Shown piece by piece: positions 1 through 64,000 of a stretch of DNA of 64,000 nucleotides. Under the pieces are notes generated by a model. The model was not told the DNA's origin, searched no databases, and was given only the letters and a program-made list of their open reading frames with translations. The stretch's first letter is position 1; the number at the start of each line of letters is the position of its first letter. The translations under genes were made by a program, and so were the position numbers. The DNA is from Prochlorococcus marinus str. MIT 0919 (GTDB taxonomy: Bacteria; Cyanobacteriota; Cyanobacteriia; PCC-6307; Cyanobiaceae), in contig NZ_CP114779.1 of NCBI RefSeq assembly GCF_027359375.1, positions 558,001 to 622,000 on the forward strand. The letters run 5' to 3'.

Positions 1-6
1 CAAAAT

Positions 7-321
7 TCACCTTCCTCCATTACAAAAATAAATTGCATCAGAAGCATCAAGTCCAAAAACGTATTTTTCCTGAACACAGTCGTTAAAAGTTCTTGATTCC
101 CTACTAATAGGCAAAATGCTAAAAGCTATAACCAATAATGCCATCGTAGAAAATACATGACTTATCAAGTGAAGAGATTTGTAGAGAATCATTAGTTTTC
201 CTTTTTGCATGAAGTTTGTTGCTAAGCCAAAGAAATGTTTCCCGGCAGATGAGTTATTTGCTCTTAATTCAACATTTCTTTGTCGTGCAATGTTTCTATT
301 AGAAAAGTTTTCACTAGTCAT
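7..321 (-). CDS. Small membrane-anchored hypothetical protein
   Basis: No function recognised. The protein has one hydrophobic segment (about residues 46-70 of the 104-residue reading) followed by a soluble tail with two cysteines, FNDCVQEKYVFGLDASD and YFCNGGR near the end, a layout I associate with small picocyanobacterial proteins of unknown role. The start is uncertain. The long reading has no clear ribosome site, whereas an in-frame ATG at position 192 is preceded by AAGGA six bases upstream and would give a 61-residue protein that starts just before the membrane segment. I think the shorter form is at least as likely. Confidence 0.5.
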   Translation of the reverse strand: MTSENFSNRNIARQRNVELRANNSSAGKHFFGLATNFMQKGKLMILYKSLHLISHVFSTMALLVIAFSILPISRESRTFNDCVQEKYVFGLDASDAIYFCNGGR

Positions 322-363
322 TACTAAACCAAGTCGCTGCTATTAATTTACCAATTTTCAAAA

Positions 364-381
364 GGAGGTAAACTGACCTCT
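364..381. repeat. Short hairpin element, copy 1
   Basis: GGAGGT (364-369) pairs with ACCTCT (376-381) around the loop AAACTG, six pairs with one terminal G-T wobble. A near-identical hairpin lies at 14613-14631, where the innermost pair is G-C instead of T-A, so the stem is kept while bases change. It lies between divergent genes, 43 bases before the minus-strand gene. It also contains a perfect Shine-Dalgarno-like core but no start codon follows within range. Confidence 0.45.
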
Positions 382-529
382 CAAGTAATTCCAGTACTTA
401 CAACTGAAGAACACGCTAATAGTTGGAAAGATATATTCATAATGTAATTTCAGGAAACATCTATTTTTGTTATTTCTATAAGACAACATGTAGTGAAGTG
501 ATCAAGATAAATTCAATTAACTTTGATAA

Positions 530-1831
530 ATGAATTTATCCAAGGAGGGTCTTCAAAAAAGTCTCGGCCCTGGCATATTACTTGCTGGTGCATGCATTGG
601 AGGCTCTCATCTGATGTCATCTACTACAGCAGGAGCTAAATATGGATTTGCATTGTTAGCTTTAATCTTGCTCACTAATTTAATTAAATATCCATTCTTA
701 CTTGTTGGGACTCGTTTTACAGCCGCAACTGGCTTGTCTCTATTAGAAGGTTTTAAGGCTCGTAACTCTTTATATTTACCAATTTACTTATCTGTAAGCT
801 TGGTAACCGGTACATTTACAATTGCCGCAGTAAGTTTTGTATCTGGCTTACTTCTGACTAATATTCCTATTTTCAGGCCTTTTCCGCCAATGGATCTTTC
901 CATAGGCGTTTTAGTTATCAGTGGTTTAATTTTACTTCTAGGTCATTATCGAGCTCTAGATCGTATTTCAAAATTACTAGTTGCAATACTAGCTTTTTTA
1001 ACTTGTCTAGCTGTTATTTCAATCGTAAGTCGGGGGGCGGTAGGTGATGTGACAAGCACTTTGTTAAACAGCGAGCCAAGTCCTTGGTCATTATCTAACT
1101 TATCTTTTTTAATACCTTTAATGGGATGGATGCCTGGACCAGTTGAATTATGTGTATGGCCTTCTCTTTGGATGTTCTCTAGATCAAAGGAAACAAACTA
1201 CAAGGCAAATGTTAAAGAAGCAGAATTTGACTTTAACCTTGGATATTTAATTACTGTTGTGACTGCAATATTCTTTGTCACTCTCGGTGCCTTCACTATG
1301 TATGGAACAGGTGAGGGGATGATGTCTGGAAGTGGTGTCTCATTTGCTCAAAATCTTATTCGACTATATACAGAATCAATGGGAAACTGGGCTCAATGGA
1401 TAATTATTCCAGCTTCATTTGCAGCCATGTTTAGTACAACCTTGACATGTCTAGATGCCTACCCTCGCGGAATATCAGCTACTCAAGGACTTCTTCAAGG
1501 GATAGACAAGGGTCACTTATCATCGACTTCTGAAAAGAAACGTTTGGATTTTTGGATAGTCGCTCATATATTTGCAGCTTTAGTCGCATTATTAATTGCA
1601 AAGACTGGAGGAGTAAGTGTAAAAGATTTTGTATTTGGTGCAATGACAGGAAGTTTTCTAACAGCTCCAATTTTTGCCTGGATGGCAATGGATACAATCA
1701 ATAGCCCCCTAGTCTCAAAAAAATATCGGTATGGACCATTCATGAAATATTTATGCTGGGTCGGACTAGCTTTCCTGATAATCTTCAGCATCCTTTTCGT
1801 AGCTAATTCATTCTTTGGTTTAGGAGTCTAG
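530..1831 (+). CDS. Divergent NRAMP-family metal ion transporter
   Basis: A 433-residue polytopic inner-membrane protein of the NRAMP (divalent metal) fold, about eleven hydrophobic helices. The family TM1 opening GPG is present at residues 13-15, but where canonical members have the metal-binding DPGN this protein has GGSH (24-27). In TM6 the canonical MPH is MPG (201-203), so the methionine ligand position is kept but the neighbouring histidine is not. It therefore belongs to a side branch whose substrate cannot be assumed to be manganese or iron. It is monocistronic, with a 200-base leader region upstream and a possible weak terminator after it. Confidence 0.8.
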   Translation: MNLSKEGLQKSLGPGILLAGACIGGSHLMSSTTAGAKYGFALLALILLTNLIKYPFLLVGTRFTAATGLSLLEGFKARNSLYLPIYLSVSLVTGTFTIAAVSFVSGLLLTNIPIFRPFPPMDLSIGVLVISGLILLLGHYRALDRISKLLVAILAFLTCLAVISIVSRGAVGDVTSTLLNSEPSPWSLSNLSFLIPLMGWMPGPVELCVWPSLWMFSRSKETNYKANVKEAEFDFNLGYLITVVTAIFFVTLGAFTMYGTGEGMMSGSGVSFAQNLIRLYTESMGNWAQWIIIPASFAAMFSTTLTCLDAYPRGISATQGLLQGIDKGHLSSTSEKKRLDFWIVAHIFAALVALLIAKTGGVSVKDFVFGAMTGSFLTAPIFAWMAMDTINSPLVSKKYRYGPFMKYLCWVGLAFLIIFSILFVANSFFGLGV

Positions 1832-1924
1832 ATCTTCTAGTCCTTAGCATTTTTAACATATTCATTTCTATATTTCTATTTAGAGAGAAGATTATAAATT
1901 GGTTTTAGTAGTTATTTGTACATC

Positions 1925-1951
1925 AAAAAACCACTGAAAAGTGCTTTTTTT
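1925..1951 (+). terminator. Possible intrinsic terminator after the NRAMP gene
   Basis: CACT-GAAA-AGTG (1932-1943) is a four-pair stem with a GNRA-like tetraloop, flanked by one C-C mismatch and then A6 (1925-1930) opposite T6 (1945-1950), giving a T-run on the plus strand. The core stem is short, so efficiency is doubtful. Confidence 0.4.
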
Positions 1952-2043
1952 ATATGTTTCGAGGAATATTGTCCTGAAAGCAAAGAATAAGTCTCAATTT
2001 CGAAAAATTCTTGCGAATGTGTAGAGAGTTTTTCTTTTAGTAA

Positions 2044-2289
2044 ATGACCACTCAGAGATTATTAGAGGAATCGCTAGAAGAACCAGCTATTGGTCAGACT
2101 GATAAATTCCTATGGCATGCTACCCCTATTGGGATAGCAGCCTTGTGCAAGCAAAAAGAAAAGAATTTCACAAAGCATTCTTATGAGGATGCGCTTAAAG
2201 AAGGTTTAGAGGTTGGACTTGATCTTAGTAGGGAAGAAAGAGAGTCTCATTACTCAAAGAAAGGTTTTGTTATTCTCTTTTATTCATAA
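2044..2289 (+). CDS. Small hypothetical protein
   Basis: Unrecognised 81-residue soluble protein. It is rich in charged residues (LEESLEEP, SREERESHYSKK) and has no membrane segment or obvious motif; a single cysteine lies near residue 35. It sits alone between the NRAMP gene and a convergent minus-strand gene whose stop codon begins two bases after this one ends. The ATG is the first in frame. Coding status rests on the composition and on the absence of a better reading on the other strand. Confidence 0.5.
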   Translation: MTTQRLLEESLEEPAIGQTDKFLWHATPIGIAALCKQKEKNFTKHSYEDALKEGLEVGLDLSREERESHYSKKGFVILFYS

Positions 2290-2290
2290 C

Positions 2291-2851
2291 CTAAGATACT
2301 TCTTTAAACTGACACTTAAGACAAGCTAATGATTCATTAGGTAAATCAAGAAAGAGGTTTAGAAGAGTATTATTAGTGACTGGTATGAGAGCAACGCCTA
2401 CCAAAGTTGCATTTTGTGTATGGTCGAGGGGGGATCCATAAAACTTTTGAAACTTTGAAGTGATTACTCCAGTCTTCAAAAAGGTAGATACGCATAAAGC
2501 AGGGAAAGAGATATTAGGCCAAATTTTCAAAAAGAATTTTGCTTCAAAATTTAGAGATATATCCCCACTGTGCTTGTTGAGCATACCTTCTAGCTTATCC
2601 ATCTGCATATCGATTAACAAACCAGGAGGTAAAGGTAATCCTAAGAATTTTGTTGTACGCCAATTCAATGATGGTATTGAAAACTCGTCTACATCGAAAT
2701 TTAAATGCTTAAGATTAGTATCCTTGCTAGATGATACAGAAGCCAATCCTCCCCCACCAGTAGCATTATAAATAAAGCAAGGGTAATTTCCAATACAAAG
2801 TCTACATCCATCAAGGCTTTCTAAGCTTATATATCGAGAATTTTTTGCCAT
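2291..2851 (-). CDS. Conserved-looking hypothetical protein, 186 aa
   Basis: Function not recognised. The 186-residue protein has no signal peptide or membrane helix. Its opening includes a cysteine-containing stretch (SLDGCRLCIGNYPCFIYNAT) followed by GGGG, and a later segment reads as alternating beta-rich sequence with LNFDVDEFSIPSLNW and FLGLPLPPGLLID, which resembles a lipid- or polysaccharide-binding beta fold but not one I can name. It is convergent with the small plus-strand gene before it and 48 bases downstream of the endonuclease V-like gene on the same strand, so it may share that transcript. Confidence 0.6.
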   Translation of the reverse strand: MAKNSRYISLESLDGCRLCIGNYPCFIYNATGGGGLASVSSSKDTNLKHLNFDVDEFSIPSLNWRTTKFLGLPLPPGLLIDMQMDKLEGMLNKHSGDISLNFEAKFFLKIWPNISFPALCVSTFLKTGVITSKFQKFYGSPLDHTQNATLVGVALIPVTNNTLLNLFLDLPNESLACLKCQFKEVS

Positions 2852-2899
2852 TTATTTATTCATCTCACTACCGTAGAGGTTCCATAGTTTTATTAATGA

Positions 2900-3322
2900 T
2901 TAACCTGAGACATCTCTTCTTTCTGTCCACCTATACCACTCTGGTTTTTTATTAATTTTGTGCTGTATACGTTGCATAATTATCATTAAATCTTTGTTCT
3001 TTGGCTTCCATTCATTATACATATCCTGAGGCCATTGATCCTTCTTGAAAATGCGTTTAGGATCAGGCTTCATACCCCTTGCTTTCATTTCATCAACAAT
3101 AGCTAAATACCTTTTATGAAGATACTTACCTTTATTATAAAAAAATTTAACGTGCCCTTTATTTAAAGTAAATTCCTCAGGGAGAGTCTTCTTCGTTAAA
3201 CTCCAATTCTTTGATTTCAATGACCTTTGCAAAGCGGATCCAACCATAAAAATCTCTCGATATTCTGCAATCAAATGCTGGTCAGACAATGTACTAGGCT
3301 CTACTAAATTGATTCTTGTCAT
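2900..3322 (-). CDS. Pyrimidine-dimer DNA glycosylase / AP lyase (T4 endonuclease V family)
   Basis: A 140-residue base-excision enzyme that would cut UV-induced cyclobutane pyrimidine dimers. It closely matches the layout of phage T4 DenV (138 residues): it opens MTRINLV, so Thr2, the N-terminal nucleophile after methionine removal, is present, as are Arg3, the DQHLIAEYRE block with Arg22 and catalytic Glu23, GHVKFFYNKG (T4: GHVTFFYDK) and a C-terminal PEWYRW (T4: PTWYKY). T4 Arg26 is replaced by Met. Its ATG overlaps the stop of the upstream dehydrogenase gene by one base (TAATG), so translation is probably coupled. Known homologues occur in phages and scattered bacteria. Confidence 0.93.
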   Translation of the reverse strand: MTRINLVEPSTLSDQHLIAEYREIFMVGSALQRSLKSKNWSLTKKTLPEEFTLNKGHVKFFYNKGKYLHKRYLAIVDEMKARGMKPDPKRIFKKDQWPQDMYNEWKPKNKDLMIIMQRIQHKINKKPEWYRWTERRDVSG

Positions 3323-4209
3323 TAATTACAGCTTAAATTAGCAGATCTAAAAGCTCGTCTTAGGACGGATATATCATGATCTCCATAACCAGCTCGTATA
3401 AGCTCTTGCTCTATTTCTTTGACTTTTGATGTAATTGAAAGGTTTAAACCTACCTTCTCAGCCGCCTCTAAAGCTATCGATAAATCCTTATTATGAAGAG
3501 ATAGTTTAAACCCCAAAGGATAATAGTCATTTAGCATTGCATCTGATCTATTAACAAGAGGCCATGAACCCCCTGCGCCTTTTTGTAAAGCTTTAATCAC
3601 TTCTGTCATTGGTAAATTTAAGTTTTGTCCAAGCGCTATTGCTTCTGCTACTGCTGCATAAGTTCCTGCAACTAATATTTGATTAATAGCTTTAACTTCC
3701 TGTCCTTTCCCAACTTCTCCAAAATTATAGAAATTAATTGCAATAGATTTAAGAATAGAATGATATTTTTTAAATACTGCATCCTCACAGCCTAAAAACA
3801 TAGTCAAAGTTCCATTGATGGCACCTTCTGTACCACCTGTTACAGGAGCATCAAAATATTGAATATCTAGTTTTGCAAGTTTGTTTGCGCATGATCTAGC
3901 CATGCGTGGGCTGATCGTCGAGAGGTCTAAAACTATACTTCCTGCTTTAAGACTCTCACACGCTCCATAGTTTCCAAAAATAACGTCTTGGACCGCAGTA
4001 TCATCACTTACGCAAATAAACAGAACGTCAATCTCTTCTGCAACAACCTTCGGGCTTGCACAACAGACTGCTTTATATGATTTCAAATTTTGTTCTGCAT
4101 AACGACTACGAGTATGAACCTTAACTTTGTGACCTGCAGTTAGTAAATTTTTGGCTATAGGCAAGCCTAATGAGCCTAAACCGACAAAGCCTAAAGAATA
4201 ATTCGACAT
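3322..4209 (-). CDS. 3-hydroxyisobutyrate dehydrogenase-family oxidoreductase
   Basis: A 295-residue NAD(P)-dependent beta-hydroxyacid dehydrogenase. The N-terminal Rossmann fold shows GLGSLG (residues 10-15). The family substrate signature appears as FDAPVTGGTEGAINGT, and the catalytic lysine lies in GQEVKAINQIL. Possible substrates are 2-hydroxy-3-oxopropionate (tartronate semialdehyde), 3-hydroxyisobutyrate or glyoxylate/succinic semialdehyde; the sequence alone does not decide. I place the start at the ATG giving MSNYSLGFVG because the fold begins there; a longer upstream reading adds 35 hydrophobic residues of no use to the fold. It is the first gene of a coupled pair with the dimer glycosylase. 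Confidence 0.85.
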   Translation of the reverse strand: MSNYSLGFVGLGSLGLPIAKNLLTAGHKVKVHTRSRYAEQNLKSYKAVCCASPKVVAEEIDVLFICVSDDTAVQDVIFGNYGACESLKAGSIVLDLSTISPRMARSCANKLAKLDIQYFDAPVTGGTEGAINGTLTMFLGCEDAVFKKYHSILKSIAINFYNFGEVGKGQEVKAINQILVAGTYAAVAEAIALGQNLNLPMTEVIKALQKGAGGSWPLVNRSDAMLNDYYPLGFKLSLHNKDLSIALEAAEKVGLNLSITSKVKEIEQELIRAGYGDHDISVLRRAFRSANLSCN

Positions 4210-4485
4210 CTGAATGCGGTAAAGTAAGAAATGTTTAGTACCTATGATAAATATTCTAAGAAGAATTGATGATTGATAGTAAAAACATAAATAATTAGCA
4301 TAAGCTACAAACAATTATATAGATCAAACAGATTTAGCGTACATTTATATCGAAGATCAAAAATCACATAGATAAACAATAAAAAATACATTTTACTGGC
4401 AAATAGTATTTAATATATTGTTAAAATTTTAATTGCTTATATCTCGATTATTCGTAATGATATTTTATAGTTTCACTTACAAGTA

Positions 4486-4677
4486 TTGGAATCTACAAAC
4501 ACACATGCTGCTCCCTATCTTCTGATCAGCTTGATATTGTTTTTTCTGTTTGGAGCAGTTGCTTACGGGATGTACAGCTCATTTGGGCCAGGTGCAAACG
4601 GTCTTAAAGATACAATTGACGAGCATGCGCGAATGCATGAAATGGGCATTGCTCATACCCATGGTGATAGAGGTTGA
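4486..4677 (+). CDS. PsbN-like small membrane protein
   Basis: A 63-residue protein with one N-terminal membrane helix (about residues 9-29) followed by YGMYSSFGPGANGLKDTIDEH. The pattern Y-x2-Y-x2-FG, then L-K/R-D, then E-H, is the one found in PsbN, the small thylakoid protein needed for photosystem II assembly. The tail is about 15 residues longer than in PsbN and histidine-rich (HARMHEMGIAHTHGD). The only in-frame start is TTG. Another small membrane gene begins two bases after its stop, suggesting a two-gene unit. It may be PsbN itself or a paralogue; psbH is not nearby. Confidence 0.55.
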   Translation: MESTNTHAAPYLLISLILFFLFGAVAYGMYSSFGPGANGLKDTIDEHARMHEMGIAHTHGDRG

Positions 4678-4679
4678 GA

Positions 4680-4853
4680 ATGTATAGTTTAAGCGATGCT
4701 TATCTTGAACAGATCTATCTGGCTTCTGACTTTCTAAAGGCTGATTTAAGCTTTATAGCTCTAGTCTTTATTATGACTACAATATTTCTATTGGGATTCA
4801 CTTTTATAATAGGATTTCTTGGTATCAATCAAAGTAGTTTTAAAAACAACTAA
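4680..4853 (+). CDS. 57-residue membrane protein
   Basis: ATG at 4680 lies two bases after the stop of the PsbN-like gene, and the frame stays open for 57 codons. The product has a short polar N-terminus (MYSLSDAYLEQIYLASDFL), then one strongly hydrophobic helix at about residues 25-48 and a polar NQSSFKNN tail. No family recognised. The tight spacing, the clean single-helix profile and the pairing with another one-helix protein support a real gene, plausibly a thylakoid or plasma-membrane subunit. Confidence 0.5.
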   Translation: MYSLSDAYLEQIYLASDFLKADLSFIALVFIMTTIFLLGFTFIIGFLGINQSSFKNN

Positions 4854-4913
4854 TAAAGTTTAAGAATAATGGGAAAAGGTTCTAATTGAAGTAACCATTT
4901 AGGTTAATTCGAT

Positions 4914-5096
4914 TTAATCAATCACTTCCTCTACAATCTCATAATATGGTCTATCTTCGTAGTCAGCATCAGAGCAACACAAGTCACCGCAAATTTCTTC
5001 CAGCAACATATAAGCATCGTCATATTTATCAAACTCTTGATTAGTTACTTCATCATTTATTCCATCTTCTCTTTTAATAAGAAATTTTTTCTTCAT
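4914..5096 (-). CDS. Small acidic hypothetical protein
   Basis: Sixty residues. The basic start MKKKFLIKRE is followed by a very acidic body with a cysteine cluster, EEICGDLCCSDADYEDRPYY. No family recognised. The CGDLCC arrangement could be redox-active or metal-binding, but nothing else supports that. It stands alone between convergent and upstream neighbours. The acidic end EDRPYYEI resembles the EEDRPYFP stretch in the tiny protein encoded at 14872-15006, which may be coincidence. Confidence 0.55.
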   Translation of the reverse strand: MKKKFLIKREDGINDEVTNQEFDKYDDAYMLLEEICGDLCCSDADYEDRPYYEIVEEVID

Positions 5097-5437
5097 TTAA
5101 GTTCTTTTGATACTTCCTCAATGGTATTTAATAAGAAAGGCAAATAGAAGGACTATTAAGATTTTACTTAAAGAGTTTAGAATTTCTAGGGAACTTATTG
5201 ACTACTATAAATATGTATAGATTATACTAAAGAATATTCGAAACAAATCAAACAAAATAAAAATCTCCTTTTTTATCACTGAAATCAGTAAATTACTACT
5301 CTTTATTAAATGAACCCTTGGAATCAGGCTAATAAAAGGAAACTCCTATAAAAAAGAATTATTCATGTAAGTACGTTATAAAAGAAAGCCAAAGAAGATA
5401 TTTTCATCAAAATCAAGGTGTAGCAATAGTGGTCTAG
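5097..5437. other. 341-base AT-rich intergenic region
   Basis: Divergent upstream region between the small acidic gene and the DUF938 methyltransferase gene. I see no open frame of useful length and no convincing hairpin. It presumably carries promoters for both flanking genes. Confidence 0.5.
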
Positions 5438-6055
5438 GTGGACAAAAGGCTTTTCTTCCATGCGACACAACGAAATAGATACCCAATTGGGAAGGTTTTA
5501 GAAAAGCACATTCCTAAGCATGGCACTGTACTTGAGATTGCAAGTGGGAGTGGAGAACATGCCATATATTTTCAATGTTTGTTTCCAGGATTAATTTGGC
5601 AATCTAGTGAGCCAAATCCTTCTTATAGAGAAAGCATTGATGCCTGGATTCATTGGAAAGGACTAAAAATGTTAATGCCTAAACCTATTGACCTTGATGT
5701 TAAAGACAATCAATGGACTTTATCAAAAGAGATAATTTCAAAGCTAACTTCCATCGTTTGCATCAATATGCTCCATGTAGCTGAGTGGAGTTGCACAGAA
5801 TCTTTATTTAAAGGTGCTAGATCCCAGCTTAAGCAAGATTCGCCACTGATACTCTATGGTCCATTCAAAGAGAATGGCGTTCACACTTGCGAAAGTAATG
5901 AGTCATTTGACTCTTCCCTAAAGCTAAGTAATAAAGATTGGGGAGTTAGGGATCTTGAAGAGGTAAGTAAAGTTGCATCTTATTATGGCTTTAAGAGAAA
6001 AGATATTATAAGAATGCCAGCTAATAACTTAACTGTTATCTTCAATAGAAATTAA
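5438..6055 (+). CDS. SAM-dependent methyltransferase, DUF938 family
   Basis: A 205-residue cytosolic protein of the DUF938 type. The class I SAM-binding motif VLEIASGSGEHAIYF is at about residues 31-45. The next acidic position, WQSSEPNPSYRESI, and the later NMLHVAEWS are both typical of this family, whose substrate is not known to me. The start is GTG (VDKRLFFHATQRNR is conserved in the family, so the start is well placed). It is monocistronic. A GATCAC/GTGATC inverted repeat at 6086-6109 follows the stop without a T-run. Confidence 0.8.
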   Translation: MDKRLFFHATQRNRYPIGKVLEKHIPKHGTVLEIASGSGEHAIYFQCLFPGLIWQSSEPNPSYRESIDAWIHWKGLKMLMPKPIDLDVKDNQWTLSKEIISKLTSIVCINMLHVAEWSCTESLFKGARSQLKQDSPLILYGPFKENGVHTCESNESFDSSLKLSNKDWGVRDLEEVSKVASYYGFKRKDIIRMPANNLTVIFNRN

Positions 6056-6320
6056 GCCTTATAAAGATTTGATTAGGTCGCATGAGATCACCAATCAAAA
6101 TATGTGATCCATTGAAAATAATTCAGTACAAAAAGTTAGTTGTCAATGTGGTTAAGCATCTCTAGGAAAATTTAAGTGCAACAGTAATGTATTTCAAAGC
6201 ATTGAGATAATAAAGACAAGGGACCCCATTGGGCAGATTTAGAAGAGAAAGGCTTGTTAGTCAATATTTGAGTATTTCTTCCAGTTGGTTTTTAGCACAA
6301 TCCATAGCGAGTCTATAGAT

Positions 6321-6524
6321 ATGGAAAATCTAATCTTTCTTACCGAGCTCACAGAGGTGTGGAAGCCTTCTGATGGAGTTATCTATTTGTTGCTTGTGAT
6401 AGGAGCTTTCCTCTTCGCTGGGGTTGCTATTTCTATTTTAACCTTTTATGAAGACTGCTATTGGAATGACAAGTCCTATAGGAAATTTCTTAAAGACGGG
6501 AAAAAAACTTCCGCAAAAGTGTAA
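6321..6524 (+). CDS. Small single-helix membrane protein
   Basis: A 67-residue protein read from the ATG at 6321; the frame extends upstream to a TTG but that extension is polar and lacks a ribosome site. The profile is a short N-terminal part (MENLIFLTELTEVWKPSDG), one membrane helix at about residues 20-42, then a charged cytosolic tail with YEDCYWNDKSYRKFLKDGKK. Function unknown. It stands alone. Confidence 0.55.
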   Translation: MENLIFLTELTEVWKPSDGVIYLLLVIGAFLFAGVAISILTFYEDCYWNDKSYRKFLKDGKKTSAKV

Positions 6525-6662
6525 AGGGGTTAAAAAATTGAAAATCTCTTTAAGAATAAACGCTGTAACTTAATTCAAGGTGTTTATTTAATCGTAGTAA
6601 AAACTAATTCTAATTTTGCATGTAACTGCCTGGAGAAATTTATTCTCACAAATTACGGATGA

Positions 6663-6851
6663 TTAAGTAGTATTATTTTTGCTTAACCACCTATAGAGAT
6701 AGAAACATCCCCCAGCAGCAAGTGCATATGGAAGTAAGTCATGGATAGCTAGAAGAAGTACATAAAGTATCACGCCTGCAAAAAGAGCTTTCTTTAGAAG
6801 AAGTTTATTCTCTTCTCCAAGCCGTTCAAATGCTTTAACTAATAGTTCCAT
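6663..6851 (-). CDS. Small membrane protein, 62 aa
   Basis: A charged N-terminal half (VKAFERLGEENKLLLKKAL) precedes two short hydrophobic stretches (about residues 24-38 and 41-55), giving a helical-hairpin or single long membrane segment, ending in YLYRWLSKNNTT. No family recognised. It lies about 110 bases downstream of the DegT aminotransferase gene on the same strand but is probably independent. Confidence 0.5.
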   Translation of the reverse strand: MELLVKAFERLGEENKLLLKKALFAGVILYVLLLAIHDLLPYALAAGGCFYLYRWLSKNNTT

Positions 6852-6964
6852 AAGTTAAAAACTTGCTTGGTCTTATTATTTACATCTTTAATTATTCAGG
6901 CAATACAAAATGATTAAAAGTAAACAGTTTGGTAACTATCAAGAGGATATTAAAGATTAATATG

Positions 6965-8155
6965 CTATTTGGGTAAGCAAATAGATTCAAGCACATTTAA
7001 GAAAGTTTCAGCAACGGTTTCTATTGTTAAGCTGTCAAAATGAATGGGCAAACGTAAATCAAAAACATCTGACAAGTGTTTCTTTGTATTAGGAAGAGAG
7101 CACGTGCTCAAATCAAGGAACTTCCAGTTTTCATATAGTCGTGCATTTGTATTATTTACACCGCCAAAATAACTTATAGGTACACCTATATTATTTAATC
7201 TTAACTTGAAATCATTTCTTAAACTTTCATCAATCTTTAGTCTCAGTTGAGCAGAGTCTCTAACTGGTCTGATTTGTTGAAAACCTGGAGAAAATGAAAT
7301 ATTTTTATTCGAAGAAAGCACCCTTATAAGTTGATTATAATTATTATTTAACTTCTCAATAGTAAATTCTATATTTTGAAGCTGGGGTATAGCTAAAGCA
7401 GCAGTCAAGTTATTCATTCTAACATTAAAAACTGGAAGAAAGTTCTTATACTTCTCAGCAATATTAATAGCTTGATTAGAGTGCAGCATGTAATTATTCT
7501 CATAGGATCCAGACATGAAGACTGATTTCCAAAAGATATCCGCATCATCAGTAACTAAAACACCTCCTTCTCCAGCATTGATGACCTTATATGACTGTAA
7601 AGAATAAACACCTGCTACACCAAATGAGCCGGCACATTTACCATTCCACTTAACTCCTAAAGCATGCGCAGCATCTTCAATTAAACAAATTGAATGTTTC
7701 CTACAAATCCTTACCACTTCATCCATGTCACACAAGTGGCCACGCATATGAGAAAGCAAAAGATATTGAGCACCTGAAGAAATAATTTTTAATTCCAAAT
7801 CACTAAAATCAATTACATAACCCTCATTTATATCTACAAGTATAGGCTCGGCACCACACTGAATAACTGCACTTGGAACAGCAGTAAATGTAAACGCCGG
7901 TATTAATACTTTTGAACTGGAAGAAACACCGACGGCTTTTAAAGCTAAGAAAATGGCATTAGTTGCAGAAGAAACACCCAATGCATAGTTGGTTCCAACG
8001 TATTCACTAACTAAATTTTCCAACTTGTTAACATAACTCTCTGTGTCTTTGAATTGATACCTAAAAGGCTTCTTAGTTTGAATTGCCTGCTGAAGTAAAG
8101 AATCAACCATTTTCAAATCAAGCTCTGCCTCCCAAGAAATATCTTCTATTCTCAT
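6965..8155 (-). CDS. DegT/DnrJ/EryC1-family PLP aminotransferase
   Basis: About 396 residues, fold-type I sugar aminotransferase family. The PLP aspartate is D161 in LIEDAAHALG and the Schiff-base lysine is K190 in YSLQSYKVINAGEGG. Family members usually make 3- or 4-amino deoxysugars from nucleotide-linked ketosugars with glutamate as donor. I start at ATG 8155 (MRIEDISWEA) because GGGAG lies five bases before it; an upstream in-frame ATG at 8176 adds only seven residues. The gene is 33 kb from the glycan island and no other sugar gene is next to it, so its substrate is open. It diverges from the 2OG oxygenase gene. Confidence 0.85.
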   Translation of the reverse strand: MRIEDISWEAELDLKMVDSLLQQAIQTKKPFRYQFKDTESYVNKLENLVSEYVGTNYALGVSSATNAIFLALKAVGVSSSSKVLIPAFTFTAVPSAVIQCGAEPILVDINEGYVIDFSDLELKIISSGAQYLLLSHMRGHLCDMDEVVRICRKHSICLIEDAAHALGVKWNGKCAGSFGVAGVYSLQSYKVINAGEGGVLVTDDADIFWKSVFMSGSYENNYMLHSNQAINIAEKYKNFLPVFNVRMNNLTAALAIPQLQNIEFTIEKLNNNYNQLIRVLSSNKNISFSPGFQQIRPVRDSAQLRLKIDESLRNDFKLRLNNIGVPISYFGGVNNTNARLYENWKFLDLSTCSLPNTKKHLSDVFDLRLPIHFDSLTIETVAETFLNVLESICLPK

Positions 8156-8295
8156 AAAAGCTCCCAATGTGATCATTCTAGACTTAGATTCTGGGTATAG
8201 GTAAGCTAAGAAATAAAATTAATCAGATAAATTAGTCTCATCCAATCATTTAAAAAAGTTTGATATGCAAGTATTGATTCAAAAGTGAATTTCAA

Positions 8296-8928
8296 ATGAA
8301 GCTGATCGCGTCCTATCAAAATAAAGGTTTTGAAACAGTCGCTGATGGAATTATTTCGTTTTTCAATCGTCGGACTGATTTGCACCACCGTGGGATTGCC
8401 TTTGACAACGGGGCAAATGATATTTCCGAGGCAGCAAAAATATCTACAGATATAAGTCTTGTAGGGATTGACCGCTCAGATCCGGAAGCATGGGCCCTTT
8501 CAGATGTAATAATCCGAGGAGTTAAAGCAGGATTAAATAGATATCTAAAAGAACGCCCTCTCTTCTTAGATTGTTGCCCTGAGCAATCCTTATTTGTAAA
8601 TCCAATTTTTAATCTTCAACATTATGCACCAGGAGAGGGTTTTAAGAAATGGCACTGTGACTGGGCTACTGACAAGGAAGCCACAGAGCCAATTCATAGA
8701 GTGCTCGCTTGGATCCTTTATTGCAATGATGTCCACTCAGCTGGAACAGAGTTCCATTGGCAAAACCATTATGAAGAAGCAGAACGCGGCAAGCTTTTAA
8801 TTTTCCCAGCAGGACTATCACATATTCATAAAGGTCGAGTAAACGAGTCTTTTGAGAAGATTATCGCTACTGGATGGATAAATGCAGGTAATGAAGATTC
8901 CTTTATATCAAGGCTAGCCAACACTTAA
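8296..8928 (+). CDS. 2OG-Fe(II) oxygenase, prolyl-4-hydroxylase-like
   Basis: A 210-residue 2-oxoglutarate/iron dioxygenase with a double-stranded beta-helix core. The iron facial triad is visible as H120 and D122 (KKWHCDW) and H178 (SHIHKGR), followed by R181 for 2-oxoglutarate. The segment HRVLAWILYCND followed by GGT-like AGTEFHWQ is typical of the prolyl-4-hydroxylase-like group found in marine cyanobacteria and their phages. The substrate is unknown. The AEC permease gene starts six bases downstream, so the two are probably cotranscribed. Confidence 0.85.
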   Translation: MKLIASYQNKGFETVADGIISFFNRRTDLHHRGIAFDNGANDISEAAKISTDISLVGIDRSDPEAWALSDVIIRGVKAGLNRYLKERPLFLDCCPEQSLFVNPIFNLQHYAPGEGFKKWHCDWATDKEATEPIHRVLAWILYCNDVHSAGTEFHWQNHYEEAERGKLLIFPAGLSHIHKGRVNESFEKIIATGWINAGNEDSFISRLANT

Positions 8929-8934
8929 GGCTCT

Positions 8935-9858
8935 ATGTCGATGAATATTATTCATCTTCTAACTGAATTAATCCCATGCCTACTAATTGGCTATTTAATT
9001 GGGAAATTCAACGAAAACTTATCGTTATTAATTGCAAGTCCCTTGATCCAGTTCGGTATTCCCATAAGCATAATGGGAATACTTCTTAAAAGTGGACTCA
9101 ATGGGAAGTTAATACAAGGTGCTTTAATGGCATGGCTAGCTATTGCTTCATTAGCAGCAATAATCATCAAATCTCCACTTATTAAAAAGAATATCTATGG
9201 ACGAACTCTACAGCTAGGAAGCATCTTTGGGAATACAGGTTATTTTGGTATTCCTGTTAGCCTTGCCCTACTACCTAGTCAAGCACTTAGTTACAGTATA
9301 GGTTTTGATCTCGGAGCAACTTTAATTATTTGGAGTATAGGTCCACTTCTCCTTACACAAGAGACTTCCATATTACAAGTTCACTCTAGAATAGTAAGTT
9401 TTTTTAACGCAATAATTAAGAGCCCTGCAAGTAAAGGACTTTTCGGAGCGATTATAGTTAATCTAACTCCATGGCATGAACAAATAACGTCCAGTTTATG
9501 GGCACCATCTAAAATAGTAATTCTTCTAGCACTTGTAATCATTGGCATACGACTAAGCCAGATAGGTGATTTCAACGAATCGACAATACTGCTTCAACTG
9601 AAAGTCATTCAAAATAGTCTTATTCTAAAACTAATAGGGTTTCCTTTCGTAATGTTGTTTATGTGTCTAATGCTTAGGCTACCTAGCTTAATGCGAAGTG
9701 CATTAGTCCTACAAGCAGCTGCTCCCACAGCAATTTCAGTCCTTTTAATCGCTGAAAAATTTTCATGCGATAAAGACAAAGCCACCTGGCTAGTCGCCTT
9801 GAGCACACTTACAGCATTGATAACTATTCCCATTTGGGCATTAATCTTGACATTATAA
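8935..9858 (+). CDS. AEC-family (auxin efflux carrier-like) permease
   Basis: A 307-residue inner-membrane protein with about ten helices in two five-helix halves, typical of the auxin-efflux-carrier family. The central GNTGYFGIPVSLALL block (about residues 99-113) and the C-terminal QAAAPTAISVLLIAEKF (about 263-279) are the two unwound-helix substrate motifs of this fold. Bacterial members export or exchange carboxylates such as malate, but the substrate is not predictable here. It follows the 2OG oxygenase gene by six bases, hinting at a shared pathway around a carboxylic acid or hydroxylated product. Confidence 0.85.
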   Translation: MSMNIIHLLTELIPCLLIGYLIGKFNENLSLLIASPLIQFGIPISIMGILLKSGLNGKLIQGALMAWLAIASLAAIIIKSPLIKKNIYGRTLQLGSIFGNTGYFGIPVSLALLPSQALSYSIGFDLGATLIIWSIGPLLLTQETSILQVHSRIVSFFNAIIKSPASKGLFGAIIVNLTPWHEQITSSLWAPSKIVILLALVIIGIRLSQIGDFNESTILLQLKVIQNSLILKLIGFPFVMLFMCLMLRLPSLMRSALVLQAAAPTAISVLLIAEKFSCDKDKATWLVALSTLTALITIPIWALILTL

Positions 9859-9971
9859 TTGGTGAAAAACCAATCTTCATGAGGCTCTCAGGCACCATCA
9901 AATATCCTGTATTAACAACCTAAAACCATTGTTTTTAGCAAATCCTTCCACTTATAAAAGGTCAAAGGCAA

Positions 9972-10208
9972 TTAGCCTTCTTCTATTGGAGTAGGCATTT
10001 CAGCAATTAAGCGTGATGCATACGCGTCAAGCCAAAGAGTGTCTTCTCTATACAAATTACAAATTGGGTCATTACCAACAAAGCATTCATCAATAAAGTC
10101 ATCGAGAGCTTTTGAGGTCATCGAATGTGAAGCAGTTAAATAAAATATGCTTGCGGAAATAGCATTCAACAAGTGCGTCTTAACACCTAATTTCATAGAA
10201 ATACGCAT
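9972..10208 (-). CDS. Small probably secreted hypothetical protein
   Basis: A 78-residue protein with a hydrophobic N-terminal stretch resembling a signal peptide (about residues 7-28, ending ...TASHSMTSKA), then an acidic domain with two cysteines in DFIDECFVGNDPICNLYRED that could form a disulfide in the periplasm. No family recognised. It is convergent with the AEC permease gene, about 110 bases apart. Confidence 0.5.
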   Translation of the reverse strand: MRISMKLGVKTHLLNAISASIFYLTASHSMTSKALDDFIDECFVGNDPICNLYREDTLWLDAYASRLIAEMPTPIEEG

Positions 10209-10402
10209 GAAGGTTTATAACCAGATTTAAATCAGAAATCTCTAAATAATTTGTTATGGCATTGGAATCAATAATAGATAATAGCGATCAAGTTAAATAT
10301 TTCCGAAGCTTATAAGCTTTTTCACCCTATTCTCAAAAGAGCTGGCATTTGCAAATAGACTAGTCAGAGGATTGATTAAATTGATCAAGTAAGGAGATTT
10401 TA

Positions 10403-12343
10403 ATGACTTTGATCAGTCTCGTTAAAGCCTCAAAAGATTATGGCATTAATAATCTCTTTAGCGATTTGGATTTGCATATAAATAAAAAAGAACGCCTTGG
10501 ATTAATTGGACCTAATGGAGCTGGGAAATCCAGTCTGTTGAAAGTTATAGCTGGTACTGAGCCCTTAGCGAAAGGAGAAAGATTTTGCTCAAAGTCACTC
10601 AAAATATCGCTGGTTGGACAAGAGGCTTTACTAACTAAGCAGAAAACAGTTCTAGAAGTAGTGCTTGATGGTTGTGGAGAGAAAAAAGACTTATTGCTTA
10701 GATTTAATGAGCTAAGTAAAGCAGTTGCGAAGAGCCCAGAAGCAGAAATGCTTTTAAAAGAGCTTGGCTATGTCTCTGAGCTTATGGATGAGACCAATTC
10801 CTGGAACCTTGAGCAGCAATGCAAGGAGATCCTTAGACGGCTAGGTATTTACGATTTGGATAAATCAATCAGCCAATTATCAGGGGGGTATAGGAAAAGA
10901 GTAGGACTAGCTTCTGCATTAGTTGCAAATCCTGATGTCTTATTACTAGATGAACCAACTAATCACTTGGATGCATCAGCAATTGAATGGCTACAAAGCT
11001 GGCTGAAAAGTTATAAAGGTGCACTTGTACTCGTAACTCATGATCGCTATGTACTTGATAGCGTAACTAATTCGATGATAGAGATTAACCGTGGATCAAC
11101 TCGTTTCTACTCGGGTAATTATTCAAAATACCTCCAACATAAAGTTGAACAAGAAAACTTGGAACAAGCAAGCAAAAAGAAATTTCAAGGAATCCTAAGA
11201 AAAGAATTAGCATGGTTGCGACAAGGAGCAAAGGCAAGAAGCACCAAACAAAAGGCCAGATTACAAAGGATTGCTAAAATGCAAGCGAACTCCTCATTCT
11301 CCAAAGAGATCCCATTGGGAATAATCTACAAAAGTCAAAGGATTGGGAAAATAGTAATTGAAGCGGAGTCTATAAGGTTAACAATTGATGGCAAAGAGAG
11401 TAGTAAGACGCTTTTAAATGACTTTAGCTATAGCTTCAATCAGCTAGACCGAGTAGGCATTATAGGTCCTAATGGGACTGGTAAGTCAACCATCTTAGAT
11501 CTTTTAGATGGCCGGAGAAAACCTGATGGGGGAAGCATTAAATTAGGCGAGACAATTCATATTGGCTATCTTGATCAGCATACAGAGGACTTAAATGCAG
11601 GTAAAGGCAGTACAAAAAAAGTAATCGAATTCATTGAAGAATCTGCAATAAGTATCGACATTAAAGGGAAGCAAATCTCTGCCTCACAGCTCCTCGAAAG
11701 ATTTCTTTTCCCACCAGCGAAGCAGTATAGCCCTATAAATAAATTATCAGGAGGTGAAAAAAGAAGGTTGGCATTATGCAAATTACTTATAGAGTCTCCC
11801 AATGTTTTACTACTAGATGAACCAACCAATGATTTAGATATAAACACTCTTAGTATCCTTGAAGAGTTTATTGCAGATTTTCCTGGCTGTGTAGTTATTG
11901 TTTCACACGATCGCTATTTCCTTGATCGCACGGTAGACAGGATTTTCCATATTGCAGACGGTAACCTTAACAGATATGAAGGTAATTACAGTTTCTTCCT
12001 TGAGCAACAAAACAAAACAAATGCTATGAAGCTAAACCATACTATCGATTCCAAACCCCATTTACAGTCCTCTACTAATGCAAGCAAAAAAAAGACCACG
12101 TCAAATAAGGTAATTGGTCAGAAGAATGAAGGTACGCGGCGAATTAATTTCAAAGAGAAGATAGAGCTAAAAGAAATTGACGAGACACTACTTCTATTAA
12201 GCAGTAAAAAGTTGTCACTTGAACAGAGTATTCAAGAAGGCAAAGGGGATATTACGCAACTAAGTATAGAGCTAGCAAAAATTGTTGAATGCATTCAGAA
12301 GTCAGAAGATAGGTGGCTTGAACTAAGTGAGCTTATCCAATAA
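10403..12343 (+). CDS. ABC-F ATPase (Uup/EttA-like), ribosome-associated
   Basis: A 646-residue protein with two ABC ATPase domains in tandem and no membrane part, the hallmark of the ABC-F family that acts on ribosomes rather than in transport. Domain 1 has Walker A GPNGAGKSS (36-44), signature LSGG (159-162) and Walker B VLLLDEP. Domain 2 has GPNGTGKST, signature LSGGEKRRL and a second VLLLDEP. Between them is the linker rich in basic residues (RQGAKARSTKQKARLQR), and the C-terminus ends in a charged coiled coil, as in Uup. The start ATG has TAAGGAG seven bases upstream. Monocistronic. Confidence 0.92.
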   Translation: MTLISLVKASKDYGINNLFSDLDLHINKKERLGLIGPNGAGKSSLLKVIAGTEPLAKGERFCSKSLKISLVGQEALLTKQKTVLEVVLDGCGEKKDLLLRFNELSKAVAKSPEAEMLLKELGYVSELMDETNSWNLEQQCKEILRRLGIYDLDKSISQLSGGYRKRVGLASALVANPDVLLLDEPTNHLDASAIEWLQSWLKSYKGALVLVTHDRYVLDSVTNSMIEINRGSTRFYSGNYSKYLQHKVEQENLEQASKKKFQGILRKELAWLRQGAKARSTKQKARLQRIAKMQANSSFSKEIPLGIIYKSQRIGKIVIEAESIRLTIDGKESSKTLLNDFSYSFNQLDRVGIIGPNGTGKSTILDLLDGRRKPDGGSIKLGETIHIGYLDQHTEDLNAGKGSTKKVIEFIEESAISIDIKGKQISASQLLERFLFPPAKQYSPINKLSGGEKRRLALCKLLIESPNVLLLDEPTNDLDINTLSILEEFIADFPGCVVIVSHDRYFLDRTVDRIFHIADGNLNRYEGNYSFFLEQQNKTNAMKLNHTIDSKPHLQSSTNASKKKTTSNKVIGQKNEGTRRINFKEKIELKEIDETLLLLSSKKLSLEQSIQEGKGDITQLSIELAKIVECIQKSEDRWLELSELIQ

Positions 12344-12412
12344 GAAGAGTTTATATAAAACATGTCTTTATATAGCAAGCTTCATTAGGTAATACAAAAC
12401 TTTTAAAGCATA

Positions 12413-12435
12413 CTTTTGCTTGGCAATTGCAAAAG
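12413..12435 (+). promoter_or_regulatory. Hairpin in the region upstream of the porin gene
   Basis: CTTTTGC (12413-12419) is perfectly complementary to GCAAAAG (12429-12435), with a nine-base loop. There is no T-run after it, so it does not look like a terminator for the ABC-F gene. It may lie in the porin leader or in its promoter region. Confidence 0.35.
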
Positions 12436-12513
12436 CAGTAAATACCTTTACAAGGTCAATAACGTCAACAACAACAAGACATATAGCATGGTTGCGTAAA
12501 CTACAATTAGACG

Positions 12514-12532
12514 TAGCCTGGGATACAGGCTA
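12514..12532 (+). promoter_or_regulatory. Hairpin just before the porin start codon
   Basis: TAGCCTG (12514-12520) pairs perfectly with CAGGCTA (12526-12532) around a GGATA loop, ending 18 bases before the ATG. No strong Shine-Dalgarno sequence separates it from the start, so the fold is well placed to affect ribosome access or transcript stability of an abundant outer-membrane protein. Confidence 0.45.
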
Positions 12533-12550
12533 TTTGTGTGAGTAATCCAA

Positions 12551-13996
12551 ATGAACCTTTTTCGGAAACTTTTTTTAGCTCCTGCTGCTTTAGGCTTGGT
12601 AGCTCCATTAGCTGCACATACTACTGAAGTAAATATTACTGATATTGCAAACTATGGTGAGCACCAACAAGAGACTAAAACTCAAGCTCAATTCTCAGAT
12701 GTTGCTCCTGGAGACTGGTCCTATGAAGCACTAGCAAGCCTTACTAATAGATTTAATTGTCAAGATAATGAACATGTCCGACATCTACGCAATGGCTCTG
12801 CTCTTACTCGTTACGAAGCAGCTTCCCTAGTTAACAACTGTCTTGAAAGCAATTTAATCGCAGAAGGAGAAGAACTTGATTCTGATACAAGTCAACTTGT
12901 TGAAGAGTTTCGATCTGAAATGGCAATCCTTAAAGGTCGTATTGACGGACTTGAGTACAAGCTTAAAGAGTTGAGTGCTGGCCAGTTTTCCTCTACAACA
13001 AAGCTTTCTGGGGGGGCCACATATACTATAGGTGCTGCTTCGTGGGAGAATGGTGCCACAGACAGTGAAGCGCTTCATAGCATCTATTCATACGAAGTTC
13101 TTCTTAAAACAAGTTTTACGGGCAAAGATATACTTCACGCTGGTTTTGAAGCAGGGAATTACAGCACAAGCAGTCCATTGCTTTTAGAGACGAGCTCAAA
13201 CACGTCCGACGAGTTGAGAATTGATTCTCTTTATTACTCGTTCCCAATGAAAAATTTCACTTTGGCAATAGGACCTAAATACGATTTAGATGAGCTATCT
13301 CCAAGTACTATGTCAACCTATAGTAATAGCTTCTTTTTCAAGGGGTATTACATAGGGCCTAATGCATTCTCGAAACCTTCAGGAGTAAATGGAGCAGGTG
13401 CTGGCTTCTCCTACTTTGCAAGTAACGGGTTTAATTTTGGTGCGAGTTTTGCCGCAGTTAATTCATCTGATGCCACTCTAGGGATTGGGACAGATGAAGG
13501 CATTGATGGGTTATCTATAACTGCCGGGTATGACGCAAGAAATTTTAATTTTGGAGGAGGAGTTGCTTACACTAAGCTTGATAGCCCAAGTGGTGCCGTT
13601 TCAGAACTTGTTTTCAGTCTCGCCGGGCTTAGTTTTGACGAGGACCCACAGGCTTTGGGCTTAGGAATGTACTGGTCACCTACTGAAAATTTTGATGTAA
13701 GTTTTGGTCTAGACTTCATAGATGTTGGGATAAGTAACTACGAAAATGGAACAACATTTTCTGTAGGGGTGGATTTAGGCATTGGGCCTGGTGTATTAAG
13801 TGCTGGCATGGCAAGAGTTCCAGACTGGGACAGCAACAATAATTACGATCCCGCTGGTTCCGCTTATGAGCTTTATTATCAGTTCAAGGTTTCAGAAGCG
13901 GTAAGTGTTAAGCCTGGTTTAATGGTTACTGCTTTTGATCGCAATAATGGTTTTGATTCAACGAGATATGCAGTAGAAACAACCTTTAAATTCTGA
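12551..13996 (+). CDS. Outer-membrane porin, SLH plus OprB-type barrel
   Basis: A 481-residue cyanobacterial porin (SomA/iron-uptake-porin type). A signal peptide spans about residues 1-22 (LFLAPAALGLVAPLAAHT). Then comes an S-layer-homology domain (about 47-108, FSDVAPGDWSYEALASL through LTRYEAASLVNNCLE) that anchors to peptidoglycan-linked polymer, a short coiled coil (about 117-142), and a beta-barrel of alternating strands that ends in phenylalanine (VETTFKF), as barrel proteins do. It should provide passive entry of small solutes or inorganic ions. Highly expressed in relatives. Two hairpins occur in its leader region. Monocistronic. Confidence 0.93.
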   Translation: MNLFRKLFLAPAALGLVAPLAAHTTEVNITDIANYGEHQQETKTQAQFSDVAPGDWSYEALASLTNRFNCQDNEHVRHLRNGSALTRYEAASLVNNCLESNLIAEGEELDSDTSQLVEEFRSEMAILKGRIDGLEYKLKELSAGQFSSTTKLSGGATYTIGAASWENGATDSEALHSIYSYEVLLKTSFTGKDILHAGFEAGNYSTSSPLLLETSSNTSDELRIDSLYYSFPMKNFTLAIGPKYDLDELSPSTMSTYSNSFFFKGYYIGPNAFSKPSGVNGAGAGFSYFASNGFNFGASFAAVNSSDATLGIGTDEGIDGLSITAGYDARNFNFGGGVAYTKLDSPSGAVSELVFSLAGLSFDEDPQALGLGMYWSPTENFDVSFGLDFIDVGISNYENGTTFSVGVDLGIGPGVLSAGMARVPDWDSNNNYDPAGSAYELYYQFKVSEAVSVKPGLMVTAFDRNNGFDSTRYAVETTFKF

Positions 13997-14128
13997 TCTT
14001 TTAAGGTGATAGCTTTACCGGCATCAATATTATTCAGCATCTAAATGACTGAAATAATTCAACCCTGGCAACGAATTCTATGGTTAATGGATAGTTGAGT
14101 AACGCTGAAAGTCTTCATCACTAGCCGA

Positions 14129-14356
14129 CTATTTGTTGAAACTTAGCTGTTCAAATGATTCTTGATCTTTTATTTGACTATCTAACAAATTTAAGTATTT
14201 CTCTATTGATTGCAGCTCACTCCTCAAATGGTTTCTTTTGGACTGCAAAGATCTTTTCCTCCTCTGCATTTCAAATAAACGTCTAACACGGTTTTCATCA
14301 GTGGATAAGTATTTTAAGAACTTCTGCTTCTCTGACATGCTGAGTTGATTTCCCAT
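14129..14356 (-). CDS. Small coiled-coil hypothetical protein
   Basis: Seventy-five residues from the ATG at 14356, which has GGAG seven bases upstream; a longer frame adds 16 residues from 14404 but without a ribosome site. The body is nearly all charged helix with heptad-like spacing: EKQKFLKYLSTDENRVRRLF, then a basic stretch RRKRSLQSKRNHLR, then SIEKYLNLLDSQIKDQESF. A dimeric coiled coil with a nucleic-acid-binding basic patch is plausible, but no family is recognised. It is convergent with the porin gene. Confidence 0.5.
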   Translation of the reverse strand: MGNQLSMSEKQKFLKYLSTDENRVRRLFEMQRRKRSLQSKRNHLRSELQSIEKYLNLLDSQIKDQESFEQLSFNK

Positions 14357-14871
14357 AATGATTCTCCAAATTTGGATTTTTCGGAAAACCTCTCCAGCAG
14401 ACAAGTCTTCCTAATGAACTTAACTAACGACAATGACAAATTGTCCATAGCCCTACTTTCTGTCTATCGGAATAAAAATTAAAAGTAAATCCGTCTTAAC
14501 GCTCGAGTTCTTTTACTTCGGTGTAATCACCTAGGCATATAAGCCAGAGAATTATAAATTGATAAAATTAGAACTAATTATTCCACCGTTGCAGCTAGCA
14601 AGTTTATTCCTAGGAGGGAAATTGACCCTCTCTAAGAACTAAGCAAAAATCGATTTAATACTTTTGATTTCGAATTTTTATTAAATAGAAAAGCCTTAAA
14701 AATCTAAACTATCAAAAGGTTTAAAACACAATTCCTCATAGAAGAGATTTATAAAATTATTCTCATATATAATTTTCTATAGGTATTAACCTCTTAAGAT
14801 TGATTTTAGCCAAGGTCATCTACAGTTATAAACATCTCATAAAATTCTTCCTTGCCTTAAATAAACAATTT
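14357..14871. other. 515-base gene-free region with two hairpins
   Basis: Only hairpins are visible: GACAAT/ATTGTC with a five-base loop at 14429-14445, about 70 bases upstream of the coiled-coil gene, and the repeated element at 14613-14631. The rest is AT-rich without a useful open frame. It could carry a small RNA as well as the promoter of the coiled-coil gene. Confidence 0.45.
14613..14631. repeat. Short hairpin element, copy 2
   Basis: GGAGGG (14613-14618) pairs with CCCTCT (14626-14631) around AAATTGA, with the same terminal G-T wobble as the copy at 364-381. Relative to that copy the innermost pair is G-C instead of T-A and the loop differs by one C/T change and one base in length. 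Both sit in gene-free DNA upstream of small minus-strand genes. Confidence 0.45.
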
Positions 14872-15006
14872 TTAGTAATGAGGTGGTTCTGATTCTTCAG
14901 GCGGGAAGTATGGTCGATCTTCCTCGTCAGGATTTATAACTCTTAGACTTTCTTCCACCTCATCGTAAGAGTCGTCATCTAAATTCCTTTCGCGCATCTT
15001 AATCAC
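14872..15006 (-). CDS. Tiny acidic hypothetical protein, 44 aa
   Basis: Open from a GTG at 15006 to TAA at 14872-14874. The GTG follows the stop of the upstream tiny gene by one base and has AAGGAGG nine bases before it, a better site than the in-frame ATG at 14997, which would give 41 residues. The product is very acidic and proline-rich at the end (RNLDDDSYDEVEESL, EEDRPYFPPEESEPPHY). No family recognised. The strong ribosome site inside the upstream frame supports a two-gene unit. Confidence 0.5.
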   Translation of the reverse strand: MIKMRERNLDDDSYDEVEESLRVINPDEEDRPYFPPEESEPPHY

Positions 15007-15007
15007 T

Positions 15008-15115
15008 TCAGAAATCCTCCTTAGAAATTACTTTTACACCTACCACTACCTCAGATTCAACAACATTCTTCTCTTTCATGTCAATCCAGTTATTTAATCT
15101 AGCCACCAAAGACAT
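15008..15115 (-). CDS. Tiny hypothetical protein, 35 aa
   Basis: ATG at 15115, stop TGA at 15008-15010. The product begins MSLVARLNNWIDMKEKNVVE and continues with a valine-rich strand, ending KVISKEDF. It overlaps the ribosome site of the next tiny gene, which starts one base after its stop, so the pair is likely co-translated. It lies 52 bases downstream of the ribbon-helix-helix gene on the same strand and might be read from the same promoter. Coding status is inferred from this arrangement only. Confidence 0.4.
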   Translation of the reverse strand: MSLVARLNNWIDMKEKNVVESEVVVGVKVISKEDF

Positions 15116-15167
15116 AGAGCCTCGATATATAAGACGAAACAATCTTGAGATTTAATCTCAGATTAAG

Positions 15168-15734
15168 TTAATTAGCAAGACTTTTAGTAATAACGGCATC
15201 TAAAAAAGCTTTGTTTAGTGTTTCCAAGGGTTGTTTTGTCCAATCATTTAGAGCAGATCTCATTCCACAAGAACCATGCCTATAGGCAGTCGTCATCTCT
15301 AAACCAGTAAGCTCATGAGTTCCTAATAGGATCTGAAAAATAAGTTCGGGATTGCTGTAGGGATAATTTTTAATATGACTGGCTAGCTGCTGTAATGCTT
15401 CAGAAATTGTAAGTCCCCTCTTTTTTGCATGTGACTCGAACTCTGATCTTGCAATTTCGCCATATTCCTTTGCTCCCTGATCAGTAAAAATGGTTCCTAT
15501 CTTTTTGTCTAGCTTCGGGGAGTCTTCATTTATAAGAAGAATTTTTTCAATTCTCAAAAGTCTTTCTTCAAGTGAAGATTCAGAAGATTTTTCTGGTATG
15601 TTTTTTAATTGCTCAACAACAAATTCTGTTAATGTTTTTCCACTTTTAATAGCTTCAGATTTTAATTTAACCAACAATTCAGGGTCAATTTTAATATTGA
15701 GTTGAGTCCGTTCCCTTGGCATTTTCAAATCCAT
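15168..15734 (-). CDS. Ribbon-helix-helix protein with unknown C-terminal domain
   Basis: A 188-residue protein. Residues about 10-46 (TQLNIKIDPELLVKLKSEAI then SGKTLTEFVVEQL) form a CopG/Arc-type ribbon-helix-helix DNA-binding domain. A short coiled-coil linker follows, and the rest (about 85-185, with AKEYGEIARSEFESHAKKRG and HELTGLEMTTAYRHGSCGMR) is a helical domain I do not recognise. It could be a repressor with a ligand- or partner-binding domain. A TATAAT on the minus strand (15754-15749) sits only 15-20 bases before the start, giving a very short leader. No toxin gene is visible next to it, although two tiny genes lie downstream. Confidence 0.65.
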   Translation of the reverse strand: MDLKMPRERTQLNIKIDPELLVKLKSEAIKSGKTLTEFVVEQLKNIPEKSSESSLEERLLRIEKILLINEDSPKLDKKIGTIFTDQGAKEYGEIARSEFESHAKKRGLTISEALQQLASHIKNYPYSNPELIFQILLGTHELTGLEMTTAYRHGSCGMRSALNDWTKQPLETLNKAFLDAVITKSLAN

Positions 15735-16095
15735 CTTATCTTATAAAAATTATACCTTCTTTTATTAATTAACAACCCTGAAGTCAAGACTCTTTCCTTA
15801 ACTAGTCAAGCTAGATCAAAGTTTTAGAAGAAATGATTTTTGCTATGAATAATAAACGTCTACTCTTTCCAGCACTCCTACTTTAATTGTTCTGAATTTT
15901 CAAAGGTTTACAAGCTTTTTCACCGAAAAGATAGCAATGAGATATTCATCCAACTATATCAATCAACTATCACCCACCATGCAAGGGTTATTTTTATTAA
16001 CTTAAAACATTTTACACTATTAAATAGCCAGCTCTTTACTCGAATCTAAATATAATAAAAATGTGCTCAGATTCATTGCAATGAAATAGATCTGA
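15735..16095. other. 361-base AT-rich intergenic region
   Basis: Between the 3' end of ychF and the 5' end of the ribbon-helix-helix gene. Apart from the TATAAT-like box near 15749-15754 I see no open frame, terminator or repeat. Confidence 0.45.
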
Positions 16096-17187
16096 CTATA
16101 CATTAAATAAGAACTCCATGACATCACCTTCTTCTACAATATACTCCTTGCCTTCACTTCTTAACCAACCCTTATTTTTTGCTTCAACAAAAGAACCAGC
16201 CTCTATAAGTTTTTCATATCCAATCGTTTGAGCGCGAATAAAACCTTTCTCAAAATCACTATGGATAACACCTGCTGCCTGAGGAGCAGTCATCCCTGCC
16301 TTAATAGTCCAGGCTCTACTTTCTTTCTCACCACTAGTAAAATATGTTCTCAAGCCCAATAAGTCATAAGAAGCCTTGATTAAACTTTTAAGCCCACCCT
16401 CCTTTACACCAAGTCCATCAAGATAATCATTTCGCTCAGCTTCACCTAAATCGATCAACTCAGATTCAACTTGAGCTGAAATATATACATGCTGTGATTG
16501 CTCCTTAGAAGCAAAGTCAATGATTGCTTGAGAATAGGTATTACCCTTACAAAGATCATCTTCACTTAGATTAATTGCATAAATAATAGGCTTTAAGGTA
16601 AGGAGACCTAAAGGCTTAATTATCAACTTTTCTTCAACTGACAATTCAACATTTCGCGCTGCTTTACCGTCTTCAAGTGCAACAAGAACACTTCCCAAAG
16701 CATTGTCCTCAAGCTGGGCCTCCTGACTTGCTCTGACTTGCTTCTTTAGTCGATCTCTTCTTTTATTAATTTGACCAATATCCGCTAGGGCTAACTCTAA
16801 ATTAATGACCTCTACATCTCTAATAGGATCCACTGAGCCAGATACATGTATAACATTCTCATCTTCGAAACATCGAACAACATGCACAATTGCATCCACT
16901 TCACGAATGTTGGATAAAAACTTATTGCCTAGTCCTTCTCCCTGACTGGCACCTTTAACAAGTCCAGCTATATCAACAAATTCGATTCTTGTAGGAATTA
17001 TTTCTTTACTGCAATTAAGTTCTGCAAGCAAATTTAGCCTCTTATCTGGGACAGAGACTGTTCCAACATTTGGTTCAATCGTACAAAAAGGGAAATTAGC
17101 AGCTTGAGCTTTTGCATTTGCTACAAGCGCATTAAATAAAGTTGATTTCCCTACGTTAGGAAGTCCAACTATTCCAGCTTTAAGCAT
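16096..17187 (-). CDS. ychF: Redox-responsive ATPase YchF (OLA1 family)
   Basis: A 363-residue P-loop protein of the Obg-related YchF family, which binds ribosomes and modulates stress responses. The G1 loop is GLPNVGKST (residues 8-16). The switch region [19 protein letters not shown] carries the family DxxG. The G4 position reads NLSE rather than NKxD, the known YchF feature that makes it prefer ATP to GTP. The coiled-coil insertion and a C-terminal TGS domain ([19 protein letters not shown] to the end) complete the standard architecture and length. Divergent from the HlyD-type gene with 114 bases between. Confidence 0.95.
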
Positions 17188-17301
17188 AAAAAAACCAGTT
17201 TGAACAATCTTCTAAAATTAATCTGTCTAAAATAGTCCCTAATGGCTCCATAAACCAGCAAAATAGACTAAACCTTTCACCAATCAAAAAGTTTTCCCAC
17301 A

Positions 17302-18414
17302 TTGGCCATAGAAAAACAAAAGGTACTGGGCTTCATCAAAACAAAGTTAGGAGGCTCATTTCAGCGTAAAAAGCTTGTCAGTCTCTTGTCATTCCTTTTA
17401 GTAATGACAGGAGGTGGGGTTCTATGGAAATTAGGACTAGGGGAAGAAAATTCTAGAGATATAACAAGCTACACAATGACTGCTGAGCAAGGAATGCTTT
17501 CTTCCGTTATTAATGCAAGTGGAGAGTTAGGAGCTATCAAACGTATAAATATTAATCCAGACAGGCAAGGCTTAATTGAAGAGATCTATATTGAAGAAGG
17601 AGATTCAGTAAAAATGGGGCAAGTCATTGCAAAGATAGTAGACAAGGGACTCCCATTTCGGCTGAATGAATTAAATGCTGAGTTTGAAAATAAAAAATCT
17701 GCCTATGACAGGAGAAAAAAACTTTTTACAGAAGGTGCTATTAGCGCTGAAAAATATAATGAATTTCAAAGAGATTATCTAACAAGCAAAGCTCGTCTTG
17801 ATCAAATAAAAGTTGAAAAAGAGCAATTATTAATTAAAGCTCCTTTCTCAGGGGTTATTACAGCACGTTATGCAGAACCAGGTTCATACGTTTCGCCAAA
17901 CTCTCAAGCCTCGACTAATCAAAGCTCAAGCAAAAGGTCCGTCGTGGAGATTTCATACGGTCTTCAAGTAATAGCAAAGGTTCCTGAAAGTGATATAGGC
18001 CGTATAAGCAAAGGTCAACAAGCAACTATTCGAGTTGAAGCATTCCCAGATGAAATATTTGACTCTGTTGTAGAAAATATTTCCCCAAGAGCTATTAAGG
18101 ATAATAATGTGACTTCATTTGAAGTAAAACTCTCTTTAGTGGAGCCGCCCCAGAAACTACTGATTGGTATGACCGCAGATGTTGAATTCCAAGCAGGGAA
18201 AAGTGAAATAAAGACACTAGTGCCAACTGTTGCCATCGTGACTAGGCAAGGAGAGCCAGGGCTGTTACTTGTAGGGGAAAAACAGCAACCTCTTTTCCAA
18301 AAAGTAGAACTCGGCTATAGCAGTGGAAGTAAAACAGCAATTATTAAAGGAATACTTCCTGGAGAGCAATTTTTTATAGATTTACCGCCATGGGCGAAAA
18401 GAAAAAGCAACTAA
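17302..18414 (+). CDS. HlyD/RND-type membrane fusion protein
   Basis: A 370-residue periplasmic adaptor. One N-terminal membrane anchor (about residues 26-46) is followed by a half lipoyl motif (RININPDRQGLIEEIYIEEG), a coiled-coil hairpin (about 127-172), the second lipoyl half (LLIKAPFSGVITARYAEPGS), and beta-barrel domains (AKVPESDIGRISKGQQATIR). Such proteins link an inner-membrane pump to the outer membrane or work with ABC exporters of the MacB type. No pump gene lies beside it here, so its partner is elsewhere. The start is TTG; no ATG precedes the anchor. polA begins 17 bases downstream. Confidence 0.85.
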   Translation: MAIEKQKVLGFIKTKLGGSFQRKKLVSLLSFLLVMTGGGVLWKLGLGEENSRDITSYTMTAEQGMLSSVINASGELGAIKRININPDRQGLIEEIYIEEGDSVKMGQVIAKIVDKGLPFRLNELNAEFENKKSAYDRRKKLFTEGAISAEKYNEFQRDYLTSKARLDQIKVEKEQLLIKAPFSGVITARYAEPGSYVSPNSQASTNQSSSKRSVVEISYGLQVIAKVPESDIGRISKGQQATIRVEAFPDEIFDSVVENISPRAIKDNNVTSFEVKLSLVEPPQKLLIGMTADVEFQAGKSEIKTLVPTVAIVTRQGEPGLLLVGEKQQPLFQKVELGYSSGSKTAIIKGILPGEQFFIDLPPWAKRKSN

Positions 18415-18431
18415 CTTAAGTCTCTATAAAA

Positions 18432-21410
18432 ATGGAGCCAGAAATTAATGCCATGTCCCAAAAACAATCAAGGCCTATTTTACTTCTTGTAGATGGTCAC
18501 TCGCTAGCTTTTCGAAGCTTTTACGCTTTTAGCAAAGGAGGTGAAGGGGGGTTGACGACAAAAGATGGTCTTCCAACAAGTGTTACATTTGGGTTTCTAA
18601 AAAGTCTATTAGATAACTGCAAAAGCCTTAGCCCACAAGGAGTAACGATTGCTTTTGATACAGCTGAGCCAACGTTTCGTCACAAAGCAGATCCAAACTA
18701 CAAAGCCAATAGAGATGTTGCTCCTCCGACTTTCTTTCAAGACCTAGAGCAGCTACAAACAATCCTTAAAGAAGACCTAAGGATACCAATCTGTACAGCC
18801 CCTGGATATGAAGCAGATGACGTGCTTGGAACACTAGCGAACAAAGCTGCCGAAGACGGCTGGAGAGTGCGTATACTTTCTGGAGATAGAGACCTCTTCC
18901 AATTAGTAGATGATAATCGTGATATAGCAATCATGTATATGGGGGGTGGGCCTTACTCAAAAAGTGGTAATCCTTCCTTAATCAATGAATTGGCTGTCAA
19001 AGAAAAGCTTGGTGTTCTTCCTAACAAAGTTATCGACTTAAAGGCTCTTACTGGAGATAGTTCAGACAATATACCTGGAGTTAAAGGTGTTGGACCAAAA
19101 ACAGCAATCAACCTTTTAAATGAAAATAATGATCTTGATGGAGTCTTTCAATTATTAGAAGTTCTCGAAGAGAAAGGAGAGAAAGCTTTCCAGGGTTCAA
19201 TCAAAGGAGCTGTGAAATTAAAACTTAGGCAAGGTAAAGAGAATGCCTACCTTTCTAGAAAGCTCGCCGAAATCTTAATCGAAGTTCCTTTGAAAACATC
19301 AGGTTTTGAATTAACCAAAATAAATCAAGAAAGTCTTGCGAACTCCTTACAAGATCTTGAATTATACAGTCTTTATAGGCAAATACCAACTTTTATAGCA
19401 ACATTTTCATCTGGTGGTTTTTTAGCAAACAAATCAACAGCAAGTGAGAAAAAGAACTCAATAGAGAGTATTAACGAGAAGAACTATACAAAAACAAAAG
19501 TCAATGTCGAAAATAAGATGCCAATTTTAAATCCAAGAGTAATTAATAACAAATCCCAGCTTACTGAACTTCTTGAAGTCCTATCAGAATGCACTCAATC
19601 ATCTAAGCCAGTAGCTATTGATACTGAGACAACTAGTTTAAATCCCTGCCAAGCAGAGCTTGTAGGTGTAGGCATATGTTGGGGAGAAGGTATTGATGAG
19701 ATAGCCTATATACCTGTGGGACATAATTCTAGCGAGCTTATAACGAACACTGAACATGATAAGCAGCTACCTCTTCTCGAAGTTATCCAAGCTTTATCTC
19801 CATGGCTTGGCAGTTCTCAACATCCTAAAGTCCTTCAGAATACAAAATATGACCGATTAGTCTTTCTTCAATATGGCATACCTCTAGAAGGAGTTGTCAT
19901 GGATACTCTCCTGGCTGATTACATACTTGATGCTAGTAAGAAACATAGTTTAGAAGAAATGGCCAAAAGGGAATTTGGCTTTACGCCACTTAACTTCAAA
20001 GACCTTGTTAAGAAAGGGGAAACCTTCAGAGAGGTTGATATTAAGACTGCAAGCCTGTACTGCGGAATGGATGTATATCTAACAAGAAAGCTTTGTTTTG
20101 TAATTGAACAACAATTGAAAGGTATTAGTGGAAATCTTATTGATCTTTTAAATCAAGTAGAGCTCCCGCTAGAGCCAATACTTGCAAATATGGAAGCCAG
20201 GGGGATAAGAGTGGACATACCTTACCTAGAAAAACTTTCGATTGAGTTAAATAAAACACTGCAAAGTATCGAAAAGAAAGCTTATGAAATTACAAGCAAT
20301 GAATTCAACCTAAACTCTCCAAAGCAATTGGGTGAAATACTCTTTGAGCAATTAGAACTGGACAAAAAGAAATCTCGCAAAACAAAAACAGGCTGGAGTA
20401 CTGATGCAAATGTTTTAGAAAAACTAGAGCAAGACCATCCACTTGTACCAATGATCATAGAGCACCGAACCCTAAGCAAACTTCTCAGCACATACGTAGA
20501 TGCCTTGCCACAATTAGTAGAAAAAGAAACTGGAAGAGTACATACCGATTTCAATCAAGCAGTTACAGCTACTGGTAGATTAAGCAGTAGCAATCCTAAT
20601 TTACAAAACATTCCTATTCGAACAAACTTTAGTAGACGTATTCGGAAGGCATTTTTACCTAGGGAAGATTGGGTGCTGTTAAGTGCAGATTATTCCCAAA
20701 TAGAACTTCGTATACTTGCCCATCTCTCAGAAGAGGAGTTCCTTCAACAAGCCTATCGTAATGGAGACGATGTTCATGAATTAACGGCAAAGCGTTTATT
20801 GGATAAACAGTCAATAAATGCCGACGAAAGAAGACTAGGTAAAACAATCAATTTTGGGGTTATCTATGGAATGGGCTTTCAACGTTTTGCTCGTTCAACT
20901 GGTGTTTCACAAACAGAGGCCAAAGATTTTCTAAATAGATATAAAGATCAGTATCCAAAGGTATTCTCTTTTTTAGAGCTTCAAGAAAGACTTGCGCTCA
21001 GTCAAGGTTATGTAGAAACTCTACTTGGTCGTAGAAGGTATTTTCATTTCGACAAAAATGGTTTAGGAAGACTATTAGGAAAAAACCCTATGGATATTGA
21101 TCTTAAACTTGCCCGACGGGCTGGAATGGAAGCACAACAACTACGAGCAGCAGCAAATGCTCCAATTCAAGGTTCTAGTGCTGACATTATTAAAGTAGCC
21201 ATGGTCCAATTGGATAAAAAATTAAAAGAAGCATCAGTACCTGCAAATTTGCTATTGCAAGTCCATGATGAATTAGTTTTAGAAGTAGAGCCGTCAGCAA
21301 TGACAAAAGTTCGAGAGTTAGTTGTAAAAACAATGGAAAATGCTATTCATCTTAGCGTTCCTCTAACTGTAGAATCTGCAGTTGGCAAAAATTGGATGGA
21401 TGCAAAATAA
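18432..21410 (+). CDS. polA: DNA polymerase I
   Basis: A 992-residue repair and Okazaki-fragment-processing polymerase with all three domains. The 5'-3' exonuclease is at about 14-330 (LLLVDGHSLAFRSFYAF, GDSSDNIPGVKGVGPKTA). The 3'-5' exonuclease is at about 370-560 and keeps its acidic residues: DTETT, NTKYD and YCGMD, so proofreading is probably active. The polymerase (about 590-992) has motif A DYSQIELRILAH, motif B KTINFGVIYGM and motif C QVHDELVLEV. Either of two close ATGs (18432 or 18453) could start it. The spacing to the HlyD-type gene is short; cysS follows after 53 bases. Confidence 0.97.
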   Translation: MEPEINAMSQKQSRPILLLVDGHSLAFRSFYAFSKGGEGGLTTKDGLPTSVTFGFLKSLLDNCKSLSPQGVTIAFDTAEPTFRHKADPNYKANRDVAPPTFFQDLEQLQTILKEDLRIPICTAPGYEADDVLGTLANKAAEDGWRVRILSGDRDLFQLVDDNRDIAIMYMGGGPYSKSGNPSLINELAVKEKLGVLPNKVIDLKALTGDSSDNIPGVKGVGPKTAINLLNENNDLDGVFQLLEVLEEKGEKAFQGSIKGAVKLKLRQGKENAYLSRKLAEILIEVPLKTSGFELTKINQESLANSLQDLELYSLYRQIPTFIATFSSGGFLANKSTASEKKNSIESINEKNYTKTKVNVENKMPILNPRVINNKSQLTELLEVLSECTQSSKPVAIDTETTSLNPCQAELVGVGICWGEGIDEIAYIPVGHNSSELITNTEHDKQLPLLEVIQALSPWLGSSQHPKVLQNTKYDRLVFLQYGIPLEGVVMDTLLADYILDASKKHSLEEMAKREFGFTPLNFKDLVKKGETFREVDIKTASLYCGMDVYLTRKLCFVIEQQLKGISGNLIDLLNQVELPLEPILANMEARGIRVDIPYLEKLSIELNKTLQSIEKKAYEITSNEFNLNSPKQLGEILFEQLELDKKKSRKTKTGWSTDANVLEKLEQDHPLVPMIIEHRTLSKLLSTYVDALPQLVEKETGRVHTDFNQAVTATGRLSSSNPNLQNIPIRTNFSRRIRKAFLPREDWVLLSADYSQIELRILAHLSEEEFLQQAYRNGDDVHELTAKRLLDKQSINADERRLGKTINFGVIYGMGFQRFARSTGVSQTEAKDFLNRYKDQYPKVFSFLELQERLALSQGYVETLLGRRRYFHFDKNGLGRLLGKNPMDIDLKLARRAGMEAQQLRAAANAPIQGSSADIIKVAMVQLDKKLKEASVPANLLLQVHDELVLEVEPSAMTKVRELVVKTMENAIHLSVPLTVESAVGKNWMDAK

Positions 21411-21463
21411 GAAATCAAGAAAAATGATTTTTTTTACCCAAACATTTTCATCGTTTTAATCAA

Positions 21464-22966
21464 GTGTCCCTCAAATTAACAAACACACTTAGTGGGCAAG
21501 TCGAACTTTTCAAGTCACTGAAGCCTAATGAAGTAAATATCTATTGTTGTGGTGTTACCGTCTACGACCTTTGCCATCTTGGACATGCAAGAAGTTATAT
21601 TGCATGGGACACTTTGCGTAGATATTTTATTTGGCAAGGTTATAAAGTAACCTTCGTTCAAAACTTTACAGATATTGACGACAAAATATTAAATCGAGCA
21701 GCTACAGAAAATTCAACTATGCATGAGGTCAGCGAGCGAAATATTAAAGAGTTCTATAAAGATATGGACTCATTAGGTATTTTACGGCCAGACCGAACTC
21801 CAAGAGCCACCCAATGTCTCGATGAGATCCGCTCTATGATTATGAATCTAGAGAAAAAAGGAGCAGCTTACTCAACAGAAGGAGATGTTTATTTTACAGT
21901 CAGTAAGCATAGTAGTTATGGGAAACTGAGCGGCAGAGACTTATCGAAGCAACAGATCAATCCAGAAGGACGTGTAACTGATAAAGAAAAAGCACGTAAA
22001 CATCATCCTTTTGATTTTGCATTATGGAAAGCCGCAAAGGATGAAGAGCCAAGCTATCCTTCACCTTGGGGCAAAGGTCGTCCTGGTTGGCATATTGAAT
22101 GCTCTGCAATGGTTCTAAAAGAATTAGGTGAAACAATAGATATTCATCTTGGTGGTACTGATCTTATATTCCCTCACCATGAAAATGAGATAGCTCAATC
22201 TGAAACGGCCAATGGTAAAAAGTTGGCAAATTTTTGGCTGCACAATGGAATGGTCAATGTGGGAGGAGAAAAAATGAGTAAGTCAATTGGAAACTTCACA
22301 ACCATAAGAGACTTAACAGACAAAGGGGTTACGCCAATGACAATAAGATTTTTTGTATTGCAAGCACACTATAGAAAGCCTCTTGATTTTACTGATGAAG
22401 CAATACAGGCAGCAGCAACAGGGTGGATTGGATTAAACAAAGCACTTGCCTTAGGAGAAAATCACAAAGGAATCTTGAAATGGTCTAAATCAAGAAATTT
22501 AAAATCACCTCTTACAGCATCTGAAGTCTCTTGTTTAGAGGGGTTAAATTCATTACGTCAATCTTTCACAGATGCATTAAACAATGATTTGAACACCGCT
22601 TCAGCTCTGGCAGTTCTTTTTGAACTTGCTCGTCCATTAAAGACAATCGCAAATCAAATTGAATATGAGCAACTAGAAGTGAGCAGGCTTACTGATGATA
22701 ATTCTAGAAATCTTAATTCCAGATGGATAACTCTTGTTGAATTAGCGGATGTTCTGGGGTTAAAAAATGAACCAACTAAAAAAGTATTTTCTAAAGACGA
22801 TTCTGTCCCAAGCATGGCCTATATCCAAGAAGCGATTAAAGAAAGAAGAGCTGCAAAATCAATTCGGGATTATAAGAAAGCAGATCAAATAAGGAATGAA
22901 CTAAAAGAGCAAGGTATTGAATTAATTGACAAGTCAGAAGGGATAACTGATTGGAAAAGAATTTAG
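21464..22966 (+). CDS. cysS: Cysteine--tRNA ligase
   Basis: A 500-residue class I aminoacyl-tRNA synthetase that charges tRNA-Cys. The HIGH signature reads HLGH in [19 protein letters not shown] and the KMSKS loop is intact ([11 protein letters not shown]). The zinc site residues are visible as [14 protein letters not shown] at the N-terminus and GWHIECSAM, with [15 protein letters not shown] downstream. Length is normal for the family. The start is GTG ([11 protein letters not shown]), the first initiation codon that includes the conserved opening strand. It lies between polA and dxr on the same strand, a core-genome cluster. Confidence 0.97.
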
Positions 22967-23050
22967 TTTTTTTTCAGTACTTTCCAATAATTTACTTTTT
23001 AGACAGTAAGAACCTTGAAATGAGAGACTGTTTATATCTGTAAGGACATT

Positions 23051-24289
23051 GTGAAAGCCATCAGCGTGCTGGGCTCCACTGGTTCTATTGGCACCCAAAC
23101 CCTCCAAATTGCTGAAGAGTTCCCAGAACAATTCAAAGTAGTTGGGTTAACTGCTGGGAGAAACCTAAATCTCCTAATAGAACAAATACAACGACATAAT
23201 CCAGAAGTAGTTGCACTTGCGGATGAATCCCTTGTCCCTCAGCTGCAACAACTGTTAAAAAATCTATCCCTTGATGAAAAACCAGCGAAACTTCCAGAAT
23301 TATTTGGTGGCCAAGAAGGACTAAGTATTGCTGCTTCATGGGATCACGCCGACCTTGTGGTTACTGGAATTGTCGGATGTGCTGGTCTTCTGCCTACTCT
23401 GGCGGCTATAAAAGCCGGGAAAGATATTGCTCTAGCTAATAAAGAAACTCTTATAGCTGCGGGACCTGTTGTACTACCTGAATTAAAGCGGAGTGGCAGC
23501 CGCCTACTACCAGCTGATTCAGAACACTCGGCAATATTTCAGTGTCTGCAAGGCACTCCTTGGGCAGAGAATGCACGACTTTCAACTGGAGTACCAACTC
23601 CAGGGCTCAGAAGTATTCAATTAACTGCTTCAGGCGGAGCGTTTCGGGACTGGTCCATTGAAGATCTAGAGAAGGCGACTATTAAGGATGCAACTAGTCA
23701 CCCAAATTGGAGTATGGGCCAGAAAATAACCGTAGATTCAGCCACTCTTATGAACAAAGGGCTTGAGGTGATTGAAGCGCATTATTTATTTGGTCTTGAT
23801 TACGATCAGATAGGGATAGTTATCCACCCTCAAAGCATTATTCACTCCATGATTGAGTTAACTGACTCCTCTGTTTTAGCTCAGATGGGTTGGCCTGACA
23901 TGAAACTCCCAATTCTGTATGCCATGAGTTGGCCAAACAGAATTGAAACACCTTGGAAGAGATTAAATCTTCCTGAGATAGGGGAAATAACCTTCAAAGA
24001 ACCAAACACCGTCAAATATCCTTGCATGGGACTTGCTTACTCAGCAGGCAAATTAGGTGGCACTATGCCAGCGGTTCTTAATGCAGCAAATGAAGAAGCA
24101 GTTGCATTGTTCCTAGAAGAAAAAATTCATTTTTTAAACATTCCAAAAGCAATTGAAATCGCATGCGAAAAGCATAAAAATGATTTAAAGCACAACCCAC
24201 AATTAAATGATGTTATTTATTTTGATACTTGGGCCCGAAAAATAGTGAGGGAGTCTGTAGAAAAAGATGTCCAACAATTCACAAGATAG
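23051..24289 (+). CDS. dxr: 1-deoxy-D-xylulose 5-phosphate reductoisomerase
   Basis: The 412-residue second enzyme of the MEP isoprenoid pathway, which makes 2-C-methyl-D-erythritol 4-phosphate with NADPH and supplies carotenoids, the phytol chain of chlorophyll and quinones. The NADPH loop is [11 protein letters not shown] (8-18). The metal-binding acidic residues lie in [13 protein letters not shown], and the flexible loop and substrate site are in ASGGAFRDW and [19 protein letters not shown]. It starts at GTG. The ferredoxin-like gene follows after 15 bases, which may place an iron-sulfur protein on the same transcript. Confidence 0.97.
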
Positions 24290-24304
24290 TGTACTCAAAT
24301 CAAG

Positions 24305-24637
24305 ATGGAGATTAGTCACCATATTCTTCTTTGTGCATCACCTTCTAAAGCATTGTGCTGCGACCCTGAAACCGGAATAAAAAGTTGGAATAGGCTCAAA
24401 AGAGTAATAAGGGATTTAAGACTAGAAGAACCTAATAGAAAAGAAGGTATTGTTTTAAGAAGCAAAGTTGACTGTTTAAGAGTCTGCAAAGAGGGTCCTA
24501 TAATGTTAATTTGGCCCGATGGGATTTGGTATAGACGAGTAAATCCAGACTTGATAGAATTAATAGTTAAACAACATATAATTGAAGGAAGTCCAGTAAA
24601 AGAATTTATATTTAATCAAACCTTGTTTAAAAAATAA
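24305..24637 (+). CDS. Thioredoxin-fold [2Fe-2S] ferredoxin-like protein
   Basis: A 110-residue protein of the (2Fe-2S) thioredoxin-like ferredoxin type. It opens with ISHHILLCASPSKALCCD, giving the first cysteine and then a CC pair after eight residues, and the second half has VDCLRVCKEGPIMLIWPDGIW, the typical second cysteine pair of the family. It should be a small soluble electron carrier, partner unknown. It lies 15 bases after dxr; the MEP pathway later needs ferredoxin-dependent IspG and IspH, so a functional link is tempting but only inferred. It is convergent with the hydrolase gene. Confidence 0.8.
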   Translation: MEISHHILLCASPSKALCCDPETGIKSWNRLKRVIRDLRLEEPNRKEGIVLRSKVDCLRVCKEGPIMLIWPDGIWYRRVNPDLIELIVKQHIIEGSPVKEFIFNQTLFKK

Positions 24638-24657
24638 TTCAAAACAATTTTTACATA

Positions 24658-25770
24658 TCAAAACTTTAGCAGCCAGCGCTTTACAAGTTCATCACCCCAG
24701 CATCCACCAATTCCATGAAATCCGTTATGTCCTCCATTAGAAGTAATGCAAACTTCTATCTTGGAGTTGCAACCAAGTTTTTGTGTTTTCTTAAATAGTT
24801 CAATAGCTGCATCAGGTGGAACCCAAGGGTCATCGAGTGATTGAATGAAAAGAGTTTCAGGAATACCCGCAGGATTTTGACAAAGAGTGCTTAACGGAGA
24901 AGCATTTTTATAGTATTCATCCACATTATTAAATCCCCATCTTGGGGCTGTAATAACAGAGTCGAAGTCCCTAATTGACGTAATCTTTGAAGCAGAAATA
25001 CTTCTTTCATCTGTCAAAGCTTCTCTCTCAAAAGGCTTAACTCCAAAAGGGTCCGCAAGTGTTTGCTTAACTAAACGCTGCAAAAGCCACTTTTGATAAA
25101 ACTTATTTCGTGGCTGTTCTATTGCCGCACTGCATGCAACTAAATCTAACGGACTACTGATACAAACCAACCCATCTAAAGGCGGCTGAGGGATGAAGGG
25201 ATGGTTAATCAACTCAAAGCAAGCATTAAGAAGAATTGTTCCTCCTAAAGAAATACCTACTCCAAATAGAGGTATATAACTTGTTGTAATATCATTTTGT
25301 TTCCATAATAGATCGCAAATCTCCCTAGCTTTAACTATTACGGGGATTAAATCACTATTACACTTGGCTGCATATGTTCCAGCAACTAAATCTCTCCCAG
25401 GAATAGCACCTCTAAGATTCAATCGCAAAATAACGAAGCCTGCGTTTAAAAGCTTTAAAGCCATACGTCTCAAACCTCTTCTACGGCTAGACCCCCCTAG
25501 TCCATGAAGCATAAGAACAACACCACGCATCTCAGAGGACTCACTAGGTCTATTCAAAAGTGCCATTAAGTAGCCGCTGGTATCACCACCATTAGGCAGA
25601 GGAGGTATCTTAATTTTCAAGACCTCGCCATTTTGCGAGAGCAACTCATCAGTAACAAATGAATCCCTTAAAGTTTGAAGGTCTCCTCCTATCCAAGGGA
25701 ATCTCTGCCTAAAGGGATCTATTCCAAGATCATTAATAACCTGACAAGAACCATCAACTTCTACTGCCAA
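24658..25770 (-). CDS. Alpha/beta hydrolase, YheT family
   Basis: A 370-residue serine-hydrolase-fold protein of the YheT/ABHD1-3 group. The oxyanion strand is LMLHGLGGSSRRRGLRR, the nucleophile elbow GVGISLGG holds the serine, the acid is in SLDDPWVPPDA, and the histidine in NGGHNGFHG, so the triad is complete. Esterase activity on lipids is likely but the substrate is unknown. The frame opens at TTG (25768-25770) inside the end of pntB, overlapping it by 17 bases; no ATG lies near. It is thus the last gene of the transhydrogenase operon, an arrangement that suggests translational coupling rather than shared function. Confidence 0.85.
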   Translation of the reverse strand: MAVEVDGSCQVINDLGIDPFRQRFPWIGGDLQTLRDSFVTDELLSQNGEVLKIKIPPLPNGGDTSGYLMALLNRPSESSEMRGVVLMLHGLGGSSRRRGLRRMALKLLNAGFVILRLNLRGAIPGRDLVAGTYAAKCNSDLIPVIVKAREICDLLWKQNDITTSYIPLFGVGISLGGTILLNACFELINHPFIPQPPLDGLVCISSPLDLVACSAAIEQPRNKFYQKWLLQRLVKQTLADPFGVKPFEREALTDERSISASKITSIRDFDSVITAPRWGFNNVDEYYKNASPLSTLCQNPAGIPETLFIQSLDDPWVPPDAAIELFKKTQKLGCNSKIEVCITSNGGHNGFHGIGGCWGDELVKRWLLKF

Positions 25771-27187
25771 TTCCTAACTCCTTAAGCTCAACTAAAAGAT
25801 CTCCTAAAACCTTCTTTGCATCTCCAAAGACCATTGAAGTATTAGGCAGCTCAAACAAATCATTCTTTATTCCTGAATAACCTGCACTCATTCCTCTTTT
25901 AACTACAAAAACTGTACGAGCTTCTTGAACATCCAGTACTGGCATCCCATACAACGGCGAAGTTGAATCATTCTTTGCTTGTGGATTGACTACATCGTTT
26001 GCCCCAAGAACAAGAACAACATCTGTTGCAGGAAACTCAGGATTAATAATATCCATTTCCATTAATTGTTCATAAGGAACATCTGCTTCTGCTAAAAGGA
26101 CATTCATATGTCCTGGCATACGACCGGCTACTGGGTGGATCGCATACTTCACTTCGATTCCATTATTTTCTAATGATCTAGTAACCTCCCTGAGCGTATG
26201 TTGAGCCTGGGCAACAGCAAGTCCATAACCGGGAACAATTACAACACGTTCGGCGGCTTCAAGTGTTAAAGCACATTCTTCAACACTACAACTTGTTATG
26301 TTCAGATACTCTCCGGAACCATTACTTCCAGAAGTTGAGTTAGCAGCAAGTGCTCCGCCAAACAAAACAGAAATCAAAGACCTATTCATTCCGTTACACA
26401 TAACTTGAGTAAGTATTAAGCCTGCAGCTCCAACCATTGCTCCTGCCACAATCAAAAGTTGACTTCTAACGACAAAACCTGCTGCTGCTGCTGCTACACC
26501 CGAGTAGCTATTCAATAATGAGATAACTACTGGCATATCAGCTCCTCCGATTGAGAGGGTGACACCAATACCAAGCAAGCTTGAACTAACAACCAATAAG
26601 GGCAGGCCAGTTGCTCCTCCAAATAAAACTTCAATAATCCCGATACAAGACATTACGGCTAGACCAATATTGATTACATGACGAAATTTGCTTTCCATCC
26701 ATGAAGGAGTGGAAAGCCATCCTCGCAACTTCGCCATGGCAACGATTGAACCAGAGAAAGTAATCGCTCCAACAAAAACAGAAATAGCAATAGATATTTT
26801 GTCAATCAATCCCCCATTCAACTCGGCATTTGTATTAGAGAAAAGTGCCACTCCCAAAGCAACCAATAAGGAAGACATTCCTCCACAACCATTAAATAAA
26901 GCAACTGTTTCTGGCATTGCCGTCATAGAAACCCGTTTAGCAGTAATCATTCCCAGGACACCACCTATTAAGGAACCAATAATTATCCACACCCAAGAAC
27001 TGATTGTTATCCCTGTATCTCCTAAAGCATTAATTAATAGACCTACAACTGCCAGAAGCATTGCAACAGCTGCCAAACGATTGGCCTCCCTAGCAGAACG
27101 AACTTTTGAAAGCCCCTTAATGCCTAAAGCCAAAAGGAGTACAGCAATAAGGTCAATAGAGTATTTAAGAATTTCAGTGAAAGTCAT
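25754..27187 (-). CDS. pntB: NAD(P) transhydrogenase subunit beta
   Basis: A 477-residue integral membrane subunit. The first 260 residues form about nine helices of the proton channel (domain II). The soluble NADP(H)-binding domain III follows, with GYGLAVAQAQH, AIHPVAGRMPGHMNVLLAEA and LVLGANDVVNPQA, the expected nucleotide-binding stretches. With PntA it uses the proton gradient to reduce NADP with NADH, or runs in reverse. It is separated by 11 bases from pntA2 and overlaps the hydrolase gene downstream. Confidence 0.96.
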   Translation of the reverse strand: MTFTEILKYSIDLIAVLLLALGIKGLSKVRSAREANRLAAVAMLLAVVGLLINALGDTGITISSWVWIIIGSLIGGVLGMITAKRVSMTAMPETVALFNGCGGMSSLLVALGVALFSNTNAELNGGLIDKISIAISVFVGAITFSGSIVAMAKLRGWLSTPSWMESKFRHVINIGLAVMSCIGIIEVLFGGATGLPLLVVSSSLLGIGVTLSIGGADMPVVISLLNSYSGVAAAAAGFVVRSQLLIVAGAMVGAAGLILTQVMCNGMNRSLISVLFGGALAANSTSGSNGSGEYLNITSCSVEECALTLEAAERVVIVPGYGLAVAQAQHTLREVTRSLENNGIEVKYAIHPVAGRMPGHMNVLLAEADVPYEQLMEMDIINPEFPATDVVLVLGANDVVNPQAKNDSTSPLYGMPVLDVQEARTVFVVKRGMSAGYSGIKNDLFELPNTSMVFGDAKKVLGDLLVELKELGIGSRS

Positions 27188-27198
27188 TACAAGTTCTC

Positions 27199-27492
27199 CT
27201 ATTTGCGTGATGTTTTACGACTAAACATCGCAAGCATTCTGTCTGTGACAAGGAAGCCTCCTACGACATTGAATAAAGCGAACCCAAGAGAAACCGACCC
27301 CATAACTAACAAAGCAGTATTATCTCCTGCCTTAATTATTAAAGTAAGCGCAGCAAGAATAGTAATTCCTGAAATAGCATTAGCTCCACTCATAAGTGGT
27401 GTGTGCAAAGTAGGAGGGACCTTCCCAATTAATTCCAATCCAAGAAGACTTCCTAGCAAAAGTACCCAAAGTGCTTCACTTAAAAAAGACAT
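27199..27492 (-). CDS. pntA2: NAD(P) transhydrogenase alpha subunit, membrane part (alpha-2)
   Basis: A 97-residue membrane protein of four helices, matching the C-terminal membrane domain of PntA as a separate polypeptide (the split-alpha form common in cyanobacteria and Rhodospirillum). Its helices LWVLLLGSLLGLELIGKVPP and TPLMSGANAISGITILAAL contain the family HTPLMSG motif. Its ATG overlaps the pntA1 stop by one base, so the two are translationally coupled, and pntB follows 11 bases later. A basic tail (RMLAMFSRKTSRK) stays on the cytosolic side. Confidence 0.95.
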   Translation of the reverse strand: MSFLSEALWVLLLGSLLGLELIGKVPPTLHTPLMSGANAISGITILAALTLIIKAGDNTALLVMGSVSLGFALFNVVGGFLVTDRMLAMFSRKTSRK

Positions 27493-28634
27493 TAGATTTT
27501 CTCTCCTGAATTAAATACTGCTTCATGCCGAAGGAAGCCATTGTGACTAATTAAAGAACCATTAATAAGTTCATCGTTTGTGTCAAGCAACAAATTTCCA
27601 TCCTTTAGGAATGGATGAATTAAAGAAAACAAATTCCTTGAATACAAAACACTCGCATGATTAGGCACACTAGATGGCAAATTTGATGCACCTATAAGAT
27701 TTACCCCTTTCCTGACAATTGTTTCTCCAGGTTTAGTTCCAGCACAATTTCCTCCTTGAGCTACAGCAAGATCAATTACCACTGAACCAGGCCTCATACC
27801 ATCCAACATCTCCTCATTCAAAAGACGAGGTGCTTTTTTGCCTGGGACTTGAGCAGTACAAATAGCAACATCAGCTTCTGATAATTGCTCTTTTAATTGC
27901 TTACGTTGAGCATTTAGAAATGCCTCGGAAGCCTGACGTGCATATCCTGCAGATTCGCTAGGGCTATCTTCAATTTCTGGCGGAGCTATAAATCTTGCCC
28001 CCAAAGATTCAACTTGTTCTTTTACTGCAGGACGAATATCACTCACATATACAACTGCCCCAAGTCTTTTTGCTGTAGCAACTGCTTGAAGCCCAGCCAC
28101 ACCTGCACCCAAAACAACAACTTTTGCTGGCTGGACAGTACCAGCAGCTGTCATCAACATTGGGAAATATCTATCTAGAGCACTAGCAGCTAATAAAACT
28201 GATTTGTAGCCTGCAATATTGGCCTGAGATGAAAGTGCATCTGATGACTGTGCTCGGCTAATTCTAGGAAGGAGTTCAAGTGCTAAAGCTGAAAGTTCGT
28301 TAACTTTTAAAGATTCTCCCAAATCCAAATTGCCATAAGGGGAAAGTAATCCCACTATCAAAGTTTTCGATTTTAATTTTGACAAAAACTCTAATTGCGG
28401 GGTATTCACGCAAAGAACCAAATCAATTGTGATGAAAAGATTTGATTCCTCTAAAGAAACCACTTCTGCTCCAGCTTTCATATAGTTTTCATCCGAAAAG
28501 CCAGCCAATACTCCAGCCCCTTGCTGAACGCAAACAGTACATCCAAGGTCAAGAAACTTTTTAACCGTTTCAGGCGTTGCAGCAACACGGGTCTCACCCG
28601 GAACTGAATCAAGAGGAATTAATAAACTTGGCAA
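27492..28634 (-). CDS. pntA1: NAD(P) transhydrogenase alpha subunit, NAD-binding part (alpha-1)
   Basis: A 380-residue soluble subunit that binds NAD(H), related to alanine dehydrogenase. The Rossmann loop is VVLGAGVAGLQAVATAKRLG, ending with the acid in VYVSDIRP. The N-terminal lobe carries PLDSVPGETRVAATPETVK, and the catalytic-lobe block FPMLMTAAGTVQPAKV is present. First gene of the pntA1-pntA2-pntB-hydrolase run, and divergent from the gene at 28766 with about 130 bases between, where its promoter must lie. Confidence 0.96.
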   Translation of the reverse strand: MPSLLIPLDSVPGETRVAATPETVKKFLDLGCTVCVQQGAGVLAGFSDENYMKAGAEVVSLEESNLFITIDLVLCVNTPQLEFLSKLKSKTLIVGLLSPYGNLDLGESLKVNELSALALELLPRISRAQSSDALSSQANIAGYKSVLLAASALDRYFPMLMTAAGTVQPAKVVVLGAGVAGLQAVATAKRLGAVVYVSDIRPAVKEQVESLGARFIAPPEIEDSPSESAGYARQASEAFLNAQRKQLKEQLSEADVAICTAQVPGKKAPRLLNEEMLDGMRPGSVVIDLAVAQGGNCAGTKPGETIVRKGVNLIGASNLPSSVPNHASVLYSRNLFSLIHPFLKDGNLLLDTNDELINGSLISHNGFLRHEAVFNSGEKI

Positions 28635-28765
28635 GATAGGCTACCTTTTTCATCTAAAGATTAAGACTGAAAAGGTTCTAAGACCAGGACTTTTTATGAA
28701 AAAAGGTTTTCCTTCATAAGGTTTTTAGCTAAGAAGAGAAAGGAAACTAAAAATCCAGCTAAAAA

Positions 28766-29344
28766 ATGGGCCTTACTGCAATCGAATGTCCAGACGGCGT
28801 TTGTCATAGTCATCACGGTGGTCATGCTGTACCACGCACTGCAATGCAAAAGAATTTGCAAAGTCATGGCAAAGAATGGTGCGAAAGACTTGCTGAAAGA
28901 ATCTACGAAATGTCCGTTGATACTTTTTCTCAAACTGTAATGCCAAGTCTTCACTCATCAGGATGGCAAAGAAGGCATCTAGACTGGGAATTCAAATTAA
29001 CAGATGAAGCTTCAGAACCAGATGAGGCTTTAGTAGAAGGAATTATTAATGCCACAGAAAGCTTTCTGCGCAGCAGCGAAGTTCACCGTTTATTTATTCA
29101 AGAATTAGTTCAAGGTACTTTTGCCGAAGCAACTAATGACAGTCTTCGCTCTAAAGCAGTTCATTCATTAATAGAAAATGAAATAATGGCAATGCTCGAA
29201 GAAAAGAAAGAAGAGCTTCTAGATCGATTAGCTGAAAATTTATTAGAAGAAGCAAATGGCAACTTTGATCTTGCAAGAAAATCTGCCAATGAAGGCATTA
29301 CCGAAGTAGAGAAACTACTTTTAAACCACACAGAAGCCGTTTAA
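28766..29344 (+). CDS. Hypothetical protein with N-terminal Cys/His cluster
   Basis: A 192-residue soluble protein, no family recognised. The N-terminus has a dense potential metal site: CPDGVCHSHHGGH, with C8, C13, H14, H16, H17 and H20. The remainder is almost wholly helical and acidic, with VHRLFIQELVQGTFAEAT and a long amphipathic helix (EEKKEELLDRLAENLLEEAN). The composition suits a small metal-handling or regulatory protein, but this is inference from the motif. It diverges from the transhydrogenase operon. Confidence 0.7.
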   Translation: MGLTAIECPDGVCHSHHGGHAVPRTAMQKNLQSHGKEWCERLAERIYEMSVDTFSQTVMPSLHSSGWQRRHLDWEFKLTDEASEPDEALVEGIINATESFLRSSEVHRLFIQELVQGTFAEATNDSLRSKAVHSLIENEIMAMLEEKKEELLDRLAENLLEEANGNFDLARKSANEGITEVEKLLLNHTEAV

Positions 29345-29475
29345 CGAAGACAAGAATGTTCCTATATTTAAGGAATTAGATTTTATTAAAAAAGTATTAA
29401 AAGAAAACACTCATTCACCGAGAAACCTAGTAATTTCATTGACTATATAAAGAATTTATTAAGGCAATAATTCTT

Positions 29476-29504
29476 TTTGTACACAAAATGCATGTTTGTA
29501 CAAA
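29476..29504. promoter_or_regulatory. Repeated TTTGTACA, possible operator
   Basis: TTTGTACA occurs at 29476-29483 and again at 29495-29502, 19 bases apart centre to centre, each containing the palindrome TGTACA. The second copy extends to the perfect ten-base palindrome TTTGTACAAA (29495-29504). An ATGCAT palindrome lies between them. It is 58 bases upstream of the ATG at 29562, where a repressor site would make sense. GTAC half-sites also occur in cyanobacterial LexA boxes, but the spacing here is different. Confidence 0.35.
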
Positions 29505-29561
29505 TCGAAACACTTTTTAGCCCCTTTTCTGTGTAAAGGTACCCCCGTTGGGGAACTAAGC

Positions 29562-29807
29562 ATGAACAACTCTCTTAAAAGGCGGGTAAATATTGCGACT
29601 TGCTGGGCATCTAGCAGAATTGCTCTCTTAGATAGCATTGAGAGCTATGAGGATAGCTATGCAATAACTCAAGAGTTTAAAGAGTGGATAGTATGTCTTG
29701 AAGCAAAATCAGATCTTATAAACGCTTCCATACTGAAGCTACCCAAGCCTCAAGCAACTCATTTAAACGAAGATTCTAATGAGAAAGACGAATTACTTGA
29801 ATTATGA
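29562..29807 (+). CDS. Small hypothetical protein, 81 aa
   Basis: Read from the ATG at 29562; the frame extends upstream to a TTG, but that would run through the operator-like repeat. The ATG follows CCCC-GTT-GGGG (29543-29553), so its GGGG ribosome-site candidate may be sequestered in a small hairpin. The product starts with a basic stretch (MNNSLKRRVNIATCWASSR), then an amphipathic helical part (LDSIESYEDSYAITQEFKEW) and an acidic tail. No family recognised. Confidence 0.5.
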   Translation: MNNSLKRRVNIATCWASSRIALLDSIESYEDSYAITQEFKEWIVCLEAKSDLINASILKLPKPQATHLNEDSNEKDELLEL

Positions 29808-29943
29808 AAATAGTTTTACCAACCCTTCTTTGATTTAGCCTAATTTTTGCTATCGAAAGCTTATTTATATTATTAATCTCTTCCACAATGAATAAATTTT
29901 TCAATTATCTTTAGGGTTAGTTAGCTGGAATTCGCCTTTTGCT

Positions 29944-31335
29944 ATGGGCGATGAAAATAAAAAAAACAGACCTCAGGTAGAGAATCTGGTCATTATCGGT
30001 TCTGGGCCTGCAGGCTATACCGCTGCCATTTATGCGGCAAGAGCAAATTTGCAACCTTTACTAATAACTGGTTTTGAAAGAGGAGGTATTCCTGGAGGAC
30101 AGTTAATGACTACAACATTTGTTGAAAACTATCCAGGTTTCCCAGATGGGATAAAAGGTCCGGAGTTAATGGATTTAATAAAAGCCCAAGCCATTAGATG
30201 GGGCACAAAACTTTTAGAAGAAGATGCAGAAAAAATTGAGTTAAAAACAAGACCTTTCCTAATTAGAACTTCAAGTGAAAATATTCTTACAAATTCTTTA
30301 ATCATTGCTACAGGAGCAAGTGCAAATAAACTTGGATTAACTAATGAGCCTTTATTCTGGAGTAAAGGAATTAGTGCATGTGCAATATGTGATGGTGCCA
30401 CTCCGCAATTCCGTAAAGAAGAATTAGTAGTTGTAGGTGGTGGAGATTCAGCCTGTGAAGAAGCTGTTTATTTAACTAAATACGGAAGTCATGTTCATCT
30501 ACTTGTTCGTTCAACACATCTAAAGGCTACTGCCGCAATGTCGGATAGAGTGATCTCCAATCCTCAAATAAGTATCCATTTCGAGACTGAAATAATTGAT
30601 ATTGAAGGAAATGATTGGTTAAATACTATTCATATAAGAAGCAAATTATCTGGGAAGAAGAATGTAATTAAAGCCAAAGGTCTTTTTTATGCTATTGGTC
30701 ATACTCCAAATACAGATCTATTTGATTCTGAAATAGAAAAAGATGAAAAAGGTTACATAATAACTAAGCCTGGGAGACCAGAAACTTCCATCTCAGGAGT
30801 ATTTGCCGCCGGTGACGTTGCTGACCCAGAATGGCGGCAAGGAATAACTGCTGCTGGAAGTGGTTGCCAGGCTGCTTTGGCTGCAGAAAGGTGGCTTAGC
30901 CAAAACAATCTTGCTTCAATAATAAAAAGGCATCCCTCTGAACCAGCTCCATCTGAGCTAATTGAATCTGACGCAATAACAACAGCAAATACATTCGATG
31001 AAAATCACATCTGGCAAAAAGGTAGTTATCCACTCAGAAAGCTATATCACGAGAGTCAAAAGCCTCTATTAGTTATTTACACTTCAGCGAACTGCGGACC
31101 ATGTCATGTATTAAAACCTCAATTAAAAAGAGTCCTGAAAGAGTTAGAAGGAAAAGCTCTTGGAGTTGAAATTGATATAGAAGTAGATCAAGAGATTGCT
31201 AAGCAAGCTGGCATTAATGGAACTCCAACTATCCAACTCTTTCAATCAAAAAATCTTATTAAAGAATGGAAAGGCGTAAAACAAAGATCAATCTTCAAAG
31301 AAGCTATATATGATCTTATAAAGGTTGATTCCTAA
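29944..31335 (+). CDS. trxB: NADPH thioredoxin reductase C (reductase-thioredoxin fusion)
   Basis: A 463-residue NTRC, the cyanobacterial and plastid fusion that uses NADPH to reduce 2-Cys peroxiredoxins and other targets when ferredoxin is scarce. The FAD-binding loop is [17 protein letters not shown] at the start, the reductase disulfide is CAIC in SACAICDGA, and NADPH binding is at [14 protein letters not shown] linker leads to a C-terminal thioredoxin domain (about 355-463) with the active site CGPC ([13 protein letters not shown]). Length and order are normal. infA is convergent, its stop codon three bases beyond the end of this gene. Confidence 0.95.
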
Positions 31336-31338
31336 AAA

Positions 31339-31611
31339 TTATTTACGCCGTGGTCCTCCGGGTCTATTACCCGAACGAGGACCTCTTGATCCTCCACCTG
31401 CATTGCGTTCTCTATAAGTTATTCTTCCTCTAGTTAAGTCGTATGGACTTATCTCAACTAAAACCTTATCTCCAGCAAGCAATTTAATCCTGAATTTAGT
31501 TAGTTTTCCAGCGGCTCTACATAAGCACTGATGACCTTCTGGCTGCTCTAGAGTAACTAAATAAAAGCCATTCCCTTGTTCTTTTTCAATCACACCTGAT
31601 GTTTCAATCAT
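31339..31611 (-). CDS. infA: Translation initiation factor IF-1
   Basis: A 90-residue OB-fold protein that occupies the ribosomal A site during initiation. The opening IETSGVIEKEQGNGFYLVTL and the body RIKLLAGDKVLVEISPYDLTRGRITYR match IF-1. The usual protein is about 72 residues; this one carries an extra glycine/arginine-rich tail (RNAGGGSRGPRSGNRPGG). Such a tail would bind RNA nonspecifically. It is much more diverged from textbook IF-1 than a housekeeping copy normally is, so a second infA elsewhere in the genome is possible. Confidence 0.85.
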   Translation of the reverse strand: MIETSGVIEKEQGNGFYLVTLEQPEGHQCLCRAAGKLTKFRIKLLAGDKVLVEISPYDLTRGRITYRERNAGGGSRGPRSGNRPGGPRRK

Positions 31612-31684
31612 TATGGTTGAATAAAAAGATAATTTAATAATCTAATTCTATTAAAAACTTGATGTCAGTAGCAATATTAAGAGG

Positions 31685-31900
31685 TTAACCCAACACTTCT
31701 TGAAGTTCTCTTACCGTTTGTAATTGGCCATAGTAATAATTAGCCCTTGCTCTACGATCTGTATCATCTAGCCCATCAAAAGCTTCAAAGCCAATTTTTC
31801 TCCACAATTCATTCCCGCAAGCCTTATCAAGTTCATCGGTTGCTTCAGAACAAATGTTTTCCAATCTTCGATTGAGGTTTTTAATTTGAGCGACAGACAT
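31685..31900 (-). CDS. Small conserved-looking hypothetical protein, 71 aa
   Basis: A helical soluble protein: SVAQIKNLNRRLENICSEAT, then ACGNELWRKIGFEAFDGLDD, then RRARANYYYGQLQTVRELQE. Two cysteines. No family recognised, but the even helical composition and conserved-looking aromatic cluster suggest a genuine protein-binding module. It lies between infA and ycf39, all on the minus strand, with gaps of about 75 bases on both sides. Confidence 0.6.
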   Translation of the reverse strand: MSVAQIKNLNRRLENICSEATDELDKACGNELWRKIGFEAFDGLDDTDRRARANYYYGQLQTVRELQEVLG

Positions 31901-31976
31901 AAAGGTTGATCATCAAATGAATAGTACAAATAAACTAAAAAATTGCAACCCTTTGCTCCTTCTCTCTGAAAAGTCT

Positions 31977-32939
31977 TTAAAAAGGAAGTTTTTTTCTCTG
32001 CTCTTTATTTAGATCAGCCTCCATTTCTCGTAGGCGCTTAAGTATTACCTCGTAATACTCTTTGAGATAAGACTCCATAGTGGTTGTTTCAGAGGGCTGC
32101 AAGTCAAAAGCCTTATATGTTTCATCCATTGAAGAATCCAATGGAACGCCACTGGAGCTGACATCCGCGAAAGTAAGCCTCTCTGCAACATTTAAAGTTG
32201 ATTCAAAAAAGGAAACCATAGACTTTGCAATATCTATTAAAAAGGGGGATACCCTTAGGACTCTTGCTTTTTTATCGCTATAACCCTCACACAATTGGAT
32301 CAGTTCTGCTGGAGTCCATGCCTTTGGTCCGACTACTGGGAAGCTCTTCCTAATTGTTTCATTTCGACTTAAAGCAGCCACTGCAAATCGAGCCATATCT
32401 TGAGTATTCATATACGCAATTGGGCTGGCAGTTCCGCTAATCCAAACTGGCTGACTATCCAAAATAGGAATTGCAAATTGGCCTATCACGCCTTGCATAA
32501 AAGCCACACCTTGCAGAATGGTGTAATCAAAAGAGGATTCAGCCAATAAACATTCTGTGCAATATTTGATATCCATTAGAGGGACATTTCTAAATCTTTC
32601 TGCTGCAAATAAAGAAATAAAAACCAATCTTTTAATGGATGCAGATTCACAAGCTCTAAAAAGATTTAACTTCCCTTCCCAGTCGGTCTCGTAAACACTT
32701 CTTGGGTCTTCAGGTCTTGTGGTAGATGCATCAATTACAGCCTCTATCCCGCTAAGGGCGTATTCGATGTCTCCCTGCCTCAACAAATCGCCCTGAGTTA
32801 GCTCACAACCCCATTCCTGCAAAAAGCCAGCATTCTTGGGCCTGCGAACCATACATCGCACTTGATGCCCGGAATCAATTGCCTTTTTGGCTATTTGACG
32901 TCCAAGCGTCCCTGTTCCACCGATAACCAGAACCTGCAT
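31977..32939 (-). CDS. ycf39: Photosystem II assembly protein Ycf39 (atypical SDR)
   Basis: A 320-residue NmrA-like short-chain dehydrogenase relative. In cyanobacteria Ycf39 binds high-light-inducible proteins and helps insert chlorophyll into newly made D1. The Rossmann motif GGTGTLGRQIA (8-18) is intact, as are the family blocks IDASTTRPEDP, VFISLFAAERFRNVPLMDIK and LQGVAFMQGVIGQF. The usual YxxxK catalytic pair of SDR enzymes is not evident in the expected position, fitting a binding rather than a catalytic role. petM lies 57 bases upstream on the same strand. Confidence 0.93.
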   Translation of the reverse strand: MQVLVIGGTGTLGRQIAKKAIDSGHQVRCMVRRPKNAGFLQEWGCELTQGDLLRQGDIEYALSGIEAVIDASTTRPEDPRSVYETDWEGKLNLFRACESASIKRLVFISLFAAERFRNVPLMDIKYCTECLLAESSFDYTILQGVAFMQGVIGQFAIPILDSQPVWISGTASPIAYMNTQDMARFAVAALSRNETIRKSFPVVGPKAWTPAELIQLCEGYSDKKARVLRVSPFLIDIAKSMVSFFESTLNVAERLTFADVSSSGVPLDSSMDETYKAFDLQPSETTTMESYLKEYYEVILKRLREMEADLNKEQRKKLPF

Positions 32940-32996
32940 GCAAATGTCATTGTGAATGAGCAGCTTAAAGGGAATAGCGGCAAATTGGTGAGATAA

Positions 32997-33095
32997 TTAG
33001 TCTCCTTGGAGCTTTAACAAAAGTGCGCCCCCCAATAAGCCCACTGGAATTAATACCCAGAAAACTGCTGCTGTACCGAAAATCTCTGAAGCCAT
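32997..33095 (-). CDS. petM: Cytochrome b6f complex subunit PetM
   Basis: Thirty-two codons from ATG at 33095 to TAA at 32997-32999. The product begins [19 protein letters not shown] and ends LLKLQGD, a single membrane helix that matches cyanobacterial PetM (subunit VII), which stabilises the b6f dimer. It sits just upstream of ycf39 on the same strand and diverges from the hydrolase gene at 33190. Confidence 0.95.
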
Positions 33096-33189
33096 TCAAA
33101 TATTCTAAATCATTTAACTATTTAAACCCCTAACATTTAAATCCCCAAGCAAATTAACCCTCATAGAAATAAATAGAAGACATTTCCAA

Positions 33190-34134
33190 ATGAAAACCTC
33201 TCAAGAAGCTGATAGCGCATGGGGCAAAGCCAATTTTTGGTCTTGGCAAGGACTTTATTGTCACTGGAGGGTGTTAGGAGAAGAAAACAAAAAAGCCATA
33301 GTCCTAATTCATGGGTTTGGTGCAAGTAGCTCTCACTGGAGAAACAATGGTCTTTTTTTTGCAAGAAAAGGTTTTAGAGTATATGCACTAGACCTAATAG
33401 GGTTTGGGAAATCTGAACAACCAAAAGGGTCGGCAAACAAATATTTAGATAATGAAATTTGGGCAAATCAAGTTACTGATTTCATCAAAGAAATTGTTCA
33501 GATAAGCAAAGAAGAAAAGGTTATTCTAGTAGGGAATTCTCTAGGTGGACTTGTTGCAATAACAAGCTTAAAGCTAAAACCAAACCTTGTTGAAGCCGTA
33601 ATAGCTTCACCTTTACCTGACCCAGCCTTAATGCAATCCAAACAATTAAATATACCTAGTTGGATAAGAACAATAAAGAATAAAATTATCATCCTCTTTT
33701 TTACACTCTTGCCACTCGAAGTTTTAATACCTCTTATAATAAGAACTGGGGTAATTAATTCCGGTCTACAACTTGCCTATAACAAACCAATCCTGAAAGA
33801 CATAGAACTAAAAAGAATAATTAGAAAACCTGCACAAAGGAAAACAGCGGCCAGGGCTCTTAGGTCAATGTGTATTGGAATGTCTATCAGGAAAGCAGAA
33901 TGCACTGCGCCAAATTTGCTTAATAGTTTAATGAAAAAAGCTTATACTCCTCCAATTCTGCTCTTGTGGGGAAGAGAAGATAAATTAGTCCCTTTAAAAA
34001 TTGGCCAAAAACTAACAAAGGACTACCCTTGTCTGCAATTGTTAATAATGGAGGGGGCCGGTCATTGCCCTCATGACGAATCTCCTAAAACTTTCAATCA
34101 ATACGTTTTAAATTGGTTGAAAATTAATTTATAA
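33190..34134 (+). CDS. Alpha/beta-fold hydrolase
   Basis: A 314-residue serine hydrolase of the haloperoxidase/epoxide-hydrolase-like branch. [13 protein letters not shown] (oxyanion), then GNSLGGLVA (nucleophile elbow), [12 protein letters not shown] (acid) and [11 protein letters not shown] (histidine) make a full triad. A lid of mixed helices spans about 160-245. Cyanobacterial relatives include pheophytinase-like and lipid esterases, but the substrate cannot be named. ilvH follows after 13 bases. Confidence 0.85.
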
Positions 34135-34147
34135 AGAATTAAAGCCC

Positions 34148-34678
34148 ATGAAGCACACTCTCTCAGTATTAGTAGAAGACCAATCAGGAGCATTAAGCAG
34201 AATCTCAGGCCTATTTGCTAGAAGAGGTTTTAATATTGAGAGCTTAGCGGTAGGGCCAGCAGAAGCTCCAGGCATATCAAGATTAACAATGGTTGTTGAA
34301 GGAGATGATGAAACTCTTCAACAAATGACTAAACAACTCGACAAATTAGTAAATGTCCTTTATGTAATCGATCTCACTAGCCTACCTGCCGTAGAAAGAG
34401 AATTGATGCTATTAAAAGTTTCTGCAAAATCAAACCACCGGAAAGAGATATTGGACCTTGTTCAAGTTTTTAGAGCCAAAGTTGTAGATGTATCTGATCA
34501 AGCTCTAATTTTAGAAGTAGTTGGTGATCCAGGCAAACTGGTTGCATTAGAGAAGCTGATGAAACCATATGGCATTCTTGAGATTGCTAGGACGGGGAAA
34601 GTTGCCCTTGAAAGAGCTTCAGGTATAAGTACAGAAATGCTAAAATCAACCTCTAAAGGGAAAAATTTACCTGCATAA
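34148..34678 (+). CDS. ilvH: Acetolactate synthase small (regulatory) subunit
   Basis: The 176-residue regulatory subunit for the first committed step of branched-chain amino-acid synthesis; it activates IlvB and binds valine for feedback inhibition. The N-terminal ACT domain reads [20 protein letters not shown], then [12 protein letters not shown] and [20 protein letters not shown]. The C-terminal domain follows ([20 protein letters not shown]) and length is typical. ilvB is not in this window. It lies 13 bases after the hydrolase gene and is convergent with the cyclophilin gene. Confidence 0.96.
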
Positions 34679-34700
34679 ATTTTGAGAAAACTTTAATTAA

Positions 34701-35393
34701 TCAATTTTCTCCAATACTTTTTACATTAATAATGTAATCCCCTTCTTTTATTTTATTTAGAACATTTATCCCCTTAACTACTTTTCCAAAAACAGCATAT
34801 CTTCCGTCAAGTTCCGGTAGATCTCTAAGGGAAATATAAAATTGAGCACTTGCCGAGTTCAATGATTCAGACCTTGCCATTGATAAAGAACCTCTTTGAT
34901 GAGTTAAAATAATTCGGCTAAAGTCATCCTGAGAAGAAATAAGTTGATTATATCTAGGAAGTGTTTCATTCCTAAGTTTAATTTCTAAAGGTATGAATCG
35001 AGCATTGCCTTTTTCAGGGTTAATGAAATGACCAGTTCCTATAATATTTTTATTAGTTTTAAGTTTTTTAGACATAGGATCACCACCTTGAATGACAAAT
35101 GGAATAGGATCATTTATTACTCTATGGAAGGTTGTATGTTTATAAACACCTCTATTTATCAAGTCAAGAAAATTACCAACAGTTAATGGAGCAGATTTGC
35201 CATCTATTTCTAAGGTAATCACTCCTTTATTAGTAACCATCTCTATTGTGTGAGTAGTATTAATACATTGGATAGTTTTGTTTATGCAAAAATTATTAGA
35301 AGAATTATTATTCTTTTGAATAACACAAGCGCTAAAGAGAGGGCTTAAAGAAAGTACTAAAAATAGAAAGCTACATTTCTTTAAAAAGTTCAT
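34701..35393 (-). CDS. Cyclophilin-type peptidyl-prolyl isomerase, lipoprotein
   Basis: A 230-residue protein with an N-terminal lipoprotein signal (hydrophobic stretch, then LFSAC, lipidated Cys23), so it should be anchored on the periplasmic or lumenal side. The cyclophilin domain starts at about residue 50: TNKGVITLEIDGKSAPLTVG, GVYKHTTFHRVI (catalytic arginine in FHR), IQGGDPM, and RGSLSMARSE in place of the usual G-x-L-S-M-A-N. A family glycine-rich insert is extended. It helps fold exported or lumenal proteins. It is next to ycf4, three bases apart, hinting at a shared transcript with photosystem assembly. Confidence 0.9.
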   Translation of the reverse strand: MNFLKKCSFLFLVLSLSPLFSACVIQKNNNSSNNFCINKTIQCINTTHTIEMVTNKGVITLEIDGKSAPLTVGNFLDLINRGVYKHTTFHRVINDPIPFVIQGGDPMSKKLKTNKNIIGTGHFINPEKGNARFIPLEIKLRNETLPRYNQLISSQDDFSRIILTHQRGSLSMARSESLNSASAQFYISLRDLPELDGRYAVFGKVVKGINVLNKIKEGDYIINVKSIGEN

Positions 35394-35396
35394 ATC

Positions 35397-35978
35397 TCAA
35401 TTTGCCAAACCTTCTAAATCCACCCCTAGAAATCTTGCCAATTCCGCACCTTCTTGTTCTAACTCCAAAAGGGGTTGAGGGGCTCCAGCGCCATTGATAG
35501 GAAGATCTTTTCTACCTTGCACTCTTAAACATATTCTTCTTTTTGCATTAAACCCTTCACGAATTTCCATTTTTACAGCTTTAATATCCTCAAGAGGTAT
35601 CTCAACTTTTAACTCTTTAAAAAAACCTTTTCTAGAAACCATCAGAGACCCTTTATTTTTGTCAAAGGTGTTTAAGCCTGATCCGAAATCCACTGCTACT
35701 AAAGACCATAAATATATTGCTGCCAGAGAGCCTGCTATTCCATAAAGTCCCATAATCAACCCTTGAGGCACAAAAATTAGAGTAGAAGGACTGCCCAAAG
35801 GTAAAAAGTCTCTTCCAAAATAACTAGAGGCAGATGCGAGCAAAAAACCAACGCCTCCAATACTAAGCATTGAGGAAACTATGTAATTTGATACTTTTTT
35901 GGAACCCTTAATACTTTGTTCAAGATAGGTTTCTGATTGGTTTTCCATTTTGGAGGATTCTTGTAAATCAGCTGACAT
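35397..35978 (-). CDS. ycf4: Photosystem I assembly protein Ycf4
   Basis: A 193-residue thylakoid membrane protein that helps build photosystem I. Two helices are at about 32-54 and 69-95 ([20 protein letters not shown] and [20 protein letters not shown]), followed by the soluble domain with [32 protein letters not shown] and the typical C-terminal [18 protein letters not shown]. The length is close to the family norm. It diverges from psbD with 175 bases between, so photosystem I and II assembly genes share a promoter region. Confidence 0.95.
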
Positions 35979-36058
35979 GGCATGCCATTACTGAAGATAT
36001 TCTCTAATAGATAGCCTGATTAGAGTATAAAAACCATTTTTCCGAATGATTAGCAATA

Positions 36059-36096
36059 CAACAAGGGGTTTCATCTAATAAAAATATTCCCCGTTG
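36059..36096 (+). promoter_or_regulatory. Interrupted inverted repeat upstream of psbD
   Basis: CAAC-AA-GGGG (36059-36068) is matched by CCCC-GTTG (36089-36096), with a two-base bulge and a 20-base loop. It lies 58 bases before psbD and may be part of its leader or of the shared ycf4/psbD promoter region. Confidence 0.3.
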
Positions 36097-36138
36097 CGTA
36101 TTCCTAATTGTTAAAGTCACCCAGTATCCAAAAAGCTA

Positions 36139-36150
36139 AGCAACGTTGCT
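36139..36150 (+). promoter_or_regulatory. Perfect palindrome next to the psbD start codon
   Basis: AGCAACGTTGCT is a perfect 12-base palindrome that ends three bases before the psbD ATG, exactly where a ribosome site would be; no purine-rich Shine-Dalgarno sequence is present. It could be a protein-binding site or a short stem controlling translation. Confidence 0.4.
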
Positions 36151-36153
36151 CTC

Positions 36154-37230
36154 ATGACGATAGCTGTTGGTGGCGCCCAAGAAAGAGGATGGTTCGACGT
36201 CCTTGATGACTGGCTTAAGCGCGACCGCTTCGTATTTGTTGGTTGGTCTGGTCTTCTACTTTTCCCTACTGCCTATTTGGCAATAGGAGGGTGGTTTTTA
36301 GGCACAACCTTTGTCACTTCCTGGTACACCCATGGTGTAGCCAGCTCTTATCTGGAAGGTTGTAATTTCCTTACAGCTGCTGTTAGTACCCCTGGAGACG
36401 CCATGGGGCATAGTCTCCTATTCCTATGGGGACCAGAGGCCCAAGGCAGTCTTGTTCGTTGGCTGCAACTTGGTGGACTATGGAATTTCGTAGCTCTTCA
36501 TGGAATATTTAGCCTTATTGGCTTCATGCTTCGTCAATTTGAAATTGCAAGACTTGTAGGAATACGTCCATACAATGCACTTGCATTTTCAGCTGTAATA
36601 GCTGTTTTTTGCGCTTGTTTCCTTATTTACCCTTTAGGACAGCACAGTTGGTTCTTTGCTCCTTCTTTTGGGGTTGCAGCTATTTTCCGCTTTATCCTTT
36701 TTATTCAAGGTTTCCATAACATCACTCTCAACCCTTTCCACATGATGGGAGTTGCTGGGATTCTTGGAGGAGCTTTGCTTTGTGCAATTCACGGAGCTAC
36801 AGTTCAAAACACTCTTTATGAGGACACAAGCATCTATACAGGTGGCAAGGTTCAAAGTTCAACTTTTAGAGCTTTTGATCCAACTCAAGAAGAAGAGACT
36901 TATTCAATGGTTACTGCTAACCGTTTTTGGAGTCAAATCTTTGGAATTGCCTTCTCAAATAAAAGATTCCTTCATTTCTTAATGCTCTTCGTTCCTGTAA
37001 TGGGAATGTGGTGCGCAGCTATAGGCATTGTTGGGTTAGCTCTTAACCTAAGGGCCTATGACTTTGTAAGCCAAGAGATAAGAGCTGCTGAAGATCCAGA
37101 GTTTGAAACGTTTTATACCAAAAACATCCTTTTGAATGAAGGTATGAGAGCCTGGATGTCTTCTGTGGACCAGCCACACGAAAACTTTGTATTCCCTGAG
37201 GAGGTACTCCCACGTGGAAACGCCCTTTAA
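36154..37230 (+). CDS. psbD: Photosystem II D2 reaction-centre protein
   Basis: A 358-residue five-helix reaction-centre subunit that pairs with D1 and carries the pheophytin, the plastoquinone QA, part of P680 and the redox tyrosine YD. The start MTIAVGG is standard. The chlorophyll/iron ligands lie in [29 protein letters not shown] (His of P680 and of the non-heme iron region) and [14 protein letters not shown]. It is a few residues longer than the usual 352-353. It overlaps psbC by 17 bases, as in other cyanobacteria and plastids. Confidence 0.98.
37198..37204 (+). promoter_or_regulatory. psbC: psbC ribosome-binding site inside psbD
   Basis: GAGGAGG lies nine bases before the GTG at 37214 and inside the psbD coding sequence. 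It decides the psbC start in favour of GTG (VETPFN) over a longer in-frame TTG at 37187. Confidence 0.8.
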
Positions 37231-38596
37231 TAGTCTTTTAAAAGCTCCAAACCAAAGTATTGAAGAGACTGGTTATGCCTGGTATGTAGGCAACGCACGT
37301 CTAATTAATCTTTCGGGAAAACTCTTAGGAGCACATATCGCCCATACAGGTCTAATGGTCTTTTGGGCAGGAGCAATGATGCTTTACGAGGTGAGTCACT
37401 TCACCTTTGACAAGCCAATGTGGGAGCAAGGTTTAATCCTTATGCCACATGTAGCCATGTTTGGTTATGGGATTGGTGCTGGAGGCGAAGTTGTAGATGT
37501 AATGCCATATTTCCAAGCTGGTGTTGTCCACCTAATTGCCTCGGCAGTACTTGGTTTTGGTGGCATTTACCATTCACTTGCTGGACCAGAGAAATTAGAA
37601 GAAGAGTTTCCATTCTTCTCTACTGACTGGAGAGACAAAGATCAAATGACAACCATTCTTGGACGTCATTTGTGTGTACTTGGTCTTGGAGCAATAGCTT
37701 TCTCAGTTAACTGGCAGTTCCTGGGTGGTCTTTATGACACTTGGGCACCAGGTGGCGGTGAAGTTCGCTTAATTACTCCTACAACTGATCCAGGGATTAT
37801 CTTTGGATACCTTTTCCAAACACCCTGGGGTGGTGGTGGAAATATGGTAGGAGTTAATTCAGTTGAAGATATTGTTGGCGGACATTATTACCTAGGAATT
37901 ATTGAATTAATAGGTGGCCACTTTCATATGCAAACCAAACCATTTGGTTGGGCTCGAAGAGCCTTTATATGGAATGGAGAGGCCCTACTAGCCTATGCCT
38001 TAGGTGGAATCTGTGTAGCAAGTTTCTATGCATCTGTTTTTGTTTGGTTTAACAACACTGCATATCCATCTGAGTTCTATGGTCCAACTAATGCAGAAGC
38101 ATCTCAAGCACAAAGTTTTACTTTCTTAGTAAGAGACCAGCGTATTGGCGCAAATGTTGGCACCACAATGGGACCAACAGGTTTAGGTAAATACTTAATG
38201 CGTTCCCCAACTGGTGAAATCATCTTTGGTGGAGAGACAATGCGTTTTTGGGACTTTAGAGGTCCATGGCTAGAGCCTCTCAGAGGAGAGAATGGATTAA
38301 GTTTGGATAAAATCCAAAATGATATTCAGCCTTGGCAAGTACGTCGAGCAGCCGAGTATATGACACATGCTCCAAATGCTTCAATCAACTCAGTTGGTGG
38401 AATCATTACCGAGCCAAATGCAGTTAACTTCGTTAATTTGCGTCAATGGCTTGCTGCTGCTCAATTCTTCCTAGGATGGTTTACCTTTATTGGTCACCTT
38501 TGGCATGCTGGAAGAGCGAGAGCTGCTGCTGGCGGATTTGAAAAAGGTATAGATCGCAAGACTGAGCCTGCTCTATCAATGCCTGATCTAGACTAA
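37214..38596 (+). CDS. psbC: Photosystem II CP43 core antenna protein
   Basis: A 460-residue six-helix chlorophyll-binding antenna next to D1. The start is GTG at 37214, giving VETPFNSLL, with GAGGAGG nine bases upstream; an upstream TTG in the same frame is inside psbD and lacks a site. Conserved helices include [20 protein letters not shown] and [17 protein letters not shown]. The large lumenal loop E carries [20 protein letters not shown], with Glu and the nearby Arg that ligate the oxygen-evolving cluster. It overlaps psbD by 17 bases and is followed by a strong terminator. Confidence 0.98.
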
Positions 38597-38627
38597 TTTC
38601 TAGAGCTAAATAAATTAAATTGCATTT

Positions 38628-38661
38628 AAAAGCCCTCAATTAACCATTGAGGGCTTTTTTT
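38628..38661. terminator. Strong bidirectional intrinsic terminator after psbC
   Basis: AAAAGCCCTCAAT (38628-38640) is perfectly complementary to ATTGAGGGCTTTT (38646-38658) with a five-base TAACC loop, followed by a T-run on the plus strand and preceded by an A-run that serves the minus strand. It separates psbC from the convergent maf gene. Confidence 0.92.
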
Positions 38662-38687
38662 ATCTCTTAGGGAATTATTAATACATC

Positions 38688-39314
38688 TCACAACTCAAAA
38701 CCAACTTTAAAACATGAGTCTCTTAACCAAGGCAGGCTAAGTCCAATCACATTGCTATAACAACCTTCTATTGATTCAATTAACGTAGCTCCTTTACCAT
38801 CGATAGCAAATCCTCCTGCACAACAAATTGGCTCGTTAGTTTTCACATATTTCTCAATCTCTAAATCTGCAAGTTTTGCGAAATTAATTTTAGTTGTAAT
38901 AACATTAACAATCATTCCAGAATACTTTGGTGAACTGGTAGATACATTTGGTCGCATAATCAAACAATGGCCTGTATGAATGTATCCACTTTTAGAAGAC
39001 ATCTTGGATAACCTATCCATAGCTACTTTTTCAGTTTTGGGTTTCCCATAGATTTGACCATCAAACTCAAACAATGAATCGCAACAAAGTATTGCTATCT
39101 CTTTGCAATCAAAAATACTATTTTGAGTTTTGTTAGAAATTTTTGATAAAACAGCCTTAGCCTTAGCAACTGCAAGAGATTGAACCAACTCCCCAACATC
39201 AGATCCAGAAAATTGATCTTCATTAACATCACTTACAATAACCTTATGTTTTATATCAACTTGCTTGAGAAGATTTCTTCTAGCTTTTGAAGCAGAGCCA
39301 AGTATCAGCATCAT
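38688..39314 (-). CDS. maf: Maf-family nucleotide pyrophosphatase
   Basis: A 208-residue house-cleaning enzyme that hydrolyses non-canonical or methylated nucleoside triphosphates such as dTTP, UTP or m7GTP. The N-terminal motif GSASKARRNLLKQ (usual S-x-SPRR-x-x-L) has Ala-Ser-Lys-Ala in place of the SPRR serine-proline, a mild deviation. Then come CCDSLFEFDGQIYGKPK (normally ADTVV..G.I.GKP), SGYIHTGHCLI and GCYSNVIGLSLPWL. Catalytic acid and lysine positions appear kept. Convergent with psbC across the strong terminator. Confidence 0.85.
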   Translation of the reverse strand: MMLILGSASKARRNLLKQVDIKHKVIVSDVNEDQFSGSDVGELVQSLAVAKAKAVLSKISNKTQNSIFDCKEIAILCCDSLFEFDGQIYGKPKTEKVAMDRLSKMSSKSGYIHTGHCLIMRPNVSTSSPKYSGMIVNVITTKINFAKLADLEIEKYVKTNEPICCAGGFAIDGKGATLIESIEGCYSNVIGLSLPWLRDSCFKVGFEL

Positions 39315-39381
39315 GAAATCAGAATTAAAATCAATCTACTCTTAAATTTTTCAAGCTTAGAAGCTATTTTTTTTAGAAGCA

Positions 39382-39756
39382 ATGGAATTAATTGATAAAC
39401 ACATTTTAAAACGGACAAGTAGAGCAATTAAATGCCTTGCTCTAAATTCCAATTTTTACAAAGACGTCGAATCAAATGGCTTAACTGCAAAGAATGTTTT
39501 TGAAATGAGAGCTAGGTATTCCAATAAAAGCTTGCATTGGTTCAAGGATTCTGAATGCATTGAAAGTGCATTTAGATGGTTAATAACAATTGGGGTTCTA
39601 AGGCGTGAGGTTGACGGACAAGGCTTAACATCAAAAGTTCGACTAACACCATTAGGAAGGCAATTTCTTCAGATGAACCCCGATCTTCCAAATCAACAAG
39701 CCAACTTATACGAAAGGTTTAGAAACTGGTTGTTTAGGAAACTAATTCTTCAATGA
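39382..39756 (+). CDS. Conserved-looking hypothetical protein upstream of cobQ
   Basis: A 124-residue soluble protein. The middle, [20 protein letters not shown] followed by [19 protein letters not shown], reads like a winged-helix segment, but without a clear recognition helix I cannot call it a regulator. I recall proteins of this type as cyanobacterial conserved hypotheticals next to cobalamin genes, without certainty. Its last codon overlaps the cobQ start by four bases (ATGA), so the two are co-translated. Confidence 0.65.
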
Positions 39757-41267
39757 TAATAAATTCAACCTCAAAACCTTTAATGGTGCTTGGTACGTCA
39801 AGTGGTGCTGGCAAATCTTTAATGGTGACAGCTATTTGCAGAGTTTTAAGTAACCAAGGGGAAAGACCTATCCCATTTAAAGGCCAAAATATGAGCAACA
39901 ATGCATGGGTCGATAATAATGGGGGGGAAATGGCTTACTCCCAAGCATTGCAAGCATGGGCAGCGAGGGTTGATCCGATATGTTCGATGAACCCTATCCT
40001 TCTAAAACCTCAAGGTGATTGCATTAGCGAAATAATTCATCTTGGAGAAAGCGTAGGAATTACAAAAGCCAAAGATTACTACCAAAACTGGTTTAATTTA
40101 GGATGGGAAGCAATTCAAAAAGGACTGAAAATATTAGACAGTGACTTCCCTAATGGGAGATTGATTATAGAAGGTGCGGGAAGTCCAGTAGAGGTAAATC
40201 TTAAACATAGAGACCTTACAAATTTACGTATAGCAAAATATCTAAATGCGAATTGCCTTTTAATAGCGGACATAGAGCGAGGCGGTGTTTTTGCACAATT
40301 AATAGGTACTCTTGCACTCCTAAGTCCTGAGGAGAGGGAATTAGTAAAAGGAATAATAATTAATCGTTTCAGAGGAGATAGCTCATTATTTGACTCAGGT
40401 CGAGAATGGATTGAAAAAGAAACTAATATTCCTGTTTTAGGTGTAATGCCTTGGTTAAACGAAATTTTCCCTCCAGAAGACTCATTAGACCTACTCGAAC
40501 GAAAACCTACTAAACCATTTTCAGAGATAGAAATAGCGATAATTCAATTGCCTTCCTTAAGTAATTTCTCAGATTTAGATCCGTTAGAATCAGAAGATAG
40601 TGTGAAATTAAAATGGGTCAAACCAGGCAATTCACTAGGGAATCCTGATGCAGTGATTATCCCTGGGAGTAAACAAACAATTAAAGATCTTCAAAAGCTA
40701 AATACAAGTAATCTTGCGACAGAAATAAAAGAGTTTGCAAAAAAAGGTGGTGAAGTTTTTGGAATATGTGGTGGTTTACAGATGTTAGGGGAAACACTTG
40801 AAGACCCCTATTATATAGAAAATCTAAAAAGTGATAATGCCAAAAATCAATACGAAGGTCTGAAACTACTTCCTATTAAGACAATATTTAAAAAAAGTAA
40901 GTCTCTTTTAAAACGTGAAGTATTAGCTCTTTGGCCTCAGAAATGTATAATTTCTGGCTTCGAACTTCATCACGGCTTTACTCAATCAATTGACTCATTT
41001 TCTGAAGAGTTACAACCATTTAGCGAGGACTCACTACTGGGTTGGGTAAGTAATAGAGATGGGACAGGAATAGTTAGTGGAACGTATCTTCATGGAATCT
41101 TTGAGAATGGCGAATGGAGGCGGTATTGGATTAATCAAATAAGAAGAAAAAAGGGACTTAAACCATTAGCCATTCATCATAAAAACTATATTATTGAGAG
41201 AGATGAATTAATAAATCGCCTATCACATTCGTTTCAAAAGCATATTAATCTTCAAAGGATTCTTTAA
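39753..41267 (+). CDS. cobQ: Cobyric acid synthase
   Basis: A 504-residue glutamine amidotransferase that amidates four side chains of adenosylcobyrinic a,c-diamide in (pseudo)cobalamin synthesis. The N-terminal synthetase has the P-loop [17 protein letters not shown] and NMSNNAWV. The C-terminal triad glutaminase has Cys in [11 protein letters not shown] and His in [27 protein letters not shown] is conserved between them. It overlaps the upstream gene by four bases; a small ferredoxin-like gene begins two bases after it, making a three-gene operon. Confidence 0.95.
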
Positions 41268-41269
41268 AA

Positions 41270-41515
41270 ATGAAGGAGAAGATGATTCAAATAAATTGGC
41301 CAAATGGTAAAACTTCGATTGCAAAAGAAGGTACAAACTGGCTTGAAGAAGCTTGCAAAGCAGGTTTTGACATACCTACTGGGTGCCTAAAAGGCAGCTG
41401 TGGGGCTTGCGAGATAGAAGTGGAAGGAAAGACTTTAAGAGCCTGTATACATTCAATTCCTAAAACAAATTCAAGCAAATTGAATGTGGCTTTATTTTCT
41501 GATCCTTACTGGTAA
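41270..41515 (+). CDS. Plant-type [2Fe-2S] ferredoxin-like protein
   Basis: An 81-residue electron carrier. The cluster motif is PTGCLKGSCGACEIEVEG with a fourth cysteine in LRACIHSIP, the C-x5-C-x2-C...C ligand set of plant-type ferredoxins, shorter than photosynthetic Fd. The opening IQINWPNGKTSIAKEGTNWL is the beta-grasp start. Two in-frame ATGs (41270 and 41282) are possible. It follows cobQ by two bases; cobalamin synthesis includes reductive steps that might use it, which is inference. Confidence 0.85.
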   Translation: MKEKMIQINWPNGKTSIAKEGTNWLEEACKAGFDIPTGCLKGSCGACEIEVEGKTLRACIHSIPKTNSSKLNVALFSDPYW

Positions 41516-41558
41516 ATACATCGCTATATATATAGCAATCTTTAGGAAGCAATTAATT

Positions 41559-42704
41559 TTAATTTTTACTAAAAACTTCTGATGCAATAATTTCCCAAGA
41601 AAATTTATCTGATGAAGACTTCATTTTTACATAATTCTCCAAATAATTATCATAATTAGATTGATCAACCTCAGGGATTTTATAAATCTTTTCTAAGTCC
41701 TGCGAATTAAGAGCTGGTACATTTAAGAAAGTAGAAAATTTGACAATAGATTTAAAGTAAATACTTTTTTTACTTAGCTCATTTGGTATCAAAAGTATTA
41801 TTGGTTTCATAAATAAAACTGCTAGCTGAATAGCAGTTGAGCAATGGGCAATAACAAGACTTGATTGAGCAATCGCCTTAACTGTATCCAAATTAGTTAT
41901 TGGAATCTTATATAGTGATGATGATTTTGAATAATTAGCCCTAGGGTGTAACTTGATCAATGGATTTAATGCCAACTTCTTTGCAAGAAAATTTAGGTTA
42001 TTGGAGATTTCTTGAAAGTATTTTGCCTCACTTACAGGCGGCTCCACTTTTAGGTTAAATAAATCGCAGTGGCAGGGGAAATCTTCATCTAAAAACAAAA
42101 TCGTATTAGAAGTTTCTATCGAATTATTTTTTAATATGAATTTTTTATAATTATCAAAATCTAAATTGTGTACCTTTACTACTGTTTTATTAGATTTAGT
42201 AAATTTATTAAAGTCAAAAGATCCCCCAACAGCGATCCTATCTGTTGAGGCAATCTTCCAAGGTAATGACAAGAAATAGGTGACAGCAGACTTGGGTAAA
42301 TTTAAAGTTTTCCTGCAGAAAGATTGGTTTCTTGGGAGGCTAGGATACGGGTAAGATGTTAGCTTATACTGGATAATTTTTGCTTTCAATTTAATAGATA
42401 ATCTAATAAGTACTCTCTTTAAATAATTTTCAATTGAAAATCCCCCCAAAATATCAACACACCAATCAGGCGAGAATTCAAAAACTTTTTTTATAAAACT
42501 TGATAAGGAGTAACAGCTATAAACCACTGGGGATTTAAATCTTATCTGATTACCATTAATATAATTTTCAAATCTTGCGTTCAAGAAGGGAGTGCAATCT
42601 ATGACCAATACAGAATAACCAATAGATAATAACTCTCCTATGCCAAAACGAATATAATCCCTTTCTGTAAATGGCGATAGTACACAAAAACAAATTCTTT
42701 TCAT
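41559..42704 (-). CDS. Possible GT-B glycosyltransferase with sialyltransferase-like motifs
   Basis: A 381-residue protein, no close family recognised. The C-terminal half looks like a GT-B fold acting on a nucleotide sugar: ILFLDEDFP gives a DED at 206-208, KLHPRANYSK gives HP at 253-254, and VIAHCSTAIQLA gives an HCST at 287-290 followed by a hydrophobic strand. This D/E-D/E then HP then S/T order is the one described for bacterial CMP-sialate transferases (GT38, GT52, GT80), and HP...S/T also occurs in other capsule transferases. It diverges from fcl at the island edge, next to the nonulosonate genes. The specific assignment is a hypothesis. Confidence 0.55.
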   Translation of the reverse strand: MKRICFCVLSPFTERDYIRFGIGELLSIGYSVLVIDCTPFLNARFENYINGNQIRFKSPVVYSCYSLSSFIKKVFEFSPDWCVDILGGFSIENYLKRVLIRLSIKLKAKIIQYKLTSYPYPSLPRNQSFCRKTLNLPKSAVTYFLSLPWKIASTDRIAVGGSFDFNKFTKSNKTVVKVHNLDFDNYKKFILKNNSIETSNTILFLDEDFPCHCDLFNLKVEPPVSEAKYFQEISNNLNFLAKKLALNPLIKLHPRANYSKSSSLYKIPITNLDTVKAIAQSSLVIAHCSTAIQLAVLFMKPIILLIPNELSKKSIYFKSIVKFSTFLNVPALNSQDLEKIYKIPEVDQSNYDNYLENYVKMKSSSDKFSWEIIASEVFSKN

Positions 42705-42841
42705 TAACTTTAATTATTTAATAGTATTTAAGAGTGAAGTCCTGAATCATATTTCAGTGTAGGAGCAATCCTAAAATTTTCAAACAAAGCAGAAGGTAAA
42801 GAAAGTTTTAAGTTAAGATTCTTTATAAGGTTTAAATATAT

Positions 42842-43825
42842 ATGGAAACATCATCGAACCAGAGACTTATTCACTTAGAAGACAGAATCTTCGTAGCAGG
42901 CCATAGAGGAATGGCAGGCAGAGCAATTGTAAAGTCTTTAAAACAAGATAACTACAAATACATTCTTACTGCTGAAAGACATGAGCTAGATCTTTGTGAA
43001 AAAAAAGATGTTCAGAATTGGTTCAAAGCCTATAAGCCTTCTGTAGTTATCCTTGCAGCAGGAAGAGTGGGTGGAATAAAAGCTAATTCTAAATACCCAT
43101 ATGAATTCTTAATTGAGAACATATCCATTCAAAACAGTGTGATAAATACTGCATGGAAAGAAGGTGTTAGGCGTTTATTGTTTTTAGGGAGTAGTTGTAT
43201 CTATCCAAAATATTCAGAGCAACCCATTCAAGAAGAAGCTTTGCTTAGTGGGATTCTAGAACCTAGTAATGAGTGGTACTCAATAGCTAAAATTACAGGC
43301 ATAAAATTATGTGAAGCTTTAAGAAGGCAATATAACTTCGATGCCATAACGCTTATACCTCCAAACCTTTATGGCCCAGGCGATAAATTTGACCTTGAAA
43401 ATGGTCATGTAATGGGAGCAATGATTCGGAAATTTTCAGAGGGCTTTAATAATGATTTAAAAAAAGTTGCATGCTGGGGGAGTGGCTCCCCTAAGAGAGA
43501 GTTTTTACATGTCAGTGATCTTGCCTCTGCATGCAAATTTGCCCTTGAATATTGGAACCCTTCCGACAAATCTTCACCCACAACCTCTGACGGATCAAAG
43601 CTCTACTATTTAAATGTAGGCTCTGGAGAAGAACTAACCATTCAAGAGCTAGCATGTTTAATAGCAAAATCAACTGGCTATAAAGGAGAAATCGATTGGG
43701 ATAGAAGCAAACCTGACGGAACTCCACGCAAAATATTGGATTCATCAAGATTTCAAAAGTTAGGCTGGAAACCGACTATATCTTTGGAGGAAGGTATAAA
43801 AACTTGTTGTTTAAGCTATGACTGA
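42842..43825 (+). CDS. fcl: GDP-L-fucose synthase
   Basis: A 327-residue extended short-chain dehydrogenase that epimerises and reduces GDP-4-keto-6-deoxymannose to GDP-L-fucose with NADPH. The Rossmann start is VAGHRGMAGRAIV (residues 18-30). The catalytic serine lies in FLGSSCIYP and the YxxxK pair in EWYSIAKITGIKLCEAL. Other family blocks: LIPPNLYGPGDKFD, SGSPKREFLHVSDLA. It begins the plus-strand part of the island, with gmd 166 bases downstream, the reverse of the usual gmd-fcl order. Confidence 0.95.
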   Translation: METSSNQRLIHLEDRIFVAGHRGMAGRAIVKSLKQDNYKYILTAERHELDLCEKKDVQNWFKAYKPSVVILAAGRVGGIKANSKYPYEFLIENISIQNSVINTAWKEGVRRLLFLGSSCIYPKYSEQPIQEEALLSGILEPSNEWYSIAKITGIKLCEALRRQYNFDAITLIPPNLYGPGDKFDLENGHVMGAMIRKFSEGFNNDLKKVACWGSGSPKREFLHVSDLASACKFALEYWNPSDKSSPTTSDGSKLYYLNVGSGEELTIQELACLIAKSTGYKGEIDWDRSKPDGTPRKILDSSRFQKLGWKPTISLEEGIKTCCLSYD

Positions 43826-43991
43826 CCTCATAATTGCAATAAACCAAAGATGGACGAATCTTTTAACTGTAAAAGGCTTTAATGGCAACAGAAGGCTATG
43901 CACTAAGAAAACTAAATTGAACAATTCTTTTAAAAATCCCACAAACCTTTAATCACTTTCTTGTATCTCCACTTGAAGAAATACAATAAAA

Positions 43992-45092
43992 ATGATGAGC
44001 ACTAATCCCAAAGTCGCACTTATTACCGGTATTACCGGGCAAGACGGCTCATATCTAGCTGAACTATTGCTAGATAAGGGCTACATAGTTCATGGAATAA
44101 AGCGTCGAGCAAGCAACTTTAATACCTCGAGAATTGACCATCTATATCAAGATCCACATGAACCAAACCCAAGAATTGTTTTACATTATGGAGATCTTAC
44201 TGATAGCACAAATTTAATTAGAATTATCCAACAGATTCAACCGGATGAAATATACAATTTAGGTGCTCAAAGTCATGTTGCAGTAAGTTTTGAGAGTCCA
44301 GAATACACTGCAAACGCAGATGCCTTAGGCACCTTGAGAATTTTAGAAGCAGTAAGAATACTAAAATTAACCCAAAAAACTAGAATTTATCAGGCAAGTA
44401 CATCAGAGCTATATGGCCTGTGTCAAGAATCACCTCAGAAAGAAACCACACCTTTTTACCCACGCTCTCCTTATGCAGTAGCAAAGTTATATTCTTATTG
44501 GATAATAGTTAACTATCGAGAAGCATATGGCATGTACGCCTGCAATGGAATTTTGTTCAATCATGAATCTCCGCGAAGAGGAGAAACATTTGTCACAAGA
44601 AAGATCACAAGAGGTCTAGCGAGGATAGATGCTGGCTTGGATGAATGTTTGTATATGGGCAATTTAGATGCTCTAAGGGATTGGGGACATGCTCGTGATT
44701 ATGTTCAAATGAAATGGAAGATGCTTCAACTAGAGACTCCTGAGGATTTTGTGATAGCAACTGGCCGACAAGAGTCAGTTAGAAAGTTTATTCAACTAGT
44801 AGCTAAAAAGCTAGGATGGGGAAAAATTGAATGGGAAGGTAAAGGTTTGAATGAAATTGGGAAAAGATCAGATGGGAAAGTAGTGATAAAAATTGACCCA
44901 AGATATTTCCGACCTTCAGAAGTTGACAATTTACTAGGAGATGCAAGCAAAGCAAGAGACAAACTAGGTTGGGACCCCAGCTCAAGCTTAGAAAATTTAG
45001 TTTCAGAGATGGTTGATCTTGATAAGCAAGAAGCTGCTAAAGAAGTAACACTAAAAAAAGAAGGCTTTAAGGTTATTGGCAGTAAAGAATAA
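43992..45092 (+). CDS. gmd: GDP-mannose 4,6-dehydratase
   Basis: A 366-residue enzyme that converts GDP-D-mannose to GDP-4-keto-6-deoxy-D-mannose, the branch point for fucose, rhamnose and perosamine. NADP binding is [18 protein letters not shown] (9-26), with [15 protein letters not shown] after it. The active site has the Thr/Ser and Glu in [10 protein letters not shown] and the YxxxK in [30 protein letters not shown] is characteristic. Its product can feed both fcl before it and the aminotransferase after it. Confidence 0.97.
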
Positions 45093-45156
45093 ATCTTAGA
45101 TATATTAAAATGATAATAAAAAATCTACTCAAAACTATAAATTTGCATCTCACAAA

Positions 45157-46008
45157 GTGACTATTTTCCTTTCTACAGGTGGCTATAATAAAAAGACTGC
45201 TTTAGAAGCATCTAAAGATTTTTACAGCAATGGTATAACTGCTGTCGAACTATCTGGCGGTGTTCATTGTCCTAATGCTATAGAGGAAATTGTAAAGTTA
45301 AGAGCAAAGATAGATTTCCAAGTCCACAATTACTTCCCCCCTCCAGAAGAGCCTTTTGTCCTAAATCTAGCTTCTAAAAATCCTGATATTTCAGAACTTA
45401 GTATTAAACATATATATAAGGCTATGGAGTTATCCTTAAGACTTGATCAGCCTAGATATAGTTTTCATGCAGGTTTCCTAATTGATCCTAAAGTGGATCA
45501 ACTCGGGAAAAGAATTAAAAAAAAACAACTTCTTTCAAGAGATCAAGGATTAAAATTATTTATTGATAGGCTAAATATAATTTCAGAGAGAGCAAGGGAA
45601 CTTGGAGTTGATTTACTTGTTGAAAATAATGTCATATCTAAAGCAAACTTCAAAGAGTTCCAATCTGACCCATTTCTAATGAGTACTTGTGAAGAATGCA
45701 TTTATGTAATGAAAAATACACCTGATAATATAAATTTGTTAGTTGATTTGGCTCACTTAAAAGTTTCAGCCACAACTCTTTCATATAATCCCATAGAATT
45801 CCTTAATCTTGTATCTAAATGGATAAAAGGCTATCACTTAAGCGATAACAATGGAATAAGAGATGAAAATAAACCTGTAACTTTAAACTCTTGGTTCTGG
45901 CCATATCTTAAAAAAGATCTACAATATTATAGCTTAGAGGTGTATAACACAGCAACTTCTGAACTATTGAACCAACAATTGATAGTTAAGAGTTTTTTAA
46001 ATAGTTAA
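45157..46008 (+). CDS. TIM-barrel sugar isomerase/epimerase-like protein
   Basis: A 283-residue protein of the AP-endonuclease family 2/xylose-isomerase-like fold. Metal ligand positions are visible as DFQVHNYFPPP, FHAGFLID, DLLVENNV (Glu), LLVDLAHLKVS (Asp and His), and GYHLSDNNG (His and Asp). Related proteins isomerise or epimerise sugars, but many have other roles. It starts at GTG. The aminotransferase gene begins one base after its stop, so the two are tightly coupled and likely act on the same nucleotide sugar or its precursor. Confidence 0.75.
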   Translation: MTIFLSTGGYNKKTALEASKDFYSNGITAVELSGGVHCPNAIEEIVKLRAKIDFQVHNYFPPPEEPFVLNLASKNPDISELSIKHIYKAMELSLRLDQPRYSFHAGFLIDPKVDQLGKRIKKKQLLSRDQGLKLFIDRLNIISERARELGVDLLVENNVISKANFKEFQSDPFLMSTCEECIYVMKNTPDNINLLVDLAHLKVSATTLSYNPIEFLNLVSKWIKGYHLSDNNGIRDENKPVTLNSWFWPYLKKDLQYYSLEVYNTATSELLNQQLIVKSFLNS

Positions 46009-46009
46009 T

Positions 46010-47449
46010 ATGGAATTTCTAAAGTCATTAGTTGCGCAAAGTGATATGACATTAAAAGAAGTAATGATAATTATTTCTGAAAATAAGCGTGGAATATGTT
46101 TCATTTTAGATAATGAAATACTTGTTGGGTTAGTAACTGATGGTGATATCAGAAGGGCAATTGTTAGTGGGTCAATTTTAAAAGAACCTATATCTAAAAT
46201 AATGGTAAGAGATTTTATATCCCTTCCGGTTGAAAGTGATGAGAGGTTAATTAGGGAAACATTCAAGCCAAACTTAAAACTAATACCTTTAATTGATAAC
46301 AATGGGTGTCTAGTAGGCGCTGCAGATCAACTTGGCTCTCATAGGATACCCTTGTTAGAGCCTTTCCTTAAAGGCATGGAATCGCAATATGTTCTTGACT
46401 GCTTGGAAACCAATTGGATCTCTTCGCAAGGGGAATATGTAAGAAGATTTGAGCAGCAGTTTAAAGTAATGCATTCTGAAATGGAATCCTTAGCTGTATG
46501 CAATGGAACCATTGCATTACACCTTGCTCTTTTAGCTCTTGGTATCAAATCAGGGGACGAAGTAATTGTTCCGGATATTACTTTTGCAGCTACTGCAAAT
46601 TCAGTTATCTATTGTGGAGCGAAGCCTGTATTTTGCGAAATAAATAAGAAAACTTGGTGCATAGAGCCTAACGAAATAAGAAAGCTGATTACAACTAATA
46701 CTAAAGCCATTATACCTGTCCATTTATACGGTCAAGTTTGTAATATGAACGAGATTATTTCAATTGCAAAGGAAAATAAATTGCTTTTAATCGAAGATTG
46801 TGCCGAAGCATTAGGTAGTAAAAGGGATGGCAGGCCTGTTGGTACATTCGGAGATGCTGCAACATTTAGTTTTTATGGGAACAAGACCATTTCAACTGGG
46901 GAAGGAGGGATGGTTCTTTTTAAAGATAAAAGTATCGCCAGCGAAGCTAGAATTATTCGTGATCATGGAATGAAACCCGACAAAAGGTATTGGCATGAAG
47001 TGGTTGGGTATAATTATAGGTTAACAAATTTACAAGCCGCTTTAGGTGTTGCTCAGTTTGAAAATCTAGATAATATTTTAGCTCGGAAGAAAAAACTGTT
47101 AACTGAATACCAAAATAAACTAATGGGAATTAAAGGTATAAAAATGCTACCTTATATAGAAAAGAAAATTTACCATTCAAATTGGTTATATACATTGATA
47201 CTAGAAGAGAGTATTGATAGAGATAGACTTATTAGAAACTCAAGAGGAAGAGGAGTAGATATACGCCCTACATTCTATCCACTTCACAAAATGCCTCCAT
47301 ATGAAAAATATAGAAAATCATCAGGTTTAGAAATTAGCAATAATATCGCTTCAAATGGTATTTGCCTACCATCCTCGGCAAGCCTAAGAAGTGATGAGTT
47401 GATCTATGTTGTAGATATATTGAAAGATTCAATTTTGGAAATGTTTTAA
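46010..47449 (+). CDS. CBS-pair plus perosamine-synthase-like aminotransferase fusion
   Basis: A 479-residue fusion. Residues 1-113 are a CBS-domain pair (GICFILDNEILVGLVTDGDI, then LIPLIDNNGCLVGAADQ), normally a nucleotide sensor. From about 114 it is a DegT-family PLP aminotransferase with D263 (IEDCAEALGS) and Schiff-base K292 (YGNKTISTGEGG). The stretches YVLDCLETNWISSQGEYVRR, HLYGQVCNMNEI and DKRYWHEVVGYNYRLTN match GDP-perosamine synthases, which aminate the Gmd product at C4. LegC, the legionaminate-pathway aminotransferase, is a close alternative. In legionaminate clusters a CBS pair is known fused to the nucleotidyltransferase PtmE/LegX, so the domain has moved partner here. Confidence 0.85.
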   Translation: MEFLKSLVAQSDMTLKEVMIIISENKRGICFILDNEILVGLVTDGDIRRAIVSGSILKEPISKIMVRDFISLPVESDERLIRETFKPNLKLIPLIDNNGCLVGAADQLGSHRIPLLEPFLKGMESQYVLDCLETNWISSQGEYVRRFEQQFKVMHSEMESLAVCNGTIALHLALLALGIKSGDEVIVPDITFAATANSVIYCGAKPVFCEINKKTWCIEPNEIRKLITTNTKAIIPVHLYGQVCNMNEIISIAKENKLLLIEDCAEALGSKRDGRPVGTFGDAATFSFYGNKTISTGEGGMVLFKDKSIASEARIIRDHGMKPDKRYWHEVVGYNYRLTNLQAALGVAQFENLDNILARKKKLLTEYQNKLMGIKGIKMLPYIEKKIYHSNWLYTLILEESIDRDRLIRNSRGRGVDIRPTFYPLHKMPPYEKYRKSSGLEISNNIASNGICLPSSASLRSDELIYVVDILKDSILEMF

Positions 47450-47471
47450 TTTTGAATAAAAATTAAAATAA

Positions 47472-48173
47472 TTAATTGCTTAGATTATTAAGTAATTGAT
47501 ACTCTGCAAAGTGAAAATCTTCAATACTATCAATATCGACCGGATATCTATCTTTACTTTTATAAAATTTTGTTGAAGCATGAAAAAATGTTCTTCTGCC
47601 TTTTAAAATATTTAATTCAGAAAAATAAAAATTTCCATTAATGAAATAATATCCGCCTGGATAGGATTGCCTGTTTACTCGGCCGTTAGGATCTACGATA
47701 TAACTCCATGAATCCGTTGTATCATCTAATTTTACACATTCACAAGGGTGCTCCCTCATTTCACTTACGGATACTAATGTTTTATAGTTCTGATTAACAA
47801 ATAATTCCATTGATTTATTAATCTCATTTAAACTTCTTATAGGGTAAGTTGGCTGTAAAAGCAAAATTGATTTAAGGGAAGGGTTTAAATTATCTATTAT
47901 CCAATCGCTAGCATGAATGAGTGTATCTATTACAGAAGAATTGTCAGAAGCAAGGTAAGAAGGTCTTTGCAAACATTCAACACCATACTCTTCTCCTCTC
48001 TTCAGGATATCTAAAGAGTCACTAGTTAAAACTATATTGCTTACACAACTAAGTTTCTTCGCAAGCTCTATAGAATAATCTACCAAAGGCTTTCCATAGA
48101 GTTTCTTGAGATTCTTTCCTGGTAGACCTTTTGAGCCTGATCTTGCAGGAATAATTACTGCTAATTTATGCAT
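47472..48173 (-). CDS. neuA: Acylneuraminate-type cytidylyltransferase (NeuA/LegF-like)
   Basis: A 233-residue enzyme that activates a nonulosonic acid with CTP to CMP-sugar. The opening IIPARSGSKGLPGKNLKKL is the CTP-binding loop, followed by SIELAKKLSCVSNIVLTSDS and the ILLLQPTYPIRSLNEI block with the QPT signature. SVSEMREHPCE and RYPVDIDSIEDFHFAE provide the substrate and metal-binding acids. It is of the NeuA/LegF type rather than PseF (compare the gene at 52958-53656). It runs opposite to the fcl-gmd operon, behind the PhyH-type gene on the same strand. Confidence 0.88.
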   Translation of the reverse strand: MHKLAVIIPARSGSKGLPGKNLKKLYGKPLVDYSIELAKKLSCVSNIVLTSDSLDILKRGEEYGVECLQRPSYLASDNSSVIDTLIHASDWIIDNLNPSLKSILLLQPTYPIRSLNEINKSMELFVNQNYKTLVSVSEMREHPCECVKLDDTTDSWSYIVDPNGRVNRQSYPGGYYFINGNFYFSELNILKGRRTFFHASTKFYKSKDRYPVDIDSIEDFHFAEYQLLNNLSN

Positions 48174-48201
48174 GGGAAACGAGTTAGATAATATCTTGTG
48201 A

Positions 48202-48996
48202 TCAAGGGTTTGCTTTCAAACGGTTAAGTTTGATCATTTTTTCATACCATAGATCATGACCTTCTTTCTTAACTTCTGAAATACCATGAAGAGTAAGTCT
48301 TACAACAAATCCACGCTCAGCTGAAGGAGGGACAGGATCTGCAAAGTGTAAGCTTCTTGAATGATGAATAGTGCAGTCACCTGGCCTATAATTCGGCTCA
48401 AATGTATCAAAATTGATAACATTTGGATTTGATATTGTCAATGAAAAGCCTTTGGCTTCGGAAGGCTTATGTGCAAAATCTATATCGGATGAATTAATAT
48501 AATATTTCAGACCTCCTTTAGAAGCATATTCTTCATTAATAGGTATATAAAAAGTCAAACCAGATCCATTTATTAGACCATAATAAGCGTTGTCTTGATG
48601 GGGGGGTATGGCAGAGCCCAATGGACAACGGGAATGTATTTCTAGGCTATTTAAATAAACTTTTTGTCCAAGAAAAAAAGTTGCAATTTCGAAAATATTA
48701 GAATTAATGAATTTACCGAACAATTCCCTGGATTCATTCAAAGGGTATTCAAAATATTTAATGTATTTACGACCATCTATCTCATCAACTGAAAGCCCCT
48801 TTTTATCAGAAGAATACTTCGCAATAATATCACTTTCATTATCGACCAAATAATTTAGAGCTTTCGAGCAAATACTTTTATCTACAAGCTGGCGAAGCTG
48901 TATTGCGCTAGTCTTATTAAAGATAGTTTTTGCGTGTGCTGAAAATATTTCGCCTTGACTGAATATTTGATTAGGTTTCTGATTTACCTGGTTCAT
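48202..48996 (-). CDS. Phytanoyl-CoA dioxygenase (PhyH)-family enzyme
   Basis: A 264-residue 2OG-Fe(II) oxygenase of the PhyH superfamily. The iron ligands are HxD in IPPHQDNAYYG and the distal histidine in CTIHHSRSLHFADP, with the 2OG arginine in ERGFVVRLTLHG. PhyH-type enzymes hydroxylate lipids, antibiotics or sugars. It lies 28 bases upstream of neuA and on the same strand, so it may hydroxylate the nonulosonate, another island sugar or a lipid anchor. None of these is shown by the sequence. Confidence 0.85.
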   Translation of the reverse strand: MNQVNQKPNQIFSQGEIFSAHAKTIFNKTSAIQLRQLVDKSICSKALNYLVDNESDIIAKYSSDKKGLSVDEIDGRKYIKYFEYPLNESRELFGKFINSNIFEIATFFLGQKVYLNSLEIHSRCPLGSAIPPHQDNAYYGLINGSGLTFYIPINEEYASKGGLKYYINSSDIDFAHKPSEAKGFSLTISNPNVINFDTFEPNYRPGDCTIHHSRSLHFADPVPPSAERGFVVRLTLHGISEVKKEGHDLWYEKMIKLNRLKANP

Positions 48997-49311
48997 AGAT
49001 TTAATTATAATTGAGCAAAATCAAAGTAATTACCAGGGATAGTCTGGGAAAGGCTTCAATGGAATTCCTAAAAATAATGTCCTAAGCAGGAAGAAATTAA
49101 AACTATAATAGATTAGAGGGGCTAGAACTAGAAACAAAAAGTACAACTGTAATATTTTTTACAACTAACTATAATTGCTAATTCGCAATACATTAGTCAA
49201 ATATTAATGTAATAGGGACGATCAAATATGGAATTGGTTTAGTTAGAAATGGTTAAATTAGTACTATTGACATTAGTAAGATATAGAATAAGTAAGAATA
49301 GTTCCTGAAGG
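48997..49311. other. 315-base AT-rich divergent intergenic region
   Basis: Promoter region between the PhyH-type gene and the unknown protein pair. A TTGACA hexamer occurs at 49267-49272, about 40 bases before the plus-strand start, but no well-spaced -10 box follows. No open frame or strong repeat seen. Confidence 0.4.
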
Positions 49312-50166
49312 ATGAGTTCATATTATCCAATTCCGTGTGATTTCTATATAAATCCTGGTTCAAGCAAATCAAAGGTCTCTTCATCAATAACTCTAATTAA
49401 TATGGCAAGTAATCGCATTGAAATGAATTATGAAATTAAAAGCAGTGATATACACTATTGTATATACTATATAAAAGATTATTGCTGGATAAAATATAGT
49501 CAAATTAATTGTGCTTATGGAGATTATATAGAGATAAAGCGTGGTGATCTTAATTTGCCAGAAACAACCATGGCAGTAGTTGTAAGATCTAATAAAAGTG
49601 ACAACCCCGATAGATGCTTAATTCTCCCGGAGCCATATTCTTCTAGAGTTGACAAAAGTCCAATAGCAGAGAGGGCTTCTTACAACTTCACCTTTGGAAG
49701 CTCAACATCCTCTTATCAAGGAGAGTATCCCCACATGCTTGCTAAAGCTATGAAAAGTTCATTTTTAACTTTTGACACTCTAAGGCAAGACAATGTTGAA
49801 GGTTGTAGTTCATTTATGCTTCTTATGAATCTAAAGGTAGATGCTAGAGCTAGGGACGAATATGAAGTATCAATATTTAGAAGTTCAGACCGAAAAGAAT
49901 TAGACAACCTAAAAGTTAAATGTAATTCATTTATTTCTTACAAACTGCCTGATAATCTAAAGGCAACCAGTAATGCTAGCAATGATAATTTGTTTATTAT
50001 ATGCAATAAGGCAACATTTATTCCTATATTTATCACTGCTGGAATAAGCAATTTAAAATATCAAATCACAGTTGAACATACTCATCCTCCTAGTGAACTT
50101 TTTTGGCCGTACAAAAATAATTTATCGATCAAAAAGCTAAGAAGCAATTGGGTCAAAGGAATATGA
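49312..50166 (+). CDS. Unrecognised island protein A, 284 aa
   Basis: No family recognised. It is soluble, with no signal peptide or membrane helix, and rich in aromatic and beta-type sequence: PCDFYINPGSSKSKVSSSIT, DYCWIKYSQINCAYGDYIEI, then a central SYNFTFGSSTSSYQGEYPHM. The repeated strand pattern suggests a beta-sandwich. It overlaps the next gene by four bases (ATGA), and the central block resembles one in that protein, so the two may be distant paralogues. The likely setting is glycan or cell-surface work, from context only. Confidence 0.65.
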   Translation: MSSYYPIPCDFYINPGSSKSKVSSSITLINMASNRIEMNYEIKSSDIHYCIYYIKDYCWIKYSQINCAYGDYIEIKRGDLNLPETTMAVVVRSNKSDNPDRCLILPEPYSSRVDKSPIAERASYNFTFGSSTSSYQGEYPHMLAKAMKSSFLTFDTLRQDNVEGCSSFMLLMNLKVDARARDEYEVSIFRSSDRKELDNLKVKCNSFISYKLPDNLKATSNASNDNLFIICNKATFIPIFITAGISNLKYQITVEHTHPPSELFWPYKNNLSIKKLRSNWVKGI

Positions 50167-50972
50167 ATACAATTATGGAGTTTTTGACTACTAGAAAAAG
50201 AAAACTTGTAAATAGATTTCTAGAGAGAGATTATGAGCCATATAACTTAATGTCACGAATATTACCTAGAAAATCTTATAGTGATTTCTTTATATATTCG
50301 AGAGGGTGCTATATGAACACTTTTATTGCTGAGAATATCTACGCACTATTCGAAGGGAGACAAGTAGAAGTTTGTCATATGCTTAGATTTTACGACAAAT
50401 ATGGCAAGCAAATAAAATCGCATAAAATAATTGATAGTAATTACTTTTCAAGGATGGAACTGCCTTCTATAAAAGAAAAGAGTGAATATATATCATTTAC
50501 TCATGAATCATATAAAATTAAAAATAGGAATCTGACTTTTAGGAATGAAAGTAATATTCATAGCCAACATAGAGGATACTCTGTATATACGAAAATTAAT
50601 GGTAGCTTAGGTAGTGTCGTACATGGCAATTTTGGTGGCATATATCCACCTAATTTATTTCTAAGTGCAGCAAAGCAGAGAAATAAGCTTTATTGCTACA
50701 CACCAATGTATGTTTTCAATAAGTTTAACCATTACCACCTCGTATTTAATAATCCCACCAAAATAAATTTGAAAGTAGATTTAAAAGAAAATTATAATAG
50801 AGATTCAACTATAATATCTAGTAAATCCATACCACCTTTTGGTACAGATTACTTTGATATTATAAACTATGAAGGTACTATTTCATTTTACTCAAAGCTT
50901 CCGATATGCAGGTGCTTAATATTTAAGAATCCAAGTCTTGAAGAAAATGACTTCGATGTCTTTCATTCGTAA
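50163..50972 (+). CDS. Unrecognised island protein B, 269 aa
   Basis: No family recognised. ATG at 50163 overlaps the previous stop (ATGA) and has AAAGGAAT upstream; a TTG at 50148 is less likely. Sequence is aromatic and beta-rich with basic N-terminus (TRKRKLVNRFLERDYEPYN), then RGCYMNTFIAENIYALFEGR and YSVYTKINGSLGSVVHGNFG. That last block sits in the same relative place as YNFTFGSSTSSYQGEYP in protein A and both are followed by an NLF/HML helix and a beta-rich C-terminus, hence possible paralogy. It overlaps the methyltransferase gene that follows, so three genes form one unit. Confidence 0.65.
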   Translation: MNTIMEFLTTRKRKLVNRFLERDYEPYNLMSRILPRKSYSDFFIYSRGCYMNTFIAENIYALFEGRQVEVCHMLRFYDKYGKQIKSHKIIDSNYFSRMELPSIKEKSEYISFTHESYKIKNRNLTFRNESNIHSQHRGYSVYTKINGSLGSVVHGNFGGIYPPNLFLSAAKQRNKLYCYTPMYVFNKFNHYHLVFNNPTKINLKVDLKENYNRDSTIISSKSIPPFGTDYFDIINYEGTISFYSKLPICRCLIFKNPSLEENDFDVFHS

Positions 50973-51837
50973 AAATTCAAATGCTAGAATCCTTATAAAA
51001 GAATCAGGCATGATGGCTTTTAAGCTACTAAAATTAATTAAAAATCCTCTAAAAATAATTAATCTGATAAAATTAGAATATCTAGAGTTTAGGTGTAATA
51101 CAAACAAAAGAATAGATTCCCAAACTAAAATATATAAAGAACTTGGCCTGCAAAGGGATAAGAGTATTAAGCATTTAAATGTAATACTTAAACAATTAGG
51201 ATTAAATAAATACGATGAGGACTATGGTATGTACTCAGAACATTTAATTATATTCGCAGGAATAGCGCTAGAGAAGAAGAATATAGATTCTGTACTTGAA
51301 ATTGGAACATATGATGCTATTAGCACAACAATTTTGTCTGCATTATTTGAGAACTCAAAAATATATACAATAGACTTGAAAAATAATGACCCTATTTATA
51401 AGCAGACATATAGTAGAGAAGATAGCGAAATAAGAAATAGATTTAATATTGCCAGGGATAAGATTATAGCTTCCAGAAATAATATAGAGTTTATCCAAAT
51501 GAATTCCTTGGCAATAATGCAAACCACACTTCGCAAGAAAAAGTTTGATCTAATATGGATAGATGGCGCACATGGATACCCTTTTGTCTGTTCAGATATA
51601 ATGAATTCAATTGCTTTAGCACATCAATCTACCATTATTATGTGTGATGATATTTGGGAGAGTGTTGATAAAAGTGATCAAATATATAAATCTATAGCAA
51701 GTTGGGAAACATTGAATTGCTTAAAATATGCTGAACTAATAGATTTATATTTTTTCTTGAAAAGAGTTGGAAAGATTCACCTGAATAATAAAAAGTTTAT
51801 AGCTTACTTTAAACTTAAAGACCTCTCAACTATATAA
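50947..51837 (+). CDS. Class I SAM-dependent methyltransferase (FkbM/Methyltransf_24-like)
   Basis: About 296 residues from the ATG at 50947. After an amphipathic basic N-terminal region the methyltransferase core shows motif I SVLEIGTYDAISTTIL, the acidic loop KIYTIDLKNNDP, and KKFDLIWIDGAHGYPFVCSD, the D-G-A/S-H signature of the Methyltransf_24 group that often methylates sugars or small secreted compounds, with MCDDIWES after it. It starts inside the end of protein B (26-base overlap), so the three-gene unit is coupled. The substrate is probably a glycan or related island product. Confidence 0.8.
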   Translation: MTSMSFIRKNSNARILIKESGMMAFKLLKLIKNPLKIINLIKLEYLEFRCNTNKRIDSQTKIYKELGLQRDKSIKHLNVILKQLGLNKYDEDYGMYSEHLIIFAGIALEKKNIDSVLEIGTYDAISTTILSALFENSKIYTIDLKNNDPIYKQTYSREDSEIRNRFNIARDKIIASRNNIEFIQMNSLAIMQTTLRKKKFDLIWIDGAHGYPFVCSDIMNSIALAHQSTIIMCDDIWESVDKSDQIYKSIASWETLNCLKYAELIDLYFFLKRVGKIHLNNKKFIAYFKLKDLSTI

Positions 51838-51879
51838 ATATAGTTTATAGAAATAATTAAAAGATATAAAAATGTAAAC

Positions 51880-52881
51880 CTAACTTAAATTTTCCCATTT
51901 AATAAATTTACCTCTAATTATTGATTTAATAACCTTGCGTCCTAATATTTGATTTAGTTGATCTATTGATATGCCATCTATGGCTGGCCGAATAGCATAG
52001 ATATTTTCATAATTTATATAATCTCCGATCTTTAAATCTTTCTTAGCTACAATTCCTTTTTTAGATATCTTAGACATACCAATTTCACTTTCTCTACATT
52101 TTTTACTTTCTGAGCCAAGAATATTTTCTACTCTTCTTAACTCCTCCACATATGATTTCATTTCCTTAATATCAGATGATGCGTAATGATCTGGTCCTTG
52201 GTCTGATCGGCATAAAGTAAAGTGTCTTTCAAAGAATCGTACTCCAATTGATGCACAAATAATCGCAGATGTAATTCCTTCGCTATGATCTGAAAAGCCA
52301 ATCTCATTATTAGGTAAACTATTTTTCATAGTGGTTATACATCTTGCATTAATATCAGAGTCAGGGCATGGGTAAGCTGAAACACAATGAAGGATAGTAG
52401 GGTTAATGCTTGAATAATTGACCAAGCAATCTTGGACCTCATTAATAGATGACATTCCAGTTGCTAATATAATTTTTTTTGTATTGAATGAATTCAAGCA
52501 TTTATGAATAAACTGATCCCCAAGATCTGCTGATGCAGTTTTAAACATTCGAACACCTATTTTATAAGCTTCTTCAGCAGATAGAGGATCATAAGGTGTG
52601 GTAATAAAATCTATCTTCTTATGATTTGCATGCTGTAATGCTTTTTCAAGCTTATCATCATTAAATTCCAATCGCTTAATCATTTCATAATGTGATTCCG
52701 ACTCTGAGCTGGACCTAAGTTGGTAATTAACCTTGGGTGCGTTTAAAGAAACTAACCTATTAGCATAGAAACTTTGAAATTTAACAGCGTTACAACCACA
52801 TTCAACAGCGGCGTCGATTAATTTTATTGCTTTTTCAAGTGATCCATCATGATTAACTCCAATTTCCGCAACTATATACAT
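51880..52881 (-). CDS. neuB: NeuB/LegI-type nonulosonic acid synthase
   Basis: A 333-residue enzyme that condenses phosphoenolpyruvate with a 6-carbon amino sugar to a 9-carbon sialic-acid-like sugar. The barrel opens with IVAEIGVNHDGSLEKAI, then CNAVKFQSFYANRLVS, STP-like ITTPYDPLS and ATGMSSINEVQDC. The metal site lies in ERHFTLCRSDQGPDHYASS and a C-terminal SAF domain (about 270-333, KKDLKIGDYINYENIYAIRP) follows. It is closer in these motifs to LegI/NeuB than to PseI, which is encoded at 54670. CMP activation could be by the NeuA-type enzyme at 47472. Confidence 0.9.
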   Translation of the reverse strand: MYIVAEIGVNHDGSLEKAIKLIDAAVECGCNAVKFQSFYANRLVSLNAPKVNYQLRSSSESESHYEMIKRLEFNDDKLEKALQHANHKKIDFITTPYDPLSAEEAYKIGVRMFKTASADLGDQFIHKCLNSFNTKKIILATGMSSINEVQDCLVNYSSINPTILHCVSAYPCPDSDINARCITTMKNSLPNNEIGFSDHSEGITSAIICASIGVRFFERHFTLCRSDQGPDHYASSDIKEMKSYVEELRRVENILGSESKKCRESEIGMSKISKKGIVAKKDLKIGDYINYENIYAIRPAIDGISIDQLNQILGRKVIKSIIRGKFIKWENLS

Positions 52882-52957
52882 GTGGGGATAAGCAATAATT
52901 GGATTATCTCGTACATTATAGGCTTCTAATTAAATTATAAAAAATTGTCTCACATGA

Positions 52958-53656
52958 TCATTCTGCTTTCTTGCTGATTACTTCATGTAATACTTCAGCT
53001 CTAAGTAAATCCTCCATTGTATCTATATCCTGCACCCGCCATCTTGGAAGAAGTAAAGGGTATCCATTGTTAAAAATATTAGCTGTTTGCTTCCACGCTG
53101 TAGGGCTCGCCCAGTAAAACTGACCAGCATCATGAAAAGATTCTGTTAAATCCTGACTTAGTACGTTGTAATTCTCAGGATAAAACATACTAGAGCGTCC
53201 ATCAGACCCTATCTTTATAGACCTCTGAATAGGGAAAGGGAAAGAGGTGGCTGTAAAAACAAATGAAGTTAAATCTATAGTGTTCAACAATTCAAAAGCT
53301 TTATAAAGATCTGATGATTTAACGAATGGTGCTGTAGCTAAAAGACAACACACTGAATTAATACTAAAAGAATTGCTTTCAAGCCATTCAATAGCCTGTC
53401 TAATGACAGGCTGAATACCTATTTGATCAGTAGCAAGATGAGACGGTCTTAAAAATGGAACTTCTGCTCCTTGTTGAAGTGCTATTTCTGCAATTTCCTT
53501 GTCATCCGTACTCACAATAACTTTTTGGAAGCATTTTGAATCTATAGCGGCCTTTATTGACCATGAGATCATAGGCTTCCCTCGAAAATTAATTACATTT
53601 TTCCTGGGGATGCGCTTGCTTCCCCCTCGGGCTGGAATTAAAGCGATATTCATCAA
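52958..53656 (-). CDS. pseF: Pseudaminic acid cytidylyltransferase
   Basis: A 232-residue CMP-sugar synthetase of the PseF type. It has LIPARGGSKRIPRKNVINFR, then MISWSIKAAIDSKCFQKVIV, STDDKEIAEIALQQGAEVPF and, in the C-terminal half, YPENYNVLSQDLTESFHDAG followed by QFYWA, a block I know from PseF rather than NeuA. It should make CMP-pseudaminic acid from the PseI product. It lies 76 bases upstream of neuB and on the same strand, so the two are one transcript even though PseI is on the opposite strand. Confidence 0.9.
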   Translation of the reverse strand: MMNIALIPARGGSKRIPRKNVINFRGKPMISWSIKAAIDSKCFQKVIVSTDDKEIAEIALQQGAEVPFLRPSHLATDQIGIQPVIRQAIEWLESNSFSINSVCCLLATAPFVKSSDLYKAFELLNTIDLTSFVFTATSFPFPIQRSIKIGSDGRSSMFYPENYNVLSQDLTESFHDAGQFYWASPTAWKQTANIFNNGYPLLLPRWRVQDIDTMEDLLRAEVLHEVISKKAE

Positions 53657-54152
53657 AACCTTGCTTTATAATCTTTTAAAATTAAAAATTACATTTAATT
53701 ATATATAAATCCAAGGAAATTTCAAATTTTAAAGCATTTACTATAGAAGAAGTTTACAAAGGATTTCCTTTAGGACAATAACAAGAATAAGTTTGATTTT
53801 AAAATCAACGATGATTAATGTAGTTTATTGCTCTACTATTGAAATAAGAGTTGATAATATCTGGAGAATAATTAAGGCATTAATGAATTCAAAGCAGTGC
53901 ATAGGTTGCTATTGCCTAATTACAGTGAGAAGGTTGTCTGTGCATAATGATTTGATTTAGCCTATGATAATTACTGGTTAAAGCTGAAATATAATAGAAT
54001 ATATTCCTATTAGAATAATAGATATAAAATAAGAGTTGCTTTTACAACTTCTTTAATAAATTAGATTAATGCTAGCCCTATAACTGATATAAGTAAAGGG
54101 TTTGATATTTTAAAGAATAAAGTGCTAGAATAAGAAAAATATTTGCTTTAAT
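53657..54152. other. 496-base AT-rich gap, possibly gene scar
   Basis: Divergent region between pseF and the GNAT gene. A 49-codon frame (ATG 53811 to TAG 53960; begins MINVVYCSTIEIRVDNIWR) is the only open frame of note and matches nothing I recognise. A perfect 16-base palindrome TTGATTTTAAAATCAA (53793-53808) stands two bases before that ATG, but in DNA this AT-rich it could be chance. The tract may be decayed sequence from island turnover. Confidence 0.4.
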
Positions 54153-54584
54153 ATGATTGCCTTAGTAGAAGTAAATGTAGATGATGCAGACCACATTAAA
54201 TATTTATATACTCTTTTGCAAAATAAAAAGTTTAATATTAGCCATGAATCAATTCCAACATTTGAAGAACATATAATTTTTGTCAAGTCCTGTAAATATA
54301 GAAAATGGTACCTAATTAAAAAGATGAACAAGTATCATGGATCGGTATATTTAACAAATGAAAATACAATTGGTATCAATACAAGTTCAAATAAATATGA
54401 GGAGTATGTTGAAATAATTAAACTAGTAATTAATAATCATGTTCCATTAGCACCAATAGCATCAATTAGATCTAAGTATTTTATTATCAATGCCAATCCA
54501 GACAACTCTAACTTGATCAAGGCTTTAAAACATCTAAAAATGCATCATATTCAAAGTTCTTATGCCTATAAGACAAATTTATAA
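54153..54584 (+). CDS. GNAT-like N-acetyltransferase, degenerate acetyl-CoA loop
   Basis: A 143-residue protein of the acetyltransferase type often found in LPS loci. Family blocks visible are YLYTLLQNKKFNISHESIPT, FEEHIIFVKSCKYRKWYLI and GSVYLTNENTIGI, and near the end FIINANPDNSNLIKALKHLK. The acetyl-CoA pyrophosphate loop, normally (Q/R)xxGx(G/A) just after the EIGI strand, is missing; the protein reads GINTSSNKYEEYVEIIKLV there. It may be inactive, use another acyl donor, or only bind. A divergent promoter region precedes it and pseI follows 85 bases later. Confidence 0.7.
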   Translation: MIALVEVNVDDADHIKYLYTLLQNKKFNISHESIPTFEEHIIFVKSCKYRKWYLIKKMNKYHGSVYLTNENTIGINTSSNKYEEYVEIIKLVINNHVPLAPIASIRSKYFIINANPDNSNLIKALKHLKMHHIQSSYAYKTNL

Positions 54585-54669
54585 TCGCTATCTCAGTTGA
54601 GAGTTAATTAAAATCTGTACAATTATATTAAGAGGAGATATATTTAATATGAATTAACAGGTCCTGAAC

Positions 54670-55725
54670 ATGTTTGAAATTAATGGTAAGGAGATAGGCC
54701 TGGAAAAACCTCCTTACATCATTGCCGAGTTATCTGCTAATCATAATGGCTCGATTGTAAAAGCAAAGGAAACGATTCGATATGCAAAGGATTGCGGGGC
54801 TGATGCAATAAAATTACAAACATATAATGCCGATTCTATGACAATAAATTGTGACATGGAAGATTTTATAATAAAGGAAGGTTTATGGGATGGGTACAAA
54901 CTTTTTGATTTATATGAAGAGGCAAGCACTCCTTATGATTGGCATCATGAATTATTTAATTTCGCAAAAGAAATAGGCATAACAATATTTTCAACTCCTT
55001 TTGACGAGGAAGCTGCTGATCTTCTAGAGAACTTGGATGTACCAGCATATAAAATTGCATCTTTTGAGTTAACTGACCTTCAATTAATTGAATATGTCGC
55101 AAAAAAAGGAAAGCCAATGCTTATTTCTACTGGCATGGCAAGCCTTGAAGAAATTTCTGAAGCTATAGATACGGCTTTTTTGGCAGGCTGTAAAGATATT
55201 CTTTTATTTCATTGTATAAGTAGCTATCCTACGCCTACTTCTGAAGCAAATATTAAAACAATTGATTTTTTAAGAGAGAAGTTTAACGTTGAAATAGGTC
55301 TTTCTGATCACACCAGATCTAACACTTCTGCTTTGGCAGCTATCTCTTTAGGAGCTGTAGCTATAGAGAAGCATTTTATAATTAGTAGGGAAGATAAGGG
55401 GCCAGATAGTGATTTTTCTATAGAGCCTAAGGAACTAAAAGAACTTGTACTTAAAACAAAGTCATGCTGGGAGGCTTTAGGAACTAAAGAATTGAAAAGA
55501 TCACCTCTTGAAATTAAAAATAAAATCTTTAGAAGGTCATTGTATTTTGTTAAAGATATAAAAGCAGGCGAAGTTATTACTAAAGATCATGTGAGAAGAA
55601 TTCGACCAGGATATGGTTTGGCTCCAAAATACTTAGATCAAATTATTAATAAAACAGTTTCTGTAGACCTTGTACGTGGTGATCGTGTTTCATGGGATGT
55701 TATAAACAAATCAAATTTTAATTGA
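54670..55725 (+). CDS. pseI: Pseudaminic acid synthase
   Basis: A 351-residue enzyme that joins phosphoenolpyruvate to 2,4-diacetamido-2,4,6-trideoxy-L-altrose to give pseudaminic acid. PseI-type blocks: IIAELSANHNGSIVKAKETI, CGADAIKLQTYNADSMTIN, EDFIIKEGLWDGYKLFDLYE, FSTPFDEEAADLLENLDVPA and YKIASFELTDLQLIEYVAKK. Metal and catalytic residues are in KHFIISREDKGPDSDFS, and a SAF domain closes the protein. It is clearly a different subtype from the NeuB-type enzyme at 51880. The corresponding early genes pseB, pseC and pseG are not seen in the window. Confidence 0.93.
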   Translation: MFEINGKEIGLEKPPYIIAELSANHNGSIVKAKETIRYAKDCGADAIKLQTYNADSMTINCDMEDFIIKEGLWDGYKLFDLYEEASTPYDWHHELFNFAKEIGITIFSTPFDEEAADLLENLDVPAYKIASFELTDLQLIEYVAKKGKPMLISTGMASLEEISEAIDTAFLAGCKDILLFHCISSYPTPTSEANIKTIDFLREKFNVEIGLSDHTRSNTSALAAISLGAVAIEKHFIISREDKGPDSDFSIEPKELKELVLKTKSCWEALGTKELKRSPLEIKNKIFRRSLYFVKDIKAGEVITKDHVRRIRPGYGLAPKYLDQIINKTVSVDLVRGDRVSWDVINKSNFN

Positions 55726-55744
55726 ATTTTACAGATAATATTAG

Positions 55745-56425
55745 CTACTCTTTATTTTTATAGGATATTTTAATTTTAGCTGATATCTCGTTATTCTTAA
55801 TTTCAGCATTAGTGAATTCAATCTTATATTGACCAAAACTAATATAAGAACTTTTATAATCTTTTCCATCAACCATTCTTATCCTGTCATAAATCTCATC
55901 TAAAGAAAATGCCGAATTTAATTCGTTATCCTTATAGCTAAGTCTTTTAAAAGTATATGGATCTCCTTCTTGATCTATTGGGGTAGGTTTATTAATACAA
56001 ATATATATAATCATATCCTCTATGAGTGCACCTATCCGCGCAAAAATGCTATCGATATTACCTTTCAAGGAAACTTCTTGTTTGCAATAAATTGGTCCAG
56101 CATCCAAAGTCTCATTGATTCTTAAAGCACATACCGGTGATTTTTTAAAGCCCTTTAAAATTAGGTTTTGAACTGGTGAGCCACCTCTCCCGTATGGAAG
56201 AGGTGCTGTATGAAATAATATGCATTCATATCTATTATAAATTTCTGAATCTATTTTCCAGCTCCAATGTGGAAAGAAAATATAACGTGGATTAATTTTT
56301 TCTAAGTTCTCTATTGAAAGATCTGCTCTGTCAGAAATATAATCTATCGATAATTGCCTATATTCCTCTGATTTAGGAAGATTTAAAAACCAATCTTTTG
56401 ATGTTGCTACTACATAATTCATCAT
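55745..56425 (-). CDS. Formyltransferase-fold protein, probable sugar N-formyltransferase
   Basis: A 226-residue protein with a formyl-THF-type transferase core. FFPHWSWKIDSEI, then ILFHTAPLPYGRGGSPVQNL with the catalytic-position His, then LRINETLDAGPIYCKQEVSL with the conserved Asp in LDAGPI. The Asn usually two residues before the His is Leu here, a deviation I also associate with the FHxxxLPxGRGGSP subgroup found in nonulosonate loci. Its ATG overlaps the stop of the deacetylase gene by four bases. Together they could replace an N-acetyl by an N-formyl group on an island amino sugar. Confidence 0.8.
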   Translation of the reverse strand: MMNYVVATSKDWFLNLPKSEEYRQLSIDYISDRADLSIENLEKINPRYIFFPHWSWKIDSEIYNRYECILFHTAPLPYGRGGSPVQNLILKGFKKSPVCALRINETLDAGPIYCKQEVSLKGNIDSIFARIGALIEDMIIYICINKPTPIDQEGDPYTFKRLSYKDNELNSAFSLDEIYDRIRMVDGKDYKSSYISFGQYKIEFTNAEIKNNEISAKIKISYKNKE

Positions 56426-57111
56426 CTTTCTATTTTCCTAATGATCTCGAAGGCCTCTGCATAAGATAGACCAACTTGATTACCCCTATATTTAGCCAAG
56501 TTTTCTATGCCGGCTATGGATCTTGAGTGAGGTGATTTGCGAATTTCGTTAGAATATATTTGTAATGCACATAATTTTTTGTTCCACCATTCGGAAATAT
56601 TTATATACAAATTTGGAGAAAATGAATTTGTTATGGATTTGTGTCCATAGTCTGTAGAAGATGGAACTTCAAATGTGCGTATTTCTTGCCAGATTTCTTT
56701 GTCCTGTGGCCTAAATGCAGTGAATGTAGCTTGGTTTACTACCCTATGATCAATATTCAAATCGGCTGAGCTATGAGTATAAATTAAATATGGCTCTATT
56801 TCCTTCTTTGCTTCTTCAATGAATTTAATAATATTGAGAACTGGAACTGAATCCATAGCATTATCAGGGAAATTTCCACCTTTTAACCATTTGAACCCTA
56901 GAACATTAGATGCTTCATATGCTGCTTTAGCTCTAATATCGATTTCCTCTTGTTTGACATTTTCTCTTGCTCCTATCCCATTGGTCATAGATAAAGCGTA
57001 AACTTTGTCTCCATTAGATACATGCTTAGCTATCGTTGCGCCTAGTCCTAGAGTTTCATCATCTGTATGCGCTACTATGATTAGAACTTTATTATTAGTA
57101 TCATTGTTCAT
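56422..57111 (-). CDS. LmbE/PIG-L-family N-deacetylase
   Basis: A 229-residue zinc deacetylase. The N-terminal motif AHTDDE (residues 14-19) holds the first zinc ligands and catalytic Asp, and THSSADLNIDHRVV supplies the distal histidine. The family acts on N-acetylglucosamine-containing sugars and related compounds. It overlaps the formyltransferase gene by four bases and is upstream of it, matching a remove-acetyl then add-formyl sequence. Substrate is likely a nonulosonic acid or its precursor, by context. Confidence 0.85.
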   Translation of the reverse strand: MNNDTNNKVLIIVAHTDDETLGLGATIAKHVSNGDKVYALSMTNGIGARENVKQEEIDIRAKAAYEASNVLGFKWLKGGNFPDNAMDSVPVLNIIKFIEEAKKEIEPYLIYTHSSADLNIDHRVVNQATFTAFRPQDKEIWQEIRTFEVPSSTDYGHKSITNSFSPNLYINISEWWNKKLCALQIYSNEIRKSPHSRSIAGIENLAKYRGNQVGLSYAEAFEIIRKIER

Positions 57112-57424
57112 TTTAATTACTTGAAGCAGTGATGGTTAGATTTACTTGAATAAATCTAGTTTGATATTTTCATAATAAGCCCGAAAGGCATATGTGCAGA
57201 GTGAGAGTAACCCGATCTATAAACTACTCAAGGTATGGGTACAATCGTTGAAAAAGTCGCCTACCAATAAATTTGCCCAAAATTGTTGATAAAATGATTT
57301 TTGTTCTAATCACTGATAGAAATCAAGTAATTATAGATTTGTGATATAAAATTGGTTTAGCTAAGAGACTTGGTACAAAATGAAAGGATGCTTGATTCTA
57401 TAATATTTGTTAATCAAAAAAACC
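57112..57424. other. 313-base gap in the island
   Basis: AT-rich DNA between two minus-strand genes. I see no open frame, hairpin or repeat worth naming. It presumably holds the promoter for the deacetylase-formyltransferase pair. Confidence 0.4.
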
Positions 57425-57889
57425 TTAAATAGATAATTCAAATATAGTTGTTTGAGAATTTAATACAGAAGAAATAAAGCCACAAGAAGTGAAGATCCTG
57501 ATACTTGATAAGTTATGATTTTTAATTTCAGCTCTAATCAATCTACAAGATTTTACTTCTTGTGAAAATATTTTTATAGATTTACCAAGTAAAGCTTTAC
57601 CAATACCTTGGCCCCTATTGCTTGGAGAGATATTAATACTAATATCAAAAGACTTATTAGTCATAAAGCAATTATCAAATCTAACAACTCCTATTGGTAA
57701 ATCCTTTAGAATCCCAACATATAACTTTCTAGAATTATCCTCTATAAGCTTTTCATACCAAATCATATGTTCTTCCCATGAGATTTCATCCTCACTAATA
57801 AACATTCTTCGAGTGAGTGGATCATTACGCCACTGCCATATCACTTTAGAATGTTCATATCCAGCTTTGACTACTTCTATTCCACTCAT
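57425..57889 (-). CDS. GNAT-family acetyltransferase (PseH/PseG-tail-like)
   Basis: A 154-residue N-acetyltransferase. The start IWQWRNDPLTRRMF is the W-R-N-D-P block of GNATs acting on amino sugars, followed by EHMIWYEKLI, VVRFDNCF, and an intact acetyl-CoA loop SPSNRGQGIGKALL, with IFTSCGFIS near the end. In pseudaminate clusters such a domain is PseH or the C-terminal half of PseG, which transfers acetyl to the 4-amino group. It is a good candidate for that step, unlike the GNAT at 54153 with its missing loop. Confidence 0.8.
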   Translation of the reverse strand: MSGIEVVKAGYEHSKVIWQWRNDPLTRRMFISEDEISWEEHMIWYEKLIEDNSRKLYVGILKDLPIGVVRFDNCFMTNKSFDISINISPSNRGQGIGKALLGKSIKIFSQEVKSCRLIRAEIKNHNLSSIRIFTSCGFISSVLNSQTTIFELSI

Positions 57890-58239
57890 GTTTCGCTAAA
57901 TATCTTAAAGTTTTTAGTGGTCATTTTATAATATAATTATATCATAACTCATTTTCGCCTAAGTGTTTAAAATTTCTTATCTACATGTTGCTTTTACTAT
58001 TACATTAAATAAAGCTCAAAAGTTATCACTCAAGCAAATTTAAGCAGAATAGACTCAATTTATCAACCTGATAGGTTAAATGTATTAGATAAGTATGACA
58101 AAGAATTTTGTAAGAAGATTTGGATATTCACTGGCAAAAGGGAAGTAAGGAGTGTGGCAAAATATTTGACAAATTTTGAAAGCTACATAGCTTGTTTGTA
58201 AAGTTGGTATAATTAGATTTACTTATTTGCTAACGTAAA
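57890..58239. other. 350-base AT-rich region upstream of the carbamoyltransferase
   Basis: A TATAAT box (58208-58213) lies about 26 bases before the TTG start at 58240; a TTGACA (58166-58171) is too far upstream to be its -35 partner. A small inverted repeat AACCT-GAT-AGGTT occurs near 58065-58077. No open frame seen. Confidence 0.45.
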
Positions 58240-59985
58240 TTGCTAATTCTTGGCCTAAATGCTTTCGAAATTAATTCCTCAGCAGCTTTTATTAAAGATG
58301 GGGAAGTACTTTTTGCTATGTGTGAGGAAAGATTTAGCCGAATTAAGAGAGATAAATCATTTCCATTTAATTCAATAAATGCTGGGTTGTCTCATCTGGA
58401 AATTAATTTTTCTGAAATTGATGCAATTGCTGTTGGCTGGAATCCTATTGTAGAAGCTACTAAAATAAATGGTATTTTGCCTAACAGGCCAAGAGAACTG
58501 TACTTTTATAAATTAGTTGAAGCTTTTTTATCACAATCAAATAATTTAGATAAAGATTTAGATTGGTCTATGATTAGGACATCAGGAGAAAGCATTCCTG
58601 ATATCTACTTTGTTAGACATCATTTAGCTCATGCTAGCAATGCAATATATCAATCACCCTTTAAAGAAGGAGACTTTTTAAGTCTTGATTTTATGGGTGA
58701 AAGAGAAACTGGAATCTACGGCTTGTTTGATCAAAGTAATATCAACAAGAAATACATATCAAAGCAACCATCTTCAACAGGGGCTTTTTATGCAGCTATT
58801 ACTGAATTACTAGGATATAAGAGTGATTCTGATGAATGGAAGGTAATGGCATTAAGTGCTTGTGAATCGGATAAAAATAAGGTTGATAAGTATATTCAAG
58901 TTTTTAAGGAAAGTACACTTGAAGAAGGCATTGCGCCATTTTTAAAAAATGAATACTTCAATACAGATCAGCCAAGAGAAAAGTACCTAACAACCAAACT
59001 GCTAAGAGAAAAGCTAGATTGCCCAGAACTTATTAATAATAGGAATGATCTAGAAATAAGAAGTTGGCAGATTGATGTAGCAACAGCAATGCAAACTTTT
59101 ATCACTGATTATACATTTAGAGCTCTTAAAAAAGTATCAAAAGAACACAATTCAAACCGAAAAAATATTTGCTTGTCAGGTGGCTTCTTTATGAATTGTG
59201 TTTTTAACGGTCAGTTAGAAAGATCATCATTATATAAGAACGTATTTATATCACAATCACCTGCCGATTTAGGTAACTCAATTGGGTCTGCGATGTTTAC
59301 ATACCATAATATACTATATGGGAAAAGAAGGATTAGAGATTCTCAGGTTTTATTTACTGGGAAGTCATTATCAGAAGAACCATCAAGAATAATGGATAAA
59401 TTCCAAATACCGTATAAATCATATAAAGAACAAAAAAGCTTAGTAGAAGATATTTATAAATACTTAAAAGAGAATAAGGTAATAGCCATTTGTAGTGGCA
59501 AATCAGAATTTGGTGAGAGGGCTCTTGGTGCCAGAAGTATTATTTGTATTGCATCAAAATCGGAAAACAAAGCCTTGATCAACGAAAAAATAAAATATAG
59601 AGAGGATTACAGACCTTTCGCTCCAGTGTGTTTAAAGAGCCAAGCTTCTAAATATTTTGAAGTTGAAGATGGATACTCTTGTGCAGCAATGGAGAAGGTT
59701 GCATACGTAAAGGAAGAGTTTGTAAAAGATTTGCCCGCTATTACTCATTCTGACGGTAGTGCTAGGCTTCAAACTATTGACGATGATACTGAAGGTCTAT
59801 TGGTGAGTATTTTAAAATTTATGTATGATCAGAAGGAAATACCAGTATTAATAAATACTTCATTCAACCTAAATGGTGAGCCAAATGTTGAAACAGAAAT
59901 AGATGCTATAAGGACTTTCTTTACTAGTGGTCTAGATGTTCTGGTAATAAGTAATTTAATAATCTTAAAAAACAATCTGATCTAA
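58240..59985 (+). CDS. NodU/CmcH-family carbamoyltransferase
   Basis: A 581-residue O-carbamoyltransferase that uses carbamoyl phosphate and ATP to carbamoylate a hydroxyl of a sugar or antibiotic. The N-terminal Kae1-like domain opens LILGLNAFEINSSAAFIKDG, with FVRHHLAHASNAIYQSPF (metal-binding histidines) and LSLDFMGERETG. The C-terminal domain has ICLSGGFFMNCVFNGQL, GKSEFGERALGARSI, INEKIKYREDYRPFAPV and PVLINTSFNLNGEPNV, the standard set. It starts at TTG, since LILGLN must be included. It stands at the end of the island and may decorate the same glycan. Confidence 0.9.
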   Translation: MLILGLNAFEINSSAAFIKDGEVLFAMCEERFSRIKRDKSFPFNSINAGLSHLEINFSEIDAIAVGWNPIVEATKINGILPNRPRELYFYKLVEAFLSQSNNLDKDLDWSMIRTSGESIPDIYFVRHHLAHASNAIYQSPFKEGDFLSLDFMGERETGIYGLFDQSNINKKYISKQPSSTGAFYAAITELLGYKSDSDEWKVMALSACESDKNKVDKYIQVFKESTLEEGIAPFLKNEYFNTDQPREKYLTTKLLREKLDCPELINNRNDLEIRSWQIDVATAMQTFITDYTFRALKKVSKEHNSNRKNICLSGGFFMNCVFNGQLERSSLYKNVFISQSPADLGNSIGSAMFTYHNILYGKRRIRDSQVLFTGKSLSEEPSRIMDKFQIPYKSYKEQKSLVEDIYKYLKENKVIAICSGKSEFGERALGARSIICIASKSENKALINEKIKYREDYRPFAPVCLKSQASKYFEVEDGYSCAAMEKVAYVKEEFVKDLPAITHSDGSARLQTIDDDTEGLLVSILKFMYDQKEIPVLINTSFNLNGEPNVETEIDAIRTFFTSGLDVLVISNLIILKNNLI

Positions 59986-60234
59986 TTAATTTTATATACT
60001 CTGCTTGACTTGAGGTTTTATGAAGTTATCAGTTATTTGATACACCTTAAATGGCCTAATAGGTAAAATACAATGCATAGAACTTCTTTGAGAAAGATAA
60101 TATTAAGGATTGATCAGATAAAAGGTACTCCAGATTAGAAAAATTTAAGGTAAATCTTTTAGAATTTTTCTGAAAGGCTAGTTTTAATACTATTGCTAAC
60201 TGTGCCCAAATCTATCGACTGATTATTATCTATT

Positions 60235-60795
60235 TTATACATTATTTGATTTATAAAAAAAGTTATAGGGGAATATACTCTCTTCCTTTGAAGGAGCATG
60301 AAATCCACCACCAACTTCTGACTGATAATAGTTTCCAAAAGAAAAGCCTAAGTAAGCTAATAGTAATGCAATGAGAAAACTTAGGATTTTCTTTTTTGGA
60401 TTTGAATTCACAAGAAAAGGTGCTCTTCTTGATAAAAGAGGAAGAATCTTGGGGTTTAAGTATTTAACAGAGTAAAATACTCCCAAGCCTAACAAAACGA
60501 ATTCAGTCCATATCAAGGCTGCATAAACAATTAATATCTTCTTCCAATGAATTTTGCAGAATAAAATTATTTGCTTTGAGTATTTTTTAGAAGTTGATGC
60601 AATTTTAGTTATTAAGACCTTTATTTTTTTTTGATTCTCTTCTTGCGATAAAAATTCAAATAGCTTAAATATTATGGTCCCTATGCCCGTTATTAGCCCG
60701 ACAAGGCACCCAAAAGCCAAGGCAAAAGCCTCTTCCCCTTCATCTTTTCTTTTGTCTATTATAATTAGATCTTCATTCTCATATCGTTTGGCCAT
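60235..60795 (-). CDS. Hypothetical membrane protein, 186 aa
   Basis: No family recognised. Three hydrophobic segments: about 28-50 (FGCLVGLITGIGTIIFKLFE), 88-112 (ILIVYAALIWTEFVLLGLGV) and 136-152 (ILSFLIALLLAYLGFSFG). Between the first two is a basic amphipathic stretch (EENQKKIKVLITKIASTSKK). The C-terminus after the last helix is soluble (GNYYQSEVGGGFHAPSKEES). It lies 90 bases downstream of the secreted protein encoded at 60886, on the same strand. Confidence 0.6.
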   Translation of the reverse strand: MAKRYENEDLIIIDKRKDEGEEAFALAFGCLVGLITGIGTIIFKLFEFLSQEENQKKIKVLITKIASTSKKYSKQIILFCKIHWKKILIVYAALIWTEFVLLGLGVFYSVKYLNPKILPLLSRRAPFLVNSNPKKKILSFLIALLLAYLGFSFGNYYQSEVGGGFHAPSKEESIFPYNFFYKSNNV

Positions 60796-60885
60796 AGTTT
60801 TTAGTTCCCTTCCTTACTTCATCTTACTTTAATTATAGGAAGATATCCCAAAAGGAGAAATTCGCCTATGAAATGGCACAAGTAT

Positions 60886-61485
60886 CTAAAACTCATATTT
60901 ATCGTAAGAGGAGAAATCGCTATTAGATCCTGATGAGTTGCTGTTTTGATTTGGCCTTATAGATCTCATTCCACTAGTCCCACTCATTTGCCTGCTGCCA
61001 CTACTTGCTGCTTTTATCGATTCAGGTGTAATTATCAGTGAAAGGTAATACATTCCACCCGACTTACAAGCTCCTCCAAACTTTGCTCCTTTGACAAGGC
61101 CACTAGAACTTGTCCGAATTGAGCATGTAACTTTAGTTACTTCAGAGTAATTAATATTCTCAACATCATTTTCAACGGTGATGTTTTGCATCTCTTCACT
61201 ATCGTCAGAACATATATCTACAAGATCAGTACCTTCCCAAAATCTTACTAGTTCTCGCCTAGCTGCGGTTTCAGCTCTTTTTCTTGCCATTAAAAGCAAT
61301 GAAGGGTTCTCTCCAGGTGCTCTTACAGCAGCAGTGCCTCGATATTTAAAATTGCCAGAGTTATCTACTAACACCGCTTCAACTCCAACATCTGGAGCAC
61401 CCTCACATGTTGGAAGTGCGTAAGCAGAGACAGGTAGGCTAAGAGCTATTAGAAGGCTGGGTATTGCATTAGAACTTTTGATCAT
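60886..61485 (-). CDS. Secreted hypothetical protein, possible LPP20/FlgT-like domain
   Basis: A 199-residue protein with a signal peptide (about 1-23, IPSLLIALSLPVSAYA then LPTCEGAP). The mature part has two features: LLLMARKRAETAARRELVRF, a helix resembling the A-x3-A-x-R-N/E-A-L pattern of LPP20/FlgT-type secretion-linked domains, and several cysteines (PTCEGAP, VDICSDD, VTCSIR, GGACKSGG) likely in disulfides. It ends in a low-complexity Ser/Asn-rich tail (SGSRQMSGTSGMRSIRPNQN). Divergent from the protein encoded at 61941, which shares the helix type. Confidence 0.6.
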   Translation of the reverse strand: MIKSSNAIPSLLIALSLPVSAYALPTCEGAPDVGVEAVLVDNSGNFKYRGTAAVRAPGENPSLLLMARKRAETAARRELVRFWEGTDLVDICSDDSEEMQNITVENDVENINYSEVTKVTCSIRTSSSGLVKGAKFGGACKSGGMYYLSLIITPESIKAASSGSRQMSGTSGMRSIRPNQNSNSSGSNSDFSSYDKYEF

Positions 61486-61940
61486 TTAATTAATCTAATT
61501 TTAAGCAAACATCAGATTAGCAAATATTACTTACTTTTCTAAAATCAACTGACAGCCTCAGTAACAAAACAATTCCGCAGATCTAGATCGCTTTATAGCG
61601 TTGGGAAAATAGTATGTAAGAAATTAAGTTAATTGAGTTTTCAGTGAAGGGTTAGTCCCCATCAGTTCTGAAAACTTGGACTTAAACCTAAGAAAATGGT
61701 AAGTGATTTCTAAAGGCCCCTAATTTGATGGTATGTGTCTCTCACTTAATAAAAGTCATGGTAAGGATAGGGAAGCTGGCTACATAATTAATTTGGAATA
61801 ATATCTAGTTAGGGAAAAAGGAGGAATGCAGGTACTTAATTTACAAAAGAGAAGCACTAGGCTGTCAAAATGTAGACTTGTAGTATCCATAGGCTATTAA
61901 AGTAAAATTTAAAAGCCTTCTTCTATTATTTGTTAATCTC
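61486..61940. other. 455-base divergent region with long stem-loop
   Basis: Upstream region shared by two secreted-protein genes. It holds the extended stem-loop at 61636-61676 (listed separately) and a 24-codon frame (ATG 61826) whose AGGAGGA is only one base from the ATG and so too close to act well. The rest is AT-rich. Confidence 0.5.
61636..61676. ncRNA. Candidate structured RNA element (long stem-loop)
   Basis: AGTTTTCAG (61636-61644) is perfectly complementary to CTGAAAACT (61668-61676). Inside it, TGA (61645-61647) can pair with TCA (61662-61664) and GGG (61649-61651) with CCC around a TTAGT loop, giving one long interrupted stem. There is no T-run, so it is not a standard terminator, and it lies in a gene-free interval. 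Whether it is transcribed is unknown. Confidence 0.4.
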
Positions 61941-63308
61941 GTGAAAAAGATAATCTGTCTGCTGGGCCTAGCAGCAATTAATATCCCTAACATTTCTGCT
62001 AAAGAAATTTTCTATAAAACTAATAAAGAATTTACAACTAATAATATTGAAAGCCCATTAGTAGCTGAATATAAGAAAATTAAAACTATTATAATTGAAG
62101 GTTTTGGCTCCTCGGTCCCAGACGCTGCTCAAAATGCTGCAAAAAATGCCTTAATGCAAGTAGTTGGATCTTTTGTTGATACAGAAACAATGCTAAAAAT
62201 GCAAACCAAACTTAATAGTGGCATTAATTCTGAATCTAAAGTTGATTTTAAATTCCAATCTAATGAAGATTACAAGGAAGTAATAAGAGAATATTCTCAA
62301 GGTTCTATAAAGTCCTTCCAGATTCTGGATACTAGAGTTGAGAATGAACTCTATGTTGTAAAAGCTAGAGTTGATATAAGGGTCGAAGATTTTAAAGCAT
62401 ATGTAAAGAAATTAGCTTATGGTTCAAAAGATGTATCTATTAATTTATTTGCCAAAGCTGCTGCAGAGACAGATAATTTAGCATCTAAGTATGATTTACT
62501 AATAAACAAAATTTTCAAGCCAGTTAGGAACGGTGAAGTATATAAAATTGAAATCGATCAGCCAATAAATTTAGTTGACTTCTGGTCTTCTGATTATTGT
62601 AAAAAAAACCCTAGTTACTCTTACTGTAAAAGTAATGGAGCACTGTCTGGATGGAATACCAAAACAACATTCATATTTCCATTTCAAATTAAGTTGAAAA
62701 AGAATTTCCAAGAAAATATCATAAATATACTTGATAATATTAGTGATCAAAAGAAAATAGCCTTTAGTGGAACAAGTCCAAATTTAAAATTAGCTCATAG
62801 TAAAAATGATCACTTGCTTACAATATTTGATACGAATTTACCTCAAGCTAAGCAGACAATTTATCGCATTAATGATATTTATGAATACATGAGAGATAAA
62901 TACAATGAGAAAGAGCTCTATAACTATTGGATATGGAATCTGCATAAAAATAGTGAACAATATAATAATGATGTGTCTTATTTTAATCCTATAAGAATCA
63001 AATTACTTGACTCTTATGGGAATGTCTTATATGCAAAGCAATACTCTGTTCATTCCAACTTACTACGCAATGTAGTTGATGAGTATAGGACAGGAACTAA
63101 TTTAGTTGAAGTCGGTTGGTATGGAGTAAAAACGTGTGATATTTGCTATGGATTGTATCAATATTTACCAAGATTTTCTCTTTGGGCTGGGGGTATAAAT
63201 CGTGAACAAGTTATTTTTACTAGTCGAAAATATCTTATGGCACTAGATATTAAGTTAGAGATGCTGAGAGAGCTTAAAAAAGTAGAAATTGATTTTGTTG
63301 ATAACTAA
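61941..63308 (+). CDS. Secreted protein, possible FlgT/LPP20-like N-terminal domain
   Basis: A 455-residue exported protein: signal peptide about 1-20 (IICLLGLAAINIPNISA), start GTG. Residues about 45-145 read IIIEGFGSSVPDAAQNAAKN, ALMQVVGSFVDTETML and then YSQGSIKSFQIL and VVKARVDIRVEDFKAYVKK. That is the pattern of FlgT N-terminal/LPP20-type domains, where an A-x2-NA-x2-NAL helix packs on a sheet. The remaining 300 residues are unrecognised and include two possible disulfide pairs (SSDYCKKNPSYSYCKS, KTCDICYGLYQY). No flagellar genes are here and Prochlorococcus has none, so a role in an envelope structure of other kind is inferred. Confidence 0.65.
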   Translation: MKKIICLLGLAAINIPNISAKEIFYKTNKEFTTNNIESPLVAEYKKIKTIIIEGFGSSVPDAAQNAAKNALMQVVGSFVDTETMLKMQTKLNSGINSESKVDFKFQSNEDYKEVIREYSQGSIKSFQILDTRVENELYVVKARVDIRVEDFKAYVKKLAYGSKDVSINLFAKAAAETDNLASKYDLLINKIFKPVRNGEVYKIEIDQPINLVDFWSSDYCKKNPSYSYCKSNGALSGWNTKTTFIFPFQIKLKKNFQENIINILDNISDQKKIAFSGTSPNLKLAHSKNDHLLTIFDTNLPQAKQTIYRINDIYEYMRDKYNEKELYNYWIWNLHKNSEQYNNDVSYFNPIRIKLLDSYGNVLYAKQYSVHSNLLRNVVDEYRTGTNLVEVGWYGVKTCDICYGLYQYLPRFSLWAGGINREQVIFTSRKYLMALDIKLEMLRELKKVEIDFVDN

Positions 63309-63447
63309 TAAAAATTAGCATACTTGTCTTTGTAGTTCTTTCAAAAGAAATTAACTTCTATTTTTTTATACAGTTAGAAAATTTACTGTCCCTCTTTATG
63401 CTAGTAGTATTGAATATATGTATTATCTATATATACAAGCTAATGTT

Positions 63448-63957
63448 ATGAAGGCCTTATCTGTCTTACTTACTTCACTATTGATAGCACCGTCTCAGGT
63501 ACAGGCATATGACGAGTACCAACCTGGCTTCTCCTCAGAGCGAAAATGTTTTAAAACTGAGTACAGAGAAGAATATATTCCTGGTTCAGAATCCTCGCCA
63601 GGTTACGTCAGATATTTTAAGGATGAAGTTTCTGTTCCTTGCATCTCCACTAATTGGAGAACTGTTAGAAGATACCAGAATTACAAACCCCATTGGAATA
63701 AAAGAACTAAAAGAGGTTATCTAATACATGGGAATCGATATTCTTCTGAGCCTCTTAAGAGAAATTATGGTTACCTAGTACCAAGGCAGGGCTATGCTCC
63801 AAGAAAAATTGCCAGTTCTTGTAATAGCCCAAACAAAACTACTGGGGGATTGATTGGTGGGGGTATTGCTGCTGCTCTATCCAAAAAAGATGCTTATGGA
63901 TGGTCTATCCCCCTAGGTGCAGTTCTTGGAATGGGCTTAACTAGTGCTGATTGTTGA
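63448..63957 (+). CDS. Secreted Tyr/Arg-rich protein with glycine-zipper tail
   Basis: A 169-residue exported protein read from the ATG at 63448, which begins a clean signal peptide (MKALSVLLTSLLIAPSQVQA). Ten upstream codons to an ATG at 63418 are possible but would spoil it. The mature part is rich in Tyr, Arg and Pro (TEYREEYIPGSESSPGYVRY, RRYQNYKPHWNKRTKRGY), and the end is TTGGLIGGGIAAALSKKDAY then PLGAVLGMGLTSADC, a glycine-zipper hairpin of the 17-kDa-antigen/Rickettsia type that inserts into or spans membrane. Three to four cysteines. It follows the FlgT-like gene by 140 bases. Confidence 0.6.
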   Translation: MKALSVLLTSLLIAPSQVQAYDEYQPGFSSERKCFKTEYREEYIPGSESSPGYVRYFKDEVSVPCISTNWRTVRRYQNYKPHWNKRTKRGYLIHGNRYSSEPLKRNYGYLVPRQGYAPRKIASSCNSPNKTTGGLIGGGIAAALSKKDAYGWSIPLGAVLGMGLTSADC

Positions 63958-64000
63958 ATATCAATTAGCTCAGAATTGAGGAATTAATAAAAGTTGATTT

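Follow-up and report, generated by a model that had tools for sequence, protein, structure and literature searches.

What are two proteins of no recognised family doing beside a methyltransferase gene in a glycan island, and are they related to each other? These questions are raised by three genes, here called A, B and C, in the window, which is the whole stretch of 64,000 nucleotides that was analysed. It belongs to a genome of one contig (1.72 Mb), and the nearest named relative found in homologue searches was a Prochlorococcus. The locus has the following layout:

49312..50166, + strand: gene A, 284 amino acids, ATG 49312, TGA 50166
50163..50166, + strand: stop-start overlap ATGA of A and B, the ATG of B lying inside the ATGA of A
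50163..50972, + strand: gene B, 269 amino acids, ATG 50163, TAA 50972
50947..51837, + strand: gene C, 296 amino acids, class I SAM methyltransferase, Methyltransf_24 (PF13578)

Gene C matches PF13578 with 44.5 bits, the Pfam cut-off being 26.3. The overlaps described in the first-pass annotation, four bases between A and B and 26 bases between B and C, were both seen in the sequence, the latter on the assumption that C starts at ATG 50947; alternative starts of C are TTG 50938 and ATG 50956. The ATGA overlap suggests that A and B are translationally coupled.

A conserved gene pair

Searches of Pfam, NCBIfam, PHROGs and PDB sequences yielded no match for A or B, neither to an enzyme family nor to any other, and the initial view of both as proteins without a recognised family was thereby upheld. 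Weak matches to charged multivesicular body protein, transferrin receptor, DUF2443, Mu Gam and AstA were absent from relatives and were dropped.

In protein searches of 201 genomes of the family, A and B were found in an identical set of seven, adjacent every time. A scan of prokaryote genomes with an alignment of A yielded more Prochlorococcus, Cyanobium, one member of the Emcibacteraceae and alphaproteobacteria of the SAR11 type, whereas a scan of genome contigs with a single B sequence gave no match. B was nevertheless found, adjoining A, in all ten genomes from the alignment scan which were searched for it. Within the SAR11 order, A is present in ten of 162 genomes, as compared to one of 337 drawn from the class of SAR11.

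Gene pairing and conservation were established computationally, like the methyltransferase neighbours and the best-match fold treated below. In all 22 distinct loci, from Prochlorococcus, Synechococcus/Cyanobium, SAR11 and the one Emcibacteraceae, A is followed by B on one strand, mostly with the four-base ATGA and otherwise with an overlap that reaches about 19 bases at most or with almost no gap between them, and this order and near-zero spacing exceed chance. Pairwise divergence of A was correlated with that of B (r = 0.94, none of 2000 permutations being as high), which indicates that the two travel together. An A match in G095 and a second B match in G003 were short with internal stops, and were set aside as chance or remnants. 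A viral origin was also rejected, two scans of viral contigs having found no relative, phage records containing no A, and viral fold matches being to generic beta proteins. A plasmid search with B gave no match.

Domains, predicted fold and probable relationship of A and B

AlphaFold models of A and B were built separately, each from an alignment of seven sequences. The model of A was good (pLDDT 79.5) and that of B fair (pLDDT 68.8), with a weak N-terminus and weak middle loops. Both are nearly all beta, in agreement with the beta-rich character assigned to them earlier. The alignments and models gave these features:

Protein A, domains: beta domain at residues ~1-120, beta domain at ~145-261, then a C-terminal helix (from alignment and model)
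Protein A, invariant residues: W59, R121, Q136, N173, N205, P238, E255-H256, P259-P260
49678..49731, + strand: central block of A, residues 123-140, ending SSYQGEYP; last strand of domain 1, stopping at invariant Q136
Protein B, domains: basic low-confidence N-terminus, beta domain at ~38-161, beta domain at ~178-269
Protein B, invariant residues: S40-D41, F43, H114, Y139, H154-G155-N156, N197, S244, R250, D265, H268
50577..50636, + strand: central block of B, residues 139-158, with GSVVHGNFG; last strand of domain 1, stopping at invariant H154

These residues are kept across the 22 pairs at identities as low as 15%. A similar central block in the same relative position had been pointed out in the two proteins. 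The position proved to be correct, since in each model the block contains the strand with which domain 1 closes, but a likeness in sequence was not found by BLASTP or by whole-protein profile comparison. In each of the four domains the final strand of the model stops at an invariant residue (Q136 and H256 of A, H154 and H268 of B), a quasi-symmetry which would be expected of a four-domain heteromer with equivalent sites, as we infer for A and B.

For the second domain of A and the first of B, Foldseek and VIA-align 2 gave TM1070 (1NC7) and the Anabaena sensory rhodopsin transducer (ASRT) as the best solved matches. For residues 145-261 of A, 1NC7/ASRT came top in VIA-align 2 with Z of 6.1 and then 4.2 (best 107 residues, 3.2 Å), and Foldseek gave 1NC7 a probability of 0.99 (E 0.007). 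For residues 38-161 of B, 1NC7/ASRT was again top with Z of 8.1, 6.0 and 5.9 (best 100 residues, 3.2 Å). Both regions are thus predicted, at moderate Z, to form an eight-stranded beta-sandwich like that of TM1070. Values of 6-8 may stem from a common beta arrangement and are still moderate, but the convergence of separate models of A and B on one structure outweighs either Z alone. The N-terminal domain of A had no fold assignment of its own.

ASRT (PF07100), with TM1070 and Anabaena sensory rhodopsin transducer (2II7), belongs to the ASRAH superfamily, whose domains occur as tetramers, dyads or tetrads and have been proposed to bind sugars (De Souza, Iyer and Aravind 2009, PMC2739507). Its asparagine, at the end of strand 2, is present in the second domains of A (N173) and B (N197) in 22 of 22 sequences each and in the first domain of B (N58) in 19 of 22, and more weakly in domain 1 of A (N30, 16 of 22). 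In contrast, the tryptophan with which strand 1 starts is absent, with Phe or Tyr at best in the alignments, and so is the ASRT signature SHE..C..N. PF07100 gave no match for A or B up to E 10, none up to E 1 among seven members of each alignment, and none in the window genome. A and B are therefore not to be filed under PF07100, and they are not among the three ASRAH families described in 2009 (PMC2739507). They also differ in having two domains per protein, in forming a two-gene pair and in their methyltransferase neighbours, while sugar-metabolism neighbours are common to both, as would be several domains per complex if A and B assemble. The earlier description of the two as unknown thus holds for the family level but not for the superfamily, to which a resemblance is seen. 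None of the A and B proteins examined has a strongly hydrophobic N-terminus, from which a cytoplasmic location of both is probable; stand-alone ASRT proteins are alike in this respect, A and B having no signal-peptide-like stretch.

The suggestion that A and B might be paralogous was followed by profile-profile comparison. BLASTP and whole-protein hhalign of A against B were both negative. Domain profiles, with 22 rows per family and ten pairs tried at single-comparison E-values of about 1e-3, gave borderline matches. The second domain of A matched the first of B (E 0.0009, score 26.4, 40 column-shuffled controls reaching at most 16.7), the first domain of B matched the second (E 0.0014, score 23.7, 40 column-shuffled controls at most 14.0), and the second domain of B matched ASRT (E 0.002, score 22.9, 40 shuffled controls at most 15.9), the last with the alignment register off by one at the asparagine. 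All three scores were also above the reversed control. FkbM decoy profiles scored up to 18.4 with the second domain of A and at most 11.9 with the domains of B. The alignment of the second domain of A with the first of B pairs N173 with N58; neither of these two domains had a significant profile match to ASRT. Together with the shared best fold, the matches between domains suggest a distant paralogy of A and B, with a tandem ASRAH-like architecture in each, and their paralogy and relationship to ASRAH are probable. That they are instead unrelated beta proteins in one island, the fold match being that of a generic beta-sandwich, would agree with the negative whole-protein comparison and the moderate Z values; it is rather improbable considering the identical top solved structure, the equivalent residues at the strand ends and the controls with shuffled columns and decoy profiles.

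The invariant His/Glu/Asp pattern would fit an enzyme as well, and this counts against a binding function. A and B could together make up a heterodimeric enzyme of a kind not described so far, which perhaps depends on a metal, acts on a surface sugar before or after methylation and uses invariant residues of EHTHPP, YQGE, HGN and D-x-x-H as catalytic or metal ligands. Such an enzyme is the main rival to a binding pair, being suggested by the many invariant polar residues over the 22 pairs, the H-x-H pattern in A, the sugar-enzyme setting and the fact that A and B are never apart. It is nevertheless unlikely, as the closest solved structure has a binding fold for which catalysis is not known, enzyme family searches were without match, and one divergent sequence has Asn in place of the second His of H-x-H.

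Methyltransferase neighbours and genomic setting

A, B and C had been described as a tight three-gene unit. This is what the window contains, but as a fixed unit it does not extend to the relatives, where the conserved part is A-B. The commonest neighbour is FkbM (PF05050), a partner with no homology to A or B, which adjoins the pair in ten loci (L017, L018, L021, L026, L027, L036, L037, L059, L060, L061), upstream, downstream or on the opposite strand. With ten of only 31 FkbM matches in the 22 genomes with A-B lying beside one gene pair, and the sole FkbM found in five genomes among them, the adjacency is by our own estimate far above chance, the expectation being well under one. A KEPET motif is present in all but one of these ten neighbours. 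Four more KEPET copies in these genomes are unlinked to A-B (G667, G669, G673, G1083). KEPET-motif FkbM genes located elsewhere in genomes with A-B but no adjacent KEPET copy are those of L067, L068, L089 and L093. The FkbM neighbours do not form a single clade, the tree requiring seven label changes, a number that many shuffles did not exceed. Adjacency has therefore been gained or lost repeatedly, and enrichment is confined to the KEPET motif group.

The window genome gave no FkbM match. There and in G078 no FkbM lies beside A-B, and a related Methyltransf_24 gene fills that place, the homologue of C which follows A-B in G078 (L016:6715-7626) being 47% identical. With a gene of Methyltransf_24/TylF type upstream of A-B in L028, such a neighbour occurs in three loci. 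No adjacent methyltransferase was found in L019, L020, L029, L031, L033, L035, L062 and L063.

That FkbM recurs in two phyla, on both sides of the pair and on both strands, and Methyltransf_24 in other loci, would also be accounted for if A-B were a subunit dedicated to the methyltransferase itself, as an accessory, as a chaperone or for specificity, and needed no sugar ligand. One partner would then be required by two different methyltransferase families, and a KEPET FkbM was not found in some of the genomes with A-B, which makes this quite improbable.

The island in the window contains two NeuB genes, two of CMP-sugar synthetase type, PIG-L and DegT. The two NeuB-family synthases (51880-52881 and 54670-55725) differ from each other and, with the nearby CTP_transf_3 genes (47472-48173 and 52958-53656), suggest two nonulosonate pathways. 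A CBS domain is fused to a DegT-type aminotransferase at 46010-47449. The product of 48202-48996 has a phytanoyl-CoA dioxygenase-type look yet no Pfam match, and 41559-42704 has no Pfam match either. The genes psbD-psbC-maf-cobQ flank the island in the window (36154-41267) and directly flank A-B-C of G078 (L016, 9249-14634), and mark an insertion point common to both. In SAR11, a KDO8P/DAHP-type synthase, a CBS protein and an HpcH aldolase lie beside A-B in L033, and with short-chain dehydrogenases these genes characterise L033, L034, L035 and L059, clusters which may encode an uncharacterised sugar-acid pathway. Glycan islands are the usual setting of A-B. That it always lies in them, as had been considered, is wrong, since the freshwater Synechococcus/Cyanobium copies (L019, L020, L029) reside in ordinary chromosomal DNA and have no methyltransferase beside them.

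The C-terminal domain of Wzt is a carbohydrate-binding beta-sandwich and offers an analogy. A-B could in the same manner recognise chains that end in a methylated residue or in KDO, for export by an ABC system, and the methyltransferase and KDO/nonulosonate surroundings would suit this. With Wzt_C in only three of the 22 genomes with A-B, all freshwater picocyanobacteria, and A-B not seen to be linked to an exporter, such a role is very improbable.

Proposed role of the pair

The preferred reading, to which a probability of roughly 0.4 is given, takes A and B as paralogues with tandem ASRAH-like domains which assemble into an intracellular heteromer, bind a sugar or glycan and serve together with a surface-glycan methyltransferase. 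Complex, ligand and role with the methyltransferase are what we infer, and they would be connected as follows. A and B would be distant paralogues, each with two tandem beta-sandwich domains like that of ASRAH, a domain for the binding of sugars or small molecules, which upon coupled translation assemble inside the cell so that four domains mimic the ASRT homotetramer. The heteromer would bind a sugar or glycan intermediate of a surface polysaccharide, putatively at the conserved Q/H/E/D/N residues where the last strands end, and might present this ligand to the adjacent sugar methyltransferase, mostly FkbM and here Methyltransf_24, or regulate it. A stronger version is proposed only tentatively and is somewhat doubtful: that A-B, as it occurs in picocyanobacteria and SAR11, is an obligate heteromeric tandem-ASRAH-like pair, previously undescribed, by which the substrate is chosen for a surface-glycan methyltransferase that is itself interchangeable. 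Literature searches that combined FkbM and the islands of Prochlorococcus or SAR11 yielded nothing on the pair.

In Prochlorococcus and SAR11, phage attachment and grazing are believed to be governed by surface glycans, yet most genes of the surface-glycan islands are unnamed. A-B is a pair of probably related proteins, neither covered by a database family, which occurs in open-ocean Prochlorococcus and SAR11 and probably serves in recognition or modification of a surface sugar. If the preferred reading is true, it would add a paired two-domain form to ASRAH, whose members have so far been described as sensors encoded by single genes or as proteins that are secreted. As a two-gene family of abundant ocean groups, linked to specific methyltransferases and with a predicted sugar-binding fold, A-B offers a testable handle on glycan modification.

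Follow-up and report, generated by a model that had tools for sequence, protein, structure and literature searches.

Pseudaminic and legionaminic acids that vary in their N-acyl groups at C-5 and C-7 decorate flagella, capsules, and O-antigens. The N-5 nitrogen of pseudaminic acid (Pse) is that of the C-2 acetamido group of UDP-GlcNAc; PseC introduces the amine that becomes N-7, and PseH acylates it. Variation at N-7 has an enzyme logic (PseH, PseJ); for N-5 we know of no established route. A widespread two-gene module predicting N-5 formylation would make this part of glycan chemistry readable from genomes, and in marine picocyanobacteria N-5 formylation would change the surface met by phages.

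One of the closest described systems is PseJ (PDB 6ci2, 6ci4, 6ci5, and 6edk), which reportedly makes a 7-formamido derivative of Pse. It resembles the formyltransferase studied here in its formyltransferase fold and its occurrence in pse operons. However, the two are distant (about 5e-6 with the family profile, compared with 1e-86 for 1ZGH), PseJ orthologs keep the canonical N-x-H that the present family lacks, and the PseJ route requires no deacetylase. The structure 1ZGH from Clostridium thermocellum, deposited as a “methionyl-tRNA formyltransferase,” belongs to the same subfamily as the present protein and shares its missing Asn; the name is a depositor annotation, and we know of no shown function for this protein. 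The sugar formyltransferases ArnA, VioF, WbkC, and WlaRD have the same fold and presumed THF-dependent chemistry, but there the amine comes from an aminotransferase, whereas here we propose that it comes from a deacetylase. The LmbE-like enzymes BshB, MshB, and diacetylchitobiose deacetylase share the HxDD…H metal site and GlcNAc-type substrates with the present PIG-L protein, but belong to a different pathway.

As the initial annotation remarked, formylated nonulosonates are known chemically: these include Pse5Ac7Fo, which occurs in Pseudoalteromonas distincta (PMC3210612, PMC7281560), and 5-N-formyl-legionaminic acid (PMC6137143). A non-acetyl group at N-5 is also known from Psychrobacter marincola, whose Pse carries a lactyl group there (PMC7281560). 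The 5-N-formyl-legionaminic acid is found in Halorubrum sp. PV6, in which the predicted formyltransferase gene HrrPV6_1050 is co-transcribed (PMC6137143). This route, likened to ours by description, also places formyl at N-5 of a nonulosonate, but it concerns legionaminic acid in an archaeon, and no deacetylase is mentioned (PMC6137143). Formyltransferase genes in flagellin glycosylation islands have been noted with no substrates assigned (PMC5109656, PMC4875605). Our search of the open-access literature returned no description of a deacetylase–formyltransferase pair or of an N-5 swap route in Pse biosynthesis, which is weak evidence of absence. N-formyl nonulosonates and the 7-formylating PseJ are already known; the proposed N-5 swap module is apparently undescribed, is built from known kinds of enzymes, and is not a new kind of system.

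The Gene Pair

The window, a stretch of 64,000 nucleotides from Prochlorococcus marinus str. MIT 0919, carries the following features:

55745..56425, minus strand: formyltransferase-fold protein of the 1ZGH subfamily (226 aa; Formyl_trans_C_2 and 1zgh matches)
56422..57111, minus strand: PIG-L/LmbE-type N-deacetylase (229 aa; Pfam PIG-L, 3.4e-21)
56422..56425, minus strand: ATGA overlap of the deacetylase stop and the formyltransferase start, read from the sequence

An ORF check of the window recovered both genes at the positions and on the strand given by the initial annotation, together with the four-base overlap that it described (ATGA at 56425..56422). An alternative in-frame ATG in the formyltransferase would give a one-base TGATG overlap instead; either version is an ordinary coupled junction. 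The motifs AHTDDE, DHRVV (listed initially as HRVV), and FHTAPLPYGRGGSP are present and all lie on conserved alignment columns. The PIG-L product scores 76.5 bits, above the Pfam gathering cut-off of 28.2. Its partner exceeds the cut-off for Formyl_trans_C_2 (3.6e-14; 52.5 bits against 27) and falls just under that for Formyl_trans_N (24.4 bits against 26.1). Neither protein reaches any NCBIfam cut-off, and the match of PIG-L to the BshB1 model (5.6e-19, 68.7 bits) is far under the value of 182.5. Two identities were rejected for the formyltransferase. It is not the housekeeping Fmt, as it reaches 40.5 bits on TIGR00460 against a cut-off of 201.5, and a separate genomic fmt scores 224.9. It is not a PseJ ortholog either, as 6ci2 and 6ci4 are not among its matches at E ≤ 0.001, and true orthologs in sister loci match at 7e-43 and 2e-28.

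The Surrounding Island and the Pse Pathway

The neighboring genes relevant to the assignment of the sugar are:

54670..55725, plus strand: pseI, pseudaminic acid synthase (TIGR03586, 482.5 bits; cut-off 340.25)
52958..53656, minus strand: pseF, pseudaminic acid cytidylyltransferase (TIGR03584, 285.7 bits; cut-off 205.7)
57425..57889, minus strand: PseH-like GNAT acetyltransferase, candidate N-7 acetyltransferase (TIGR03585, Acetyltransf_1)
51880..52881, minus strand: second NeuB-family synthase (TIGR03569, 298.8 bits; below the cut-off of 399.65)

The sugar served by the pair is most likely pseudaminic acid, which refines the earlier reading of an unspecified nonulosonate, since PseI, PseF, PseB, and PseC all exceed their NCBIfam cut-offs in this genome. 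The pseB and pseC genes are located about 0.95 Mb from the pair (G000:C1:1567713-1569886). The PseH-like protein is encoded upstream of the pair on the same strand; it matches the PseH model TIGR03585 at 5.4e-20 (72 bits, under the cut-off of 93.1) and Pfam Acetyltransf_1 at 1.4e-10, and the PseH-type protein of the compact [Synechococcus] NIES-970 operon described below scores 47.6 on the same PseH model. No match to PseG was found in the genome, either with the NIES-970 PseG query or with TIGR03590 (best score 12.4 bits against a cut-off of 153.55); the pathway may therefore lack a step or rely on a different hydrolase.

The second NeuB reaches only 190.6 bits on the PseI model and probably serves a different nonulosonate. 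Together with a LegC-like aminotransferase and another CMP-transferase, it suggests that the island makes more than one nonulosonate. The LegC-like aminotransferase (window 46010-47449) has an N-terminal stretch matching KpsF/GutQ-type proteins within a single ORF. A NodU/TobZ-like carbamoyltransferase gene lies near PIG-L both in the window (58240-59985) and in the surveyed locus L129 (10102-11847), where PIG-L is 70% identical and the formyltransferase is absent within the 19.5 kb read. Adjoining pseB and pseC are a HisH-like gene and a gene that joins a WbuX-type N-acetyl sugar amidotransferase to a HisF-like domain (L109 6009-8694; G000:C1 about 1564508-1567193); these suggest that a sugar of the Pse pathway bears an acetamidino group.

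Distribution and Co-occurrence of the Pair

In the species-representative collection, the formyltransferase has 504 relatives; we read the best 80. These 80 include Prochlorococcus, SAR86, SAR116, Clostridia, Vibrio, Colwellia, Bacteroidota, Desulfobacterota, Planctomycetes, and candidate phyla, and within the cyanobacteria the gene is rare (7 of 386 genomes at 1e-15). Judged by these relatives, the module is widespread and no cyanobacterial peculiarity. The initial annotation had considered a dedicated two-enzyme route in a cyanobacterium as new; such a route would be no cyanobacterial novelty, as the gene pair is found in many phyla. The plasmid and phage collections gave a single informative record, a [Synechococcus] NIES-970 plasmid with the compact run pseB-pseC-cytidylyltransferase-pseG-(hypothetical)-pseH-like-formyltransferase-PIG-L-pseI.

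A same-strand PIG-L gene accompanies the formyltransferase in 87 of 90 loci and is immediately adjacent in 66. In the three loci without it, the sequence stops short: fewer than 160 bases follow the gene in L043 and L067, and L019 has just 1.5 kb of flanking DNA. When more of the L019 source genome (G489) was read, as L140, PIG-L did appear. The association of the two genes is not due to chance. The distances of the two proteins are correlated as well (r = 0.64; permutation maximum 0.12). Adjacent genes overlap in 52 of the 66 cases, by exactly four bases in 21 (longest-ORF starts). The initial annotation had also seen meaning in the encoding of the genes in the order of reaction, which is true at this locus; across relatives the argument fails, as the deacetylase comes first in only 25 of the 87 loci and the formyltransferase in 62. 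The initial annotation had proposed a check for the same pair beside pseI or neuB in other genomes: PseI is nearby in 79 of the 90 loci, and pseB, pseC, and pseI occur together in 51. Most of the 90 loci are pseudaminic acid operons, from many phyla; 11 show no PseI within the sequence read.

The converse dependence does not hold. PIG-L is present in 18 of 201 Cyanobiaceae genomes searched; the formyltransferase is also present in seven of these and was not seen in the other 11, either by genome searches or in the stretch around PIG-L. A rule that PIG-L is always accompanied by the formyltransferase is thus false. In some of those 11 genomes, PIG-L lies next to a fusion of PseG with a short formyltransferase-like protein, next to an ArnA-like formyltransferase that belongs to a LegC/NeuB/NeuC cluster, next to WbqC-like genes, or next to no recognised acyl enzyme. 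The dependence appears to be one-way: the formyltransferase needs PIG-L, and PIG-L has other partners too. This pattern fits a role of PIG-L in exposing the amine, which the formyltransferase would cap as one enzyme among several, and PIG-L alone does not predict formylation. The cluster with the ArnA-like protein (L139 8912-13134, G518) combines LegC, NeuB, and NeuC with PIG-L and WbuX/HisH/HisF-like genes, and is possibly a parallel swap module for legionaminic acid.

More distant relatives of the formyltransferase (35% identity) were observed in IMG/VR viral contigs (L009-L012, 5001-5705). Their neighbors are ribonucleotide reductase-like and 3'-5' exonuclease-like genes, no PIG-L was seen beside them, and a role in nucleotide modification is possible.

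Catalytic Sites and Fold

The metal motif of the LmbE-like superfamily consists of HXD1D2 and a further His, and the characterised enzymes act on substrates with a GlcNAc-type N-acyl group (PMC4101496). In the present PIG-L protein, it corresponds to His15-Thr16-Asp17-Asp18 and His122, with a spacer of about 103 that lies within the required range of 97-148; His15, Asp17, Asp18, and His122 are invariant in 75 relatives.

The formyltransferase keeps His72 and Asp108, both invariant in 75 relatives, and the Gly-rich loop. In every one of these relatives, V, I, C, L, or A stands in place of the canonical Asn of the N-x-H…D set, and 1ZGH likewise lacks this Asn. His53-Trp54-Ser55 and Gln86-Asn87 mark the family and are invariant or nearly so. 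The closest solved protein is 1zgh (7e-56; 1.1e-86 with the family profile), to which the AlphaFold2 model (pLDDT 92) aligns with a TM score of 0.90; the next fold matches are HypX, followed by VioF, Fmt, and ArnA. Taken together with the model, these features make it likely that the protein works as a formyltransferase, albeit outside the canonical class defined by Asn-x-His…Asp. The formyl step is likely yet not secure, and it is the weakest link of our explanation.

Probable Assignment to N-5

According to our analysis, the pair is probably an N-5 acyl-swap module of the Pse pathway, in which PIG-L deacetylates, its partner formylates, and N-7 is served separately. Among the 51 loci with pseB, pseC, and pseI, PseH is the only N-7 candidate in 24, a PseJ ortholog or the short formyltransferase-like protein in 20 (four of them orthologs of the solved PseJ), both types occur in two, and neither in five. 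Exactly one candidate class is thus present in 44 of the 51 full operons; this distribution gives a Fisher value of 1.2e-7, uncorrected for the relatedness of the loci. L021, L024, L071, L072, and L073 contain PseJ orthologs (matches to 6ci2 at 7e-43 and 2e-28) in addition to the pair. As the pse operons retain the pair although N-7 has its own enzyme, the pair would act on N-5; this nitrogen is acetylated from the outset, so a deacetylase would have to act first.

In the proposed mechanism, PIG-L would hydrolyse the N-5 acetyl group derived from the C-2 acetamido of UDP-GlcNAc, and the resulting amine would then be formylated by the partner, with N10-formyltetrahydrofolate as the most likely donor. 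A separate enzyme would acylate N-7: PseH (acetyl) in this organism, and PseJ or the short formyltransferase-like protein elsewhere. The predicted product here is 5-N-formyl-7-N-acetyl-Pse (Pse5Fo7Ac), and that of operons with PseJ is 5,7-di-N-formyl-Pse. The usual position of the pair beside pseI suggests that it would act around the PseI step, on the sugar immediately before or at that step, or else on the CMP-sugar. The functional pair of the initial annotation is real, and no other reading agrees with the co-occurrence data as well as its exchange of acetyl for formyl on a nonulosonate; these data support a narrower version, with 5-N-formyl derivatives of Pse as the predicted outcome.

Three other explanations were weighed against this one. 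PIG-L might free the N-5 amine for a partner that adds another group or is no formyltransferase. The loss of the canonical Asn throughout the family, its specific His53-Trp54-Ser55 and Gln86-Asn87 marks, and the proximity of its fold to HypX structures, which are not sugar enzymes, would agree with this; however, the retained His72, Asp108, and Gly-rich loop and a fold typical of THF-binding formyltransferases make it unlikely. That the pair acts on N-7, with PIG-L stripping the acetyl group added by PseH and the partner replacing it with formyl, is in our view quite unlikely. Although 7-N-formyl-Pse is a known natural sugar, acetylating and then deacetylating one nitrogen would be futile; a formyltransferase in place of PseH would suffice, as with PseJ, and PseJ orthologs coexist with the pair.

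We regard it as very unlikely that the target of the pair is not Pse but a different sugar of the island, for instance a glycan-linked hexosamine or the sugar made by the second NeuB. The genes for the second NeuB, the LegC-like protein, and the additional CMP-transferase would allow for this, as would the loci in which no PseI was read and the related PIG-L in the LegC/NeuB cluster of L139, but pseI is the recurrent partner across phyla, in compact pse operons. A broader version of the N-5 swap is conceivable and is offered tentatively: PIG-L could be a general nonulosonate “N-5 opener” for interchangeable acyl enzymes, with a formyltransferase subfamily that uses THF without the canonical Asn and with 5,7-di-N-formyl-Pse formed alongside PseJ. 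If true, such an opener would explain known N-5 variants that lack established enzymes.

Some operons depart from the simple scheme of two separately served positions. Five full operons carry no recognised N-7 enzyme. PseH and the short formyltransferase-like protein occur together in about six loci (L019/L140, L034, L094, L100, L134, and possibly L095), which is contrary to the prediction of that scheme. A methyltransferase-like gene is located between pseG and the formyltransferase gene in L097 (9197-9985) and directly before the latter in L036 (8955-9743) and L045 (9211-9948); PseH or PseJ was not recognised in these three operons, and N- or O-methylation is a possible role for the methyltransferase-like genes.

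Associated Small Proteins

The short formyltransferase-like subfamily (about 215 aa; e.g., L054 9242-9889, with about 25 further similar genes) has an NLVVHESALP motif, also lacks the canonical Asn, and was counted apart from the studied formyltransferase by its own profile. It usually replaces PseH, and is fused to PseG in L018, L055, and L134 and to PIG-L in L100; in L134 the fusion comprises PseG, PseH, and the short protein and stands beside PIG-L. A firm assignment of the short protein to N-7 was dropped because about six loci carry it together with PseH.

One further gene of the window encodes a small GNAT-fold protein:

54153..54584, plus strand: 143-aa GNAT-fold protein (AlphaFold2 model, pLDDT 91)

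Its Foldseek matches are GNATs, including PseH of C. jejuni (4xpk/4xpl) at 5e-4, and no recognisable RGxGxG acetyl-CoA loop was found in the aligned sequences. In our survey, 10 of the 23 PseG-less loci carry the protein, compared with none of the 56 that have PseG, and it may be connected with the absent PseG step. Not all marine loci lacking PseG have it (L029 does not), and because the carriers are related, the absence of PseG from them may be a feature of their clade. In L024 and L032 (10001-11134), the 143-aa protein forms a fusion with the formyltransferase, and in L026 (10642-11520) and L027 (10642-11514) with PseH.
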